A DNA stretch of 64,000 nt from an uncultured Rhodospirillales bacterium (GTDB lineage: Bacteria; Pseudomonadota; Alphaproteobacteria; Azospirillales; Azospirillaceae): NCBI GenBank assembly GCA_903927615.1, contig CAIYNU010000019.1, positions 1-64,000 of the forward strand. The letters are read 5' to 3'. The first letter of the stretch is position 1. The number at the start of each line of letters is the position of its first letter. A model generated the notes under the pieces. The model was not told the DNA's origin. It searched no databases and saw only the letters and a program-made list of their open reading frames with translations. Position numbers and translations under genes: made by a program. Of this stretch, positions 1 to 64,000 are shown in pieces.

Positions 1-2
1 AA

Positions 3-1088
3 GCCCCCGTTAACCTCACGGTGATGGCTCACACTAATTTTGTTCTCGCACAAGACGGTTTTCGCCTGCAAGAACAAGATGAATACGACAGAGTTAGTCA
101 GAAGTTGTCTGACATAAGAAAGAAATATCGGCTTAATGTCGACGACCAATTCCTCTTGAGCAAAGCGGAAAATGCCAGGAAGGGGCTGTGGCCGGCATTT
201 AATACCCTGTGGTGGGACGATCTTGACCGTACCGGACTGATCGCATGCGATAAGAAGGCATGCACCCCGTTGCAGAAAGCGGCGTTGTGGACCGAACTTC
301 AAGCCATCTGGCAGGGAAGCCCCTATTCGTGGGTTTCGCTGATGCTCCACCCGACCCGCGATACTGAGTTGCCCAAGGCGACACAAACCGGCGCCCTGGT
401 CGATGGGAAGGATGGGATTGTTGTGACCCTGAATGGCGGCAAGAACTTGCTGGGAGCCCGTCTTGGCGCCCGGTTGAACCTCGGCGACACCAAGACCGCT
501 GTGGCCGCCAAATCTTTGAGCAATCCTGACGGCCTGGACAGTGTCACCATCACCTTTCCGTCCTTAGCGGGAACCAAACTGACCGAGGCCCCGACTCCGT
601 CGCTCGATCTTTGGCTCTGCCCGTCTTCGCAGAATATCGTCTGTAGCTTCCCGGGAAAACAGAGCGCAATAAACTATAAGCTCGTGCTCGCCGCCGCGGC
701 GCCCCCGCCGCCACCGGCGCCCACTTGGTCGCTGACGGTCGCCGATGCCAGAGTGCTCGCCAAGGCCGATGGGACCGGGCAGCTTGATGTGGTGGTCCAT
801 GGCGGCGGAGCCGCTAACGATGCCAGTTTTATCCAGGTTGATAAGGGACTGGCCTCGGCCAAGGCCGGGGACAGCACCCCGGCGGCGCCGTTGCGCACCG
901 CCGACGGCGTCAAGATGACTTCGGCCGGAGAGGTGATGCTGTCCTTGATCAACCTGTATCCGGGGGAATCGGTGACGGTGAGTCTGCACGCCAAGGACGG
1001 CACGATATTCGGGCAACCGGTGATCGTGCCGATCGTGCCCGACCCAACCGGTTCGACCACCGGGGGCAGTGCAACCGGTAAGGGCTGA
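3..1088 (+). CDS. Hypothetical protein, 5' end outside the window
   Basis: The reading frame is open to the left edge, so the gene probably begins upstream; GTG at 21 and ATG at 24 are internal start candidates with no clear ribosome binding site. The visible part (about 355 residues from codon 21) is mixed alpha/beta, with a proline hinge (AAAAPPPPPAPTW) near residue 235 followed by a Gly/Asp/Val-rich beta-type C-terminal domain and a low-complexity Thr/Gly tail. No transmembrane segment is visible. I do not recognise the family. The first 400 bases are less GC-rich than the genes downstream. A hairpin follows the stop. Confidence 0.6.
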   Translation, partial: APVNLTVMAHTNFVLAQDGFRLQEQDEYDRVSQKLSDIRKKYRLNVDDQFLLSKAENARKGLWPAFNTLWWDDLDRTGLIACDKKACTPLQKAALWTELQAIWQGSPYSWVSLMLHPTRDTELPKATQTGALVDGKDGIVVTLNGGKNLLGARLGARLNLGDTKTAVAAKSLSNPDGLDSVTITFPSLAGTKLTEAPTPSLDLWLCPSSQNIVCSFPGKQSAINYKLVLAAAAPPPPPAPTWSLTVADARVLAKADGTGQLDVVVHGGGAANDASFIQVDKGLASAKAGDSTPAAPLRTADGVKMTSAGEVMLSLINLYPGESVTVSLHAKDGTIFGQPVIVPIVPDPTGSTTGGSATGKG

Positions 1089-1094
1089 TCGACC

Positions 1095-1125
1095 GGGGGA
1101 TGGCCGGCACGGCCGGCCATCCCCC
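1095..1125 (+). terminator. Strong GC hairpin after the first gene
   Basis: A perfect 13-bp inverted repeat (GGGGGATGGCCGG at 1095-1107, complement at 1113-1125) starts six bases after the stop codon at 1088. There is no T-tract, so it is either a Rho-assisted or 3'-stabilising structure rather than a classical intrinsic terminator. Confidence 0.45.
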
Positions 1126-1218
1126 CCACCCGGCGGCACCGGCCTAATAGGTTTCCCATCGACGCCGGCCGGGCGGTATGATCACCGGCCAAGTCCTGGT
1201 TCGGGGAGACGGGTTCCT

Positions 1219-2472
1219 GTGTTGCGCTTTCTCCATGCCGCCGACATCCATCTGGACAGCCCCCTGGCCGGCCTGGCCGCCCGGGCCGGAGATCATGCGA
1301 CCACCCTGGTGGGGGCCACCCGCCGGGCGTTCGAAGCCCTGATCGCGTACGCCATCGAGCAGACCGTCGACTTCGTGATCATCGCCGGCGACCTGTACGA
1401 CGGCGACTGGCGCGATTTCGCCACCGGCCTGGCCTTTGTCGCGGGCATGGCGCGGTTGGAACGGGCCAACATCCGGGTGGTCATGGTCCGGGGCAACCAT
1501 GATGCCGAAAACCAGATGACCCGGCGGCTGACGCTGCCGCCCAATGTCTCGGTCTTCGAGTCGCGCAAGGCGCACACCCTGGTCTTTGAAGGGCTGCCGG
1601 TGGCGTTCCACGGCCGCAGTTTCGGCAATCGACGCGAAATTGAGAATCTGGCGCTCGACTATCCGCCGCCGCGGGCAGGCATGCTGAATATCGGTGTCTT
1701 GCATAGCTCGGCCACCGGCCGGCCCCATCACGATACCTACGCCCCTTGCTCGGTGGAGGATCTGGTGGCCCGGGGCTACGACTATTGGGCGCTGGGACAC
1801 GTTCACAAGCGGGAAGTGCTGTGCCGGGAACCCTGGATCGTCTTCCCCGGCAATCTGCAAGGCCGGGACGTCAATGAAACCGGCGCCAAGGGCGCCACCC
1901 TGGTGACGGTGGACGGCCAGCGCATCGTCGCGGTGGAACCGGTGGTGCTGGACGTGGTGCGCTGGGCGCGCTGCGCGGTCGATGTCTCCGCCTGCCCCGA
2001 TCTGGAGAGCCTGGGCGAAGCGGTGCGCACCGCCCTGGCCGGCGAGGTCGAGGCGGCCGGTGACCGGACGCTGGCGGTGCGCCTGACCCTGACCGGGGCC
2101 AGCCCGATTCATCGGCGCCTGATCGGCGACGCCGACAGCACCGAGGCCGAATGCGCCGCCGCCGCCCTGCGCGCCGGCGATGTCTGGATCGAGCGGGTGG
2201 TGGTGGCCACCACCGACCCCGAACCGCCGGGGCCGGCGTCGTCCGACGCGCTCGGCGCGTTGATCCAGGCCCTCGACGCCCTGCACGCCACCCCGGAGCA
2301 TCGCGAGTCGTTGTTGAAATCCCCCTTGGCGCCGCTGCTGGACAAACTGCCCCTCGAGATTCGGCAGGCGGCCGGGCTTGCCGAGCTGACCGATGGGGTG
2401 CTGGCCGGGATTCTGGCCGACGCCCGGGCGATTTTGCTCGACCGACTGCTCGACGCCCCGGAGGGCCGGTGA
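1219..2472 (+). CDS. SbcD/YhaO-like DNA repair exonuclease (metallophosphoesterase)
   Basis: Predicted 417-residue calcineurin-fold nuclease, the Mre11/SbcD-type partner of the ATPase encoded next. Metal-binding blocks appear in order: HAADIHLDS (about residue 5), IIAGDLYDGDW (about 53), RGNHDAEN (about 93), GVLHSS (about 162) and ALGHVHKRE (about 193). The GTG at 1219 is preferred because the first metal motif follows at once, as in the family; the frame is open further upstream to 1069 but that part is low-complexity Pro/Arg sequence. The stop overlaps the next start by one base (TGATG), indicating translational coupling. Role is inferred: processing of DNA ends or hairpins in the cytoplasm. 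Confidence 0.9.
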   Translation: MLRFLHAADIHLDSPLAGLAARAGDHATTLVGATRRAFEALIAYAIEQTVDFVIIAGDLYDGDWRDFATGLAFVAGMARLERANIRVVMVRGNHDAENQMTRRLTLPPNVSVFESRKAHTLVFEGLPVAFHGRSFGNRREIENLALDYPPPRAGMLNIGVLHSSATGRPHHDTYAPCSVEDLVARGYDYWALGHVHKREVLCREPWIVFPGNLQGRDVNETGAKGATLVTVDGQRIVAVEPVVLDVVRWARCAVDVSACPDLESLGEAVRTALAGEVEAAGDRTLAVRLTLTGASPIHRRLIGDADSTEAECAAAALRAGDVWIERVVVATTDPEPPGPASSDALGALIQALDALHATPEHRESLLKSPLAPLLDKLPLEIRQAAGLAELTDGVLAGILADARAILLDRLLDAPEGR

Positions 2473-5400
2473 TGAGACTCGAAGAGCTGTTTCTGGAACG
2501 CTACGGCCGGTTCAAGGACTTCCGGCTGGCCCTGGACGGCGGCGGCATTCGCCTGCATGTGATCCACGGCCCCAACGAGGCCGGCAAATCCACCGCCCTC
2601 GAGGCGATTTCCGATCTGTTGTTCGGCTTCGATCCCCGCACCCCCTATGGCTTCGCCCATGGCTACGAAAACCTGCTGATCGGCGCCACCCTGTCCAACC
2701 GCGCGGGCCAGACCCTCGGCGTCAAGCGGCGCAAAGGGCAAAAGAACACCCTGCTGGACGCCCAAGGCGTCACCGTCCTGCCCGATGCCGCACTGGCGCC
2801 TTTTCTGGGCGGACTGAGCCGCGAGGCCTTCGAACGGGAGTTCGGCCTCGATTATCACCGGCTGCGCAGCGGCGGCGATCAGATGCTCGAAGCCAAGGGC
2901 GACCTGGCGCGCAGCCTGTTTCAGGCCAGCGGTCTGGCCGACGTGGTCAAAGAGCAAGAGACCCTGAAGGACGCCGCCGAAGCCCTCTGGTCACCCCAAC
3001 GCCGGGCGACCGGCAAGCCCCTGTGGGCCGCCCTCGGCGCGTACGACGACGCGCGCAAGCGGATGCGCACCGAGTCCCTGCACGCCGAGGATTGGAGCCG
3101 GGCCGTGGACGCCGAGCGGGCGACCCGGGACGCCCTGGCCGCCCGCAAGACCGGGCTGGAGGCGCTGCGCCGGGACCGCAACCGGCTCCAGCGACTGCGC
3201 GGCGCCCTGCCCGTCCTGGCCCGCCTGGATGCCCTGACCGGGCAATGGACACCGCTGGCCGACGCCCCCGACCTGCCCGCCGACTTCGCCGATCGCTGGC
3301 GCCGGGCGGTGGGCCAGGAAGCGGCAGCGGCGGCCGAGGTTCACCGCCTCACCCTCGAGCTGGGCGCCCTGCAAACCGACCTCGAGGCGTTGCCCGCCGT
3401 CGGCCCGCTGCCGGCCCACGCCGCCCGGATCGAGCGCATGTTCCAAAAGTCCGGCGACCTGATCACCAAACGGGACGATCACCCCAAGCTGGTGCGCTAT
3501 CTGGAGGAATGCGACGGCCGGCTGGCGCAGTTGATCGTCCAGTTGGGCGGGCAGTTTACGCCGGCCGAATTGGAGCGTCACCGCCCCGCCAAACCGGTGA
3601 TCGCCCGCATCCGGGAGCGCATCGGCCGGTTCGGCGCCCTCGAGGCCGAGGTCAAGGCCCGCAGCGAACAGGCCGCCGCCGCCCGCGACGCCCTGCAGGA
3701 AGCCGAACAGGCCCAACAGGCCCTTGGCCAGCCGGTGGACCCGGCCGAAGCCCGGGCGGCGCTGGACGAGGCCCTGAAGGCCGGTGATCTCGAGGCCCGG
3801 CTGGCCGCCGCCGAGCGCGCCGCCGGACAGGCCGAGGCCGCCGCAACCGCCGCGCTCGCCCGGTTGGGCTGGGGGACCGGGACGCCGGCGGCCCTGGCGG
3901 CCACCCCCTTTCCCGGCCGCGAAGCGGTTCAGGAGGCCCAGCTCGCCCGCCAGGCCTTGGACCACGATCACCGTCGCGGCCTCGAGGCCCGGGACAAGGC
4001 CCAGGCCGAGGTCCGCCGGTTCGAAGGCGGTCTGCGCGACCTGGAGGCCGGGGCCGAAATCCCGACCCCCGAGGCCCTGGTTCACGCGCGCCGGCACCGG
4101 GAGCAAGGCTGGCGGCTGATTCGCGGCAGCTACATCGACCGGACCCTGGAGGTCGTCCGGGCGACGGCCGAATACGCCCCCGAAACCGCCGATCTGCCCG
4201 CAGCCTACGAAGAGGCGGTTCGTCGGGCCGACGATCTGGTGGACCGGCGGGAACGCGAAGCCCAGCGAGTCCAACGCTACCTGACGCTGAAGAGCCACGC
4301 CGGCGAAGCCCGGGAAGAGGCCGCGCGGCAGGAGGCGGCGCTGGTCGACATCACCCGCCGGATCGCCGACCACCAGACCCGATGGGCGGCGCTGTGGCAC
4401 GCCAGCGGCATCGACCCGGCCACCCCCGCCGAGCGGTTGTCCTGGCTTCAGCGCAAGGACGAGGCGGTCCAGGCGGCCGGGCTTCGGCTGAAGGCCGAGG
4501 ACGAGGTGGCGGGGCTGCGCCGGCAGGCCGTGGCGCTGCGCGACCATCTGCTGCGGGCCGGCGCCGTTTTGGGATTGGCCGGTCTGGATGGCCAACCGAC
4601 CCCTGCCCTGCGGGACAAGGTCAAGGCGGCCATCGACCAGGCCGCCCGCGCCTGGACCGACGCCGAGCGCCTGGGCCGGGAGCGCCTCCGGCACCAGCGG
4701 GCGGTGGACAAAGCCTGCGACGCCCTGGCCACCGCCCGGCAACAGCGCCAGCTGTGGGACCAGGCCTGGCTCCAGGACATGCCGGCCCTGGGTCTGCCCG
4801 CCACCGCCAGCACGGTCGAGGCCGAGGCGGCCCTGGAGATCTGGCAGGCCATCGAAAAGGAACTGGTCGACCGGCGCCAGAAGCAGGACCGGCTCCAGGG
4901 CATCGAATCGGACCTGGAGGCCGGACGCCGGGACGTGGCGGGGTTGGTGGCGGAACTGGGCGAGGACCAGGCCGGGTTGGACGGCGCCCCCGCCGATGCT
5001 CTGGAACACCCGCAACGGCTGAATCAGCGCCTGAAGGCGGCCCAACAGGTGCTGACCCGTCGGGAAGCGATTTTGAGCCGGATTGCCGGACATCAGGCCG
5101 CCCTGGCCGCGGCCGGGAGCACACGGGATCAGGCCAGCCAGGCCCTTGCGGTGTTACGGGCGTCCCATGGCCTGGACGCCACCGCCGAGCCGTTGGTGGA
5201 GGCCGAACGCGCCGCCCGCCGCCGCGCGCTGGGCGAACGCCTGGCCGAAGCCCAACGCGAGTTGGAGGTGCTGGCCGCGGGATTCAGCGAGGCCGAACTG
5301 CGGGTCGCGGTCCAGGGGGCCGATCCCGATGCTTTGGGGGCGCAACTCCAGGCCGTAGAGGGCGACGAAAAACGGTTGCAACAGGACCTGGAGGACGCCA

Positions 5401-6014
5401 CCCGGGCGGCCCTTCTGGCCAGTCAGCAACTCGAAGCCCTGCGCCGGCGGACCGGCATTCAGGAAGCGGCCCAACAAGCTCGGGACGCCGAGCTGCGGGC
5501 GGCCGGTTACGCCCGCCGCTGGGTCCGGTTGTGGGCGGCGCAAGCTCTCCTTGATGCCGCGATTCAGCGGTTTCGCAATGCCAACGAACACCCGCTGATC
5601 AAGCGGGCCGGCGAACTCTTCGCCCTGATCGCGGCCACCGGCCGCAACCCCATCGAGCGCCTGACCGTGGCCTATGGCAAGAAGGACCAGCCGGTGCTGG
5701 TGGCCCTGCGCCGGGACGGCAGTCGTTGTGAGGTCGAGGGCATGAGTGACGGCACCCGAGACCAGCTTTATCTGGCGCTCCGCATCGCCGCGGTGGAGGC
5801 CGCGGCGGCGGCGGGCGAACCCATGCCCTTCATCGCCGACGATCTGTTCATCACCTCCGACGATGAGCGCACCGGCCCGGGTCTCAAGGCGCTGGCCGCG
5901 TTGGGCCAGGTCACTCAGGTCCTGTTGTTCACCCATCACCGCTCGGTGGTCGACACCGCCCGGGCGGTGGTCGAACCCGATGAGTTGCGGGTTCACGGGC
6001 TGGGCGAGGGGTAA
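2472..6014 (+). CDS. YhaN/SbcC-like AAA ATPase, Rad50-type coiled-coil protein
   Basis: A 1180-residue SMC/Rad50-type protein paired with the upstream nuclease. The N-terminal half-ATPase carries Walker A GPNEAGKST (about residues 34-42). A very long Ala/Glu/Arg/Gln-rich coiled-coil region fills residues of roughly 200 to 1000. The C-terminal half-ATPase holds a signature-like MSDGTRDQLYLAL, a Walker B region PFIADDLF and the H-loop LLFTHH. It probably opens and powers the nuclease at DNA ends. No CxxC zinc hook is apparent in the middle of the coiled coil, which fits the YhaN-like branch better than classical SbcC. The start is fixed by the overlap with the preceding stop. Confidence 0.88.
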   Translation: MRLEELFLERYGRFKDFRLALDGGGIRLHVIHGPNEAGKSTALEAISDLLFGFDPRTPYGFAHGYENLLIGATLSNRAGQTLGVKRRKGQKNTLLDAQGVTVLPDAALAPFLGGLSREAFEREFGLDYHRLRSGGDQMLEAKGDLARSLFQASGLADVVKEQETLKDAAEALWSPQRRATGKPLWAALGAYDDARKRMRTESLHAEDWSRAVDAERATRDALAARKTGLEALRRDRNRLQRLRGALPVLARLDALTGQWTPLADAPDLPADFADRWRRAVGQEAAAAAEVHRLTLELGALQTDLEALPAVGPLPAHAARIERMFQKSGDLITKRDDHPKLVRYLEECDGRLAQLIVQLGGQFTPAELERHRPAKPVIARIRERIGRFGALEAEVKARSEQAAAARDALQEAEQAQQALGQPVDPAEARAALDEALKAGDLEARLAAAERAAGQAEAAATAALARLGWGTGTPAALAATPFPGREAVQEAQLARQALDHDHRRGLEARDKAQAEVRRFEGGLRDLEAGAEIPTPEALVHARRHREQGWRLIRGSYIDRTLEVVRATAEYAPETADLPAAYEEAVRRADDLVDRREREAQRVQRYLTLKSHAGEAREEAARQEAALVDITRRIADHQTRWAALWHASGIDPATPAERLSWLQRKDEAVQAAGLRLKAEDEVAGLRRQAVALRDHLLRAGAVLGLAGLDGQPTPALRDKVKAAIDQAARAWTDAERLGRERLRHQRAVDKACDALATARQQRQLWDQAWLQDMPALGLPATASTVEAEAALEIWQAIEKELVDRRQKQDRLQGIESDLEAGRRDVAGLVAELGEDQAGLDGAPADALEHPQRLNQRLKAAQQVLTRREAILSRIAGHQAALAAAGSTRDQASQALAVLRASHGLDATAEPLVEAERAARRRALGERLAEAQRELEVLAAGFSEAELRVAVQGADPDALGAQLQAVEGDEKRLQQDLEDATRAALLASQQLEALRRRTGIQEAAQQARDAELRAAGYARRWVRLWAAQALLDAAIQRFRNANEHPLIKRAGELFALIAATGRNPIERLTVAYGKKDQPVLVALRRDGSRCEVEGMSDGTRDQLYLALRIAAVEAAAAAGEPMPFIADDLFITSDDERTGPGLKALAALGQVTQVLLFTHHRSVVDTARAVVEPDELRVHGLGEG

Positions 6015-6134
6015 AGGGTGTCGGCCAAGTTCCATCGGCGCTTGGGCCGGTTCCGGAAGCGCAAGCACCCTGCCCGCGCCCCCAGGAATGCCCGACAAGC
6101 AGCCGCCGGAACCAACACGGTCCGGAAACGATAA

Positions 6135-6723
6135 TCAGTGCCGCCGCTCCCGCCCGAAGATCTCGGTCAGCGTCCGGGCTTCGACAAAGCGATCGCTCCA
6201 GTCATCCAACTGGTCGAGGTCGGCCGCGCGAACGCGGTCTTCAATACCAGAAGGGAGGCTGTTAAAGCGACGGCGCAGCAAGCGGAGCAGCATCTCCGCT
6301 TTGCCTTCTGCTTTGCCTTCTGCTTTGCCTTCGGCTTTACCTTCGGCGCGACCTTCGGCCATCCATTCCTGTGCGGCGATCGACAGCATTTCGTCCTCCC
6401 ATTCTGGTTTGACCTTGTGAATGACCCGGCGCAACAAAACCGAGTGTACGCCAGCGTACACCGTGGTCGCGTAGACCACCAACATCCTGAACAGTGACGG
6501 AAAATCCCGAGCGTCGGTCAGGGCCTGCACCAGCACCGCCTCGGCGTCACCGTCCTGGTAGGCGTATTTTCCGTGTCATGTAGCCTAATAGTTGCAAAAT
6601 GATACCCGGCTCCGGCCTGCTTTTGTGGTCGATCAGCACATATAGCCGCATCTCCCCGCCGTCCTTGAGCCGGACCCGAAAGAGCCGGTCACAATTTTGT
6701 TGACTAGTTCCTCCATTTTTCAT
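6135..6723 (-). pseudogene. Rpn-family (PD-(D/E)XK, Transposase_31-like) nuclease, truncated and frameshifted
   Basis: Reading leftward from an ATG at 6723, frame one gives a typical Rpn core (DRLFRVRLKDG, then LYVLIDHKSRPEPGIILQLL) and ends early at a TGA near 6549. The rest of the family, from YAYQDGDAEAVLVQALT to the end at 6135, lies in another frame. Dropping one A from the AAAA run at 6567-6570 joins TRK to YAYQ. Roughly 50 N-terminal residues usual for the family are also missing at the edge of the lower-GC insert. The C-terminal half has the characteristic EGKA repeat (EGRAEGKAEGKAEGKAEGKAE-like), encoded by 12-bp repeats near 6300-6360. Confidence 0.8.
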
Positions 6724-6728
6724 ATGAT
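6700..6728 (+). promoter_or_regulatory. Sigma70-type promoter of the ParA-like gene
   Basis: TTGACT at 6700-6705, a 17-base spacer, and TATGAT at 6723-6728. Transcription would start near 6735, leaving a leader of about 28 bases before the ATG at 6763. This is the closest match to the sigma70 consensus that I found in the window, and it supports the downstream start over the TTG at 6697 or ATG at 6724, which lie inside the promoter. Confidence 0.6.
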
Positions 6729-6762
6729 AGTGCGAACTAAATGGCCTAGCGGGCGGGGCGAG

Positions 6763-7800
6763 ATGGAAAAGATTAACGCGTTGGTCGAGCGACAGAACGA
6801 AATTGCGAAAGGCGATTCAACACCGCTCCCGCTTCCGAAGTTTTCCACCTATACCGTTTGCAATCTAAGAGGTGGCATTGGAAAAACTTCTCTTGTGTTT
6901 AATCTGGCATACCTGACGGATAAAATATTAGTGGTAGACACCTGTCCGCAAGGTAATTTATCATATTTTTTTGATAATACTTACTACCAGTCCAGCGCAA
7001 CTTCGGTATATGACATGCTCCTGCCCTTTTTTATGCCCGGCCTGGGCAATGCTAGTCGAGTTGCGCAACTTATTGAAGCAACCAATGAAGACTTTGCAGA
7101 TAAAAAAAGCTATTTTATTCCCTCATCCGATAACCTCTACATTCTTCCATCACAAATAGCCAACGCGCTTGCTCAAGCAAGAACTGTGCCCGGTAGCACG
7201 CAACAAACTATGATAGACAATATGTTATTTTCATTGAAACGGGAGATAGACCGGGAACAACGGGAAACACAAACCGAACGGTGTTTGATTGATACTTCGC
7301 CATTTTTTTCTGGATGTACACACCTAGCCTGGCATGCCAGCGACGCGCTTATCATACCCGTTAGAACTGATCAACAATCAATAAATTCATTAAATTTGTT
7401 GATTAACACTCTTTCAAACTCATCAAGTGAGTTTAGAAGAACCATGCCATCGAACGGACACACTCCACGAATTCAGCTTGTGGTGTTGACCCACTGCGGA
7501 TGGTCGACGCGGGCGGGAGCAAAAAATGAACCTAATCAGCAAACAAAGGTATTCCTAGAGCAAGTAAGAGATATCATTAATCGTAATATCACCCATTTTA
7601 CAACAAACAACCCTGATGATCATATAGTATTGCTGGATGACTTTCTAGGAAGCGGGCGCATATCATCAGCTCGTTCTCGGCCTATAGAGTTACTTAAACA
7701 TGGGGACACCATGACAATTAATAGGGTAAAAACGGACGTGAACGCTTCGGTTGAAAAAATTAAGAGTCAACTTAAGTTTATTAACGCCAGCATCTGGTAA
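6763..7800 (+). CDS. Orphan ParA/MinD-family P-loop ATPase
   Basis: A 345-residue deviant-Walker ATPase: NLRGGIGKTSLVFNLAY (about residues 35-51) matches the KGGxGKT motif with Arg in place of the first Lys, LVVDTCPQGNLS is the A' block, and CLIDTSPF lies where Walker B is expected. There is no N-terminal helix-turn-helix and no ParB or centromere-like repeat nearby, so a partition role is not supported. The gene is visibly less GC-rich than its neighbours (many AAT, ATT, TTA codons), a sign of lateral transfer. It lies next to a decayed Rpn gene. Function is unknown; orphan ParA proteins may position cargo or belong to mobile-element modules. Confidence 0.8.
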   Translation: MEKINALVERQNEIAKGDSTPLPLPKFSTYTVCNLRGGIGKTSLVFNLAYLTDKILVVDTCPQGNLSYFFDNTYYQSSATSVYDMLLPFFMPGLGNASRVAQLIEATNEDFADKKSYFIPSSDNLYILPSQIANALAQARTVPGSTQQTMIDNMLFSLKREIDREQRETQTERCLIDTSPFFSGCTHLAWHASDALIIPVRTDQQSINSLNLLINTLSNSSSEFRRTMPSNGHTPRIQLVVLTHCGWSTRAGAKNEPNQQTKVFLEQVRDIINRNITHFTTNNPDDHIVLLDDFLGSGRISSARSRPIELLKHGDTMTINRVKTDVNASVEKIKSQLKFINASIW

Positions 7801-7916
7801 GCAGCACGATGGCTTTACTTCCTCCATAAACAAATTCACTGATCCGCTATCGCAAGGCCAGGGCGGGGACGGCGGTGAGGCCGACCACGCGCTGGCTGAT
7901 GGGAAGGTGACTGGGT

Positions 7917-9872
7917 TCAGCTCTGCAAAGCCGGCACATCCCGGAATTGCTCCAGGGATTCCGGGTTGGCCAGGGCGTCGGTGTTCTTGACCGGGCGGCC
8001 GTGGATCACGTCGCGGACCGCCAGTTCGGTGATCTTGCCGCTTTTGGTGCGGGGAATGTCGGTCACCTGGACGATGCGGGCCGGAATGTGGCGGGGCGAG
8101 GCGCCGTCGCGAATCTGGACCCGGATGGCTTGCTCCAACGCGAGACTGAGAGCGACACCGTCGCGCAGACGCACGAACAACACCACCCGCACGTCATTCT
8201 CCCACTGCTGGCCGATGGCCAGGCACTCCAGCACCTCCTCCAGCTTTTCCACCTGCCGGTAAATCTCCGAGGTGCCGATCCGCACGCCGCCGGGATTCAA
8301 CGTGGCATCCGACCGGCCGTAGATGATCAGGCCATCGTGAGCGGTCAGCTCGACGAAGTCGCCATGACACCAGACATTGGGGAAACGGTCGAAGTAGGCT
8401 TGGACATACTTCCGGCCGTCGGGATCGTTCCAGAAGCCGACCGGCATCGACGGGAATGGCTTGGTGCAGACCAGTTCGCCCTTGGTCCGCCGGACCGATT
8501 GCCCCCGGTCATCGAACACCTCCACCGCCATGCCCAGACCGCGGGTCTGCAACTCGCCACGCCAGACCGGGCCGACCGGATTGCCCAGCGCAAAGCACGA
8601 CAGCAGATCGGTGCCGCCGGAAATCGAGGCCAGATGCAGATCGGCTTTGATCGCGCGATACACATAGTCAAAACTTTCCGGCGCCAGCGGCGATCCGGTG
8701 GAGGCCAGGGTGCGCAGGCTGGACAGCTTGTGGGTGTGGTTGGGGTGGAAACCCAGCTTGTGCAGGGCATCAATGTATTTGGCCGACGTCCCGAAAAAGG
8801 TCATGCCTTCGGTATCGGCGAAATCGAACAGCACATTCCCGCTGGGATGAAACGGCGAGCCGTCGTAAAGCAACAGCGTCGCCTCCGAGGCCAGGGCCGT
8901 GACCAGCCAGTTCCACATCATCCAGCCCAGAGTCGTAAAGTAGAACACCCGATCGCCGGACTTGATGTCGCAATGCAACCGGTGCTCCTTGATATGCTGG
9001 AGCAGCGTGCCGCCGGCGCCATGAACGATACATTTCGGCACGCCGGTCGTACCGCTGGAGAACATGATATAAATCGGGTGGTTGAAGGGCAGCCGCTCGA
9101 ACCCGATGGGGGCCGGAACCACGCCGGCCAGGGCCTCGTCCCAACGCACCGCATCGGCAAGGCCGATCAGGTTGGGGCGCTCGGTGGTATACGGAACCAC
9201 CACGGTCCGAATCACCCCGGGCAGTCCGGCGCGGATCGCCCGCAACTTTTCCAGACCGTCAAAGGCCTTGCCACCGTAGAAATAACCGTCGGCGGCGAAC
9301 AGCACCTTGGGCTCGATCTGGCCGAAGCGATCAAGCACCCCCTGGACGCCGAAATCCGGGCTGGCCGAACACCACACCGCGCCGATGGCGGTGGTCGCCA
9401 GCATCGCCACCACCGCTTCCGGCATATTCGGCAGATAGCCCGCGACCCGGTCGCCGACGCCGACGCCGAGACCGCGCAACACTTGGGTCCACTGGCCGAC
9501 CCGCTCATAGAGTTCGGCGTAACTCAGCGTCCGCTGGACGCAGTCTTCGCCCCAAAACCGAATCGCCAGCCCGCGATCGCGCCGGCGCAACAAGTTCTCG
9601 GCAAAATTGAGCCGGGCCTCGGGGAAGAACCGCGCACCGGGCATGCGACCGCCATCGACCAACCCCGGTCCACCCCGGGTCTCGGCAACCACCCCGCCAT
9701 AATCCCAGATTTCCGACCAGAACGCCTCGGGCTCTGCCACCGACCAGGCCCGTAGCGCCGCGAAATCGGGAAAAGTCAAGCCATGCCGGGCCGTCATCCG
9801 GGCCATGAAGGCCGTAACATTGGCCTCGGCCACCCGTTCCGCCGACGGCGTCCACAATGGTTGTGACGACAT
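7917..9872 (-). CDS. aacS: Acetoacetyl-CoA synthetase (acetoacetate--CoA ligase)
   Basis: This 651-residue enzyme activates acetoacetate with ATP and CoA in the cytosol, feeding ketone bodies into thiolase or PHA metabolism. It carries the ANL-family AMP-binding motif [16 protein letters not shown] (about residue 280), the characteristic LNFAENLL near residue 95, [20 protein letters not shown] in the hinge region and the catalytic-lysine block [10 protein letters not shown] near the C-terminus. Length matches AacS. The ATG at 9872 follows a strong ribosome binding site (GGGGGGAG). It lies downstream of the yej genes but is separated from them by 216 bases containing a palindromic repeat, so it probably has its own promoter. 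Confidence 0.93.
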
Positions 9873-10003
9873 GCGCTCCCCCCTTTGCTGAGTACCCTTA
9901 TAAAGGTTGTCACGGGACCGGGCCGACGCCAAGGCGTCGATGGAAAGAAAGCCCGAGAACACCGTGCGGTGGGCGCCGGAATCCCACCGGTCCGGGACGG
10001 TAA

Positions 10004-10078
10004 ACGATTTTGTGGGCTCTGCCCACACCGGCAAATGGCCGGGAGGCGCCCTGCCACAGTGGGGCGAAGGCCCCACAG
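10004..10078. repeat. Partial copy of the dispersed composite palindrome, plus a second palindrome
   Basis: GTGGGCTCTGCCCAC (10012-10026) lies in a 27-base block (10004-10030) that recurs in inverted orientation with one mismatch at 25791-25817, and partly near 27870. A second inverted repeat (GTGGGGCGAAGGCCCCAC) follows at about 10059-10076. This fills most of the gap between yejE and aacS. Confidence 0.6.
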
Positions 10079-10088
10079 CATCCCGCCC

Positions 10089-11141
10089 CTACCGTCCCAG
10101 AGTCTTGCGCGGATCAAAGGCGTCACGCACCGCTTCGCCGACAAAGATCAACAGGCTCAGCATGGTGGCCAGGACCACAAACGCCGTCAGCCCCAGCCAT
10201 GGCGCCTGGAGGTTATTTTTACCCTGGGACAGCAATTCGCCTAACGAAGGCGATCCCGGCGGCAGTCCGAAACCGAGAAAGTCCAGTGCGGTCAGGGTGG
10301 TGATCGAGCCGTTGAGAATGAACGGCAGAAAGGTCAGGGTGGCCACCATGGCGTTGGGCAGCATGTGCCGGACCATAATGGTCAGATTGCCGGCGCCCAA
10401 GGCGCGGGCGGCGCGAATATAGTCAAAATTGCGGGCGCGCAGGAATTCGGCGCGCACCACCGGCACCAGCGACATCCAACTGAACAGCAACAGCAAGCCC
10501 AGCAGCCACCAGAAATTCGGCGTGACCACCGAGGCGAGGATGATCAACAGATAAAGCGTCGGCATTCCCGACCAGATTTCGATGAACCGCTGAAACAGCA
10601 GATCGGTCAAACCCCCGAAGTAGCCCTGCACCGCCCCGGCCGCCACCCCGATCAGGGACGCGAACAGCGTCAGGGCCAGCCCGAACAGGACCGAGATGCG
10701 AAAGCCGTAGATCAGGCGGGCCACCACATCCCGGCCCTGGTCGTCGGTTCCCAGCCAGTTTTCCGCCGAGGGCGGTGCGGGCGCCGGCACCGGCAGGTCA
10801 TAGTTGATGGTCCGGTAGGAATACGGAATCAACGGCCACACCATCCAACCCTTGGCCGAAATCAATTGTCGGACATACGGGTCCCGATAATCGGTCTCGG
10901 TCTGAAACTCGCCGCCGAAGATGGTTTCCGGATAAGCCGTGAAAATCGGCAGATAGGTATGGCCCTCGAACCGGATCAGCAGCGGTTTGTCGTTGGCGAT
11001 CAACTCGGCGAACAGACTGCCGGTGAACAACGCCAGGAACAGCCACAAGGACCAGAACCCGCGGCCGTTGGCCCGGAAATGATGCAGTCGCCGTCGGGTC
11101 ATGGGCGTGACCCGGAAGCCCAGCACGCGATCCGGGATCAT
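10089..11141 (-). CDS. yejE: Peptide ABC transporter permease YejE
   Basis: A 350-residue inner-membrane permease of the oligopeptide type. It has an N-terminal membrane segment ([20 protein letters not shown]), a large periplasmic loop typical of YejE ([14 protein letters not shown]), the conserved [12 protein letters not shown], then about five membrane helices. The ATPase-docking EAA region is around [20 protein letters not shown]. The start at 11141 overlaps the yejB stop by four bases (ATGA). It is the last gene of the peptide-transport run; no yejF ATPase gene follows, which is unusual. Confidence 0.92.
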
Positions 11142-12250
11142 GACCGGCGCGCCTCGAAATCGATCCGCGGGTCCACCGCCACGTACATCAGGTCCCCGAT
11201 CAGATTCATCACCAGCCCCAGCAGGGTAAAGAAGTACAGGGTGCCGAACATCAACGGATAATCCCGGGTGATGGCGGCTTCGTAGCCCTGAAGGCCAAGC
11301 CCGTCCAGGGAGAAAATCACCTCGATCAGCAGGTTGCTGGTGAACAGGAGGTGGATGAAGGCCGCCGGAAAGCCGGCGATGACGATCAGCATGGCGTTGC
11401 GGAAGACGTGGCCGTAAAGCACCCGACGCTCGGTCAGACCTTTGGCCCGGGCGGTGATCACGTACTGTTTGTTGATCTCTTCCAGAAACGAATTTTTGGT
11501 CAGCATGGTCAGGCTGGCAAAACCACCCACCAGCAGCGCCGTTACCGGCAACGCCAGATGCCACAAGTAGTCAAGCCCCTGCTGCCACCAGGGCAGCGTC
11601 GCCCAGTCGTCGGAGACCAGGCCGCGCAACGGAAACCAGGAAAAATAGCTGCCGCCGGCAAACAGCACGATCAACAGCACGGCGAACAGAAAGCCGGGAA
11701 TGGCGTAGCCCACGATGACCACGGCGCTGGTCCAGACATCGAACCGCGAGCCGTCCAGAATCGCCTTGCGGATGCCCAGCGGGATCGACACCAGATAGAT
11801 CAGCAGCGTGGTCCACAACCCCAAAGAAATCGAGACCGGCAGCTTGGCCAGCACCAGATCCACCACACGCTGATCCCGGAAGTAGCTTTTGCCGAAATCG
11901 AACGCCAGATAATGACTCATCATCAGCAGGAATCGCTCGGGCAAGGGTTTGTCGAAGCCGAATTCCTGTTCCAGTTGTTTGATGAATTGAGGATCCAGGC
12001 CGCGCGCGCCCCGGTATCGGCTGACCGTGCTGTCGCCCGCGAATTGCCCCTGAAGCGCCCGCCCCTGAAGGTCGCCGGTGGCCGAGCCGCCGATCCGGGC
12101 GGTGGCATCAACGGCGGTGCCCTGAAGTTGAGCAATGATTTGCTCGATCGGCCCGCCCGGGGCCAATTGCACGATGACGAAATTGACCACCATGATTCCG
12201 AACAAGGTCGGAATGATCAGCAATAACCGCCGGAGGGCATAAGCCAGCAT
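11138..12250 (-). CDS. yejB: Peptide ABC transporter permease YejB
   Basis: A 370-residue inner-membrane permease with the family N-terminus ([19 protein letters not shown]) and the usual long first periplasmic loop with [16 protein letters not shown]. The EAA-like block [20 protein letters not shown] comes late in the protein. It forms the translocation pore with YejE. It overlaps yejE by four bases, but is separated from yejA by about 110 bases of tandem hairpins that could lower its expression relative to the binding protein. Confidence 0.92.
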
Positions 12251-12264
12251 GATAGGGTTTTCTT

Positions 12265-12350
12265 ACCGTCACGGGGTCCGGGGCGGTCGACCCCGGGTGG
12301 GGTCCGGAGCCAGCGACCCCGGGTGGGGTCCGGGGAAAACATCCCCGGAC
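12265..12350. repeat. Tandem GC hairpins between yejA and yejB
   Basis: A 20-base unit (CGACCCCGGGTGGGGTCCGG) occurs at 12288-12307 and again at 12314-12333, a 26-base period. Each unit folds on itself (GACCCC, loop GGGT, GGGGTC). An upstream partner (GGGGTCCGG) and a downstream CCGGGG/CCCCGG pair extend the structure. The position, just after a binding-protein gene and before its permeases, is the same as that of the malE-malF intergenic repeat. Confidence 0.65.
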
Positions 12351-12362
12351 TTTCGGACTGAT

Positions 12363-14171
12363 CTACCGATGCAACGCGGCATCCTTGGCGCTGTCAACCC
12401 ACCAGGTGCTCTCAAACGGCAACCCATACCGGGCCGGGGTGGCCGGATGGCCGAACCGGTTCCAGTAGGCGATGCGATGCCGGTCATTGTGCCACTGGGG
12501 AATCACGTACCAGTTCCACAGCAGCACGCGGTCCAGGGCCCGGGTCGTGGCCACCAGGGTGTCGCGATCCGGTGCGGCGATCAGCTTGTCCACCAACTCA
12601 TCCACCACCGGGTCGTGGACGCCGGCCCGATTGAGGCTGCCGTCCTGGCTGGCGGCCGCCGAAGTCCAGTATTCGCGTTGCTCGTTCCCCGGAGACAGGG
12701 ATTGTCCGATGGTGTCCATGATCATATCGAAGTCGAATGCGTTCAACCGGTTTTGATACTGGGCCGAGTCCACCATCCGGACGTTGGCGGTGATGCCGGC
12801 GCGCGCAAGGTTGCGCAGGTAAGGTTGGGTAATCCGGTCGTAAATCGGCTGGTCCAGCAGAATCTCGAAGGTTAACGGCGCGCCGCTGGCCTGATTGACC
12901 AACTTGCCGTCCCGCAGCCCCCAGCCGGCCTTGGCCAGCAGGTCAAGGGCGGTGCGCAGATTCTGGCGGATCGTGCCGCTGCCGTCGGTGGCGGGCGGCA
13001 CGAAGGCCTGGCTGAACACCGGGTCGGGCTCGCGCCCGCGATAGGGCTCGAGAATCGCCAATTCGGCCGGGGTCGGCGGTCCCTCGGCGGCCAGCTCGGA
13101 ATTCGAGAAAAAGCTGGTGGTACGCTGGTATTGTCCGTACATGAGGTTGGTGCGGGTCCATTCGAAGTCGAACAGCCACGCCAGTGCCTCCCGCACACGC
13201 CGGTCCTGGAACACCGGCCGCCGGGTGTTGAACACGAAGCCCTGCATGCCTTGGGGGTCCTGGTGCTTGATTTCCTCCCGGACGATCCGGCCGTCGGCGA
13301 CCGCCGGACTCTCGTAACCGGTGGCCCAGTTCTTGGCGCTGTTTTCCACGCGAACGTCGATCGCGCCGGCCTTGAAGGCCTCGAAGGCCACGTCGGCGTC
13401 GCGGTAATAGTCGTAACGGATCGTGTCGAAATTGTACCGGCCGTGGCTGAACGCCAGGTCCTGGCCCCACCAATCCTTGACCCGGCGATAGCTGATGGTG
13501 CGGCCGGCGTCGACCTCGGCCACTTCGTAGGGGCCGCTGCCGATCAGCGGCGTCAGCGTGGTGGCGTTGAACGGGTGGTCTTTGGTGAAGGCATGCTTCG
13601 GCAGTACCGGCAACTGCCCCATGATCAGGGGCAATTCCCGATTGCCGGTGCCGGTGAAGAGGAAACGGACGGCGTTCGGGCCGATTTGCTCGGCTTTGGC
13701 GACGTTGGCGTAATAGAGCCGGTATTGCGGGTGGCCCTGGTCGCGCAGCGTCTCAAAGCTCCAGATCACGTCCTCGACCGTCACCGGGGTGCCGTCATGG
13801 AAGCGCGCTTGGGGCCGCAGGGTGTAGGCGACCCAACTGCGATCGGGCGCCACCTCGATGGTTTCAGCCAACCGGCCGTACTCGCTGAAGGGCTCGTCGC
13901 TGGTGCCCTCGGTCAGGGTGTCGAAGACCATGCCGCCGCCGGCGGCGGCGACCCCGCGCAGGATGAACGGGTTAAGGCTGTCGAAGGCGCCGACCACGGC
14001 CAGCCGCAACGCGCCGCCTTTGGGCGCCGCGGGATCGGCGTAGTCCAAATGACTGGCATCGGCCGGGTATTTGGGAGTGCCATAAAGCGCCAACCCGGAA
14101 ACCCCGTCGGCCAGGGCCGGGCAGGCCTGGACCAGGACAAACAGGCCGACCAGGCCAAGACGACGGATCAT
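12363..14171 (-). CDS. yejA: Periplasmic peptide-binding protein YejA
   Basis: A 602-residue extracellular solute-binding protein (family 5), close to the usual YejA length. Start at 14171 gives a signal peptide (MIRRLGLVGLFVLVQACPALADG) with cleavage expected after PALA. Family blocks follow: GGALRLAVVGAFDSLNPF, SWVAYTLRPQARFHDGTPVT and GSGPYEVAEVDAGRTISYRR. The start overlaps the end of the upstream ABC gene by four bases. The protein should capture peptides, possibly host or microbial antimicrobial peptides, and deliver them to YejBE. Confidence 0.92.
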   Translation of the reverse strand: MIRRLGLVGLFVLVQACPALADGVSGLALYGTPKYPADASHLDYADPAAPKGGALRLAVVGAFDSLNPFILRGVAAAGGGMVFDTLTEGTSDEPFSEYGRLAETIEVAPDRSWVAYTLRPQARFHDGTPVTVEDVIWSFETLRDQGHPQYRLYYANVAKAEQIGPNAVRFLFTGTGNRELPLIMGQLPVLPKHAFTKDHPFNATTLTPLIGSGPYEVAEVDAGRTISYRRVKDWWGQDLAFSHGRYNFDTIRYDYYRDADVAFEAFKAGAIDVRVENSAKNWATGYESPAVADGRIVREEIKHQDPQGMQGFVFNTRRPVFQDRRVREALAWLFDFEWTRTNLMYGQYQRTTSFFSNSELAAEGPPTPAELAILEPYRGREPDPVFSQAFVPPATDGSGTIRQNLRTALDLLAKAGWGLRDGKLVNQASGAPLTFEILLDQPIYDRITQPYLRNLARAGITANVRMVDSAQYQNRLNAFDFDMIMDTIGQSLSPGNEQREYWTSAAASQDGSLNRAGVHDPVVDELVDKLIAAPDRDTLVATTRALDRVLLWNWYVIPQWHNDRHRIAYWNRFGHPATPARYGLPFESTWWVDSAKDAALHR

Positions 14172-16054
14172 GGGACCTCGCTGGAAACGGGTGAGGCCTC
14201 GAGGCCCCAGTGGGGCGTCAAGACCGGGCTTTGGGGCGCAACGCCCCCGGTGACCGAGGGCGTGACGACCAGACACCGGTCATGATAGGACGCCAGGACG
14301 GCCCGATGACCGATGCTGATCACGGTAGTGTCGGGCAGCCGCTCGCGCAAGAGCCCATAAAGCAAGGCTTCGGTGGCGGGATCGCAGGCGGCGGTGGCCT
14401 CATCCAGAAACAGCCAGTTGGGCCGGTGCAGCACGGCGCGGGCGAAGGCCAGCCGCTGCTGCTCGCCCGGCGAAAGTCGCTGCGCCCAATGGTCGATTTG
14501 CTCGAGCCGCTCGGCCAGAGCCGGCAGGCCGCACGCCACCAGCGCCTCGCGCACCGCGGCGGCCGGGAACCGGTCGGCGGGCGCCGGGAAGCAGACCGCG
14601 GCGTGCAGGCTGCCGATGGGCAGATACGGTTTTTGCGGCAGGAACAGCGGACGGGCGTCCTCGGGCAGGCAGATGCGGCCGCTGCCATATGGCCACAGGC
14701 CGGCCAGCGCCCGGAACAGGGTGCTTTTGCCCGAGCCGCTGGGGCCTGAAATCAGCACGGACTCGCCGGCTTTGAACACCGCCCCGGCCTGGACCAGCGG
14801 GACCGGCGTTTGGGTTTCGGGTTCGGCGGCGGGCAGCGGGAACAGCGGTCCCAGCGCGGCCCCGGGTGCCGCCGGCACCGGCGCCGTGCCGGCCGGCGGC
14901 AGCGCCAGCGTGAGGTCGTCGAGGATCAGCACCCGGGCCGGCGCGACCTCGCGCACGATGCCGGGGCTGAGTTGGGCTGCTGCCCGGGCCGCGGCGATGG
15001 AGGCGCGAAAGCTGGTCAACCGGTCCACGGTGGCGCGCCATTCGGCCAGGGACACATAGGCCTCGACGAACCAGCTCAGCGATTCCTGAACCTGGCCGAA
15101 GGCGTTGGCGGTTTGCATCAGCCCGCCCAGTTCCATCGCGCCCGAAAAATAGCGGGGCGCGGCCACCAGATAGGGAAAGATCACCGCCACCTGGGCGTAA
15201 CCGGTGGTGAACCAGGTCAACCGTTTGCGGCAACTCATGATGCCCAGCCAGTTGCCCACCACATTGCCGAAACGGTCCCGGAAGGCGGCCAGCTCCGGAA
15301 TTTCGCCGCGATAGAGCGCCACCCCTTCGGCGTTCTCGCGCAGCCGAACCAGGGAGAAGCGGAAATCGGCTTCGAACCGCTGTTGCTGGAAATTGAGCCG
15401 GGCCAGCGGCCGGCCGATGACCTGGGTCAGACCGCTGCCCAGCACGGCGTACAGCAGCGCCACCCACACCATGTAACCCGGAATGGTGAAGGTGGCGCCG
15501 CCCAGCGGGATCGACAGGTCGCCCGAAAGCGCCCACAGGATGCCGATGAACGAGACCAGCGTCACCACGGCGCTGAGCAGGCCGAGCGACAGGCGCAAGG
15601 TGGCCTCGACAAACGCCTGAAGGTCGTCGGCAATGCGCTGGTCGGGGTTGTCGGTGCCCCGGGACGCCACTTGCAGGCGGTAATAGGCCTGGCCGGCCAT
15701 CCAGTCTTCCAGATAATGCTCGGTCAGCCAGCGGCGCCAGCGAATCTGCAACATCAGGTTCAAATACATTTGATAGACCGCGACCACGATGAACAACGCC
15801 GCGAGCCAACTGAAGCGGAACATCTGATGAAAAAACTCGTCGGTGTCCTTATGTTCTAGCGAGTTATAAAACAAATTGTTCCAATCATTAAATACGACAT
15901 TGAGATACACCGCTCCCAGGTTGAGCCCGACGATCACCGCCAGCAGCGCCCAGGCCGACCAGCGTTCTTCCGAAACCCAATAGGGTCGCGCCAGCACCCA
16001 CATCTCGCGGAGAAAGGCCCCCGTCATATGCAGGTTGTGCCTGAACTGCGCCAT
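14168..16054 (-). CDS. BacA/BclA- or YddA-like ABC transporter, fused membrane and ATPase domains
   Basis: A 628-residue protein with an SbmA/BacA-type membrane domain (PF06472-like) followed by an ABC ATPase. Membrane part: ARPYWVSEERWSAWALL, VFNDWNNLFYNSL, LQIRWRRWLTEHYLEDWM. ATPase part: Walker A GPSGSGKST (about residue 440), signature LSPGEQQRLAFARAVLHR, Walker B WLFLDEATAACD and switch His in ISIGHR. Members of this family move peptides or cobalamin-like cargo. It is the first gene of a run with yejA, yejB and yejE, which suggests peptide uptake. Whether it imports independently or is functionally linked to YejABE cannot be read from sequence. Confidence 0.85.
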   Translation of the reverse strand: MAQFRHNLHMTGAFLREMWVLARPYWVSEERWSAWALLAVIVGLNLGAVYLNVVFNDWNNLFYNSLEHKDTDEFFHQMFRFSWLAALFIVVAVYQMYLNLMLQIRWRRWLTEHYLEDWMAGQAYYRLQVASRGTDNPDQRIADDLQAFVEATLRLSLGLLSAVVTLVSFIGILWALSGDLSIPLGGATFTIPGYMVWVALLYAVLGSGLTQVIGRPLARLNFQQQRFEADFRFSLVRLRENAEGVALYRGEIPELAAFRDRFGNVVGNWLGIMSCRKRLTWFTTGYAQVAVIFPYLVAAPRYFSGAMELGGLMQTANAFGQVQESLSWFVEAYVSLAEWRATVDRLTSFRASIAAARAAAQLSPGIVREVAPARVLILDDLTLALPPAGTAPVPAAPGAALGPLFPLPAAEPETQTPVPLVQAGAVFKAGESVLISGPSGSGKSTLFRALAGLWPYGSGRICLPEDARPLFLPQKPYLPIGSLHAAVCFPAPADRFPAAAVREALVACGLPALAERLEQIDHWAQRLSPGEQQRLAFARAVLHRPNWLFLDEATAACDPATEALLYGLLRERLPDTTVISIGHRAVLASYHDRCLVVTPSVTGGVAPQSPVLTPHWGLEASPVSSEVP

Positions 16055-16278
16055 CGTGTTGTCCCCTGTTCGCCCGCGGCTCCCGCGCCCGTCTGCCTGG
16101 CCGGCGGCCGAGTGAAGCGCAAAGGCCAGTCCGAGGCAAGGACTCCGAGGCCGGGATGGTCTGTTCGCTTCCCATGATTTCGGGCCACCGAGGTTTCTTC
16201 CGGGGACGTCGGGAATAAACGCGGCCAGACCGCGGTAGGACCGGGGGAAGGGTCAACAGCAGTCGGGAAGGAAGTTCC

Positions 16279-17208
16279 ATGGATCATCAGACGGACCGCC
16301 GCCTCAACCGGCGCGGCGCGCTCAAGTGCCTGGCGTGGGCCGGCACCGGTGTCTTGTGGACGGTCAGCGGCGGCATCCCGCGATCGTTCGCGCTCGGGGC
16401 CGAGGCCGTTTCCGGGGCGGGGTTCAGTTTCATCCAGATCAGCGACAGTCATATCGGCTTCAACAAGGCGGCTAACCCGGACGTTGGCGGCAGTTTGCGC
16501 CAGGCCATCGCCCGCATCAATGCCATGCCGGTGCCGCCGGCCTTCGTGGTTCATACCGGCGACCTCACCCATCTGTCGAAGCCCGCGGAGTTCGACATGG
16601 CGGCGGAGATTCTCAAGGACCTCAAGGTTGCCCAGGTCCATCATGTGCCGGGCGAGCACGACGTTCTGGACGGCGACGTCAAAGGGTATCTGGCCCGCTA
16701 TGGCCAGGGCACCCGGGGCGACGGCTGGTACAGCTTCGATCAGGGGGGAGTCCATTTCGTGGCACTGGTCAATGTGCTCAATCTCCGGCCGAGTGGCGCG
16801 GGTTTCCTCGGGCATGACCAGTTGGACTGGCTGGAAAACGATCTCGCTGGCCGCTCCGCCGAAACCCCGGTGGTGGTCCTGGCCCACATGCCCCTGTGGC
16901 CGGCCTATGATCAATGGGGATGGGCGACCGACGATGCCGCCCAGGCCCTGACTTACCTCCGGCGCTTCGGTTCGGTCACGGTCCTGAATGGCCACATCCA
17001 TCAGGTGATGCAGGCGGTGGAGGGCCAGATCTCGTTTCACACCGCCCTGTCCACCGCCTATCCTCAACCGGCACCGGGCACGGCGCCGTCGCCCGGGCCG
17101 CTTGCCGTGCCGGCCGCAGAGTTGGGCCGCCACATCGGGCTGCGCTCGGTGACGGTCCGGTCCGCCGCCGGACCGCTGGCCCTGACCGACCAGCCGCTGG
17201 CGTCGTGA
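16279..17208 (+). CDS. Tat-exported metallophosphoesterase
   Basis: A 309-residue calcineurin-like phosphoesterase. The N-terminus has a twin-arginine pattern (LNRRGALKCLAWAGTGV) followed by a hydrophobic stretch, so export through Tat is likely. Metal-binding blocks: QISDSHIGF, VHTGDLTH, VPGEHD (Glu where many relatives have Asn in GNHD), LAHMPLW and NGHIHQV. It is followed after 17 bases by a cupredoxin gene, with a ribosome binding site between them, so the two probably form one transcript. The substrate is unknown. The pair faces an ECF sigma/anti-sigma pair on the other strand. Confidence 0.88.
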   Translation: MDHQTDRRLNRRGALKCLAWAGTGVLWTVSGGIPRSFALGAEAVSGAGFSFIQISDSHIGFNKAANPDVGGSLRQAIARINAMPVPPAFVVHTGDLTHLSKPAEFDMAAEILKDLKVAQVHHVPGEHDVLDGDVKGYLARYGQGTRGDGWYSFDQGGVHFVALVNVLNLRPSGAGFLGHDQLDWLENDLAGRSAETPVVVLAHMPLWPAYDQWGWATDDAAQALTYLRRFGSVTVLNGHIHQVMQAVEGQISFHTALSTAYPQPAPGTAPSPGPLAVPAAELGRHIGLRSVTVRSAAGPLALTDQPLAS

Positions 17209-17225
17209 ACCAAGGAGACGGAACC

Positions 17226-17552
17226 ATGACCGTGAGTATCAAACCCGTCCTCGCTGTGGCGGGCGGGCTGTTGTGGGGGGTGGTCGCCGGCGTGATGCCG
17301 GCCGCCGCTGCCGAGATCACCGTGAAAGATTTCGCCTTCCTGCCCGCCACCACCGAGATTGCCAGCGGTCAGACGGTGACCTGGACCAACACCGACGACG
17401 AACCCCATCAGGTGATGGCCGGTGATAAAAGCTTCCGATCACCGGCGCTGGATACCGGAGAGAAATTCAGCGTCACCTTTACCAAGCCGGGAACATACAG
17501 TTATTACTGTCCTATTCACCCACGCATGACCGGGTCCGTGATCGTTCATTGA
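17226..17552 (+). CDS. Cupredoxin, amicyanin/plastocyanin-like periplasmic copper protein
   Basis: A 108-residue protein with a signal peptide ending in PAAAA and a single cupredoxin domain. The type-1 copper ligands are visible: His in DDEPHQV, then Cys, His and Met in YYCPIHPRMTG. The ATG at 17226 has a good ribosome binding site (AAGGAGACGGAACC). It is a likely electron carrier or copper-binding stress protein in the periplasm. Its stop overlaps the anti-sigma factor stop on the opposite strand by seven bases. Confidence 0.9.
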   Translation: MTVSIKPVLAVAGGLLWGVVAGVMPAAAAEITVKDFAFLPATTEIASGQTVTWTNTDDEPHQVMAGDKSFRSPALDTGEKFSVTFTKPGTYSYYCPIHPRMTGSVIVH

Positions 17553-18340
17553 GCCGGCGGGGGACTGCGCAGCAAACGGGCGAACTCGAGAAGCTCGGTT
17601 CGTTCCAGGTCCGAGACCAGCCAGTCGGCCAGTCCCCCGTCACTCCAATACAGCACCGTGTAACCCCGCGTCGGGCTCGCCTCGTGAAGGCCGGCCGCAG
17701 CGCCGTCGGCCGGGGCGATGAACAGGTTGATGACGTGCTGGCGGCGGCGATAGACCAGGGCCGCCACCGGCCTCTGGTCGAGCACGTCGAGTCGACCCCC
17801 AGCCAGCGGGAATCCGACCGCCTCGAAGTCGCGCACCGGTGGCGCCAGGTCCAACCGGCCGTTGAACCATGGCTTGACCGTGTGGCGATCGGAGGAGGCG
17901 ATATCCATCAGGTGATTTTCCATCAGCGAGCGGATATGGGCGGACACCACCTGATCCTCGAGCGGCGCTCCGGGAACCGGGGCCAGCGTCAGCGTGATCA
18001 CCAGCGTCAGGGAGGCCGCCAGCGCGGCGCCGGACCCGAACCACCCCCACCGCCCCAAGCGCCCTGGATGACCCGACCGCCGGGCGCGGCCCCGGCCGGA
18101 CACCGGCGGCGCGGCGGCGGCGGCGGCCAGTTCGGCCAGGATGCGGGACCGTAAGGCGCCGGGCGCCCGGAAACAGTCGGCGTGTTCGCGGATGGCGCCT
18201 TGCGCCGTCTTCAGGGTGTGGAACGCCCGCCGGCACGGCGGACAGTGAGCGAGATGACCGTCGAGGGCTGCGGCCGGTTCCGCCGCCAACGCATCATCCA
18301 AACGGGATTGAAGCTGGGGGCGGGCTTGATTACAGTCCAC
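17546..18340 (-). CDS. Membrane anti-sigma factor with zinc-binding motif
   Basis: A 264-residue protein starting at GTG 18340, eleven bases inside the sigma-factor gene, which fits translational coupling. The N-terminal cytoplasmic domain contains HLAHCPPC (His-x3-Cys-x2-Cys), the ZAS anti-sigma signature. One membrane segment (GSGAALAASLTLVITLTLA) lies near the middle, and the periplasmic C-terminal domain includes an HLMDIASSDRHTVKPWF block seen in anti-sigma factors of this type. It should hold the ECF factor inactive until an envelope signal, perhaps copper or oxidative stress, is sensed. Confidence 0.85.
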   Translation of the reverse strand: MDCNQARPQLQSRLDDALAAEPAAALDGHLAHCPPCRRAFHTLKTAQGAIREHADCFRAPGALRSRILAELAAAAAAPPVSGRGRARRSGHPGRLGRWGWFGSGAALAASLTLVITLTLAPVPGAPLEDQVVSAHIRSLMENHLMDIASSDRHTVKPWFNGRLDLAPPVRDFEAVGFPLAGGRLDVLDQRPVAALVYRRRQHVINLFIAPADGAAAGLHEASPTRGYTVLYWSDGGLADWLVSDLERTELLEFARLLRSPPPAQ

Positions 18341-18884
18341 GGTCGCTCTCGCCCAGGTGACGGAACAGCCCGGCGCGCAGGCGGGCGCGGGCGCGCGACA
18401 GCCGCGACATGACCGTACCGATGGGAACCGCAAGAATGTCGGCGATCTCCCGATAAGCCAGTTCCTCCAGTTCACGCAAGACGATGACCTCCCGCAACGG
18501 CACCGGCAAGGCGGCGATGAGCCGGTTGACCAGGGTCCGGTCTTCGATCCGGGCGACCAGCGTCTCGGGATCACCGCCGCCGTCTTCGCCGGGGGGTGAG
18601 GTCGCCAGATCGAAATCGTCCTGGTCAAGGATGTAGACCTCGGCCGGCGGCCGATTATTCCGGAGCCACGTGTAACAGGTCTGGCGGACGATGGTCAGCA
18701 ACCAGGGACGGGCATTCTCGCCACGCAGGCCGGTCAGATACTTCAAGGCCCGGAGCATGGCCTCCTGGACCACATCGTCGGCATCTTGGGGATTGCGGGT
18801 GAGCCAGCGGGCCAGGTTGTAGGCGGCGTCCAGGTGCGGCAGCACCACCTGTTCGAACCGGCGGAGGGTCTCCGGATCGCTCAT
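18330..18884 (-). CDS. ECF-type RNA polymerase sigma factor
   Basis: A 184-residue group-4 sigma factor. Region 2 is visible as AAYNLARWLTRNPQDADDVV with QEAMLRALKYL and RPWLLTIVRQTCYTWLRNN; region 4 as LPVPLREVIVLRELEELAYR with EIADILAVPIGTVMSRLSRA. ATG 18884 is chosen because the sequence before it is arginine/proline-rich shadow and lies in the neighbouring gene. Its probable targets include the convergent phosphoesterase/cupredoxin pair; this is inferred from position only. Confidence 0.9.
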   Translation of the reverse strand: MSDPETLRRFEQVVLPHLDAAYNLARWLTRNPQDADDVVQEAMLRALKYLTGLRGENARPWLLTIVRQTCYTWLRNNRPPAEVYILDQDDFDLATSPPGEDGGGDPETLVARIEDRTLVNRLIAALPVPLREVIVLRELEELAYREIADILAVPIGTVMSRLSRARARLRAGLFRHLGESDRGL

Positions 18885-18897
18885 ACCGCCGTCGCCC

Positions 18898-19443
18898 CTA
18901 AAACGACGACTCGGGCTCCGCCAGGAACGCCAGTTCCTCGGGCGTGCTGTCGCGGCCGAGCACAGCGTTCCGGTGGGGGAAGCGCCCGAAGCGTTCGATG
19001 ATCCGGAGGTGGCGCTCGGCATAGGACACCAGATTGGGCCGGCCGATGCGATTGCGGATCAGGAACAGGGACAGCCGTTGGGCTTCCAGGGTCTCGGCAT
19101 GTTCAAAGGGCAGGTAAACGAACAGCCGGCGATCGGCCCGGAATCCCAGATCGTGGGCGTGATCGATCATATGGTGGGCCAGCGCCAACGCCTGGGCATC
19201 GGTGGCGAAGGCGGCGGCGGTATCGCGGAAGATGTTGCGCGGCACCTGATCGAACAGCAGCAGCAGGGCCAGGCACCCGGTCGGCGTCTGCCGCCAGGCC
19301 TCGAGAGCCCCGGCGGTCGCCTGCTGGTGACAGTCGAACAACAGCTCCCGCACCCGCCGGTCGAACTCGCCATCCCGGGCAAACCAGAACGGCCGGGTGG
19401 CGGGTGCGAACCAGAAGTCAAGAACCTCGAACGGCGTCGTCAT
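18898..19443 (-). CDS. DUF924 family protein
   Basis: A 181-residue protein with the family hallmarks VLDFWFAP at the N-terminus, LLLFDQVPRNIFRD in the middle and FVYLPFEHAE followed by FGRFPHRN near the end. The predicted structure is all-helical and TPR-like. The biochemical role is not known to me. It lies 13 bases ahead of the sigma-factor start and 16 bases after the pyrophosphatase stop, all on the same strand, so co-transcription is plausible. Confidence 0.85.
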   Translation of the reverse strand: MTTPFEVLDFWFAPATRPFWFARDGEFDRRVRELLFDCHQQATAGALEAWRQTPTGCLALLLLFDQVPRNIFRDTAAAFATDAQALALAHHMIDHAHDLGFRADRRLFVYLPFEHAETLEAQRLSLFLIRNRIGRPNLVSYAERHLRIIERFGRFPHRNAVLGRDSTPEELAFLAEPESSF

Positions 19444-19459
19444 TCCGGCCCGCCCGCCC

Positions 19460-20014
19460 TCAGATTTCGGGTCCCTGATTGGCTTCGGACTTGCGGAAAG
19501 CGGTGATGCCCTCGGCGATCAACTGGGCCGCCTCGTCGGCTTCACCCCAACGCACGATGTTCGTCCACTTGCCTTTTTCCAGGTCCTTGTAATGCTGGAA
19601 GAAGTGCCGGATCTGCTGGATCATGATCTCGGGCAGATTGCGATACGACCCGATATCGCGGTGGAACGGGTGGAGATCGTCAACCGGGACCGCGATGATC
19701 TTTTCGTCCTTGCCGGCTTCATCTTCCATGACCAGCACCCCGATCGGCCGGGAGCGCACGATGGCGCCCGGAATCACCGAGGTTGGCCCGACCACCAGCA
19801 CGTCAACCGGGTCGCCGTCGGCGGCCAGGGTGTGGGGAACGAAGCCATAATTGCCGGGATAGAACATGGCGGTGTGCAGAAAGCGATCCACGAACATGGC
19901 GCCCGAGGCCTTGTCGACCTCATATTTCACGGGCTCGCCGCGCAACGGAATCTCGATGACCACGTTGACGTCCCACGGTGGCATCCGGCCGACCGAAACC
20001 TTGCTCAAGTCCAT
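19460..20014 (-). CDS. ppa: Inorganic pyrophosphatase
   Basis: A 184-residue family I soluble pyrophosphatase that hydrolyses PPi in the cytosol. The active-site acid-rich blocks are clear: VVIEIPLRG, KYEVDKASG, FYPGNYGFVPHTLAADGDPV with DVLV, and MEDEAGKDEKIIAVP. ATG 20014 is preferred over an in-frame TTG at 20023 because a GAGG element lies 10 bases ahead of it. The gene is divergent from argS. Confidence 0.95.
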   Translation of the reverse strand: MDLSKVSVGRMPPWDVNVVIEIPLRGEPVKYEVDKASGAMFVDRFLHTAMFYPGNYGFVPHTLAADGDPVDVLVVGPTSVIPGAIVRSRPIGVLVMEDEAGKDEKIIAVPVDDLHPFHRDIGSYRNLPEIMIQQIRHFFQHYKDLEKGKWTNIVRWGEADEAAQLIAEGITAFRKSEANQGPEI

Positions 20015-20121
20015 CGTTCCCAATCCTCTGCTGTGGGCTTCGCCGGAGCCATCCTAGGCGCGAATCCCCTGACAAGCCAAGCGATAAGGGCAGCCTTCCC
20101 GGACCCCGGCGACGACGGCTT

Positions 20122-20150
20122 TTGACTTGCCGGGCGGTTGCCCGCATTAT
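20122..20150 (+). promoter_or_regulatory. Sigma70-type promoter of argS with palindromic spacer
   Basis: TTGACT at 20122-20127 and CATTAT at 20145-20150 with a 17-base spacer. The spacer contains the inverted repeat CGGGCGGTTGCCCG (20131-20144), which could be an operator or chance. The argS start lies about 50 bases downstream of the expected transcription start. Confidence 0.55.
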
Positions 20151-20208
20151 GGGGCCGGTGCAGGGGGGTGACGGCACTGGCGGTCGACGGTAAGGGCACG
20201 AGTCTGGC

Positions 20209-21966
20209 ATGAACGTTTTTAAAGGCTTTCGCACGCAGGTGTTGGCACTGCTTGACGGGATGGTCGCCGCTGGGGAATTGCCGGCGGGTCTCGACACCGC
20301 CCGGGTCACGGTCGAGCCGCCCCGTGAGGCAAGCCACGGCGACATGTCAACCAACGCGGCGATGGTGCTGGCCGGTCAGGCCGGAACCTCGCCCCGGCAA
20401 TTGGCGCCCAAGCTGGCCCGATGTTTGGAAACTCTGCCCGATGTGCTCGCGGCGGAGGTGGCCGGTCCCGGCTTCGTCAATGTGCGGTTTGCGCCGGGCT
20501 TCTGGCAGGCCCAAGTGGCGGAGGTGTTGCGCGCCGGTCTGGCCTACGGCACCAGCACGGTCGGCGCCGGCCGGCGGGTCAATATCGAATATGTCTCGGC
20601 CAACCCCACCGGACCGCTGCATGCCGCCCATGCGCGCGGCGCGGTGATTGGCGATGCGTTGGCCAACCTGCTGGAAAAGGCCGGGTTTGTCGTGACCCGG
20701 GAGTATTACATCAACGACGCCGGCAGTCAGGTGGAGACGCTGGGGCGTTCGGCCTTTCTGCGCTATCGCGAAGCGTTGGGCGAGGAGATCGGCGAGATTC
20801 CCGCCGGCCTCTATCCGGGCGAGTACCTCAAGGAGGTTGGCCGGGCGCTGGCCGACCGGGACGCCGGCCGTTGGCGGGACGAACCCGAGTCGACCTGGCT
20901 GCCGGTGCTCCGTGACTTCGCGATCGACCGGATCATGATCGGCATCCGCGAAGACCTGGCGGCGCTGGGGATCGGCATCACCGTGTTCAGCTCCGAGCGG
21001 GCGCTGGTGGCCGGCGGAGCGGTGCAGGCGGCGTTCGAGGCGCTGACGGCGCGCGGGCTGGTCTATCAGGGCGTGCTGGAGCCGCCCAAGGGCAAGAAGC
21101 CCGACGATTGGGAACCGCGGCCCCAGACCCTGTTCCGCGCCACCGACTTCGGCGACGATGTCGATCGGCCGTTGCGCAAGTCCGATGGCTCCTGGACCTA
21201 CTTCGCCAACGACATCGCCTATCATCTGGACAAATACCGCCGGGGCTTCACGGTCCTGATCGATGTCCTGGGCGCCGATCATGGCGGCTACGTCAAGCGC
21301 ATGCAGGCCGCGACCACGGCGATTACCGGGGGCGAGGCGGCGCTTGACGTGAAAATCTGCCAGCTTGTGCATCTGATGGACCACGGCAAGCCGGTCAAAA
21401 TGTCCAAGCGCGCCGGCACCTTCGTGACGTTGCGCGACGTGATCGATCAGGTCGGCCGCGACGTGGTTCGCTTTATCATGTTGACCCGCCGGAATGATCA
21501 GACCTTGGAGTTTGACTTCGCGAAGGTCACCGAGCAGTCCAAAGATAACCCGGTGTTCTATGTTCAGTATTGCCATGCCCGGTGCCGCTCGGTGTTGCGC
21601 CACGCCGCGCAAAATCTGCCGGCGGCGGCGCTGACGCCCGGGGCCCTGGCCGCTGCACCGCTGGACCGGCTGGCCGAGCCCGAGGAACTGGCGCTGATCC
21701 GCGTCCTGGCGGCCTGGCCGCGGTTGGTGGAGGCGGCGGCCGAGGCCCACGAGGCCCATCGGGTGGCGTTTTATCTCTATGATCTGGCGGCGGCCTTCCA
21801 TGGCCTGTGGAATAAGGGTAAGGACGACACCACCCTTCGCTTCCTCGCGGCCGACGATCCGGCGTTGACCGCGGCCCGGCTGGCGCTGGTCCTGGCCGTG
21901 GCCACCGTGGTGGCATCCGGGCTGGCGGTGATCGGGGTTGAGCCGGTCGAGGAAATGCGCTCATGA
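20209..21966 (+). CDS. argS: Arginyl-tRNA synthetase
   Basis: A 585-residue class I aminoacyl-tRNA synthetase charging tRNA-Arg. The N-terminal additional domain is followed by the HIGH-type site [17 protein letters not shown] (about residue 130), the KMSK-type loop [14 protein letters not shown] (about residue 395) and an all-helical anticodon-binding domain ([16 protein letters not shown]). It begins a rightward run with the SPOR, nagZ, site-2 protease, scpA and scpB genes, an order common in alphaproteobacteria. The stop overlaps the next start by four bases. Confidence 0.96.
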
Positions 21967-22862
21967 GTCGATACGAACTCGACTTTGATCCCCAGGAGTA
22001 CCGTTCCCGGCAGCGAGCCCGGCCGAAGGGCGGCTTGTTCATGCGCCTGCTTCGGATTACCTTTGCGCTGGGCGCGGTCGGGGCGGTGTGCGGTGCGGTC
22101 TACTTGGGGTTGCGCCAGTCGGCCACCGTCACCGACGCCAGCGGAGTTCCGCTGATCAAGGCCGATCCGCGGCCGTTCAAGGCCCGGCCCGACCAGCCCG
22201 GCGGCATGGAAGTGCCCAATCAGGACAAGCTGGTGTTCGATCGCCTGGACCCCGAAGCGGCACGGCCGGTGGTCGAACGCCTGTTGCCGCCGCCCGAGGT
22301 GCCATTGCCGCGGCCGGTGGCGCCACCATCGGCGTCCGTGACGGTCCCCGCGTCTCCGGGCAATGCCGGGACCCCGGGGGCCGTGGACCCGACGGTTCCG
22401 TCGGCGTCCGCCGGACCGGGACCCGCGCCCGGGTCTGTGCCGGAGGCCCCCGGCGCGGCCAAGACGGGCGCGGCGGCGGCCGCCGCCGGTGGACCACCGG
22501 TCACCCCGGCGCCCGCGCCGGTGACGACCAAAACCGCCGCGCTGACCCCGACCGCGCCAAAGCCGCCCGCCATCACGGCCACCCCCGGCGCCACCACCCC
22601 GGCGGCCGGCGGTGCCGGGGGTTATGTGTTGCAACTGGCCTCGGTTCGCAGTGACGCCGAGGCCCGGGAGGAATGGCGGCGCTTGTCGGGGCATAATCAC
22701 GAGCTGCTGGGCAGTTTGACGCCCTCGGTGGTCAAGGTCGATCTGGCGGAAAAGGGAATTTATTACCGGCTGCGCGTCGGCCCCTTCGACGAAGCCCGGG
22801 CGCACAGCCTTTGCGAGCTGCTGAAGAGTCAGAACGTCGGGTGTCAGCTTGCCCGGCGCTGA
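21963..22862 (+). CDS. SPOR-domain membrane protein
   Basis: A 299-residue protein with a short cytoplasmic N-terminus, one membrane helix ([22 protein letters not shown]), a long Pro/Ala/Thr-rich periplasmic linker and a C-terminal SPOR domain ([20 protein letters not shown] through [16 protein letters not shown]). SPOR domains bind denuded septal peptidoglycan, so a cell-division or envelope role is expected. It overlaps argS by four bases and nagZ by fourteen if nagZ uses its TTG start. Confidence 0.88.
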
Positions 22863-23991
22863 TCCCGACCGGGTCGGCAACCCAGACGGGCTTGACGCCG
22901 GGGCCGCCCGCGCCGTGGTGTTCGGCTGCGCCGGCACCCTGTTGACGCTGGAAGAGCGCGCCTTTTTTCGGGAGTCCCAGCCGCTCGGCTTCATTCTGTT
23001 CCGCCGCAACATTGCCTCGCCGGAACAGGTGAAAAGTCTGGTTCGGGATCTGCGCGCCGCGGTCGGCCGCGAACACGCGCCGGTGCTGATCGACCAGGAA
23101 GGGGGACGGGTGGCGCGGCTGCGACCGCCCCATTGGCCCAATCATCCGGCCGCCCGGCGGATCGGCCGGTTGGCCGAACAGAAGCCGGCCGCCGGGCGGG
23201 AGGCGGCGTGGCTCAATGGCCGGTTGCTGGCGGCGATGCTGTTCGATCTGGGAATTACCGTCGATTGCGCGCCGGTGTGCGACGTGCCGGTGCCGCATGC
23301 CCATGATGTGATCGGCGACCGCGCCTTCGGGGGGGATCCGCGGCTGGTGACCGAACTATCGCGGGCGGCCTGCGACGGCTTTCTGGCCGGCGGGGTGTTG
23401 CCGGTGATCAAGCACATCCCGGGCCATGGACGGGCCTTCGCCGACAGCCACCAGGAGTTGCCGGTGGTGGATGCCGCCCGGGCCGAGTTGGACGCCACCG
23501 ATTTCGTGCCGTTCCGCGGGCTGGCGGATTTGCCGCTGGGCATGGTGGCCCATGTGGTCTATCGGGCGATCGACCCGCTGCGGCCGGCGAGCACCTCGTC
23601 CGCGGTGATTGGCGGGGTGGTGCGCGGGGTCTTGGGGTTCGACGGCCTGCTGTTCAGCGACGATCTGTCCATGGGCGCGCTGCGCGGCACCCCGGCGACC
23701 CGGGCGCAGGATGTCCTGGCCGCCGGCTGCGATGTGGTGCTGCACTGCAATGGCGATCTGGCCGAGATGCGGCAGGTCGCAGCGGTGGTGCCGGGCCTGA
23801 ACGGGGCCGCGGCGGTGCGCTGGCGGCGGGCGCTGGCCGTCTTGCGGCCGCCCCAGCCGATGGTTGAAGAAGAGTTGCGGGCGCGGTTGGAGCTGTTGCT
23901 TCGGGACAGCGAACGCCAAGGCGATGGCGTCTGCGACGAGGATCCGACCGCCCGTGGCACGCCGGCACTGGCGCTGGCGGCCGGCGGTTAG
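22849..23991 (+). CDS. nagZ: Beta-N-acetylhexosaminidase
   Basis: A glycoside hydrolase family 3 enzyme of about 380 residues that removes GlcNAc from anhydro-muropeptides during cell-wall recycling in the cytoplasm. Key blocks: LIDQEGGRVARLRPPHW, the NagZ substrate/catalytic loop IKHIPGHGRAFADSHQELP, and FSDDLSMGAL with the nucleophile Asp. The start is uncertain: TTG 22849 overlaps the SPOR gene, whereas GTG 22915 would cut very close to the conserved VVFGCAG strand. Confidence 0.92.
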   Translation: MPGADPDRVGNPDGLDAGAARAVVFGCAGTLLTLEERAFFRESQPLGFILFRRNIASPEQVKSLVRDLRAAVGREHAPVLIDQEGGRVARLRPPHWPNHPAARRIGRLAEQKPAAGREAAWLNGRLLAAMLFDLGITVDCAPVCDVPVPHAHDVIGDRAFGGDPRLVTELSRAACDGFLAGGVLPVIKHIPGHGRAFADSHQELPVVDAARAELDATDFVPFRGLADLPLGMVAHVVYRAIDPLRPASTSSAVIGGVVRGVLGFDGLLFSDDLSMGALRGTPATRAQDVLAAGCDVVLHCNGDLAEMRQVAAVVPGLNGAAAVRWRRALAVLRPPQPMVEEELRARLELLLRDSERQGDGVCDEDPTARGTPALALAAGG

Positions 23992-24046
23992 CGCCGATCG
24001 ACCGGAATTGCGGCCCCCGGGGTCGCCCCAATGGTGGACAAGGATA

Positions 24047-24724
24047 ATGGAACAGGCTCTGGTCGACATCTCGATACTGGCGCTCCCGGTGATCCTGGCC
24101 ATCACGCTGCACGAAGCCGCCCATGGCTTCGTTGCCTGGAAGCTGGGCGACGACACCGCCTATCAATTGGGGCGGGTCACCTTCAATCCGCTGAAGCATG
24201 TTGATCCGGTGGGCACGGTGATTCTGCCGACGGTGATGTTTTTTTCCGCCCATTTCCTGTTTGGCTGGGCCAAGCCGGTGCCGGTGAATTTTTACCGCCT
24301 CCGGAACCCCCGGCGCGACATGGTGTGGGTGGCGCTGGCCGGACCGGGCGTCAACATCGTGCTGGCGCTGGTTTCGGATGCCTTGTTTCATGTGGTGCCG
24401 CTGCTGTCGCCGCTGGTTCAGGACTGGGTGGGCAACGCCCTGATGGTCTCGGTGCAGATCAACGTGGTGTTGGCGCTGTTCAACATGATTCCGTTGCCGC
24501 CGCTGGATGGCGGCCGGGTGGCGGTGGGGCTGCTGCCGACCGTCCTGGCCCGGCCGCTGGCGGCTCTGGAGCCCTACGGTCTGGTCCTGCTGCTGGTTTT
24601 GTTGTTCCTGCTGCCGGTGGTGGGCCAACAGCTCGGAATCAACTTGAACCTGTTGCCCCAGGTTCTGGCGCCGGCGGTGGACGGGGTGATCCGGGGCATC
24701 GATCATCTGGTGGGTCTGGGCTGA
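24047..24724 (+). CDS. Site-2 protease family (M50) membrane zinc metalloprotease
   Basis: A 225-residue multi-pass membrane protein. The zinc site HEAAH lies in the first helix (about residue 22), and the second M50 motif (NMIPLPPLDGG) supplies the third ligand Asp in a later helix. It is the compact YwhC/Rip2-like type without a PDZ domain. The ATG at 24047 has an AAGGA ribosome binding site. It sits between nagZ and scpA and ends three bases before scpA. The substrate is unknown; intramembrane cleavage of regulators is typical of the clan. Confidence 0.9.
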   Translation: MEQALVDISILALPVILAITLHEAAHGFVAWKLGDDTAYQLGRVTFNPLKHVDPVGTVILPTVMFFSAHFLFGWAKPVPVNFYRLRNPRRDMVWVALAGPGVNIVLALVSDALFHVVPLLSPLVQDWVGNALMVSVQINVVLALFNMIPLPPLDGGRVAVGLLPTVLARPLAALEPYGLVLLLVLLFLLPVVGQQLGINLNLLPQVLAPAVDGVIRGIDHLVGLG

Positions 24725-24727
24725 GCC

Positions 24728-25525
24728 ATGACCGCGGCCGCGCCCTTTGTCGAGGATGTACGGCCCGACGGGCCGGTGGCGTCCGAACAGCTCGTGCTGG
24801 CGCTCGAGGGCTTCGAGGGGCCGATCGATCTGTTGCTGACCCTGGCCCGGGACCAGAAGGTCGACCTGACCCGAATCTCGATCCTGGAACTGGCCGACCA
24901 GTATCTGGCGTTCGTGGCCGCGGCGCGGCGGGTGCGGATCGAGCTGGCCGCCGATTATCTGGTGATGGCGGCGTGGCTGGCTTATCTCAAGTCGCGGTTG
25001 CTGTTGCCGGAACCCGAGGTGGCGGGGGACGAGCCGGGCGGTGCCGAACTGGCGGCGGCCCTGGCATTTCAACTACAGCGGTTAGAGGCCATGCGCGAGG
25101 CGGGCGGCAAGCTGTTGGGGTTGCCTCAACTTGGGCGCGAGGTTTTTGCCCGCGGCGCCCCCGAGGGCCTGGAGGTGGAGCGGACGTCGGTGTTCGAGGT
25201 GACGCTGTATGACTTGCTCCGGGCCTATGGCGAGCACAAACGGCGGGAGGAGTCCGCAACCCTGACCATCCAGCCGCTGGACCTGTATTCGTTGGAGGAG
25301 GCGTTGCTGCGCCTGACCGAATTGTTGGGCACATTGCCCGACTGGGCGACGCTGTCGAGTTTCCTGCCCGCGCGTTCCGACGGCTCGTTGCTTGGGCGGT
25401 CGGCGCTGGCGGCGACGTTTGCCGCGACCCTGGAACTGGTCAAGGCGGGCAAGGTCGAAGTGCGTCAGGATGGCGCCTTCGCCCCGATCTGGCTCCGCCG
25501 GGCGGCCCCCAGAGTCATTGGCTAA
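24728..25525 (+). CDS. scpA: Segregation and condensation protein A
   Basis: A 265-residue kleisin of the SMC-ScpAB condensin, which organises and segregates the chromosome. The N-terminal block LEGFEGPIDLLLTLARDQKV with DLTRISILELADQYL binds the SMC neck; the C-terminal winged helix (ALAATFAATLELVKAGKVEV) binds the SMC head. scpB follows, but only after 377 bases of structured intergenic DNA, which is unusual because the two genes are commonly adjacent. Confidence 0.94.
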   Translation: MTAAAPFVEDVRPDGPVASEQLVLALEGFEGPIDLLLTLARDQKVDLTRISILELADQYLAFVAAARRVRIELAADYLVMAAWLAYLKSRLLLPEPEVAGDEPGGAELAAALAFQLQRLEAMREAGGKLLGLPQLGREVFARGAPEGLEVERTSVFEVTLYDLLRAYGEHKRREESATLTIQPLDLYSLEEALLRLTELLGTLPDWATLSSFLPARSDGSLLGRSALAATFAATLELVKAGKVEVRQDGAFAPIWLRRAAPRVIG

Positions 25526-25902
25526 GACGTCATTCCCGATGACCGTGTCCAGGAACTCAGTCTGCGGGCCAAACCCCATGGACGCTAGTGTTCCGACTCC
25601 GACGGATGATCCTCCCCGTCGGGCCGGAACACTGGCTTGTTATTGGTGTTGTGTTGTGACCGGGACACGATCATTGGGTATGAAGCGTCTCGGTCACAAC
25701 ACTAGGATGATCGGGCGATGGGTCTGATTTTGCGGGGCTCCGTCCGACCTCATAACGTCAAGGGTTCAAAGGGCCGACCGGCCCTTTGCGGGTGTGCGCA
25801 GAGCCCACAAAATCGTTTCGATTTAGCCGTATTTCCGAGTCCAGCGCCTCTGGAGCAAAGCCCTCTTGATATGTCAATCTTGATACGCGTCGGGATGAGT
25901 CC
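25526..25902. repeat. Structured intergenic region between scpA and scpB: two long stem-loops and a composite palindrome
   Basis: Three elements lie in tandem. Stem-loop 1 spans 25585-25635 (GTGTTCCG at 25588 with CGGAACAC at 25625, and an inner CGACGG/CCGTCG). Stem-loop 2 spans 25651-25702 with a perfect 12-bp outer stem (GTGTTGTGACCG with CGGTCACAACAC). The third, at 25752-25818, is a copy of the dispersed composite repeat (GGGTTCAAAGGGCCGACCGG, then GGTGTGCGCAGAGCCCAC). No convincing coding sequence is seen. Confidence 0.7.
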
Positions 25903-26520
25903 ATGACCGAAGGCGATCCCGTCGGATCCGATATGGACCATGAGCAGCAGTTGCGCCTGCTGGAGGCTCTGCTGTTCGCGTCGTCCGAGCCGCTCGATGA
26001 GGCGACCCTGGGCGCCCGGTTGGGTCAGGGGTCGAATCCGCGCCGCCTTCTGGCCGAACTGGCCGACCGCTACGCCGGGCGCGGGGTGGTGCTGGTCCGG
26101 ACCGAGCATCGCTGGGCCTTTCGCACCGCCCCGGACCTCGCGCCCCGTCTTCGGTTGCAGGAGGAGGTGTCGCGCAAGCTGTCCCGCGCCGCCATCGAGA
26201 CCCTGGCCATCATCGCGTATCACCAACCGGTGACCCGAGGCGAAATCGAAAGCATCCGCGGGGTCGCCACCAGCAAGGGGACGCTGGACCTGTTGATGGA
26301 AAACAACTGGATCAAGCCCGGCCGTCGCCGTGAGGCGCCGGGGCGCCCGTTGACCTGGATCACCACCGATCACTTTCTTGACCATTTCGGCCTCAGTTCG
26401 TTGCGCGACCTGCCCGGCGTCGAGGATCTGCGCGCCGCCGGCATGCTGGATCCCCGGCCGGTGCTGACGGCGCTGCGGGGCGGCGGCGGCGATCCCGACG
26501 GGGCCGGTGACGAGGGCTAG
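25903..26520 (+). CDS. scpB: Segregation and condensation protein B
   Basis: A 205-residue double winged-helix protein that dimerises and binds the ScpA kleisin. The characteristic core is LLEALLFASSEPLDEATLGA near residue 20 and LSRAAIETLAIIAYHQPVTR followed by EIESIRGV. The C-terminal Gly/Asp tail is low-complexity. In many alphaproteobacteria tatABC follows scpB; here a palindrome cluster and a broken acyltransferase gene follow instead. Confidence 0.93.
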   Translation: MTEGDPVGSDMDHEQQLRLLEALLFASSEPLDEATLGARLGQGSNPRRLLAELADRYAGRGVVLVRTEHRWAFRTAPDLAPRLRLQEEVSRKLSRAAIETLAIIAYHQPVTRGEIESIRGVATSKGTLDLLMENNWIKPGRRREAPGRPLTWITTDHFLDHFGLSSLRDLPGVEDLRAAGMLDPRPVLTALRGGGGDPDGAGDEG

Positions 26521-26528
26521 GGTGTCGT

Positions 26529-26700
26529 GTCAGCAAAATCGCCAGGTTAACGGTTTCCAAAGGCCGTCGGCCTTTGGTGGGGTCGTAGGGGCAAAGCCCC
26601 TACAAAATGCCTTCGGCGACCAGGGCGTTGCCCTGGACCCACCACCAAAGGCCGTCGGCCTTTGGAAACCATGACTTTTACCGTGCAATTTCGCTGACGT
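26529..26700. repeat. Nested palindrome cluster after scpB
   Basis: Two identical 21-base palindromes (CCAAAGGCCGTCGGCCTTTGG) at 26557-26577 and 26646-26666 are flanked outwardly by GGTTT/AAACC, so the two halves form a larger inverted repeat. Between them lie two more hairpins, GTAGGGGCAAAGCCCCTAC (26585-26603) and CCAGGGCGTTGCCCTGG (26620-26636). The outermost ends (GTCAGC near 26529 and GCTGAC near 26694) also mirror each other. Confidence 0.75.
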
Positions 26701-26729
26701 GGCCCGCTAGGGGCTTGGGGGCGGCGACG

Positions 26730-27830
26730 TCACGAACAGGGCACGATGCGGGTCATCACGGCGGCAGCGAACATCCGGGATGCCTGCACGGCAAACCGTT
26801 CGATGGGCTCGAACAGGGTTGCCGCCAGCAGGGCGCCGGCGACCGCGAAGACCTGGGTGATGACGGCGCAAAGGGTGGGGCTCAGTCCCAGGCTGGCGAC
26901 GCCGAGATACACCCAGGAGGCCGCGGAGCAGATGACCACCAGATGAATCAGATACAGCGGGAAGGACATCCGCGCGAGGAACCGGGATAGGGCGGTTTCG
27001 AACAGGGCGGCCAGCCGGCGGCTGAGCACCACCGCCACCACGAAACAGGCGGCGACCAGCGACAGGGCGGGCGGGTCGGTGATCGTGCCTGCGCTGCCGG
27101 TGGCCAGCAGGACGCCGGCGGCGGCGAACCCCAGACCGGCCCCGAGGCCGGCCCTCGAGTCGCGGCCTCGCTGTAGCCACCGGCAGCGGTAGGCATCGGC
27201 CAACATCATGCCGAGGACGAACGTCACCAGATGGCTGTCGTGGCGCACCAGCACGGCCAGCGTCACCGCGTAGGCGGCAAAGCGGACCGGGGTCAGGCCA
27301 CACAGATAAAGAATGGCGAAGACCAGCAGGGAGCCGAACATCTCCAGCGGCATGGTCCACAGCACGGCGTTGTAGCTGATCGGCGCGTTACCGTCCCAAT
27401 AGACGATGGCCAAAGCATAGCGCAGCAGACTCTCCAGGGTCGGCGTGAAGGCGTAATGGATCGACAGCCAGTCACCGCTGCCGGCGGCCAAGCCGGCCGG
27501 TTGGTTGGCCATCAACCCGGCCTTCATCAGACCAAACGCCAACAGGCACTAGGCAAAAACCGGGATGGTCAGCCGGGGATACCGGCGCAGCGCCGCCGAC
27601 ACCACCAGTCGCCGGTCGCCGGTCTCAAAGAACGCGGTGGACAGGACGAATCCGGACAGGACGAAGAAGATATAGACCGCCAGGGGGCCGTTGCTGACGA
27701 AATCCAGCAGCCGGTAGCGGTCAGGGGCCAGCGCCGCCACCGGAAAGCAGTGCAAAACATGGTAGAACACCACCATCAGCGCCGCCCAACCCCGCACGCC
27801 GTCGAGAAACAGCTTGCGGTCCCGCTCCAT
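26730..27830 (-). pseudogene. Acyltransferase 3 family membrane protein interrupted by an in-frame TAG
   Basis: From ATG 27830 the frame reads MERDRKLFLDGVRGWAALMV, a typical acyltransferase-3 N-terminus with the catalytic-type His in VVFYHVLH, and stops at TAG 27551-27549. The same frame continues without shift (CLLAFGLMKAGLMANQ) through about eight more membrane segments to 26730. The full frame would be about 366 residues, a normal family length. A single base change in one codon explains the break. These enzymes O-acylate sugars or envelope glycans. A start within the second half is possible, but a 270-residue fragment would lack the catalytic N-terminus. Confidence 0.8.
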
Positions 27831-27865
27831 GGTCGCTTGAATCGGGAATGTTGTTGCCCCAAAAC

Positions 27866-27925
27866 AATGTTGTGGGCTCTGCCCACACCCGCAAGGGGCC
27901 GGTGGGCCCTTTGAACCCGTGACGT
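27866..27925. repeat. Composite palindromic repeat, inverted copy
   Basis: The 60-base block beginning TTGTGGGCTCTGCCCACACC and ending CCCTTTGAACCCGTGACGTC is the reverse complement, with a few mismatches, of the copy at 25752-25818. It contains two palindromes (GTGGGCTCTGCCCAC and GGGCCGGTGGGCCC). It fills the gap between kdpC and the broken acyltransferase gene. Confidence 0.7.
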
Positions 27926-27958
27926 CGGGAGGTTCAGAGGGGCAGGCTCCCAAGAGGG

Positions 27959-28543
27959 TCATTCGGTCCGCGTCATCTCGTCCAAGGCCAGGTTCAGCTT
28001 GAGCAGGTTGACCCGCGGCTCGCCCAAGATGCCGTAGCTGCGCTTTTCCACCAGCAGGCCGACCAGGATGCGGAGCTTCTCTTCGCTGACGCCGCGAACA
28101 TGGGCGATGCGGGGAATCTGATAGAACGCGGCGGCCGGAGACAGGTCGGGGTCAAGCCCGCTGGCCGAGGCCGTGACCAGATCTACGGGCAGCGGACCCG
28201 GGGTCGGGCCGGCGTCGGCCCGCCGGGCCTCGGCCCGGGCGGTGATGTCGGCAATCAGGCGCTTGCTGGTGGTGGCCAGGTTGCTGGCGCCCGACTGGGT
28301 GGCGTCGTAACCGTCGGCGCCGGCCGCCGACGGCCGGGACTGGAAGTAACCCGGCTTCTGAAAGCGTTGCCCGACCAGTGCCGAGCCGATCACCCGGCCG
28401 CTATTGTCCTCGATCAGGCTGCCATGGGCCTGGAAGGGAAACAGCAGTTGGGCCAGACCGGTGACGGCCAGGGGATACAACAGGCCGGTCAGCACCGCCA
28501 TCACCAGCAACAGGCGCAGGGCAGGCTTGAATTCACTCAGCAT
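27959..28543 (-). CDS. kdpC: Potassium-transporting ATPase subunit C
   Basis: A 194-residue subunit of the high-affinity KdpFABC potassium pump, anchored by one N-terminal helix (LRLLLVMAVLTGLLYPLAVT). Family blocks: SALVGQRFQKPGYFQSRPSA, DLVTASASGLDPDLSPAAA and LGEPRVNLLKLNLALD. It assists ATP and potassium binding by the A and B subunits. It follows kdpB by 26 bases. No kdpD or kdpE gene follows, unlike many Kdp loci. Confidence 0.94.
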   Translation of the reverse strand: MLSEFKPALRLLLVMAVLTGLLYPLAVTGLAQLLFPFQAHGSLIEDNSGRVIGSALVGQRFQKPGYFQSRPSAAGADGYDATQSGASNLATTSKRLIADITARAEARRADAGPTPGPLPVDLVTASASGLDPDLSPAAAFYQIPRIAHVRGVSEEKLRILVGLLVEKRSYGILGEPRVNLLKLNLALDEMTRTE

Positions 28544-28569
28544 GGACGGTCTCCAGACGGCCGGTCGGC

Positions 28570-30642
28570 TCAGACCAAGCCCAGGGCATTGATGGCCATG
28601 TCGATCAGTTTGATCCCGACGAACGGCACCAGCAGGCCGCCGGCGCCATAGATCAGCAGATTCCGGCGCAACTGGGTGGCGGCGTCCACCGGCCGATAGG
28701 TGACGCCCTTCAGCGCCAGCGGAATCAGCGCGACGATGACCAGCGCATTGAAAATCGTCGCCGACAGGATGGCACTGGCCGGGCTGCCCAACCCCATGAC
28801 GTTCAGGGCGCCCAGTTCCGGGTAGGTGGTCAGGAACAAGGCCGGGATGATCGCGAAGTATTTGGCCACATCGTTGGCGATGGAAAAGGTGGTCAGGGCG
28901 CCCCGGCTCATCAGCAATTGTTTGCCGATCATCACGATTTCGATCAGCTTGGTCGGGTCGCTTTCCAGGTCCACCATGTTGCCGGCCTCCCGGGCCGCCA
29001 TGGTGCCGGTGTTCATGGCCACCCCGACATCGGCCTGGGCCAGCGCCGGGGCGTCGTTGGAGCCGTCGCCGCACATGGCCACCAGCCGGCCTTTGGCCTG
29101 CTCGCTGCGGATCAACTCCAGCTTGCGTTCGGGGGTGGCCTCGGCCAGAAAGTCGTCGACGCCCGCCTCGGCGGCGATGGCGGCGGCGGTCAGGGGATTG
29201 TCGCCGGTGATCATCACGGTACGGATGCCCATGCGCCGCAACACCTGGAACCGCTCGTGAATGCCGGGCTTGATGATGTCCTTGAGGAACACCACGCCCA
29301 ATGTCCGGCTATCCTGGGCCACCACCAGCGGGGTACCGCCGACCTTCGCCACCCGCTCCACCGCCAGCGCCAACTCGACGGCATGGGGCACCACGCCGTC
29401 ATTCCGCTTGGCCAGGTAGGCCATCAGCGTGTCCGGCGCGCCCTTGCGGATTTCCTGTCCGGGCAGATTGACGCCGCTCATCCGGGTTTGGGCGGTGAAC
29501 GGGATGAAGCGGAGCGTGCCCCGGCGACCGGCGGTGGCTTCCTCCTCCACGGCCTGAAGACCGTAGCGGTCCCGGGCCAGCGAGACGATGGACTTGCCCT
29601 CGGGGGTGTCGTCGGACAGCGAGGCCAGCAACGCCGCCTCGGCCAGGTCCCGCTCGCTGACGCCCGGCACCGGCAGGAATTCCGACGCCATGCGGTTGCC
29701 CAGCGTAATGGTTCCGGTCTTGTCCAGCAGCAGCACGTCGATGTCGCCCGCCGCCTCCACCGCCCGGCCGGACTTGGCCACCACATTGACCTTGACCAAC
29801 CGGTCCATGCCGGCGATGCCGATGGCCGACAGCAGGCCGCCGATGGTGGTGGGAATCAGCGTCACCAACAACGCCACAAGGAAGACCACCGGCACCATGG
29901 TGCCGGACCAGCTCGCGAACGCCTCCAGCGTCACCACCACGATCAGGAAGATCATGGTCATGCCCACCAGCAGGATGGTCAGCGCGATCTCGCTGGGTGT
30001 CTTCTGGCGCTTGGCCCCTTCCACCAGGCCGATCATGCGGTCAAGGAACGATTCACCGGGATTGGCCGCGATCCGGACCACGATGCGGTCCGAGACCACC
30101 CGGGTGCCGCCGGTCACCGCCGAGCGGTCGCCGCCGCTTTCCCGGATCACCGGCGCCGATTCGCCGGTAATCGCCGACTCATCGACGGTGGCGATGCCGG
30201 CCACCACATCACCGTCACCGGGAATGATGCCGCCGGCCACCACCACCACCAGATCGCCGACCCGCAAGGCATCGCTGGGGACGGTCTCACCGGTCTTGGC
30301 GGTGATGCCGTCCACCCGGCACGCCACGGTTTCGGTCTTGGTCTTGCGTAGGGAATCGGCCTGGGCCTTGCCCCGTCCTTCGGCCACCGCTTCGGCAAAA
30401 TTGGCGAACAGCAGAGTGAACAACAGCCAGGCGGTCAACTGTCCGACCAGGGCGGTGTCGGCGCTGCCCTGGGTCAGGTCGCGGATGAACAGCAGGCACG
30501 CCACCACCGTGCCCACGCCAACCACGAACATCACCGGATTGCGGATGAGCGCCGCCGGATTGAGCTTGCGGACGGCATCGAGGGCGGCTGGCCCGGCAAT
30601 CTGGGGGTCTAACAGCGAGACTTCGGCGGGACGATGGATCAT
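28570..30642 (-). CDS. kdpB: Potassium-transporting P-type ATPase subunit B
   Basis: A 690-residue P-type ATPase that drives potassium uptake. P-type signatures: TGES in AITGESAPV (actuator), the phosphorylated Asp in [14 protein letters not shown] (about residue 308), nucleotide-binding [11 protein letters not shown], and [16 protein letters not shown] in the hinge. The C-terminal membrane helices end in [13 protein letters not shown], normal for the family. It lies between kdpA (51 bases upstream) and kdpC. Confidence 0.96.
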
Positions 30643-30693
30643 GACGGGGTCTCTACAGGCACCGGGGGCCGGGGGCTAATCCGGGGAGGCCGT

Positions 30694-32421
30694 TCAAAAG
30701 CTGTTGCCGTGGATCATGGCCAGGTGCTCGACCACCGGACCCAGTGCCAGCGCCGGGAAAAAAGTCAGTCCCCCGACGATCAGAATCACGCCCATGACCA
30801 GCGAAATGAACAGCGGCCCATGGGTCGGCAGGGTCCCGGCCGAGGGCGGCACCAGTTTTTTGGCGGCCAGGGAACCGGCGATCGCCAGCAAGGGGATCAT
30901 GGTCAGGTAGCGGCCGAGCAGGACCACCACACCGATCATGGTTTCCTGGTAGGTGGAATCCGCCCCGAAGCCGGCGAAGGCCGAGCCGTTGTTGCCCACC
31001 GCCGAGGCATAGGCATAGAGCAGTTGGGACAGGCCGTGCGGCCCGGGCTGGCTGATGGCGGCGGCGCCCGCCGGTATCACCAGGCTGAGGGCGCCGAAGC
31101 CGAGCACGCCCACCGGCACCACCAGCAAGGCCAGCACCGCCAGTTTGATCTCGCGGGATTCGATCTTTTTGCCGAGATACTCGGGGGTGCGACCGACCAT
31201 CAGCCCGGCGATGAACACGGTGATGATCACGAACACCAGCATGCCGTACAAGCCGGCACCGACGCCCCCGAAAATCACCTCGCCGAGTTTCATGTTGATC
31301 ATCAACACCAGCCCGCCGAGCGGCGTGAAGCTGTCGTGCATGGCGTTGACCGAGCCATTGGACGCGGCGGTGGTGGCGGTCGCCCACAGCGCCGAGGCGG
31401 CGATGCCGAAACGAACCTCCTTGCCCTCCATGTTGCCGCCGGCCTGGAGCGACGAGGCGTGCTGGTCGAGGTTCAGTCCCGCCAGCAGCGGGTTGGGTTG
31501 GCTCTCGCACCACCAGGTCGCCGCCAGCCCCAGGGAAAACAGCACCGCCATCACCGTAAACAACGCCCAGCCCTGGCGCTGGTCGCCCACCATCCGGCCG
31601 AAGGTGAAGGTCAGGGCGGCGGCGATGGCCAGAATCGCCCAGGTCTGGATCAGATTGGCCAGCGGCGTCGGGTTTTCGAACGGATGGGCGGAATTGGCGT
31701 TGTAGAAGCCGCCGCCATTGCTGCCCAATTGCTTGATGGCGAGCTGGGACGCCACCGGCCCTTCGGGCAGGATCTGGGTCGGCCCCTCGAGGGTGGTGAC
31801 GGTGGCCGGCGACACCAGCGTCTGGGGCACGCCCTGCCAGACCAGAAACAGCGCCATCACCACCGACAGCGGCAGCAGCAGGTAGAGCGTTCCCCGAACC
31901 ACGTCCACGTAAAAATTGCCGATGGTTTTGCTGCACCGGCGGGTCAGACCGCGGATCAATGCCATCAGCAACGCGATGCCGGTGGCCGCCGACAGGAAAT
32001 TCTGGACCGTCACGCCCAACATCTGGCTCAGCAGGCTTAACGCCTGTTCGCCGCTATAGGCCTGCCAGTTGGTGTTGGTGACGAAACTGGCCGCGATGTT
32101 GAAAGCCAGCGCCGGCGAAACCCCGGACGCGCCGCCGGGATTGAACGGCAGCAGCCCTTGCAGTCGCACCTCGCCATACAGCAGCAAGGCTCCCAGCAGG
32201 TTGAACGCCAGCAGGGAGGTCGCATAGGCCGACCAGTTCTGTTCGCGCCCGGGGTTGATCCCGGCCAGGCGGTAAATCCCCCGCTCCAGCGGCCCGACCA
32301 CCGGCTGGAGCAGAACCGGTTCGCCCGTAAAGACCCGGGCCATGTAGCCGCCCAGCACCGGCACCGCCGCGACCAGCAACGCCAAAAACAGGGCGAGTTG
32401 GCCCAAGCCTTGAATCGTCAT
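30694..32421 (-). CDS. kdpA: Potassium-transporting ATPase subunit A
   Basis: A 575-residue channel-like subunit that selects and passes potassium. The four degenerate selectivity-filter repeats can be seen: [42 protein letters not shown] and [12 protein letters not shown]. The start is the ATG at 32421 ([16 protein letters not shown]), 20 bases after the kdpF stop, giving a typical length. Confidence 0.95.
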
Positions 32422-32441
32422 CTTGGGGACGCTCCCTGGGT

Positions 32442-32531
32442 TCAGAAATGTTCCGGCCGGATCAGCGCATAGAACAGGTAGCCTTGCAGGAACGCGGCGA
32501 CCACGCCACCAATCAGCAGTTCCCAGATCAT
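32442..32531 (-). CDS. kdpF: Potassium-transporting ATPase subunit F (29 residues)
   Basis: The minus strand encodes 29 residues, beginning [20 protein letters not shown] and ending LIRPEHF: a single membrane helix with the [10 protein letters not shown] ending typical of KdpF. A GGAG ribosome binding site lies just upstream. KdpF is a lipid-like stabiliser of the KdpABC complex. It is too short for routine gene calling. Confidence 0.88.
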
Positions 32532-32542
32532 CGACAGCTCCG

Positions 32543-32626
32543 TTAAAGGCGATCGCAGGACCGCAGGAAACCATAACAGGCAGCAAAGAACCCGACAAGA
32601 ACGGCGACGAAGACGACATCAAGCAT
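32543..32626 (-). CDS. Tiny membrane ORF ahead of kdpF (27 residues)
   Basis: Starting at ATG 32626 after a GGGGAG ribosome binding site, 27 codons begin [20 protein letters not shown] and end LRSCDRL: one hydrophobic helix with a short CDRL tail. It ends 11 bases before the kdpF start. I recall similar 25-30 residue peptides ending in CDRL upstream of kdpF in other bacteria, but this is from memory and was not searched. It may be an additional small partner of the pump or a leader peptide. Confidence 0.6.
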
Positions 32627-32665
32627 AATGGGCTCCCCGGAACCTAAAGCGTCGTGGTCGGGTGG

Positions 32666-34333
32666 TCATGGGCGGTTGACGATGCGCCGGGACTGGATCG
32701 CCGAGACCGCACAACGCAACGGCAGATCCGGTCCGGTCCTGGCCTCACCTTCCTTGGCGTCGGTTCCCTTGGCATCGGTTCCCTTGGCGTCGGGCGTCGC
32801 CGAGGGCGTCGGCGCGGCTTCGGTTGTCGGCGTCGGCGTCCCGGCTTCGGCCGGGACCGGGGCCGGCTCGGCCACGTCCGGGCAATAATCGGCCATCCGC
32901 AACGGCGACGGTTTAACGGGCGGCACCGACAGGTCGGCACAGGTGGCAGGGTCCTGGTGGGGCTCTTCGGCGTGCCCGGGTACCGGAGGGGTCTTGATCT
33001 CCAGGTCGGGGGAAACGCCGACGCAGTCGACCGGCGTGCCGTTCGGCCGGTAGTAACGGGCGGTGGTCAGGCGCAAGGCGCCGGCATCGGGCAACGGACT
33101 GACGGTCTGGACCGAGCCCTTGCCGTAGGAACGGGTGCCGAACACCAGCGCCCGCTTGTGGTCCTGGAGCGCGGCGGTGACGATTTCCGAGGCCGAGGCC
33201 GAGCCGCCGTTGATCAGCACCACCATCGGCAGGCCGGGAATCAGGCTGTCGCCCGACGCGTCATAGCTGCGACCTTCGGCCGAGCGGCGCCCGCGTACCG
33301 AGACGATTTCCCCACTGGCGATGAAGTCGTCGCCGACCGCGATCGCCTGATCGAGCAACCCGCCGGGATCGTTGCGCAAATCCAGCACCAGGCCGGCCAG
33401 CCGGCGGCCGGTGGTCTGCTTGATTTTCGCCACCGCGTCCTCAAGCTCGACCGAGGTTCGCTCGTTGAAGGTGGTAATGCGGACATAGCCCACCGACCGG
33501 TTCTCGACTCGGGACTGCACCGGGTGCAGTTTGACGATGCTGCGAACCAGCGACACCACCTGGGTCGGACCGGCTTCGCCCCGGCGCAAGGTCAGGCGCA
33601 CGGTGGTGCCGGTCGGCCCGCGCATCCGAAACACCGCTTGAATCAGGGTCAGCCCCTTGACCGGAACGCCGTCCACCTCGCTGATCAGGTCCCCGGAGCG
33701 CAGACCGGCTTCGGCCGCCGGGGTGCCGTCGATGGGCGCCACCACCCGGATGAACCCGGTCTTCTGGTCCAGGGTCACTTCGATGCCGAGGCCGCCGAAC
33801 TCGCCATGAGTCTGGGCCTGCATATTGCGGTAATTTTCCGGGTTGAGATAAGATGAATAAGGATCCAGCCCCGACATCATGCCCGTGATGGCCACTTCCA
33901 TCAACTCGCGGTCGGTGAGCGGACCGCCGCTCTCGCCGCTCTTGCCTTCGCCGCCCTTGCGCAACCCCTTGATCGCGCCGTCAATCAACGTGGTGGGTTC
34001 CACCACCCGGACATAATCCTGAACGATGCGGCCCAACACCTCACCGAACAGGGCGACGTTGGGATCGTCGGGGCGCAATTCCTGATGACTGGGACGAAGC
34101 TGTTCGAACGCCGTTTTCAAGCGTTGCAAGCTGCTTTCCACATTGGGGGTGGCCAGGACCGCGGCAGTTTCGCTCGACGGTCGTCCCGATCCCCAGGAAA
34201 ACACCGGCCAATCCAGGCATCCTCCCAGCGGCAGCACCAGGGGTGCCAGCGCCAGCAGCGGCGCAAACCGCCCCAGGGCACGAGAAGACCGGCGGGGGCA
34301 GGCGCATGGCGCGGCGGAAAAAGTCTTCGGCAC
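32666..34333 (-). CDS. S41 family C-terminal processing protease, predicted lipoprotein
   Basis: A carboxyl-terminal processing protease of about 555 residues. An N-terminal signal ends in a lipobox (LVLPLGGC), so it is probably a lipoprotein. A PDZ domain (GGLGIEVTLDQKTGFIRVVA) precedes the protease domain, where the nucleophile lies in NGGSASASEIV and the catalytic Lys in GTRSYGKGSVQ. The tail holds a DAKGT repeat and is acidic and proline-rich. The start is uncertain: GTG 34333, TTG 34345 or TTG 34408. It ends only 39 bases before the tiny ORF at the head of kdp, so read-through into kdp is possible. Confidence 0.88.
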   Translation of the reverse strand: MPKTFSAAPCACPRRSSRALGRFAPLLALAPLVLPLGGCLDWPVFSWGSGRPSSETAAVLATPNVESSLQRLKTAFEQLRPSHQELRPDDPNVALFGEVLGRIVQDYVRVVEPTTLIDGAIKGLRKGGEGKSGESGGPLTDRELMEVAITGMMSGLDPYSSYLNPENYRNMQAQTHGEFGGLGIEVTLDQKTGFIRVVAPIDGTPAAEAGLRSGDLISEVDGVPVKGLTLIQAVFRMRGPTGTTVRLTLRRGEAGPTQVVSLVRSIVKLHPVQSRVENRSVGYVRITTFNERTSVELEDAVAKIKQTTGRRLAGLVLDLRNDPGGLLDQAIAVGDDFIASGEIVSVRGRRSAEGRSYDASGDSLIPGLPMVVLINGGSASASEIVTAALQDHKRALVFGTRSYGKGSVQTVSPLPDAGALRLTTARYYRPNGTPVDCVGVSPDLEIKTPPVPGHAEEPHQDPATCADLSVPPVKPSPLRMADYCPDVAEPAPVPAEAGTPTPTTEAAPTPSATPDAKGTDAKGTDAKEGEARTGPDLPLRCAVSAIQSRRIVNRP

Positions 34334-34779
34334 GGGTGTGATCAACCTTACTGCGAGACGGCGACGAGCGGGGGTGACGGCTGGCGCCGTCGATCCCCGA
34401 CGAAGCAAGAGGAAGCTTGCGACACCGGACTGTCAAGCCTTCTTGGTGGTTGCCCTGCGGCATATTTTGGTGCCGCAGCGTCAGGGGTCCAATGGTCGCC
34501 ATCGGCGGGTCACCATCCCCGCGGCGGCCCGAGGAAACAGACAAGCGGTTTCCGATCCCGTTGCATCGCCGTTGGGAGCGCGGGCGTCTCGCCCGCCCCT
34601 TGGCGGCAATGCTTTGAGCAGCGGCCGGTGCCATGACAGACCAGCGAAACCTTCGCACGGGATTTTGAACAATCACTGGGACCGTTGATCGGCCGGTTTA
34701 ACACCGGTAGCCTCGGGCGACCCCGGGAGGCTCCTCCGCCGGCCCCGGGCCCGGTGACGTTTGATCCAGCAGGACCACC
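34334..34779. other. Divergent intergenic region with small palindromes
   Basis: This 446-base gap separates the S41 protease from the methyltransferase. It contains two hairpins: CTGCGGCA/TGCCGCAG (34455-34478) and GCGGGCGTCTCGCCCGC (about 34579-34595). No convincing coding sequence or promoter was found; upstream in-frame starts for the protease extend into its first 75 bases. Confidence 0.5.
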
Positions 34780-36027
34780 ATGACCGATGCGTTGCGAGCA
34801 CAGTACGAGGCTTACCCCTATCCGGCCCGAGACCCGGCCGACGAGGACCGGCGGCTGGTGGTGGGGTCGCCCAGCCATCTGGACCAGCTCAATCATTACG
34901 TGTTCGGGGGCCGGCTGGATTTCACCCGGCCGTTGCGGGTGTTGGTGGCCGGCGGCGGCACCGGCGACGCGACGATCATGCTGGCGCAGCAGTTGCGGGA
35001 CGCCGGGGTGCCCGCCTCCATCACCTGCCTGGACCTGTCCGAAGCCGCGCTGGACATCGCCGCAGCGCGGGCCAGGCGCCGGGGCCTGGAGACCATCACG
35101 TTTCATCGGGGCTCGCTGCTGGACCTGGAGCCGACCGGCTTTGGATCGTTCGACTATATTGACTGCTGTGGTGTGCTCCATCATTTAGAAAGCCCGGGGG
35201 CGGGATTGTCGGCGTTGACGTCGGTGCTGGCCCCCGGTGGCGGCATCGGGCTGATGGTCTATGCCCCCTATGGCCGCAACGGCGTTTACCCGCTCCAGGA
35301 TGCCTTGCGCACCTTGGGCGCCGGCCTGTCCGCCGCGGAACAGGTGGCGCTGGCGCGTCGCCTGCTGCGCCAGTTGCCGCCCGGCAATGGTTTTCGCAAC
35401 AATCCCCACCTCGGTGATCACATCGCGTCGGATGCCGGGCTCTATGATCTGCTGTTGCACAGCCGGGACCGGGCCTTCACGGTCCCGGACCTGGCGGCCT
35501 TGGCCAAGAGCTGTGATCTGGTGCTGACCGGCCTGATCGAGCCCGCCCTTTACGAGCCCGCGAACTACGTCAAGGACCCGCATCTCTTGAAGCGGCTGCA
35601 AGGTCTGTCCTGGCTGGAGCGCGCGGCGTGGGCCGAGCAGGTGGGGGGCGTGGTGGCCAAGCACATCGGCTATCTGGTCCGACCCGAAGACGCCGCCGGC
35701 GCGGTGGCGCACCCCACCGATCCCGGGGTCTGTCCGGTTCTGCATGATCTGGACGGCCCGGCGCTGGCGGCCGGACTGACGCCCGGCGCGATTTTGGATG
35801 CGGATTTACCGGGCTTGGCGCTGGCGTTGCCGTTGCCCCGGCTGGCCGGGCCGCTGCTGGCGCGGATCGACGGCCGGACCAGCCTTGCGGCGCTTCACCA
35901 GCACCTGATGACCCTGGATCGCGGTCTGGAGTGGGCGACGTTCAAACGCCAGTTCGACCAGCTCTACAGCCTGCTGAACGGCATCGGCAAACTGTATCTG
36001 AGGGCCACGGCGCCCGGAAGCCGTTAA
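34780..36027 (+). CDS. Class I SAM-dependent methyltransferase
   Basis: A 415-residue protein. Residues of about 1-190 form a Rossmann methyltransferase: motif I VLVAGGGTGDAT, acidic strand-2 end ITCLDLSEAALDIA, motif IV FDYIDCCGVLHHLESP and a post-motif GGGIGLMVYA. The C-terminal half (about 200-415) resembles a methyltransferase regulatory/PqqD-like extension (ARIDGRTSLAALHQHLM). The N-terminal LRAQYEAYPYPARDP motif is common in this group. Substrate unknown. Its stop overlaps the convergent RNase D stop by four bases. Confidence 0.85.
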   Translation: MTDALRAQYEAYPYPARDPADEDRRLVVGSPSHLDQLNHYVFGGRLDFTRPLRVLVAGGGTGDATIMLAQQLRDAGVPASITCLDLSEAALDIAAARARRRGLETITFHRGSLLDLEPTGFGSFDYIDCCGVLHHLESPGAGLSALTSVLAPGGGIGLMVYAPYGRNGVYPLQDALRTLGAGLSAAEQVALARRLLRQLPPGNGFRNNPHLGDHIASDAGLYDLLLHSRDRAFTVPDLAALAKSCDLVLTGLIEPALYEPANYVKDPHLLKRLQGLSWLERAAWAEQVGGVVAKHIGYLVRPEDAAGAVAHPTDPGVCPVLHDLDGPALAAGLTPGAILDADLPGLALALPLPRLAGPLLARIDGRTSLAALHQHLMTLDRGLEWATFKRQFDQLYSLLNGIGKLYLRATAPGSR

Positions 36028-37205
36028 TCTTGGGAGGCCGGCGCGTCCCCGGCGTTCTCGAGCGGCACCAGCCGGAGCCGGGTCCCGGAAATGGCGAGCG
36101 CCAGCCGCCCCCGCTTGAGCGCCAGGGCGTCTTTGCCGAACAGCTCCCGACGCCAGCCCGCGAGCGCCGGCACATCCGCCCCGTCATCGGCGGCGATGGC
36201 ATCCAAATCGGCGGCCGAAGCCACCAGTTTGCTGGCCACGTGGTGGTCTTCGCATTTCATTTTCAACAGGACGCGCAACAACTCCACCACCGAGGCAGCG
36301 CCGGGCGGGAGGTCTCCGGCACTTTCTTCGCGCGGGCATTGGTCATCGGGAAGCGCCAGGCCGCGGGCGATGGCCGCCAGCAGGTCGGCGCCCATCCGGC
36401 TTTCGGCCAAGCTGCGCCCCAGACCGCGGACGCGCGCCAGTTCTTCCACGTTGGTTGGAGCGTGGGCGGCGATTTCCAACAGCGCCTCGTCCCGGACCAC
36501 CCGCCCCCGCGGCAGATCCCGGGTCTGGGCCTCGCGTTCCCGCCAAGCGGCAATCTCGCGCAGAATCGCCCGGAAGCGGGGCTTGGTCGAGCGCACCTTG
36601 AGGCGCAACCACGACGATTCGGGATCCACGGTGTAGGTGGTGGCGTTGGTCAGGACCGACATCTCCTGATCAAGCCAGTTCGCACGCCCGCTTTTGGTCA
36701 GCCGCCGCCGCAGTTTATCATAGACGGGGCGAAGGTGAATCACGTCGGACAGCGCGTAAGCCAGTTGCCGCTCGGTCAACGGCCGCAACGACCAGTCGGT
36801 AAAGCGACTCGATTTGTCGACTCGCACCCCGGCCAGCTTCGACACCAGCGTCTCGTAACTGACGCTGTCCCCGAAGCCGCAGACCATCGCCGCCACCTGG
36901 GTGTCGAACAACGGCGCCGGCACCTGTCCCGCCAGATGGAAGAAAATCTCAATGTCCTGACGCGCGGCGTGGAATACCTTTAGAACCGAAGACGCCGCCA
37001 TCAGATCATAAAGCGGGCGCAGATCCAGGCCGGCGGCCAGCGGATCGATGGCCACAGCTTCCCCCGGCCCGGCCACCTGAACCAGGCACAGTTGTGGCCA
37101 GTAGGTTTTTTCGCGCATGAACTCGGTGTCGACGGTGACGAAATCCGCCGCCGCCTGTCGGGCACAAAACGCTGCTAATGATTCGGTGGTGGTGATCAGG
37201 CTCAT
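36024..37205 (-). CDS. rnd: Ribonuclease D
   Basis: A 3'-5' exoribonuclease of 393 residues that matures tRNA and other stable RNA. The DEDDy catalytic set is visible: VTVDTEFMRE, LKVFHAARQDIEIFF and YALSDVIHLRPVYDKL. An HRDC domain follows (LPRGRVVRDEALLEIAAHAP). ATG 37205 is used; an alternative ATG at 37217 would add four residues. Transcription is divergent from the GGDEF gene across about 300 bases. Confidence 0.93.
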   Translation of the reverse strand: MSLITTTESLAAFCARQAAADFVTVDTEFMREKTYWPQLCLVQVAGPGEAVAIDPLAAGLDLRPLYDLMAASSVLKVFHAARQDIEIFFHLAGQVPAPLFDTQVAAMVCGFGDSVSYETLVSKLAGVRVDKSSRFTDWSLRPLTERQLAYALSDVIHLRPVYDKLRRRLTKSGRANWLDQEMSVLTNATTYTVDPESSWLRLKVRSTKPRFRAILREIAAWREREAQTRDLPRGRVVRDEALLEIAAHAPTNVEELARVRGLGRSLAESRMGADLLAAIARGLALPDDQCPREESAGDLPPGAASVVELLRVLLKMKCEDHHVASKLVASAADLDAIAADDGADVPALAGWRRELFGKDALALKRGRLALAISGTRLRLVPLENAGDAPASQD

Positions 37206-37502
37206 GGCGGCACTCATACACCACCCGGGGCGCGAGGGAAAGCCGGGGCGAAGGCCGCGGCAGATCTTCTTGTCCGTGGCGGCGCGGGCGTGACTCCGAA
37301 CCCGATCCGTCGGGCGCGGACCGTCCCCGCTGTGCGCGGCGGTGATGGCCAATGAGCAAAACAGGTCTGGGTCCCCTGGGATAACCAGCCCTATGATGGA
37401 GTCGCCGTTGCCGGCACGGTTTGGCACCCCGAGATCGATAAAGGATCACGGGAATCATGCTCAAAAAGCAAAGGTGAGGCCGATGGAGATCGGAGGCTGT
37501 TG
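37206..37502. other. Divergent intergenic region upstream of rnd and the GGDEF gene
   Basis: About 300 bases between two divergent genes. I see a GGAGG ribosome binding site at its right end for the GGDEF gene, but no clear promoter, repeat or small gene. Confidence 0.4.
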
Positions 37503-39722
37503 ATGGAGCGGTTTAAACGGACAGGGCGCTTGAATAATTTTATCCCATTATGGAGTGGTGATCAGGCGTTATCGGTTTGGTTACGCTATGCGCTGGCGGT
37601 TGTTGCCTTCGTTGTCGCCCTGACGATCCGACTTATTATTCTTCCGGTTGAAGATGGACTGGCCTTTCTTACCTTTTATCCGGCCACGGCGGTGATCGCC
37701 TTGCTGTGCGGCATCGGACCATGCCTGTTGATGACGGGACTTGGTGCCGTCGCCGGATTATATATCTTTACCCCACCCTACTGGTCGTTGAAGGCGAGTT
37801 CTGGGGGGTGGCTCGGCGTATCGGTCTTCGTGTTTTCAGGGATTTTGATCGGTTGGCTCGCCGATCAGATGCAGTTCATGAGCAGAGGGCGGTTATGGTT
37901 GGCCGCAATTATCCAATCCTCCGACGACGCCATCGTCAGCAAGACGCTGGATGGCATCATCACCAGTTGGAATCCGGCGGCGGAGCGGCTTTTCGGATAC
38001 AGTGCGGCCGAAGCGGTTGGTCAGCCGATGACGATGATCTTTCCGCCCGATCGCCTGGAAGAAGAGCGGTATTTGCTCGATCGGGTCGCCCATGGCGAAA
38101 ATGTCTATCGTTACCAGACGGTCCGCGTCCATAAAAACGGTAGCCAGATCGCGGTCTCGGTCAACCTGTCCGCGATCCGGGATTGGAACGGCAGGATTGT
38201 CGGCGCCTCCAAGATCGCCCACGACATCACCGATCGCCGGCGGCTGGAAGAGGGATTGATCAAGGCCAACCGGAAATTGGCGGATAGCCGTGACTTTACC
38301 GATGCCATCTTGAATTCCCTGTCACCCCATATCGCCATCATCGACGGTTCGGGAACCATCATCAAAGTCAACGAACCTTGGACCCGCTTTGGCCAAGACA
38401 ACGGAATGCCCGATGGCCGGGGCGGCGTCGGCGATCAGTACTTGGCGGTTTGTGCGGCCGCGGCGCCGACGGATTCGAAAGCGGCGGCGGTGGCCGAAGG
38501 CATCCAGGCGGTGCTCGCCAGGCGGGAGCGTGACTTCAACTTGGACTATCCTTGCCATGCCCCCGATGTGCAGCGTTGGTTCCATCTGCGGGTCAAGCCG
38601 CTGGCCGGGGCCAGCGGCGGTGCGGTGGTGAGTCACGACGATATCAGTGCGCAGAAGATGGCCGAACTGGCGCTCAACGATGCCAAGCGGCTTGCCGAAG
38701 CCACCTCCCAAGTGCTCGCCAAAAGCGAGCAGTTTACCCGGGCGATCACCGATAATTTGCCGGGAATGGTCGGGTACTGGACCAGCGACCTGCGCTGCCG
38801 GTTCGCCAATCGCCATTACTACGAGTGGTTCGGTGTGGGCGCCGACCAGATGCTGGGGATTGGCATGCGCGACCTTTTGGGCGAAGCTTTGTTTGCTGAA
38901 AATGAGTCATACATCCGCGGCGCGCTGGACGGGCAGGAGCAAACATTCGAGAGACGACTGGTCAAACCCGGCGGTGAAGTCGGTCACACGCTGGCCCGCT
39001 ACATTCCTGATCAGGATGATCAAGGCCGGGTTCGAGGTTTTTTTGTCCTGGTGACGGATATTACGGGTATCAAACAGACCGAACTGCGTCTGAATGAGGT
39101 GAATGACGAACTCCGGCGGCTGTCCAGGGTCGATGCCCTGACCGGCGCCGCCAACCGGGGCTGGTTCGACCGGCAGTTGGAGGACGAGTGGCGGCGGGCG
39201 GCGCGAACGAAGACGCCGGTTGGCCTTCTTTTGCTCGATGTTGATCATTTCAAACTTTACAATGACCATTACGGCCACCCGGCCGGCGATTCCTGTCTGA
39301 AGGACGTGGTGGCGGTCATCACCGGCGTGGTTCGGCAACCGCCGGACATGGTTGCGCGTTATGGCGGGGAAGAGTTCGTGTGCCTGCTGCCCGGCGCCGA
39401 CCTTGCCGGGATTCACACGGTGGGCGAGCGGATTCTGGATGAGCTTCGGCAACGCCGTCTGCCCCACGCCTGTTCCGGCGTGGCCGACCATGTGACGGTC
39501 AGCATCGGCGCAGCCAGCCTGGTGCCCGAAGCGGACCAGAACCCGAAGGTTCTGGTCGAAGCAACCGATTGTCTGCTGTACCGGGCCAAGCACCAGGGCC
39601 GCAATCGCCTGGTGGCGGCCTGTCCGCCGGCGGGCGGCGCGCCGGCCTGCCTGGAACCCGATGTCCGTCCCTGCGCCGAACGGGTGGTCCGGGACGCCGT
39701 GGACGAGGGCCACGGTGACTGA
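37503..39722 (+). CDS. Membrane PAS-GGDEF protein, predicted diguanylate cyclase
   Basis: A 739-residue signalling protein. The N-terminus (about residues 25-125) is a four-helix membrane sensor resembling the DUF4118 region of KdpD (FLTFYPATAVIALLCGIGP). Three PAS domains follow at about 130-255 (SWNPAAERLFGYSAAEAVGQ), 265-390 and 400-520 (DNLPGMVGYWTSDLRCRFAN). The GGDEF domain spans about 530-700 with active site ARYGGEEFVCLLPGA and metal Asp in LLLLDVDHFKLYND. The residues before the active site read QPPD, not RxxD, so the usual product-inhibition site looks absent. GGAGG precedes the ATG at 37503 by six bases. Confidence 0.92.
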   Translation: MERFKRTGRLNNFIPLWSGDQALSVWLRYALAVVAFVVALTIRLIILPVEDGLAFLTFYPATAVIALLCGIGPCLLMTGLGAVAGLYIFTPPYWSLKASSGGWLGVSVFVFSGILIGWLADQMQFMSRGRLWLAAIIQSSDDAIVSKTLDGIITSWNPAAERLFGYSAAEAVGQPMTMIFPPDRLEEERYLLDRVAHGENVYRYQTVRVHKNGSQIAVSVNLSAIRDWNGRIVGASKIAHDITDRRRLEEGLIKANRKLADSRDFTDAILNSLSPHIAIIDGSGTIIKVNEPWTRFGQDNGMPDGRGGVGDQYLAVCAAAAPTDSKAAAVAEGIQAVLARRERDFNLDYPCHAPDVQRWFHLRVKPLAGASGGAVVSHDDISAQKMAELALNDAKRLAEATSQVLAKSEQFTRAITDNLPGMVGYWTSDLRCRFANRHYYEWFGVGADQMLGIGMRDLLGEALFAENESYIRGALDGQEQTFERRLVKPGGEVGHTLARYIPDQDDQGRVRGFFVLVTDITGIKQTELRLNEVNDELRRLSRVDALTGAANRGWFDRQLEDEWRRAARTKTPVGLLLLDVDHFKLYNDHYGHPAGDSCLKDVVAVITGVVRQPPDMVARYGGEEFVCLLPGADLAGIHTVGERILDELRQRRLPHACSGVADHVTVSIGAASLVPEADQNPKVLVEATDCLLYRAKHQGRNRLVAACPPAGGAPACLEPDVRPCAERVVRDAVDEGHGD

Positions 39723-39937
39723 CCACGGCGATAATTATGCAGAATTGCCGTATCAGTTATGCTTCACAAACATAGGGATTCCGCACGGAGAGGAATCGCT
39801 TCGGGTCCCCAGGCTGAGTAGCATAGGCTGGCGGGGTCGCGGGATCGGGGCCGGCAAGCCCGCGCCAGGCCTGGGCCTGTTCGACGGGGAAAACCCGTCG
39901 GGGAAAAAGCCGTTATTTAAAGAGGGATTGAAGGATA

Positions 39938-41071
39938 GTGAATAGCGGACCTCTGGCGACTTACCGGGCGCGGCGACGTGATGGCGTTTTGCGTTACGAT
40001 CCCGACCAGGAATTGGCGGTGGAGAAGCTGGAAAGCCTGTCCCATGCGCTGGGGGGCTATCGCCCCCATGACGGGCGCGAGGGATGGCGGTCCCGCCTGG
40101 GGCTGGCCCGCCGTCGCGATCCGGCGCCCCAGGGGTTGTATCTGTTCGGCGGCGTCGGCCGCGGCAAATCGATGCTGATGGACCTGTTCTTCGAAACGGC
40201 GCCGGTGGAGCGCAAGCGACGGGTTCATTTTCACCAGTTCATGATCGACGTTCACGCCCGGATGCACGCCCATCGGCAGGCGTTGCGGGCCAAAGGCGGT
40301 CTGAAGAGCGTGGACGAGGCACTGCCCGAGTTCGCCCGGGATCTGGCGAACCAGGCCTGGCTGTTGTGCTTTGACGAATTCCACGTCACCGATATTGCCG
40401 ACGCCATGATCCTGGGGCGGTTGTTCACCACCCTGTTTGACCTGGGCGTGGTGGTGGTGACCACCTCCAACTGGCCGCCCGACCTGTTGTACAAGGACGG
40501 GCTGCAACGGCAACGCTTTCTGCCGTTCATCGCCCTGTTGAAACAACGGTTGGATGTGCTGGCCCTGGACGGCGGCACCGATTACCGGCTGGATCGGCTG
40601 AAGGGTCGGCCGATCTATCACCACCCGCTCGGCGCCCCAACCAGTCGTCACCTGGACGAAATCTTTGCCCATCTCACCGGCAATGATCCGGGCGAGGCCA
40701 GCCATTTGCTGGTCCTGGGCCGGCGCATCGAGATTCCCCGCTCGGCCAAGGGCGTCGCCTGGGTGAATTTTTGGGAGCTGTGCGCCAAACCGTTCGGTGC
40801 CGGCGACTTCATCGCCATCGCCACCCATTTCCACACCGTGATCATTGACGATGTGCCGGTTCTGAAGGCCGAACAGCGCAACGAAGCCCGGCGGTTCACC
40901 AACCTGATCGACGCCCTGTACGAGCACCGGGTCAACGTCATCATCGCCGCCGACGGTCCGCCCCATGCCCTTTATCCCGACGGCATCCATGCCTTTGAGT
41001 TCCAGCGCACGGTCAGCCGGTTGATGGAGATGCAGGCCGAGGATTACCTGATCCGACCGCACCTGACCTGA
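39938..41071 (+). CDS. zapE: Cell division protein ZapE / AFG1-like ATPase
   Basis: A 377-residue AFG1-family ATPase, linked in Enterobacteria to Z-ring function. Walker A GLYLFGGVGRGKSMLMDLF (about residues 67-85), Walker B LLCFDEFHVTDIADAM and sensor VVVTTSNWPP are clear, and family motif RRFTNLIDALYEHRV lies near the end. The GTG start at 39938 has a GAAGGA ribosome binding site. A short hairpin (CGACGGG/CCCGTCG at 39882-39900) lies in the leader. Confidence 0.9.
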   Translation: MNSGPLATYRARRRDGVLRYDPDQELAVEKLESLSHALGGYRPHDGREGWRSRLGLARRRDPAPQGLYLFGGVGRGKSMLMDLFFETAPVERKRRVHFHQFMIDVHARMHAHRQALRAKGGLKSVDEALPEFARDLANQAWLLCFDEFHVTDIADAMILGRLFTTLFDLGVVVVTTSNWPPDLLYKDGLQRQRFLPFIALLKQRLDVLALDGGTDYRLDRLKGRPIYHHPLGAPTSRHLDEIFAHLTGNDPGEASHLLVLGRRIEIPRSAKGVAWVNFWELCAKPFGAGDFIAIATHFHTVIIDDVPVLKAEQRNEARRFTNLIDALYEHRVNVIIAADGPPHALYPDGIHAFEFQRTVSRLMEMQAEDYLIRPHLT

Positions 41072-41143
41072 AGCCCCGCCGTTTGCCGAAATGTTTGGGA
41101 CCGGTCCAGTCGGGACACCACCAGCCGGGTTCGCCAGGGGATC

Positions 41144-42061
41144 ATGGCCAAACGTCAAGCGCGGGACGGACTGATCATTGACGCGGAACCCGATGCCGAG
41201 GGCATGGGGCCGCCGCGGGTCAGCGTCGGTCAGCGGGTGATCGACTTTACGCCGCCGCCGCCCGAACAGGACGTTCTCGACAGCCCGCTGGTCATCACTC
41301 AACGTCCGCGCGTCATTCTGCCCCAGCGGACCTGGCTTGACGGTTGCTTCGACGGTTTCCTGTCTTTTCTGCGAACCGAGGAGGAGGCCAAGCGTCAGGA
41401 CGCCCACCGAACCATTGCCGAGTTGATCGCCATGGCCTGGCCCCGGGCGCTTGCGGGGTTGCGGCAGAAGGGATGGCTGACCGAGACCGCGAACCCGGTC
41501 CGGCCGCTCCGCCACGCCCAACAGTTGATCGCGCCGCTGGAGAAAATGATCGGGGTGCCGCCCCAGCTCGCCACCGAGCGCCGGGCGTTGGAAATCCTGC
41601 TGGCGATGATCCTCCGCGAACTCGCGAAAAAGCTGTCGGAGCGACAAGGCACCGAGTTCGTCTTCGAGTCGAGATCCCGAGTCCATGGTTTGATCGGCTA
41701 TAAACATGAACGCCTGCTGAAGGCGATTACGGTTCCCGACGAACGCTTCGAGACGATCCAAGATATTTTCAATAATTATTATCAATCCACCCATTATTAC
41801 CATTGCTCTTTGCTGACTCGCGACTTTCCCATCAATGAAGGGACGTTATTCGGCCTGTATTGCCGGGCGGTATTTTTCATGGCTCGGGTCGACCGCGACG
41901 GAACCCTGCGGCCCAAGCCGATTCGCGCCCGATTGCCCCGACGTGATCGGATCCTGTTCCTGCTGACCCGCGATAAGGCGCTGCGGCGCCGCTACGGCCG
42001 GGATCCCGACTATGCCGCCCGTATCCGGGCGCTGGTCCGGGCCTTTCCCGACGGCCATTGA
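41144..42061 (+). CDS. Hypothetical protein
   Basis: A 305-residue soluble protein I do not recognise. It has a flexible acidic/proline N-terminus (FTPPPPEQDVLDSP), a helical middle (DAHRTIAELIAMAWPRALAG and ALEILLAMILRELAKKLSER) and a Tyr/His/Asn-rich block (IFNNYYQSTHYYHCSLLTRD) before a basic C-terminus. The stretch from about 41690 to 41880 is locally AT-rich. It follows zapE by 72 bases on the same strand, so a shared transcript is possible. Confidence 0.7.
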   Translation: MAKRQARDGLIIDAEPDAEGMGPPRVSVGQRVIDFTPPPPEQDVLDSPLVITQRPRVILPQRTWLDGCFDGFLSFLRTEEEAKRQDAHRTIAELIAMAWPRALAGLRQKGWLTETANPVRPLRHAQQLIAPLEKMIGVPPQLATERRALEILLAMILRELAKKLSERQGTEFVFESRSRVHGLIGYKHERLLKAITVPDERFETIQDIFNNYYQSTHYYHCSLLTRDFPINEGTLFGLYCRAVFFMARVDRDGTLRPKPIRARLPRRDRILFLLTRDKALRRRYGRDPDYAARIRALVRAFPDGH

Positions 42062-42087
42062 GCCCGGCGGGCCGTACCCCGGCCCCG

Positions 42088-42112
42088 CCCCCAAAGGCCG
42101 GGGGCCTTTGGA
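42088..42112. repeat. Short palindrome after the hypothetical gene
   Basis: CCAAAGGCCGGGGGCCTTTGG is closely related to the 21-base palindromes after scpB. It could act as a transcription-end hairpin between convergent genes. Confidence 0.5.
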
Positions 42113-42176
42113 AGCCTTGACGGTCAGGACGGCGGAGCCGGGGTCATGAGGGTCCTGGTAGAGGCGCCCGTTGGTC

Positions 42177-43175
42177 TTAGTGGACGGCTTTGACGCCCTT
42201 TTCCACCGCCTGGAGTGCCGCTTCCAGGCCGGCCCCGGTCGCATGAGCGGTGTTCTGGAGCATTTGCTTGAACCACGCATCCTTCGGCCGCAGGGCCTCG
42301 ACGTCGATGGCGCGCAGTTTCTGGATCAGTTCCTTGAGGTCGATTTGCGAATTGCCCGGGGGCAGCAGGTCCGGGTTGCCGGCGATGTAGGCAATCGGCG
42401 TGCAGGCGGTGGTCAGTTTTTCGGATTTGCGCATTTGCAGCAATTGCACGCCCGCAACCTTGACTTCGGTCGCGACATACAGCGGCTTTTCATTGACGGT
42501 CTGACGCAGAATGGCCCGATTGATGACCGGGATAAAGGCCAGCTTGTTGTCGTTAATCTGCTTGAAGCGGGGATTCGAGATGTCCGGGAACTGCACGAAG
42601 AAGGCTACGTCCGCCTTACCCTTGATCACCGCGTCAATGGCGGCGTCGATGGACTCGGCGTGGGTGACGGGGAGATCCTTCAGCACGTCGCTGGTTGCCT
42701 TGATGGTGTCCAGGGTGCTGGCCGATCCGCTTTCGGCCGGCCCGGTAATCAGGGTCAGCCGGTGGCCGACGTTTTCCACGTCGCCCCAGGTCGCCAGACG
42801 GTCGGCGTTGGTGGCGGCGGTCACGGCGAAGGCGCATTCCTCGGCGACATCGTTCCGAACCAGCACGAATTTCTTGGCCAGATCGGGGTTACGGGAACTT
42901 TCCAGCATCAGGGCGTCGCTCTGGACCAGCGCCAGCGAGGTCGGTGACGCCGCCACCTGTTTCAGGTTTTCCAGGCTGCCGGCACTGACCGCCACTTCGT
43001 ACTTGAAGAATTGCTTGGCCAGCACGTCCTTGAGCAAGGGACCGAACACAGTGAAATAGGCACTGCTCTTGCCGCCGGTGTAAATCTTGTCGTCAGCAAG
43101 GGCGGTGCCGGCCGTACCGGCCGCAAGCGTCCCGGCAATGGTACCGGTCAGAAGCATGGTCTTCCAAATGGACAT
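42177..43175 (-). CDS. TAXI-type TRAP transporter solute-binding protein
   Basis: A 332-residue periplasmic protein with a signal peptide ending in GTALADD. Like other TAXI receptors it has an early GGKSSAYFTVFGPLLKDVL block, VAVSAGSLENLKQVAASPTS and LALVQSDALML. No TRAP membrane subunit gene (fused DctQM) is adjacent, so this is an orphan receptor or part of a split system. The ligand is unknown; dicarboxylates and glutamate are known for relatives. Confidence 0.8.
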   Translation of the reverse strand: MSIWKTMLLTGTIAGTLAAGTAGTALADDKIYTGGKSSAYFTVFGPLLKDVLAKQFFKYEVAVSAGSLENLKQVAASPTSLALVQSDALMLESSRNPDLAKKFVLVRNDVAEECAFAVTAATNADRLATWGDVENVGHRLTLITGPAESGSASTLDTIKATSDVLKDLPVTHAESIDAAIDAVIKGKADVAFFVQFPDISNPRFKQINDNKLAFIPVINRAILRQTVNEKPLYVATEVKVAGVQLLQMRKSEKLTTACTPIAYIAGNPDLLPPGNSQIDLKELIQKLRAIDVEALRPKDAWFKQMLQNTAHATGAGLEAALQAVEKGVKAVH

Positions 43176-43554
43176 TGGCGTTTTATCCCTGGTTGGGTTG
43201 CGTCAGGCGGTCGCCTTTAAGACCGACGGCCCGACGGCAAGCATACTTGCTGCCCTATCAGATAGCATATTTTGAGCGGCAGGGCAGGTCCCGCCGGCAA
43301 GCCATGACGAGGAGGGGCGAGGGCACCCGGTCTGTCGTGCAGTGCCCCACGACCCTACGGCAGGGCTTTTGGCCTTGAGCGGCCAGGGGCCGAAGGCTCC
43401 AAGACATCGTGACGGTCTGTCACCGAGCGCGACGGCGGTTCCGCGCCCAGACCGTGCCGATCCCCCGTCCGGCGACGGGTCAATCTGCGCGACCTTGACA
43501 TCCGGCCCGTCCCGGTGTGGTGTTGGGGTCTGACGTCAAAGGTTTTCCCAGGCC
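43176..43554. promoter_or_regulatory. Divergent intergenic region with a putative aspS promoter
   Basis: A 379-base gap between divergent genes. On the plus strand TTGACA lies at 43495-43500 and TGGTGT at 43518-43523 with a 17-base spacer, suited to aspS. The remainder includes a short inverted repeat in GGCAAGCATACTTGC (about 43228-43242) near the TAXI gene. No coding sequence is convincing. Confidence 0.45.
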
Positions 43555-45363
43555 ATGCATCCTTATCGCACCCATACCTGCGGCGCTCTGCGCCTCGAAG
43601 ACGCCGGGCGGACGGTTCGCCTTTCCGGCTGGATCCACCGCAAGCGCGATCACGGCAATCTGCTGTTCATCGACCTGCGCGACCATTACGGACTGACCCA
43701 GGTGGTCGCCGATTCATCCCAGGCGATTTTCAAGACCCTGGAAGGGCTGCGGCTGGAATCGGTGATCACCGTGACCGGCCCGGTGGTGGCGCGCAGCGCC
43801 GAGACGGTGAACGACAAGCTGCCCACCGGCCGAATCGAGGTTCAGGCCGGCACGGTGGTGGTGGAGAGTGTCGCGGAGTTGCTGCCGCTCCAGGTCAACA
43901 GCGACGCCGACGCCGGCGAAGAGGCGCGTTTGCGTTATCGCTTCCTGGACTTGCGGCGCGAGAAGATGCACCGCAACATTCTGTTGCGCAGCCAGGTGAT
44001 CTCGTCGATTCGGCGCCGGATGATCGAGGGTGGCTTCGTCGAATTCCAGACCCCGATTCTGACCGCCTCCAGCCCCGAGGGCGCCCGCGACTTCCTGGTG
44101 CCGAGCCGGATGCATCCGGGGCAATTCTACGCGCTGCCCCAGGCGCCCCAGCAATTCAAACAGTTGCTGATGATGGCGGGTTTCGATCGTTACTTCCAGA
44201 TTGCACCGTGCTTCCGCGACGAAGACAGCCGCGCCGACCGTTCGCCGGGTGAATTTTACCAGCTCGACTTTGAGATGGCGTTCGTTACCCAGGATGACGT
44301 CTTTGCCGCCATCGAGCCGGTGCTGCACGGCGTGTTTACCGAGTTCGGCGGCTTCCGTCGGCCCACCCCCCCGGCCATCACCGCTTTGCCGTTCCCGCGC
44401 CTGACCTATGCCGACGCGCTGCTTAAATACGGTAGCGACAAGCCGGACCTTCGCAACCCCTTGGTGATCACCGACGTCACCGGGGTGTTCCAGCGCGCCG
44501 ACGTGGAGTTCCGGGCGTTTCGCGACGTCATCGCCAAGGGCGGCGTGGTTCGGGGCATCCGGGCGCCCCAGGTCGGCGGCCGTCCGCGCAGCTTCTTCGA
44601 CAAGCTGAACGATTGGGCCCGGGGGTTGGGTGCGCCCGGACTCGGCTACATCCTGTTCGAAGCCGGGGCCGGCAAGGGACCCATCGCCAAGTTCGTGCCG
44701 CCCGAGGCCCAGCAGGTGTTGCGGGCCGAAGCCGGGCTGGCGGATGGCGACGCGGTGTTCTTCGTCTGCGACCAGCCCGCCGCGGCCAACAAGCTGGCGG
44801 GGCAGGCGCGCATGAAGATCGGCGAGGACTTGGAGCTTTGCGAGAAGAACGCCTTCCGGTTCTGCTGGATCACCGACTTTCCGATGTTCGAGCTGAACGA
44901 AGAAACCGGAAAGATCGACTTCAGCCACAACCCGTTCTCGATGCCCCAGGGCGGTTTGGCGGCGCTGGAGACCCGGGACCCGCTGACCATTAACGCCTAC
45001 CAGTACGATATTGTGTGCAACGGCGTGGAGTTGTCGTCGGGCGCGATTCGTAACCACCTTCCCGAGGTGATGTACAAGGCCTTCGCCATCGCCGGTTACG
45101 CCCGGGAGGAACTGGAACTGCGCTTCGGCGGCATGCTCTCGGCGTTCAAGCTCGGCGCGCCGCCCCACGGCGGTTCGGCCCCGGGCATCGACCGGATTGT
45201 GATGTTGCTGGCCGACGAACCCAATATCCGCGAGGTGATCTGTTTCCCGCTGAACCAGCAGGCCCAGGATCTGATGATGCAGGCCCCCGCCCCGGTTGCG
45301 CCCGAGCGTCTGAAGGAGCTGCATATCAAGTTGGACCTTCCCAAGCCGAAAAAACCCGCCTGA
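43555..45363 (+). CDS. aspS: Aspartyl-tRNA synthetase, possibly non-discriminating
   Basis: A 602-residue bacterial-type class II synthetase. The N-terminal OB fold ([20 protein letters not shown]) binds the anticodon. Class II motif 2 is [20 protein letters not shown] and motif 3 [13 protein letters not shown], with the bacterial insertion domain in between. His33 in RDHG is the residue associated with non-discriminating enzymes that also charge tRNA-Asn (Leu in the E. coli enzyme), which would require GatCAB; this is inference. Confidence 0.95.
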
Positions 45364-45383
45364 CGCCTGGGGGTCGGGGCCGA

Positions 45384-45515
45384 TTTTTGCAGGGCTTTGC
45401 CCTGCACCCGCCAGGAGGCTTGCCTCCTGGACCTCATGACGTCAGGGGTTCAAAGGGCCGACTGGCCCTCTCCGAGCGCCCATGGGGCTTGGCCCCTTGA
45501 ACCCCAGGACTAAAG
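45384..45515. repeat. Repeat cluster between aspS and aroE
   Basis: Several hairpins lie in tandem: GCAGGGCTTTGCCCTGC, CCAGGAGGCTTGCCTCCTGG, and a half copy of the composite repeat (ACCTCATGACGTCAGGGGTT followed by CAAAGGGCCGACTGGCCC at about 45431-45469). A GGGGCTTGGCCCC hairpin comes last. They separate two convergent genes and may end transcription from both sides. Confidence 0.65.
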
Positions 45516-45520
45516 ACCCG

Positions 45521-46375
45521 TCACGGCCCGGTCCCCATGACGTACGCCCGCAGGTCCGGCGTCACCGCCGGCCGTACTCCGAACCATGCCTCGAACCCCG
45601 GCACCGCCTGGTGCAGCAACATTCCCAGCCCATCCACCACCGGATTGCCGCGTGCCCGGGCCGCCGCCAACAGCGGCGTCTCCAGAGGCACGTACACCAG
45701 ATCCGTGACGACCGCGTCGCCCGGCAACGCCCCCAATTCCAGCTCCAGGGCCGGCTGACCGGCCATGCCCAAACTGGTGGTGTTGACCAGCAGGGCCGCC
45801 CCGGCCAGCCGTTCGGCCCGGGCTTCCCACGGCACCGCCACCACCGGCGGCCCGTACGCCGCCGCCAGCGCCACGGCCCGGTCATGAGTCCGGTTGAGGA
45901 CATGGATTGGCGCGACACCGGCATCCAACAGCGCCACCAGCACCGCCCGGGCGGCGCCGCCGGCCCCCAGCACCACCGCCGGGCCGGCCCCCGGACGCCA
46001 GCCGGGCGCGCCGTCCCGCAGGTTGGCAAGGAAGCCCTCGCCATCGGTGTTGCGCCCCTCCAGCCGGCCGTCAGGGCCGATCACGATGGTGTTGACCGCG
46101 CCGATCCGCCGCGCCGACGGCTGCACCGCATCCAGCAACCCCAGCACCGCCTCTTTGTGCGGCACGGTCACGTTGACCCCGCGAAAGCCCAAAGCCGACA
46201 GGCCCCGGACCGCCGACGGCAGATGCCCGGGGGCCACCGCCAACGGCACATACGCGCCATCCACGGCGTAGGTCCGGAGCCAGTACCCATGCAGCCGGGG
46301 CGACCGCGAATGGGCCACCGGCCAGCCGATCACCCCGGCGACCCGGGCCGCGCCGCTCAACGAACCGTCGGTCAT
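45521..46375 (-). CDS. aroE: Shikimate dehydrogenase
   Basis: A 284-residue NADP-dependent enzyme that reduces 3-dehydroshikimate in aromatic amino-acid synthesis. The substrate site is GWPVAHSRSPRLH, the catalytic Lys/Asp blocks NVTVPHKEAV and GRNTDGEGF, and the nucleotide loop VLGAGGAARAV with NRT. The start overlaps maf by four bases. The order ppsR-maf-aroE is common beside the origin in alphaproteobacteria. Confidence 0.95.
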   Translation of the reverse strand: MTDGSLSGAARVAGVIGWPVAHSRSPRLHGYWLRTYAVDGAYVPLAVAPGHLPSAVRGLSALGFRGVNVTVPHKEAVLGLLDAVQPSARRIGAVNTIVIGPDGRLEGRNTDGEGFLANLRDGAPGWRPGAGPAVVLGAGGAARAVLVALLDAGVAPIHVLNRTHDRAVALAAAYGPPVVAVPWEARAERLAGAALLVNTTSLGMAGQPALELELGALPGDAVVTDLVYVPLETPLLAAARARGNPVVDGLGMLLHQAVPGFEAWFGVRPAVTPDLRAYVMGTGP

Positions 46376-46965
46376 CGTGCGAGTTCTCCGTGTTGACGCA
46401 AGACATCGAGTAAAGGCAACAGCGGCAGGCCGAGAATCACGAAATGGTCGCCGTCGACTCGAGTGAAGAGCTGAAGCCCCAGGCCTTCGATGCGGTAGGC
46501 CCCCACCGACCGGCAGACCTCCTCGCCCGCCGCGGCCAGGTAGCGGTCCAGAAAATCGTCGCTGAACCGCCGCATGGTCAACCGGGCCTGCTCCACGCAC
46601 CCCCAGATCACCCGACCGTCGCGAACCACCACCACCGCCGAAGACAGGACATGGCGGCGGTCCCGCAAGGCCTTGAGCTGGTCCCGGGCCTGGGCCAAGC
46701 TTGCCGGTTTGTCGAACCACCGCCCGTCGCACTCGAGCATCTGATCGGCGCCGATCACCACCCTGCCGGGATGGTGGGCCGCCACCTGATGCGCCTTCCG
46801 GGCCGCCAGCACCCTGGCCACCGCCGCCGCCGTCAGCCCCGCAATGGCGGCCGTTTGCCGGATCGCCCCCTCGTCCACCGTCGCCGGATGACAGGTCAGG
46901 GCCACCCCGGCCTGTTCCAGCAGGGTCCGCCGGGCCGCGGACGCCGAAGCCAAAATCACCGTCAC
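46372..46965 (-). CDS. maf: Maf-like nucleoside triphosphate pyrophosphatase
   Basis: A 197-residue house-cleaning NTP pyrophosphatase. The N-terminal loop is LASASAARRTLLEQAG (SASPRR in many relatives), the catalytic Asp lies in VVIGADQMLE, and GAYRIEGLGLQLFTRVDGDH is the C-terminal hallmark. GTG 46965 is the best start; upstream sequence belongs to the end of ppsR. Whether it acts on dTTP/UTP or on modified pyrimidines is not decided by sequence. Confidence 0.9.
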   Translation of the reverse strand: MTVILASASAARRTLLEQAGVALTCHPATVDEGAIRQTAAIAGLTAAAVARVLAARKAHQVAAHHPGRVVIGADQMLECDGRWFDKPASLAQARDQLKALRDRRHVLSSAVVVVRDGRVIWGCVEQARLTMRRFSDDFLDRYLAAAGEEVCRSVGAYRIEGLGLQLFTRVDGDHFVILGLPLLPLLDVLRQHGELAR

Positions 46966-46990
46966 TGCAACACCATCCTGGCCACCACCC

Positions 46991-47827
46991 TCAGGACCGG
47001 GATGCCCCGGCTTCGAACGACGCCCGGTGCTGGGCGTGCAACATGAGAATTTCCGCGGCGGTTTCCTCGATGGACCGGCGCGACACATCGATCACCGGCC
47101 AGCCCTTGCGGGTGAAGTAACGGCGGGCGTCCATCACCTCCTGCTTCACGACTTCCGGATCGGCGTAGGTCATGTCGACGCCGGGATTGAGCAGGCGCAA
47201 GCGGTTACGCCGGATTTGCAGCAAGCGTTCAGGATCATTGGTCAGGCCGACGATCAGCGGCCGGACGATCTGGTCCAGTTCCGGCGGCAAGGCACACCCC
47301 GGCACGAACGGGACGTTGGCGGCCTTGATGCCGCGGTTGGCCAGGTAAATGCAGGTGGGGGACTTGGAGGTTCGGGACACGCCCACCAACACCACGTCAG
47401 CCTCGTACAACTCCCAGGTGGCTTGTCCGTCGTCATGAACCAACGCGAAGTCCATGGCGTCCATCCGGGAAAAGTATCCGGCGTTCAGGATGTGCTGCCG
47501 TCCAGGCTGCCGTTGCGACTCGACGCCGAGATAAGTCCCCAGCGCGCTGATCAGCGGGTCCAGCACCGAAACACAGGGAACCGGCAGCTCCCGGCAAAAC
47601 TCTTCGAGTCGCCGCCTGATCGCTTCGTCGACCAGCGTGAACATCACAAGCCCGGGACACGCTTTGATACCGTCAAATACCACATCAAGCTGCCGTTGCG
47701 TGCGAACAAGATTCCACAAATGTTCATTTGGTTCGACATTATCGAACTGGCTGACACAGGCGCGAGCAATACTGTTGACAGTTTCTCCCGTTGCGTCGGA
47801 CACCAGATGGAGATGGAAGGCGCGCAT
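46991..47827 (-). CDS. ppsR: Pyruvate, water dikinase regulatory protein (bifunctional kinase/phosphorylase)
   Basis: A 278-residue DUF299-family protein that phosphorylates and dephosphorylates PEP synthase or pyruvate, phosphate dikinase, depending on ADP and Pi. Family blocks: FHLHLVSDATGETV at the start, the P-loop-like GVSRTSKSPTCIYLAN, and YFTRKGWPVIDVSRRSIEET near the end. It is the first leftward gene beside the origin; a DnaA-box-like TTATCCCCA touches its start codon. Confidence 0.93.
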   Translation of the reverse strand: MRAFHLHLVSDATGETVNSIARACVSQFDNVEPNEHLWNLVRTQRQLDVVFDGIKACPGLVMFTLVDEAIRRRLEEFCRELPVPCVSVLDPLISALGTYLGVESQRQPGRQHILNAGYFSRMDAMDFALVHDDGQATWELYEADVVLVGVSRTSKSPTCIYLANRGIKAANVPFVPGCALPPELDQIVRPLIVGLTNDPERLLQIRRNRLRLLNPGVDMTYADPEVVKQEVMDARRYFTRKGWPVIDVSRRSIEETAAEILMLHAQHRASFEAGASRS

Positions 47828-48238
47828 TTATCCCCAGGCCCCTGTGCATAACCCGATCGTGTCGGTGGATAAGATCGCGCTTTGGCCACGTGGGCCAGAT
47901 CTATCCCCGATCACCCGTCATCCATCCCCGGACTTGTACCCATGGGGATCTTTTTTCGCCACTTCTTTGCACAGTGGGGATGCCCGCCCCCCGCCCGATC
48001 TTATCCCCGGGACTCACCGGACCTGCGGCCAAGCAGAAACCGGCGATTCCGGCAAGCATCCACCGACTTATCCACAGCCCCGATCACCGCCCGTCGCCCA
48101 GGCCCCGCCTGTGGATAAGTCGGGGATAATAAGTTATCCCCATTCTGAGTCGGTAACCACAATCCTCCACTAAAAGTACTTCAATAAGACTCTTACTCTG
48201 ATTTAGGGGGTTGCCTTTCGGGTCAGGCTGCTGCTTCC
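47828..48238. other. oriC: Putative chromosomal replication origin (oriC)
   Basis: The gap between divergent ppsR and hemE carries many DnaA-type 9-mers. Perfect TTATCCACA lies at 48068-48076, its complement TGTGGATAA at 48110-48118, and TGTGCATAA at 47843-47851. Near-matches are TTATCCCCA at 47828 and 48134, GGTGGATAA at 47864, TTATCCCCG at 48001 and its complement at 48121. An AT-richer stretch (about 48167-48206) next to hemE could be the unwinding element. Four GANTC sites (48011, 48045, 48147, 48188) would be CcrM targets. Adjacency to hemE matches Caulobacter and other alphaproteobacteria, and flanking genes run away on both sides. Confidence 0.82.
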
Positions 48239-49321
48239 ATGCGGTCATTGGTGTCCCAGCCAACGGACCACGCCGTGAGTGCTTTCCCAAAGCCGTTCCT
48301 CGCCGCCCTGAGCGGTCAAGTCCTTGACCGACCGCCCTTCTGGCTGATGCGCCAGGCTGGCCGGTACCTGCCCGAATACCGCAAGGTTCGCCAACAGGCG
48401 GGCAGTTTCCTCGATTTGTGCCTGAGCCCTGATCAGGCTTGTGAGGTGACGGTTCAACCGTTACGTCGATACGGCATGGATGCCGCGATTCTGTTTTCAG
48501 ATATCCTGATGGTTCCGTATGGACTGGGACAACGGCTGGACTATGTTGAAGGTGAAGGACCGCAGCTCGAGCCGATCACCGCAGCCAGTGATCTGGTGCG
48601 GCTGTCCACCGATGGTTTTCACCACCGGCTGGCGCCGGTTTACCAGACGGTTCGACAGGTCCTCAAAGCCCTTCCGGATCACACCGCCCTGATCGGTTTT
48701 GCGGGATCCCCCTGGACCGTCGCGTGTTACATGGTTCAGGGTGGCGGCTCCAAGGAATGGGATAAAGTCAAAGGATTTGCCTACCGGGACCCGATCGGCT
48801 TTGCCGCCTTGATCGCGCTACTGGAAACCGTCACCGTCGATTACCTGGCGGCGCAAATCGAGGCCGGCGCCGAGGCGGTCCAATTGTTTGACAGTTGGGC
48901 CGGTATTCTGCCGCCAAATCCATTCCGCCGATTGGTCATCGAACCAACCCGTCGGATTGTGGCCGCATTGAAGCACCGCTTCCCTGACGTTCCGATCATC
49001 GGGTTTCCCCGGGGTGCCGGGGTTATGATCGAGGCGTATCTGCTGGAAACCGGAATCGATGCGGTGGCGCTGGATACCACCGTTCCGCCGGCGTGGGCCG
49101 CAAGCCGCCTTCAGGTCCACCGACCGGTCCAGGGCAATCTGGATCCGATCCTGGTGGTGGCCGGGGGCAACACCATGGCCACAGAAGTGGACGAGATTTT
49201 GCGCGCGTTATCGGGCGGACCGTTCATCTTCAATCTGGGTCATGGGGTTGCCCAGGTCACGCCCCCCGATCATGTCGGACACCTGGCAGACCTGATCCGT
49301 TCCTGGCCGGAGCGTCGATAA
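48239..49321 (+). CDS. hemE: Uroporphyrinogen decarboxylase
   Basis: A 360-residue cytosolic enzyme converting uroporphyrinogen III to coproporphyrinogen III. The signature PPFWLMRQAGRYLPEYRKVR is near residue 35, followed by LFSDILMVPYGLGQ and FAGSPWTVACYMVQGGGSKE. ATG 48239 lacks a strong ribosome binding site; GTG 48275 is an alternative. It begins a hemE-hemH-hemJ run with one-base and four-base overlaps. Confidence 0.94.
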   Translation: MRSLVSQPTDHAVSAFPKPFLAALSGQVLDRPPFWLMRQAGRYLPEYRKVRQQAGSFLDLCLSPDQACEVTVQPLRRYGMDAAILFSDILMVPYGLGQRLDYVEGEGPQLEPITAASDLVRLSTDGFHHRLAPVYQTVRQVLKALPDHTALIGFAGSPWTVACYMVQGGGSKEWDKVKGFAYRDPIGFAALIALLETVTVDYLAAQIEAGAEAVQLFDSWAGILPPNPFRRLVIEPTRRIVAALKHRFPDVPIIGFPRGAGVMIEAYLLETGIDAVALDTTVPPAWAASRLQVHRPVQGNLDPILVVAGGNTMATEVDEILRALSGGPFIFNLGHGVAQVTPPDHVGHLADLIRSWPERR

Positions 49322-50394
49322 TGTCCGGTAACGATCACCACCGGGTCGCGGTTATCCTGTTCAATCTGGGTGGTCCCGACCAGCCGTCGGCCATCCGGCC
49401 CTTTTTGTTCAACCTGTTCAACGATCCCGCGATTTTGAGCGTATCGCCCCTGGTCCGGCCGTTGCTCGCCTGGGTTCTCGCCTCCCGACGCTTGGGTCCG
49501 GCCACGGAAATTTACCGGCACCTCGGCGGCCGTTCACCGTTGCTGGAGAACACCCTGGCCCAAGCCCATGCCCTCGAGGCGGCGTTGGGTGGTACGGACC
49601 GGTTCCGAACGTTCGTCACCATGCGCTACTGGCACCCCTTCGCCAGCGAGGTCGCGCCGGCGGTGAAAGCCTATGATCCGGATCGTATTTTACTGTTACC
49701 ACTCTATCCCCAATGGTCCACCACCACCACCGCCTCCTCGTTCCGGGCCTGGCGGCGGGCCTGTCGGCGGATCGGCCTCGACCGGCCGACCAACAGCGTT
49801 TGCTGCTATCCAGTGGAACCGGGGTTCATCGAAGCCATCGCCGGATTTATCCGCGAGCGTTTTGCCGATTTAACCCGCTATGGCCGGCCCCGGGTTTTGT
49901 TTTCCGCCCATGGCTTGCCCAAGCGCGTCATCGATCGCGGCGATCCCTATCAGTGGCAATGCGAACAGACCGCGGCGGCGGTGGCGGCGGCGGTAAAGAT
50001 TCCCGACCTGGATTGGATCAATTGCTATCAAAGCCGGGTTGGCCCCCTCGAGTGGATCGGTCCCGCCACCGACGCCGAACTTGAAAGAGCGGGTCACGAT
50101 CGGCGACCGGTCCTGGTTGTCCCCATCGCTTTTGTTTCCGAACATTCCGAAACGCTGGTGGAATTGGATATCGAATACCGGGAATTGGCGAGCCGTTGCG
50201 GCGTTCCCGCCTATGTCCGTGTTCCGACCGTCGGGACCACCCCGACCTTCATTGACGGGTTGGCGACCCTGATTCGAACCACGGTCACCAAGGCTGAAGG
50301 AGCGCTGCAAGAGGACGCGACCCAACTTTGCCCCTCGGCCACCCCGGTCAGCTGTGGTCGTCTGTTCGAAGATCGGACAAAGGGGGCGAAATGA
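49321..50394 (+). CDS. hemH: Ferrochelatase
   Basis: A 357-residue enzyme that inserts iron into protoporphyrin IX. Active-site blocks: LFNLGGPDQP at the start, LLPLYPQWSTTTTASSF, the catalytic His in FSAHGLPKRVIDRGDPY and PIAFVSEHSETLVELDIEY. The C-terminal tail has two cysteines (LCPSATPVSCG) and a CC pair lies at about residue 161; some alphaproteobacterial ferrochelatases bind a 2Fe-2S cluster, but the ligand set here is not clear. The start overlaps the hemE stop by one base. Confidence 0.94.
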   Translation: MSGNDHHRVAVILFNLGGPDQPSAIRPFLFNLFNDPAILSVSPLVRPLLAWVLASRRLGPATEIYRHLGGRSPLLENTLAQAHALEAALGGTDRFRTFVTMRYWHPFASEVAPAVKAYDPDRILLLPLYPQWSTTTTASSFRAWRRACRRIGLDRPTNSVCCYPVEPGFIEAIAGFIRERFADLTRYGRPRVLFSAHGLPKRVIDRGDPYQWQCEQTAAAVAAAVKIPDLDWINCYQSRVGPLEWIGPATDAELERAGHDRRPVLVVPIAFVSEHSETLVELDIEYRELASRCGVPAYVRVPTVGTTPTFIDGLATLIRTTVTKAEGALQEDATQLCPSATPVSCGRLFEDRTKGAK

Positions 50395-50822
50395 GCCTGT
50401 ATCTGGTGGTCAAGGCCTGCCACATCATCAGCGTTGTCGCCTGGATGGCCGGTCTATTTTATTTGCCCCGTTTGTTTGTCTATCATTGCACGGCGGCTCC
50501 GGGCTCCGAATTGTCTGAAACCTTCAAGGTCATGGAACGCCGCTTGATGCGGGCGATCATGGGCCCGGCGATGGTGCTGACCTGGACATTCGGCATCTGG
50601 CTGCTGATTTTGATCCCCGATTACCTGTGGCAGCCGTGGTTTTGGGTCAAGGCCTGTGCTGTTTCTGGTTTGACCTGGCTTCAACACGACTTGGGCCGGG
50701 CGCGGGTGGCGTTCGCCGAAGATCGCAATCAACGGTCCGCCCGGACGTTCAGAATCCTCAATGAATTGCCCACGCTTGCGCTGATCGTAATCGTATTTAT
50801 GGTGATTCTGAAGCCGTTCTAA
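50391..50822 (+). CDS. hemJ: Protoporphyrinogen IX oxidase HemJ
   Basis: A 143-residue multi-pass membrane protein (UPF0093). The conserved His and membrane segment VKACHIISVVAWMAGLFYLP are at the N-terminus, with FWVKACAVSGLTWLQH in the middle. It oxidises protoporphyrinogen in bacteria lacking HemG or HemY, the step before HemH. The start overlaps hemH by four bases. Confidence 0.92.
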   Translation: MSLYLVVKACHIISVVAWMAGLFYLPRLFVYHCTAAPGSELSETFKVMERRLMRAIMGPAMVLTWTFGIWLLILIPDYLWQPWFWVKACAVSGLTWLQHDLGRARVAFAEDRNQRSARTFRILNELPTLALIVIVFMVILKPF

Positions 50823-50864
50823 CGCGGGTGCCCATCTTCCGCCCCGGCGGGGCGTGGGTTCCGT

Positions 50865-50893
50865 TTGACAGGCCACCGGGAATCCAGTAACCT
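50865..50893 (+). promoter_or_regulatory. Sigma70-type promoter of rho
   Basis: TTGACA at 50865-50870, a 17-base spacer and TAACCT at 50888-50893. It lies just after hemJ and gives a leader of nearly 200 bases before rho, long enough for the autoregulation known for rho in other bacteria. Confidence 0.55.
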
Positions 50894-51093
50894 TGGTGTT
50901 GGCGGCCCGTCCGCATCTTATCCCTCAGCGCCCGGTTCGGCGCCCAGTTCAATCCGCGCTCCGGCTATCGTCTCCGCTGGTGCCGCACCTTCAGGCAAGG
51001 CCTTCCTGGGCGCTTCCTCTCCTGACCGCCTGTGTCGCCCGCTCTCCCCACGCTCGCAGCCATTCCTGAAGTTGTCGTTGTCGCAGGTCCGTG

Positions 51094-52350
51094 ATGAATC
51101 TCCAAGAATTGAAGTGCAAAACGCCAGCAGAACTCCTGGCGTTTGCGGAAGAATTGCAGATCGAAAATGCGAGCACGCTGCGCAAGCAGGATATGATGTT
51201 CGCGATCCTGAAGCAGCTCGCCGAAAATGATGTGCCGATTTTCGGCGATGGCGTGCTCGAGATTCTCCAGGATGGCTTCGGCTTCCTCCGCTCGCCGGAA
51301 GCCAACTATCTGCCGGGACCCGACGATATTTATGTCTCGCCGAATCAGGTGCGCCGCTTTGGTCTGCGCACCGGCGACACCGTCGAAGGCCAGATTCGAT
51401 CGCCCAAGGATGGCGAGCGGTATTTTGCGTTGCTGAAGGTCAATTCGATCAATTTCGATGCGCCGGACAAGGTTCGGCATCGCATCAACTTCGATAACCT
51501 GACCCCTCTTTATCCCGAGCAACGGCTGAAGCTCGAAGTCGAAGACCCCACCAAAAAGAACCACACCTGCCGCGTCATCGATCTGGTGGCGCCCTTGGGC
51601 AAAGGCCAGCGCGCCTTGATCGTGGCGCCGCCGCGCACCGGCAAAACCGTGATGTTGCAGAACATCGCCCACTCGGTGGCGCTCAACCACCCCGAAGTTT
51701 ATCTGATCGTGCTGCTGATCGACGAGCGGCCGGAAGAAGTCACCGACATGGCGCGCTCGGTGAAGGGCGAGGTGGTCAGTTCGACCTTCGACGAGCCGGC
51801 GGTTCGCCACGTCCAGGTGGCCGAAATGGTGATCGAAAAAGCCAAGCGGCTGGTCGAACACAAGCGGGACGTGGTCATTCTGCTGGACAGCATTACCCGC
51901 CTGGCCCGCGCTTATAACACCGTGGTTCCCAGTTCCGGCAAGGTCCTGACCGGCGGTGTCGATGCCAATGCGCTGCAACGCCCGAAACGATTCTTCGGCG
52001 CCGCCCGGAACATCGAGGAGGGCGGATCGCTGACCATCATCGCCACCGCGCTGATCGATACCGGCAGCCGGATGGACGAAGTGATCTTCGAGGAATTTAA
52101 GGGGACCGGCAATTCTGAAATTATTCTCGATCGCAAGCTCAGTGATAAGCGCACCTTCCCGGCCATCGACATCACCAAGTCGGGGACGCGCAAGGAAGAG
52201 CTGCTGGTGGACAAGGGCACCATTTCCAAGATGTGGGTCCTGCGGCGGATTCTGATGCCGATGGGCGTGACCGATGCGGTCGATTTCCTGGTGGACAAGC
52301 TCAAGCATACCAAAAACAACTCGGACTTCTTCGAATCCATGAATCAATAA
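51094..52350 (+). CDS. rho: Transcription termination factor Rho
   Basis: A 418-residue hexameric RNA helicase. N-terminal domain [23 protein letters not shown]-binding cold-shock-like domain [20 protein letters not shown], Walker [18 protein letters not shown]-loop and R-loop region around [12 protein letters not shown], and C-terminal [19 protein letters not shown] 51094 is preferred to the preceding GTG 51091 because the family begins MNLQEL. No insertion relative to E. coli Rho is evident. Confidence 0.96.
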
Positions 52351-52539
52351 GGGAGCCGCGACCCGCGTTCGTCGGCCGTTGGTGGCGGCCCCATGGGCCC
52401 CGCCGGCGCCCGTGTCCGACCGAGAGGCGGTCAGGCATCGCGACCTTGCCGCCGTTCGGTGCGAGTTGGGGTTTGCGCTTTGGCGCGGGACGTAGGATAA
52501 ACCGGCGTTCCCATTTCCCCGACTGTGAAGAAGCGTCCC

Positions 52540-53640
52540 ATGGGCTTCAACTGCGGTATCGTCGGCCTGCCCAATGTCGGCAAGTCGACCCTGTTTAATG
52601 CGCTGACCGCAACGGAAGCGGCCGAGGCGGCAAATTTCCCGTTCTGCACCAAGGAACCGAATGTCGGTCGGGTCGGCGTGCCCGATCCCCGACTCGAGAC
52701 CCTGGCGGCCATCGCCAAATCGGGCAAGATCATTCCAACCCAATTGGAGTTCGTGGATATTGCCGGCCTGATCCGCGGCGCGTCCAAGGGCGAAGGGCTG
52801 GGCAACCAGTTCCTGGGCAACATCCGCGAGGTCGATGCCATCCTGCATGTGTTGCGTTGTTTCGAGTCCGGCGATGTCACCCACGTGGAAGGGTCGGTGG
52901 ACCCGGTGCGCGACGCCGAGACGGTCGAAACCGAGTTGATGCTCGCCGATCTGGACTCCCTGGAGCGCCGCCTGACCGCGGCCCAGAAGCGGGCCAAGAG
53001 CGGCGACAAGGACGCCAAGGTGATGGTGTCGGTGATGGAGCGGGCCCTGGTGGCCCTCCAGGCCGGCCGGCCGGCCCGAACCGTGACGGTGGCCGACGAG
53101 GAGCGGCCGGTCCTGGCCCAGCTCCAATTGCTGACCGCCAAGCCGGTTCTTTATGTCTGTAATGTCGAAGAAGCGGCGGCGGGCATCGGCAATGCCCAGT
53201 CGGCGCGGGTGGCGGCCCGGGCCGCGGCCGAAGGGGCCTTGGCGGTGGTGGTCTCGGCGGCGATTGAATCCGACGTGGCCCAACTCACCGATCCTGCCGA
53301 AAAGCGCGAATTTCTGGCGGCCCTGGGGCTGGATGAAACCGGGTTGAACCGGGTCATCCGCGCGGGCTACCAACTCTTGGATCTGGTGACGTTCTTTACC
53401 ATCGGTCCCAAGGAAGCTCGGGCCTGGACGGTTCATCGCAACGCTCGAGCGCCCGAGGCGGCGGGCGTGATTCATACCGACTTCGAGCGCGGCTTCATTC
53501 GCGCTGAAACCATCGATTACGACAGTTTCGTTCGTCTGGGCGGCGAGCAAGCCTGCAAAGATGCCGGGAAAATGCGGCAAGAGGGTAAGGAATATATCGT
53601 CCAGGACGGCGATATCTTCCATTTCCGTTTTAACGTTTAG
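52540..53640 (+). CDS. ychF: Redox-regulated ATPase YchF (OLA1)
   Basis: A 366-residue ribosome-associated GTPase-fold ATPase. Walker A GIVGLPNVGKSTLFNALT, G3-like LEFVDIAGLIRGASKGEG and the altered G4 NVEE (replacing NKxD, which gives ATP preference) are visible, as is a C-terminal TGS domain (HTDFERGFIRAETIDYDSFV). ATG 52540 fits the conserved start MGFNCGIVG. Confidence 0.95.
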   Translation: MGFNCGIVGLPNVGKSTLFNALTATEAAEAANFPFCTKEPNVGRVGVPDPRLETLAAIAKSGKIIPTQLEFVDIAGLIRGASKGEGLGNQFLGNIREVDAILHVLRCFESGDVTHVEGSVDPVRDAETVETELMLADLDSLERRLTAAQKRAKSGDKDAKVMVSVMERALVALQAGRPARTVTVADEERPVLAQLQLLTAKPVLYVCNVEEAAAGIGNAQSARVAARAAAEGALAVVVSAAIESDVAQLTDPAEKREFLAALGLDETGLNRVIRAGYQLLDLVTFFTIGPKEARAWTVHRNARAPEAAGVIHTDFERGFIRAETIDYDSFVRLGGEQACKDAGKMRQEGKEYIVQDGDIFHFRFNV

Positions 53641-53663
53641 GGTAAGCGAGGCTCCTCGGCGGT

Positions 53664-53684
53664 CTTGGGGGCATCGTCCCCCAG
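53664..53684. terminator. Hairpin between convergent ychF and Nudix genes
   Basis: CTTGGGGGCATCGTCCCCCAG forms a short GC stem just after ychF and before the end of the Nudix gene, so it could serve both strands. No T-tract follows. Confidence 0.35.
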
Positions 53685-53696
53685 TCCCACGCGCGA

Positions 53697-54137
53697 TTAA
53701 GAACGGCGTTGCTCTGCCGCCGCCATGATCACCCGTAACGTTTCGCTCCACGCGACCAGGGTCGCCACGTCTTCAAGGGACACCCAGCGCGCGTCGACCG
53801 CGTCGTCGGCGGCGATCGGCTCGGCATCGCCGTCATAGCCGGCGGCAACCTCCACCAGGGTGTAATGAAAACGCACCCGACCATCGGGTTCCCGGCTGAT
53901 GCCGTCAACGGCGGTGATCACCGCGTAGGGATTGACCACCAGGCCGGTTTCCTCCAGGACCTCGCGCGCCGCGGCGTCGAACAAGGTCTCGCCGAGTTGT
54001 TGGGCGCCGCCGGGCAGCCCCCACTGGCCGGCCCCGGGCGGGCGGCCTCGGCGGATCAGCAAAACCCGGTCGCGGTGCCAAACCACCACGCCGACACCGA
54101 CCCAGGGTCGACTGGGAAATTCACGGACCATGGCCAT
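53697..54137 (-). CDS. Nudix hydrolase, MutT-like
   Basis: A 146-residue single-domain Nudix protein. The Nudix box is [20 protein letters not shown] followed by ETGL (G-x5-E-x7-R-E-x2-E-E-x-G). It may sanitise oxidised nucleotides or handle ADP-ribose-type compounds; the substrate is not predictable here. It lies downstream of phaA on the same strand, with two hairpins between them. Confidence 0.88.
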
Positions 54138-54155
54138 GGGTCAGGCCTCCCCCAT

Positions 54156-54243
54156 AAAACGACGGGCCGCCGAGGACGGCGGCCCGCAGTATCGCATTTC
54201 TTTGCGGATCCCGGCCGGGCGTTTCGCCAACGCCCGGCCGGGG
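54156..54243 (-). terminator. Tandem terminator hairpins after phaA
   Basis: In the phaA reading direction a 14-bp stem (54210-54243, CCCGGCCGGGCGTT type) is followed by a second stem (GGGCCGCCG at 54164-54172 with CGGCGGCCC at 54177-54185) that runs into GTTTT. The second has intrinsic-terminator form. They separate phaA from the Nudix gene. Confidence 0.65.
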
Positions 54244-54251
54244 AGCGAAGA

Positions 54252-55427
54252 TCAGTCGCGGGCGACGCAGAGCGCGATGCCCATGCCGCCACCAATACAC
54301 AGGGTGGCGAGACCCTTCTTGGCATCCCGCTTCTGCATCTCGTGCAGCAGTGTCACCAGGACACGGGCGCCCGAGGCGCCGACCGGGTGGCCGAGCGCGA
54401 TGGCGCCGCCATTCACGTTAACCTTGGCGATATCCCAGCCCAGATCCTTGTTGACCGCCACCGCTTGCGCCGCGAACGCCTCGTTGGCTTCAATCAGATC
54501 CAAGTCTTCGTGAGTCCACCCGGCCTTCTTCAGGGCCAGACGGCTGGCGGGAATCGGACCGGTGCCCATGATCGACGGCTCGACGCCGGCCGTGGCCCAA
54601 GAGACGATCCGCGCCAGCGGCGTGACCCCACGCTTGGCGGCATTGGCGGCAGTCATCAGCACGACGCCGGCGGCGCCATCGTTAATGCCCGAAGCGTTGC
54701 CGGCGGTGACGGTGCCGTTCTTGTCGAAAGCCGGGCGCAGCTTGGCCAGGCTCGCCGCGGTGGTGCCGTGCTTGGGGAATTCGTCGCTATCAACGACCAC
54801 GTCGCCCTTTTTGCCCTTGATCGTCACCGGCACGATCTCGTCCGTGAACCGGCCAGTCTTTTGGGCGGTTTCGGCGTTATTCTGGGAGCGCAAGGCCAGG
54901 GCGTCCTGCTCTTCCCGGGTGATCTGAAATTGCTGGGCGACGTTTTCAGCGGTGTTGCCCATGTGATAGCCCTTGAAGGCATCCCACAGGGCGTCGCGCA
55001 GCATGTGATCGACCAGTTCGGTCGAGCCCATCTTGGTCCCGTTGCGCAGATGGATCAGATGGGGCGCGAGGCTCATGTTTTCCTGGCCGCCGGCCAGCAC
55101 CACTTCGGCGTCGCCGGTGAGAATGGCCTGATAGCCCAACGCCACCGCGCGCAACCCGGAGCCGCACAACTGGTTGATGTTGTAGGCAGTCTTCTCGACC
55201 GGGAGACCGGCGTTGATGGCGGCGATGCGGGCGGGGTTCTGACCGCAATTGGCGGTGAGAATCTGGCCGAGGATGACCTCGTCGATCTCGCCACCATCGA
55301 CCTTGGCGCGCTTGAGCAGCTCGCGGATAACCACCTCACCCAAGGTGTAAGACGGAACGGAACTCAAAACACCATTGAAGCTTCCGACAGCGGTCCGTGC
55401 GGCTCCGGCGATGACGACTTCAGTCAT
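54252..55427 (-). CDS. phaA: Acetyl-CoA acetyltransferase (beta-ketothiolase)
   Basis: A 391-residue biosynthetic thiolase joining two acetyl-CoA to acetoacetyl-CoA, the first step of polyhydroxybutyrate synthesis. The acyl-accepting Cys lies in [14 protein letters not shown], the His site in [15 protein letters not shown] and the second Cys in [19 protein letters not shown] ribosome binding site precedes the ATG. It is downstream of phaC by 142 bases. No phaB reductase gene is in this window. Confidence 0.95.
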
Positions 55428-55569
55428 TATGAACGCTCCTCGCAGACTAGGCTTTTTGGTTGGGATGAAAGCAGGCTAGGTGCCCACATTAGGGCCGGTC
55501 CGATGGCGACGCAAGGGGCCGGCGGTGGGAACTCGGACAGGATGTTCCTGAACTCAGGATGTGCGACGG

Positions 55570-56844
55570 TCAGCTTTTGCCCGGGTGGCGGCCGGTTGGG
55601 GGTCGGTCGGTGGCGAGCAGCCAGTCGGCGAGCGGTCGCCATACGGCGGCAGCGGCGCCGGCGCTGACCACCATGCCGATGTGACCCAGGGTTGGTTGCA
55701 GGATTTCGGTGTCGGGAATGGCCCGGGCCAGAGCCAGCGCCGACGCCGGCGGCACGATCCGGTCGTTGGCGGGAATCAGTGCCAGGGTCGGCATCCGCAG
55801 ATGGGCCGGTTGCACCGGCAGGCCGGCGATCAGCCAGTTTCCCCGGGCGGGATCATTGCGGCCATACCATCCGGCCAAACAATCGCGCGCCACCGCCGCC
55901 GGCAGCGGGACACCGTCATTCAGCCAGTCCTCCAGGGCCACGAAGTTCGCGGCCTGACGCGTGTTGACCTCGAGTCGGCCAAATTGACTGAACTTGCGAA
56001 GCGCCGATAGCGGATCGATTTGGGTAAAGAGCATCTGGAGGACATCCAGGGGAAGCTCTCCCCAAGCCTCGAGCAGGGGCGCCGAGAGGGCCACGAACGC
56101 CGACATCGCCCTGGCATTGGCCGCGGTTTCGCCGCTGAAATCCCAGGGCGTGGCCAGCAGGCCCAAGGCGTCGACATCGCGCTGCCGGCGGACCGCCAGG
56201 GCCGCTGCGAGCATGCCTCCCATGCAATAGCCGACGACTCCAACCGGCCGTCCGGTGAGCGCCAGGATCGCGTCCAGTCCGCGCTCGAGTCGGCCCGCGA
56301 TATAGTCGGTCAGGGTAAAGCGCCGCTCCAGGGCGCCGGGGGTGCCCCAGTCCATCAGAAGCGGCCGGATGCCCTGCCCGGGAAGCCAGCGCAACAGGCT
56401 GCGTTCGGCCGACAGATCCAGGATGTAGGCGCGGTTGACCAGCGACGGGACGAACAGCACCGGCCGTCCGTGGCCGCCGTAATCCAGCAGTCGGCTGCCG
56501 CCCTCGGCCCAGATCACCGGGGGGTCGGCAAGGCTGCGGCGGTAGGGATGATGACGGTACCGTTCAATGCCGGTGAAAAACAGGTCAAGCCGGCGCCGCA
56601 TCTCCCGGTCGACGGCCCGGGCAAAGCCGCCGCTGGTGCCCTGGGCGCGTTCAGCGGCGGCGATCTGGCCGGCGAGTTCGGAAACGCGGTTGCGCAGTGC
56701 CGGCTTCCAGAGCGGCGAACCGCCGTTCAAGACGGGCAAGCCGCCGGGCGAACTCAGCAGCACCGTCAGGGTGATCGCCAGATGCAGGGCCAATGGGCGC
56801 GGCCCCTGGCGGGGGCGTGGTGCCGGGGATGGTGGCAGAGTCAT
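55570..56844 (-). CDS. phaC: PHA synthase catalytic subunit, class III-like
   Basis: A predicted 424-residue alpha/beta-hydrolase that polymerises 3-hydroxyacyl-CoA. The nucleophile Cys sits in GVVGYCMGGMLAAAL (lipase-box variant G-x-C-x-G), with LLMDWGTPG, the Asp region LIPANDRIVPPASAL and the His region LGHIGMVV. Lacking the long N-terminus of class I synthases, it resembles class III in length and has a PhaE-like partner upstream. ATG 56844 makes it overlap that gene by 194 bases in another frame; a later start is possible, but homologue-like text (RPLALHLAITL) begins inside the overlap. Confidence 0.85.
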   Translation of the reverse strand: MTLPPSPAPRPRQGPRPLALHLAITLTVLLSSPGGLPVLNGGSPLWKPALRNRVSELAGQIAAAERAQGTSGGFARAVDREMRRRLDLFFTGIERYRHHPYRRSLADPPVIWAEGGSRLLDYGGHGRPVLFVPSLVNRAYILDLSAERSLLRWLPGQGIRPLLMDWGTPGALERRFTLTDYIAGRLERGLDAILALTGRPVGVVGYCMGGMLAAALAVRRQRDVDALGLLATPWDFSGETAANARAMSAFVALSAPLLEAWGELPLDVLQMLFTQIDPLSALRKFSQFGRLEVNTRQAANFVALEDWLNDGVPLPAAVARDCLAGWYGRNDPARGNWLIAGLPVQPAHLRMPTLALIPANDRIVPPASALALARAIPDTEILQPTLGHIGMVVSAGAAAAVWRPLADWLLATDRPPTGRHPGKS

Positions 56845-57202
56845 CGCCCGGTCCGGCCTTGGCCGGCTGCGGGTCGACGAATGGCGGGGGTCCGGCGGCT
56901 GTCGGTTCGGGGTGCCAGGGTCGGACGCTCGAGTCGCGCGGTACGTACGGCCATGGTGAATCCTGGGGTGGCGGCGTTGCCGGCGACGGCCGTGGATCCC
57001 AACCAAATCCCGGTCCACCAGGCGCGTTGCCGAATGGCGTGAACACCGACGCCCCCTGAGCCATGATCTGGAACCAACGGGTGACGTTTTCCGCCGTGAC
57101 GGGGTCGGCGGCAACCGCTGCCCATTGGTCCTGCCAAAGCTCCAGATAGCGTCGGGCCAATGACTCTAGGGTCGGAATCTCGGTATCGTTCGGGTCAGAC
57201 AT
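56651..57202 (-). CDS. PhaE-like PHA synthase accessory subunit
   Basis: A 183-residue protein from ATG 57202. The N-terminus (LESLARRYLELWQDQWAAVA, then ENVTRWFQIMAQG) is helical and resembles PHA-synthase partner or phasin-type helices; the middle is a Pro/Gly-rich linker; the C-terminus (EFARRLARLERRFAALEAG) is a short coiled coil like the end of PhaE. It is shorter than classical PhaE (about 350 residues), so the assignment is tentative. It begins a phaE-phaC-phaA run, divergent from phaR. Confidence 0.65.
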   Translation of the reverse strand: MSDPNDTEIPTLESLARRYLELWQDQWAAVAADPVTAENVTRWFQIMAQGASVFTPFGNAPGGPGFGWDPRPSPATPPPQDSPWPYVPRDSSVRPWHPEPTAAGPPPFVDPQPAKAGPGDDSATIPGTTPPPGAAPIGPASGDHPDGAAEFARRLARLERRFAALEAGTAQPRFRTRRPDRRR

Positions 57203-57206
57203 GGCG

Positions 57207-57222
57207 GCAGTATACTTACTGC
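57207..57222. promoter_or_regulatory. Candidate PhaR operator upstream of the PHA synthase genes
   Basis: The inverted repeat GCAGTATACTTACTGC lies five bases before the phaE-like start and between it and divergent phaR. Known PhaR sites contain CTGC/GCAG repeats, so it is a plausible operator for one or both directions. Support is pattern and position only. Confidence 0.35.
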
Positions 57223-57374
57223 GACGCACCCTTGACCAGACGGCACGTGAGGGCGTGATCAAGGGCGTTCAACGGCAGTGCAGCATAGGCCCTTGCGTCA
57301 CCCCGGTGCCATCGCGTATTTCTAACAAGGTGCGGTCGCCCCCTGCCGTGCCAACCGATCGAAAGTACACCCAG

Positions 57375-58049
57375 ATGGCTGATAAAGATACAAAATCGTC
57401 CTCAATCATCACCATCAAGAAGTACGCCAACCGGCGGCTTTATAATACCGCGACAAGCAGCTACGTGACTCTTGAGCATTTATGCCAGATGGTTAAGGAG
57501 GGTGTGGATTTCGTTGTCTATGACGCCAAGACCGGGGAAGATATCACAAGATCTGTACTGACCCAAATTATCGTCGAAGAGGAAAGCAAGGGGCAGAATT
57601 TGCTACCAATTAGTTTTTTACGCCAACTAATTGGTCTTTACGGCGACAGCATGCAATGGATGGTGCCGAGTTATCTTGAGTACAGTATGCAAGCGTTTGC
57701 CCGAAATCAGGAACAGATGCGCGAGTATTTTCAAACTGCGCTTGGCGGGATTTTTCCGTTTACCGGTTTTGAAGAAATGAGTAAGCATAACTTGGCGCTT
57801 TTTGAGCGCGCTATGCGAATGTTTACGCCCTTTGGCACCGCTGATTTCGCTCGATTCCAGAGTGAAACCGTTCGTGCGGCGGTCGAGCAAAATCGACTGT
57901 TGCTTGACGCCGGCAAAGCGGCCCCCGCCGCAGACAGTGGCAAGTCATTGGAAGACTTGCAGCGCCGCCTGGATGAACTCCAGCAGCAACTGGCCTCGCT
58001 GACCCGCACCCAGGGCGCTGATGCCACGGGAACACCGCCGAATTCGTGA
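57375..58049 (+). CDS. phaR: Polyhydroxyalkanoate synthesis repressor PhaR
   Basis: A 224-residue DNA- and PHA-binding regulator that represses phasin and PHA genes until granules form. The N-terminal PHB/PHA accumulation DNA-binding domain has IITIKKYANRRLYNTATSSY and LCQMVKEGVDFVVYDAKTGE; two PHB-accumulation repeats follow (FLRQLIGLYGDSMQWMVPSY and FARNQEQMREYFQTALGG). The C-terminal helix (LEDLQRRLDELQQQLASL) is a coiled coil. ATG 57375 is chosen by homology. Confidence 0.95.
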   Translation: MADKDTKSSSIITIKKYANRRLYNTATSSYVTLEHLCQMVKEGVDFVVYDAKTGEDITRSVLTQIIVEEESKGQNLLPISFLRQLIGLYGDSMQWMVPSYLEYSMQAFARNQEQMREYFQTALGGIFPFTGFEEMSKHNLALFERAMRMFTPFGTADFARFQSETVRAAVEQNRLLLDAGKAAPAADSGKSLEDLQRRLDELQQQLASLTRTQGADATGTPPNS

Positions 58050-58057
58050 TGGTGAGA

Positions 58058-58161
58058 CCTTCGGTGACCGAAGGGGGACGCCCATCGGGCGTTCGGAACG
58101 CGTTATCAGGCGTCAAGGGGGCGTTGCCCCCGCCCCCCAAGGGAGCAAAGCCCCCTTGGGG
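58058..58161. repeat. Hairpins between convergent phaR and korB
   Basis: CCTTCGGTGACCGAAGG at 58058-58074 and a larger stem (CCCCAAGGG at 58135-58143 with CCCTTGGGG at 58153-58161) fill this gap. They are of the same general type as the intergenic palindromes elsewhere in the window and could mark transcript ends on both strands. Confidence 0.5.
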
Positions 58162-58185
58162 TATCAAGGGTTGTGCGTGCCCGCG

Positions 58186-59031
58186 TTAGATTCGGAATTC
58201 AGCGACGATGGCCGACAGATCGGTTTTGGTGTCGACCAGCGGCGCGACCGACGGGGCGTAAGGCTTGCGGTGACCGATATAAACCGGTCCGGTGGTCAGC
58301 CCGTCATCTTCGGCCAACCGGCGGGACGCTTCATTGAAGTCGCTGGTGGCGTCGGTGCCGGCACTGTGGGTCAGGTTCTTCCATTCCCGCTCTTCGGGCC
58401 GGAAGGTAATGCATGGGCTGAGCGCGTGGACGAAGGAAAAGCCCGGATGCTTGATGCCCTGAACGATCAACTTGGTCAGACCGTTGAGATCGCCGGAAAA
58501 ACCGCGCGCCAGGAAATTGGCGCCCGACTGTAGGGCCACACCCAGCGGCCGGAAGGCACTGATGCCGGTGCCCCCCGGTTGCAGATCGCTGTCCCAATCC
58601 GGGCCGGTGGTCGGTGACGGTTGGCCCTTGGTCATCCCGTAGACCTCGTTGTCCATCACGACATAGGTGAGGTCGACGTTGCGGCGGCAGGCGTGCAGGA
58701 AGTGATTGCCGCCGATGGAAAAGCCGTCACCGTCGCCCCCCGCCACCAGCACCGTCAGGTCGGGCCGGGCCAGCTTGAGGCCGATGGCCAGGGGCAGCGC
58801 TCGGCCATGCAGGCCGTGGAAGCCGTAGCAGGTGGTATAGGCCGGAATCCGCGACGAGCAGCCGATGCCCGAAACCACCACCACTTTGGCCGGATCCAGT
58901 TGAAGTTCGGCAAAAGCCCGGTTGATGGCGGCTTGGACGCCGTAATGGCCGCAGCCCGGACACCAGATCGGATTGACGTCCGACTTGTAGTGCTTGGGCT
59001 CGAGTTTGAGTTCGGGGGTCATCCCATCCAT
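58186..59031 (-). CDS. korB: 2-oxoacid:ferredoxin oxidoreductase subunit beta (KorB type)
   Basis: A 281-residue thiamine-diphosphate subunit. Family motifs: NPIWCPGCGHYGVQAA, SGIGCSSRIPAYTTCYGFHG, and the TPP/Mg site VAGGDGDGFSIGGNHFLHAC ending in VVMDNEVYGMTKGQ. With KorA it decarboxylates 2-oxoglutarate (or a related 2-oxoacid) to the acyl-CoA, reducing ferredoxin. It follows korA after three bases. Confidence 0.92.
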   Translation of the reverse strand: MDGMTPELKLEPKHYKSDVNPIWCPGCGHYGVQAAINRAFAELQLDPAKVVVVSGIGCSSRIPAYTTCYGFHGLHGRALPLAIGLKLARPDLTVLVAGGDGDGFSIGGNHFLHACRRNVDLTYVVMDNEVYGMTKGQPSPTTGPDWDSDLQPGGTGISAFRPLGVALQSGANFLARGFSGDLNGLTKLIVQGIKHPGFSFVHALSPCITFRPEEREWKNLTHSAGTDATSDFNEASRRLAEDDGLTTGPVYIGHRKPYAPSVAPLVDTKTDLSAIVAEFRI

Positions 59032-59034
59032 GGT

Positions 59035-60795
59035 TCAGCTCCAGCTACTAAGGACGTCGCAGACTTCCGCGGGGCGAATGGCCAGCGGGCCGGGGTGGCG
59101 CAGGCTATGCGCCGGCGCCGGCAAATCATAGTGGGCCCTCAGGTAGCCCAGAAACTGGCCCGAGTGGCTTTGTTCCACCACCATCAGCCGTTTGATTCCC
59201 TTCAGGGCCTCGGCAAGCTGGACCGGTCGGGCCGGGGACAGCAGCCGCAGCGCCACCAGGCGGATCTTTTGACCGTTGGCCCGGGCCCGCGCCATCGCTT
59301 CGCGCACCGGTGCGGTGGTCGAACCCCAGGTGATCAGCCCGATTTCGGCGTCGGCGTCACCGTCGATCTCGGCCCAGGCATCGCCATACGCAAAGGTCTC
59401 GAGCTTGTTGTTTCGCTTGTCGAGTTGGGCGTGGTGATCGTTGGCCTGGCTGGACGGGGTGCCGCGTTCGTTATGCTCCAAGCCATCGGCGGTGTACTGG
59501 CCGCCGGGCATGCCCGGGACCGACATGGGCGAGACCCCGGAAGCGGTCAGGGCGTACCGTTTGTACACGCCGGCCTTGGGCTCCGTGGGTTTCAGGCGGA
59601 CGGTGGCGAAGTGGGCTTCGGTCGGGCTTTCGATGACGGCCTTGGCCTGACCCAGGAACTGGTCCGACAACACGAAGGTTGCGGTTTGCAGGGATTCGGC
59701 AAGATGCACCGCCCATTGGGTGGTGAAGATGCAATCGTCCACCGACAGCGGGGCAACCACCACATGGGGCGCTTCGCCATGCAGGCCGTAGAGGGCGACG
59801 TTCAGGTCGGTTTGCTCGGATTTGGTCGGGATGCCGGTGGACGGACCGCCGCGCATGACGTTGAAAATCACCAGCGGCACTTCGGCCGCCACCGACAGGC
59901 CGATCGACTCGAGCTTCAGCGCCAGTCCGGGTCCCGAGGTGGCGGTCAGCGACGGCACACCGCCGTAAGACGCGCCGATGGCCATGTTGACGGCGGCGAT
60001 TTCGTCCTCGGCCTGGCACAGCACGCCGCCCACGGCGTTGAAGCGGGGCGCGATCCACTCCAGCATATCGGTGGCCGGGGTGATCGGGTACAGGGCGGCA
60101 AACCGGATGCCGCCCCGCAACGCGCCCAGGCCGGCGGCCTGGTTGCCGGTGATCATCCAGCGTTCGGCGCTGGGGTTGGCCCGGGCGTCCTCGGGCAACT
60201 TAAGAGCGGCCACCGCGCCATGCGTGCCGGCCAATTGCAGCCCGATATCGAAACCGGCGCGAATGGCCTGGGCGGTGTCGTCAAGGCTGACCCCCTTATC
60301 GGTGAGCGTGGCCGCCACGGTTTCGATCATCGCCTGTTCGGGCAGACCCACCAGCGCCGCTGCGGTCCCCAGCGCGATGATGTTGGGGCGGGCGCCCCGG
60401 ATGTCTTCGGCAAGCTTGGTGAAGGGCGCGGTCAGGCTCAGCGCGCCGCTTGCGGCGATGCGCTCGGGAACCTCGCCGGCCTCCTCGCAGGCCAGCGCCA
60501 CGCTTTGCGGCCCCAGCGGAATTTCAGCGACGAACCGTTCGACGTTGCGCCAATCCAGGGCGATCAGGACGTCGAACCGGTCGCCGTGCCCGGCCACCGG
60601 GCTGCGGGACAGCCGCACCAACGCTGCCGCCTCACCACCGCGAATCTGCGGGCCGACGGTTCGCGTCATCAACCCGTACCAGCCGGCCCGACCGGCAGCT
60701 TCCAGCAGTAACGAACCCGCGGTAATCGCGCCCGCGCCGCCGCTGCCTGTGATCGCAACCGAAACGGTATCGGCCGCCGTAGTGAACTGTGTCAT
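59035..60795 (-). CDS. korA: 2-oxoacid:ferredoxin oxidoreductase subunit alpha (KorA type, gamma-alpha fusion)
   Basis: A 586-residue fusion. The N-terminal gamma domain (VAITGSGGAGAITAGSLLLE, then TVGPQIRGGEAAALVRLS) joins the alpha domain (NQAAGLGALRGGIRFAALYP followed by ITPATDMLEW), with the late block RLMVVEQSHSGQFLGYLRA. This is the two-subunit KorAB arrangement of aerobic or facultative bacteria rather than the four-subunit archaeal form. Reduced ferredoxin could serve nitrogenase; nifQ is the next gene upstream. Confidence 0.93.
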   Translation of the reverse strand: MTQFTTAADTVSVAITGSGGAGAITAGSLLLEAAGRAGWYGLMTRTVGPQIRGGEAAALVRLSRSPVAGHGDRFDVLIALDWRNVERFVAEIPLGPQSVALACEEAGEVPERIAASGALSLTAPFTKLAEDIRGARPNIIALGTAAALVGLPEQAMIETVAATLTDKGVSLDDTAQAIRAGFDIGLQLAGTHGAVAALKLPEDARANPSAERWMITGNQAAGLGALRGGIRFAALYPITPATDMLEWIAPRFNAVGGVLCQAEDEIAAVNMAIGASYGGVPSLTATSGPGLALKLESIGLSVAAEVPLVIFNVMRGGPSTGIPTKSEQTDLNVALYGLHGEAPHVVVAPLSVDDCIFTTQWAVHLAESLQTATFVLSDQFLGQAKAVIESPTEAHFATVRLKPTEPKAGVYKRYALTASGVSPMSVPGMPGGQYTADGLEHNERGTPSSQANDHHAQLDKRNNKLETFAYGDAWAEIDGDADAEIGLITWGSTTAPVREAMARARANGQKIRLVALRLLSPARPVQLAEALKGIKRLMVVEQSHSGQFLGYLRAHYDLPAPAHSLRHPGPLAIRPAEVCDVLSSWS

Positions 60796-61043
60796 TCATG
60801 ATTCCTTTGATGCTGGTAGGCCGGTTTGCCGCTCCCGGTCCGGGCTGTGGGCCGAGTCCCTGACGTTTCGCTTACCCGAAGGGTTGCTGGAGGGCAACTG
60901 CCGCCCGTCGCCTCCGGTTTCGATTTGTGGACGCTGTCCGTTGGCAACTTTCATGCCAGAACGGAAACCCTGCTGTGCTGCGGATTCAGGCATTGTCATG
61001 AATCCGACAGAGCCCGGGTTTGGCGTTTCAACCCCGACAGCGT
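60796..61043. other. Gap between nifQ and korA
   Basis: A 248-base stretch. On the minus strand an ATG at 60999 opens a 67-codon frame ending exactly at the korA start, but it has no ribosome binding site, is low-complexity (Gly/Ser/Arg/Pro) and resembles nothing I know. It is not called as a gene. Confidence 0.35.
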
Positions 61044-61628
61044 TCAGGGCCCGTAAGCTCGGGGCGCCGCGGCCCCGGTGGAGGCGACCAGCGGCCAGGC
61101 GCCGGATAGCCTGGAGCCCGCCTCGGGCGCAAAACAAAGGGCGGCATCGTCGCAAACCGTGCAGTTGGGCGCCTTGCAAATGGGCACGCCCTCCCGTTCG
61201 CATAAAGCGCGATAAAAGAATTTTTTCCACTTCATATCGAAACGATTGCGGGCGGCCAATTCCGGAAAGTGGCGTTTGAACAGCCAGCTTAGCTCTCCGC
61301 GGTCGGCCAAACCAAGGTCCTGCCAGAGATGATTGGGCTGGAGACTGCGCCGGGCGATGATGGCGGCGAGCCACCCCTCTTCCTCGCCCCGACCGGCGCG
61401 GTGTTCCAGGAGATATGCGCGCAGATCGGGTTCTTCCAGAGCGTCGGCGCCGCGGTTGGCGGCGGCCGGCAGGTCCGCCAACAGCGACAGGCGGTCGGGC
61501 AGATATCGACGCAACAGCCGGCCGAGATCGGTCCGCTCGAGCCCCAAGGCCTCGGTCAGGGGCGACCGGCGGTCGACGGCGGCGACGGCCACCATCTGCG
61601 AGAATAGAAGAGGATCGCTGATCGGCAT
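61044..61628 (-). CDS. nifQ: Nitrogen fixation protein NifQ
   Basis: A 194-residue protein ending in the NifQ cluster motif: NRFDMKWKKFFYRALCEREG, then ICKAPNCTVCDDAALCFAPE, with spacing Cys-x4-Cys-x2-Cys-x5-Cys. NifQ binds a Mo-Fe-S cluster and donates molybdenum to FeMo-cofactor assembly. No other nif gene is in view, so it may lie apart from the main nif cluster. The residues after the cluster motif are low-complexity Ala/Gly/Pro. Confidence 0.93.
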   Translation of the reverse strand: MPISDPLLFSQMVAVAAVDRRSPLTEALGLERTDLGRLLRRYLPDRLSLLADLPAAANRGADALEEPDLRAYLLEHRAGRGEEEGWLAAIIARRSLQPNHLWQDLGLADRGELSWLFKRHFPELAARNRFDMKWKKFFYRALCEREGVPICKAPNCTVCDDAALCFAPEAGSRLSGAWPLVASTGAAAPRAYGP

Positions 61629-61789
61629 ATCCGGCCCTCCCGTCCCTGGTGGGTGATGGGGCGGGATATGCAGGTTTCAGGCCAATTTCCCGGGTCCGAA
61701 GCGCACGGGCGGTCACCGGTCTTACCGGCAATGGGCCGGGCGGCGCGTGGTTCCGGCAGCGGACCGGGGGCACCGCCGCGGTGGCGGTT

Positions 61790-62263
61790 TCAGTTCCAGA
61801 ACGCCAGCAGGGCTCTGACACCGGCGCCCACGGACTGGGCGCACGCACCGAGGGCCGTGCCGGTGTCGCCACCCGCTTGCGTGAAGGCACCGTTCCATAA
61901 GTCGGTCCACACGGTGCCGAACGAGACCGAGCAACTGGGGACGGTTTCGCCCGCCTTGGCGATGGCGGCGTTGGTGGCGTCGGTGGCGGAACCGAAGGCG
62001 GCCCCGACCTTGGCCAGGGTGGAACCGGCGACCGTTCCCAGTTGGTTGGCGGCATCGCCCGCCACCGCTCCAGCCTTGGTGGCGGCGTCAAGGGCAGCCT
62101 GTCCCGCCAGCTTGGCGGCGGCGGCGGCTTGATTGGCGGCGTCCGCAGCCCGAGCCGCCAGATCCTGGACACTGTCGGCGGACGGAGCGCCGGGTGTGGG
62201 TGCGGCAGCGGCAGCCGAAGGCGCGGCAGCCGGATCGCCGGCCAATTGGATCAGTCCGGACAT
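61790..62263 (-). CDS. Alanine-rich hypothetical protein
   Basis: A 157-residue protein starting MSGLIQLAGDPAAA. The central part is a long Ala-rich amphipathic region (DLAARAADAANQAAAAAKLA) with little Arg or Lys, followed by a C-terminal domain with two cysteines (PSCSVSFGTVWTDLW and LGACAQSVGAGVRALLAFWN). No signal peptide is evident. Phasin- or apolipoprotein-like helices are one possibility, but the family is not recognised. A weak start context (GGAGACACCCC before the ATG) is present. Confidence 0.6.
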   Translation of the reverse strand: MSGLIQLAGDPAAAPSAAAAAPTPGAPSADSVQDLAARAADAANQAAAAAKLAGQAALDAATKAGAVAGDAANQLGTVAGSTLAKVGAAFGSATDATNAAIAKAGETVPSCSVSFGTVWTDLWNGAFTQAGGDTGTALGACAQSVGAGVRALLAFWN

Positions 62264-62482
62264 GGGGTGTCTCCTGTGGTACGATACCGGCCATCCGGTT
62301 TTAGGTTTGGCAACTACCGCAAGTGCGGGACAGGGTCAAGGTCGTTGTGTCTGGTATGCGGCACGCTTTGATCGAGAGAACGGCGCTGTGCGGGCTCGGA
62401 AGGGCTGCGGGTGATCGGGAAAAGGGGCGGCTATGACAGGAATGTGCAGCCGGAATTGGGCGAAGAAAGGCTTTTTATCGTT

Positions 62483-63778
62483 CTAAAGTTCGGCGTCTGA
62501 GTCGGCGGCGGCCGAAAAGTACTGTTCTCTTCGGGAGGCCACGAGATTAATAAATGCTTTTTTATTCCACTTCCACTTACGCGCAGCTTCCTTGCTCCAA
62601 CCGACTACCGCCCAGGGCACCCGTTTTTGGAGACGTTCTTCCCACTGTGCCGAAAGTTCGAGCGTTGCCGACTTGAATGACAGTTGCCGACCGGATGCGT
62701 CATGGACTTGGACCGAATGACCGATGAAGAGGACGTTTGCTGTTCCGGGTTTCTTTTTCCACCGGGCCATCCGGTAAACCCAGACCAGATGATCCGCCGG
62801 GACCAGGATAAAGCGGGAAGATGTTGTGATAAGTAACCAGGTTTTACTGAGGACGACGCTGTTGGCGGTCGGTGTCGCGGCCGCCAACTCCTGTTCAAGG
62901 TTCGCGATGATCGGCTGAACGGGACCCCATTTGGCGATTTCGCGGGCGACCGGATGCCAGCGAAAGATCAACACCGGAAGCAACATATAAAATGCGGCGG
63001 CAAGGAATCCAAGATATAGCAGCACCAGGAAATATTGGGCGTATGGTCGATCAACCTGTAGCTGTAAGTAATATGGATAAATATCTAGATTAGGATGCTT
63101 GTCGACAAAATTGGTTTTAAGGTTTTCTGTCAGGTTACCGATCCATCCGGTGATCTCGGTAAAGTCTGTGGATTCGTCATGAACCTGGACTAATAGTTTT
63201 CGGTTATTGATCGACATGAACTTGTAATAGGTGTAGTCCCGGCCAATTTCGACACCACCTTTCCGGTTAATACTGACCTGGGTAAATACCACATGGGGTG
63301 ATAGAGTCGGATTAACGACTTTAATATATTCCTGATGTCCCCAATGCACTTCTGAAAGGTGATCGAAGTAGGACGGATCGACGGTTATCGCGCCGCGAAA
63401 GGCGAGTAAAACATAAAGATATGTTGCCCAAACAAAAAGGATCAGGGCCAACGTATAACCGATAAAGCAGCCAATCCGACGTCGGTTGAGACGTCGGATA
63501 TGAAAATCAAGAAACGGCCGGGTTGGCGGCGGCCGCTCCGGCCCGCTTGGGGCCGCCGGCGCGACCGCGGGGCGGGGGCCGGTCTTGGCTGTTTTCGACT
63601 CGGCCCGCATCCGAGCCGCGGTGACCCGGAGACTGGCGGGAAAGCGGGCGATGAACCTCAGATAGGCTTCGGCGGTTCCGGTCGCAACGGCTTCGTCCCA
63701 GGCTCGATTTTCCAAGTGTTCGTCGGTGGTGGAGGCGACGGCGGGGGACGCTGCGGAGGGGGCACTGTCCACGGACAT
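62483..63778 (-). CDS. Membrane protein of unknown function
   Basis: A 431-residue protein. Residues 1-85 are cytoplasmic and include a tandem helical segment (ENRAWDEAVATGTAEAYLRF) like that in some peptidase-linked modules. Two membrane helices (IGCFIGYTLALILFVWATYL and FLVLLYLGFLAAAFYMLLPV) enclose an extracytoplasmic domain rich in Tyr, His and Asn. The C-terminal 150 residues look like a beta-rich cytoplasmic domain (VVLSKTWLLITTSSRFILVP) with Trp-rich end. The middle is AT-richer than flanking genes. ATG 63778 is used; TTG 63796 is an alternative. Confidence 0.65.
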   Translation of the reverse strand: MSVDSAPSAASPAVASTTDEHLENRAWDEAVATGTAEAYLRFIARFPASLRVTAARMRAESKTAKTGPRPAVAPAAPSGPERPPPTRPFLDFHIRRLNRRRIGCFIGYTLALILFVWATYLYVLLAFRGAITVDPSYFDHLSEVHWGHQEYIKVVNPTLSPHVVFTQVSINRKGGVEIGRDYTYYKFMSINNRKLLVQVHDESTDFTEITGWIGNLTENLKTNFVDKHPNLDIYPYYLQLQVDRPYAQYFLVLLYLGFLAAAFYMLLPVLIFRWHPVAREIAKWGPVQPIIANLEQELAAATPTANSVVLSKTWLLITTSSRFILVPADHLVWVYRMARWKKKPGTANVLFIGHSVQVHDASGRQLSFKSATLELSAQWEERLQKRVPWAVVGWSKEAARKWKWNKKAFINLVASRREQYFSAAADSDAEL

Positions 63779-63883
63779 TCTCCGAACGGAGAGCAAAACG
63801 GCGATTCAATGGCCACCAGAGCACACCACGCAGCCGGTTCCGTCAATCCCGAAACGCCCAAAAATCTATACGGAAACGGCCAT

Positions 63884-64000
63884 TCAACCGAAAAGCAGGG
63901 GTTCAGCCGGCGCCGGGGGGTGGCGAAGCAGCTCATCGGGCAGCTCCATTAACCGGGGTTCGTCGGTCCACAGCAACAGGCAGCGGATGGTCCGGCCGGG
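63884..64000 (-). CDS. C-terminal end of an unidentified protein, cut by the window edge
   Basis: On the minus strand the last 38 codons of an open frame run from the right edge to a TGA at 63884 (TIRCLLLWTDEPRLMELPDE then LLRHPPAPAEPLLFG). Codon use looks natural, and it ends about 100 bases before the membrane-protein gene. Nothing can be said about function. Confidence 0.4.
   Translation of the reverse strand, partial: PGRTIRCLLLWTDEPRLMELPDELLRHPPAPAEPLLFG

Follow-up and report, generated by a model that had tools for sequence, protein, structure and literature searches.

A 411-bp gap between hemE and a ppsR-like gene as the very probable chromosomal replication origin of an uncultured alphaproteobacterium

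The intergenic gap at 47828..48238 (411 bp, 57.7% GC) is, in our reading, very probably the chromosomal oriC of the alphaproteobacterium from which the window comes (the window being the whole stretch of 64,000 nucleotides that was analysed), and an origin of the kind flanked by hemE and a COG1806 gene. The original prediction of an origin at this place is supported by DnaA sites that cluster in the gap, by the conservation of box positions, by a divergent synteny kept in 54/54 loci, by parS sites at 6-25 kb in four relatives, and by negative skew that stops at the gap of one relative (G043). The gap coordinates and the transcription of both boundary genes away from the gap were also as predicted: on the left lies a COG1806-type kinase/pyrophosphorylase gene on the minus strand (ppsR-like, 46991..47827; PF03618 with E 7.2e-92, NF003742 above cut-off), and on the right hemE starts at 48239 on the plus strand (48239..49321; TIGR01464 above cut-off, PF01208). 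We take COG1806/DUF299 to be the same as PF03618. The name ppsR should be read loosely, because the NCBIfam PpsR model scores 162.9 against a cut-off of 350 and only the broader NF003742 passes. Further out, maf and aroE lie to the left of the ppsR-like gene, and hemH, hemJ (UPF0093), rho and ychF to the right of hemE. The genome of the window is a draft of 104 contigs, of which the one bearing the window measures 70 kb; its dnaA is found on another contig (C34). Elsewhere in the window, at 41144-42061 on the plus strand, an ORF of 305 aa went without a hit in Pfam and NCBIfam at E 0.001; it is flanked by an ORF that by eye resembles zapE/AFG1 and by another whose TAXI match stays below the cut-off.

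The gap holds two perfect copies of the DnaA box TTATCCACA, at 48068..48076 (plus strand) and 48110..48118 (minus strand). At least three consensus-type 9-mers had been claimed; the third, at 47843..47851 on the minus strand, reads TTATGCACA and carries one mismatch. The several near-matches were located as TTATCCCCA at 47828..47836 and 48134..48142 (both plus strand), the latter being the final box ahead of the low-stability patch, and as TTATCCACC at 47864..47872 (minus strand, one mismatch). To these can be added a TTATCCCC box at 48122..48129 (minus strand), a core ATCCAC at 48058..48063 (plus strand) and a series of weak cores, namely TATCCCC at 47902..47908 and ATCCCC at 47924..47929 on the plus strand, and ATCCCCA at 47943..47949 and 47975..47981 on the minus strand. 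Both of the latter contain the W-box TCCCCA, which is present four times in the gap, a number reached by 3 of 1000 shuffles.

When counted against dinucleotide shuffles of the gap, this concentration stands well above chance, as would be looked for in an oriC of the hemE/COG1806 type. All seven copies of TTATCCMC in the 64-kb window fall in the gap (shuffle mean 0.07; 0/1000 reach seven), together with twelve ATCCMC cores (shuffle mean 1.31; 0/1000 reach twelve), and among 411-bp windows taken at 50-bp steps outside the gap, none has as many copies of either pattern. The signal is one of clustering and not of total number. Over the whole window, TTATCCACA with at most one mismatch is not enriched (seven matches, six of them in the gap; 12/100 shuffles reach seven), and whole-genome box totals are not above those of a reversed-pattern control (13 against 14; for TTATCCMCA, 26 against 26). 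Four of the 26 TTATCCMCA of the genome nevertheless lie within a stretch of 315 bp, and elsewhere in the list never more than two are close together. A point against is that the gap of the relative G006 contains two TTATCCMCA, a number that two other spots in its genome also reach.

Many boxes, weak as well as strong, packed this closely could also be expected of a site that titrates DnaA without being an origin, datA being the name for a site of this sort. A titrating site would leave unexplained the skew change, the proximity of parS and the widespread hemE/COG1806 synteny, and we consider that the gap is almost certainly not of this nature. Other close box pairs were considered as candidates and set aside: no matching DNA was found at the boxes of the pair on contig C70 and of the G006 pairs at 3.587 and 2.061 Mb (one 36-bp match lies away from the boxes), and the pair on contig C43 belongs to the upstream region of a plasmid RepA gene. 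On C43, the two perfect boxes are in tandem (L121:9719-9739), about 240 bp upstream of the RepA gene (PF04796, 9975-10937), and the DNA upstream, read in reverse, yields the peptide RHNIT repeatedly, a sign that iterons may be present. C43 is probably a second replicon of the same organism.

The predicted AT-richer patch was confirmed and can be placed at 48147..48206, the 60-bp segment of lowest stability in the gap and a probable DNA-unwinding element. It starts 4 nt past the final box (48134-48142) and is as easily melted as an unwinding element should be; within the 64 kb, only 0.42% of windows of this length have a lower stability, and eight other spots are as unstable. A search for a DnaA-trio after the final plus-strand box found no trio-like run: the longest was 1 in the window, and the mean was 1.5 over the 30 gaps compared with 1.19 for shuffled letters. 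The test is a weak one, because in several gaps a different box stands next to the AT patch. At some distance from the gap, window positions 6001-9000 have a GC content of 0.51-0.54 against about 0.63 on the flanks, and several spots at 6877-7645 have very low stability; this is possibly an acquired stretch.

From this layout, we infer how DnaA binding, the order of filling, the place of unwinding and initiation itself could be arranged in the gap. DnaA would nucleate on the strong boxes at 48068 and 48110, and probably on those at 47843 and 47864. As DnaA-ATP rises, the weak ATCCCC/TCCCCA sites in between would be filled, and the oligomer beside the final box at 48134 would then open the AT-rich 48147-48206 and allow helicase loading.

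Conservation among relatives argues for the same reading. The divergent ppsR-like/hemE pair was found in 54/54 distinct loci having both genes (78 loci examined, 57 with both genes, minus the three duplicates L032-L034 of L002-L004, which were excluded from gap counts), with an estimated gap of 279-1199 bp, the gap ends in relatives being set from tblastn matches and not from mapped starts. Twenty hemE loci (L055-L059, L064-L078) had no ppsR-like match in the sequence examined, 13/59 relatives had no ppsR-like match at all, and 16 of the 46 genomes with such a match yielded no locus. TTATCCMC is present in 5/5 gaps of the genus, 24/25 of the other gaps of the family and 19/24 of the wider alphaproteobacterial gaps, and none of 100 shuffles reached any of these totals. 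Exact 9-mers are scarce in the 25 family gaps from other genera (one in 17 gaps, none in 8). In the genus alignment (n=5), the boxes at 47828, 48001, 48068, 48110 and 48134 keep their position and orientation; at 4/5 of them the seventh base swaps between A (strong) and C (weak), with a few other changes. The locus L002 keeps only ATCCCC at box 48001, with no GANTC. The same box skeleton is seen in the family alignment, which took in 21 of the 54 gaps.

One of these conserved boxes deserves separate attention. The near-match at 47828-47836, said in the original prediction to touch the ppsR-like start codon, directly abuts it; on the strand of the gene it reads TGGGGATAA followed by ATG, in the ribosome-binding position, and it may serve as a ribosome-binding sequence. 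It is TATCCMCA in 5/5 gaps of the genus, and TCCCCA occurs near the ppsR-like start in 4 of 16 other gaps of the family alignment. In 2/5 genus gaps the box reads TGTGGATA on the gene strand, and because this is less like a ribosome-binding site, the role of the box leans to DnaA. The proposed repression of ppsR by DnaA at this box is unproven, the same bases holding the ribosome-binding position. This box, and the fact that two genes start here in opposite directions, would suit a divergent promoter region in which both genes are regulated by DnaA and which is not an origin. We judge this highly unlikely, since the twelve box cores and the low-stability patch fit an origin better, as do the conserved order of the boxes, the end of negative skew in G043 and the parS sites nearby in four relatives.

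GC skew had been named as one check on the original prediction, and its outcome in four single-contig relatives was mixed: G043 supports the gap, G006 and G010 give no usable signal, and G046 changes sign some 39-59 kb away. The initial survey took 20 sampled 20-kb stretches per genome with 200 permutations. In G043, which belongs to the same class, a two-half model accounts for 91% of the sampled skew variance (0/200 permutations). In 5-kb bins, 14/14 bins up to 3,605,000 are negative and 21/26 of the bins read from 3,605,001 on are positive, the gap boxes lying at 3,605,473-3,605,499. The cumulative skew (-0.978 at 3,605,000, -0.973 at 3,615,000 and -0.972 at 3,645,000) has a floor that is flat over about 40 kb, with the gap at its left edge. 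The gap of G043 also has the only TTATCCMCA pair within 1 kb in that genome's list. In G006 and G010, 153/200 and 122/200 permutations reach the fit of the sampled skew, and in G006 a nearly contiguous reading over 380 kb around the gap showed no switch. The signal of G046 is weak (15/200 permutations reach the fit), its skew turning positive within 2,150,001-2,170,000, on the hemE side of the gap; the offset perhaps reflects a rearrangement near the origin.

The parS sites give a second mark. A search with GTTNCACGTGNAAC in G006, G010, G043 and G046 placed 9/10 sites 6-25 kb from the ppsR-like gene, and the reversed GTTNCACGTGNAAC control pattern gave none. The distances are 8.6 and 12.0 kb in G006 (a third site is 142 kb away), 16.2-24.9 kb in G010, 13.5 and 15.5 kb in G043, and 6.3 and 8.7 kb in G046. 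In G007 and G048, parAB is on the contig of the gap, within about 30 kb. In the genome of the window, three parS sites lie with parA, parB, the end of gidA and mnmE on contig C53, another contig than that of the gap, and in G004, of the same genus, parAB/parS are also on a different contig. In G003, of the same genus too, a single contig holds mnmE-gidA-parA-parB adjoining rho-hemJ-hemH-hemE-gap-ppsR. On C53 (L191, L192), mnmE stands apart from gidA and on the opposite strand, like in G004, while in G003 mnmE-gidA-parA-parB all run in one direction. Exceptions to a parAB position near ori occur in Rhodospirillales (PMC8116508).

These two marks also bear on whether the true origin is at dnaA, the position it has in many bacteria and the one suggested for Rhodospirillum centenum, in which no strong skew inflection was seen and the dnaA/dnaN area was named as a possible general location (PMC2890560). 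The counts in G006 point both ways: within a 20-kb region around dnaA, the highest number in any 411 bp is 4 for ATCCMC and 1 for TTATCCMC, compared with 5 and 3, respectively, at the gap. In G043, dnaA is 136 kb from the gap and from the end of negative skew, with positive skew after it and 20 kb near zero before it. An origin at dnaA is extremely improbable in our view. By gene order, parS and boxes, the origin of G006 more likely lies at about 2,881,700 on C1, about 246 kb from dnaA; if G006 is Rhodospirillum centenum, its origin is more likely at about 2.882 Mb than at the tentative position near dnaA, 3.128 Mb (PMC2890560). The gap places an origin for a genus represented here only by drafts (104 to 310 contigs), and for a family whose two tested single-contig members show weak skew and in which dnaA is located elsewhere.

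The four GANTC sites of the original prediction were located at 48011, 48045 (48045..48049, GATTC), 48147 (48147..48151, GAGTC) and 48188 (48188..48192, GACTC). Their number was discarded as origin evidence for this gap, 76/1000 shuffles and 42/1272 sliding windows reaching four. GANTC is rarer than expected in the 64-kb window (182 against 246; all 100 shuffles reach 182) and is enriched in the 25 family gaps from other genera (123 against 63.2; 0/100 shuffles); it is not clearly enriched in the genus gaps (13 against 8.6; 7/100 shuffles), nor enriched in the 24 gaps of the wider alphaproteobacterial set (30 against 38.0). One site stands in a recurring arrangement: at 48001..48015 on the plus strand, a composite TTATCCCC-GG-GACTC leaves 2 nt between a weak DnaA box and a GANTC, a layout found in 18/30 genus and family gaps. 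The pattern T(T/C)(A/T)TCC(A/C)C-NN-GANTC occurs in 4/5 genus gaps and 14/25 other family gaps, and in none of 100 shuffles per set, a post hoc test in that the pattern was chosen after viewing the alignments. Because of this, and because members of one genus are not independent, its presence in 7/10 genera is the safer figure. The strict composite is absent from the 24 wider alphaproteobacterial gaps, 3/24 having a looser form. No report of such a composite was found in the literature searched, as far as the available text of those sources goes, and this does not prove that there is none.

The genome of the window encodes a CcrM-like methylase (PF01555 with RAMA), adjoining an RNase HII gene, as well as GcrA. 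It could be imagined that the origins of this family carry a fixed TTATCC(A/C)C plus 2 nt plus GANTC (48001-48015) at which CcrM methylation tunes DnaA loading, so as to form a once-per-cycle gate; we regard this as unlikely. Conservation of the composite through a hemE promoter controlled by CcrM/GcrA is an equally open explanation. In Caulobacter, loss of CcrM leaves a wild-type-like DNA content profile, and the authors concluded that CcrM is not required for the control of initiation, which argues against a strong general role (PMC3973325). The box-GANTC element is nevertheless a concrete place for asking whether CcrM touches initiation outside Caulobacter.

Compared with known origins, the oriC of Escherichia coli has boundary genes other than hemE/COG1806, and GATC with Dam/SeqA where the gap has GANTC with CcrM; the proposed gate would resemble Dam/SeqA in its working, though not in its construction, and would act in origins that lack full CtrA consensus sites. 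The perfect 9-mer is shared with Escherichia coli, as are low-affinity sites that outnumber high-affinity ones (PMC4285127). For Azospirillum, which is probably in the same family as our organism, a typical chromosomal OriC is reported on the largest replicon of each strain only, the available text giving neither a position nor a box map (PMC3899980). The origins of Rickettsia and Caulobacter lie between hemE and the COG1806 gene, so that the parallel drawn at the outset with a Caulobacter origin adjoining hemE is in print (PMC1914354). The oriC of Rickettsia prowazekii shares both boundary genes and differs in composition, with 82.55% AT (PMC1914354) against 57.7% GC in the gap. The Cori of Caulobacter crescentus is similar in its hemE/COG1806 flanks, its few strong 9-mers with weak TCCCCA W-boxes, its AT-rich patch and its several GANTC sites (PMC1914354, PMC4285127, PMC3973325), and the weak sites of the gap fit the W-box TCCCCA described there (PMC4285127). 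Its strong box, in contrast, is TGATCCACA where the gap has TTATCCACA, the location of dnaA on another contig is a further difference, and the gap lacks a full CtrA site TTAA-N7-TTAA. Because this full site was sought and found in 0/54 gaps, our own included, we do not class the gap as a CtrA-regulated Cori of the Caulobacter type. In our own gap, the half-site TTAA and the single IHF consensus tried, WATCAANNNNTTR, also gave no match. Altogether, we see the gap as an ordinary and well-conserved oriC of the hemE/COG1806 kind, with a few details specific to its family.
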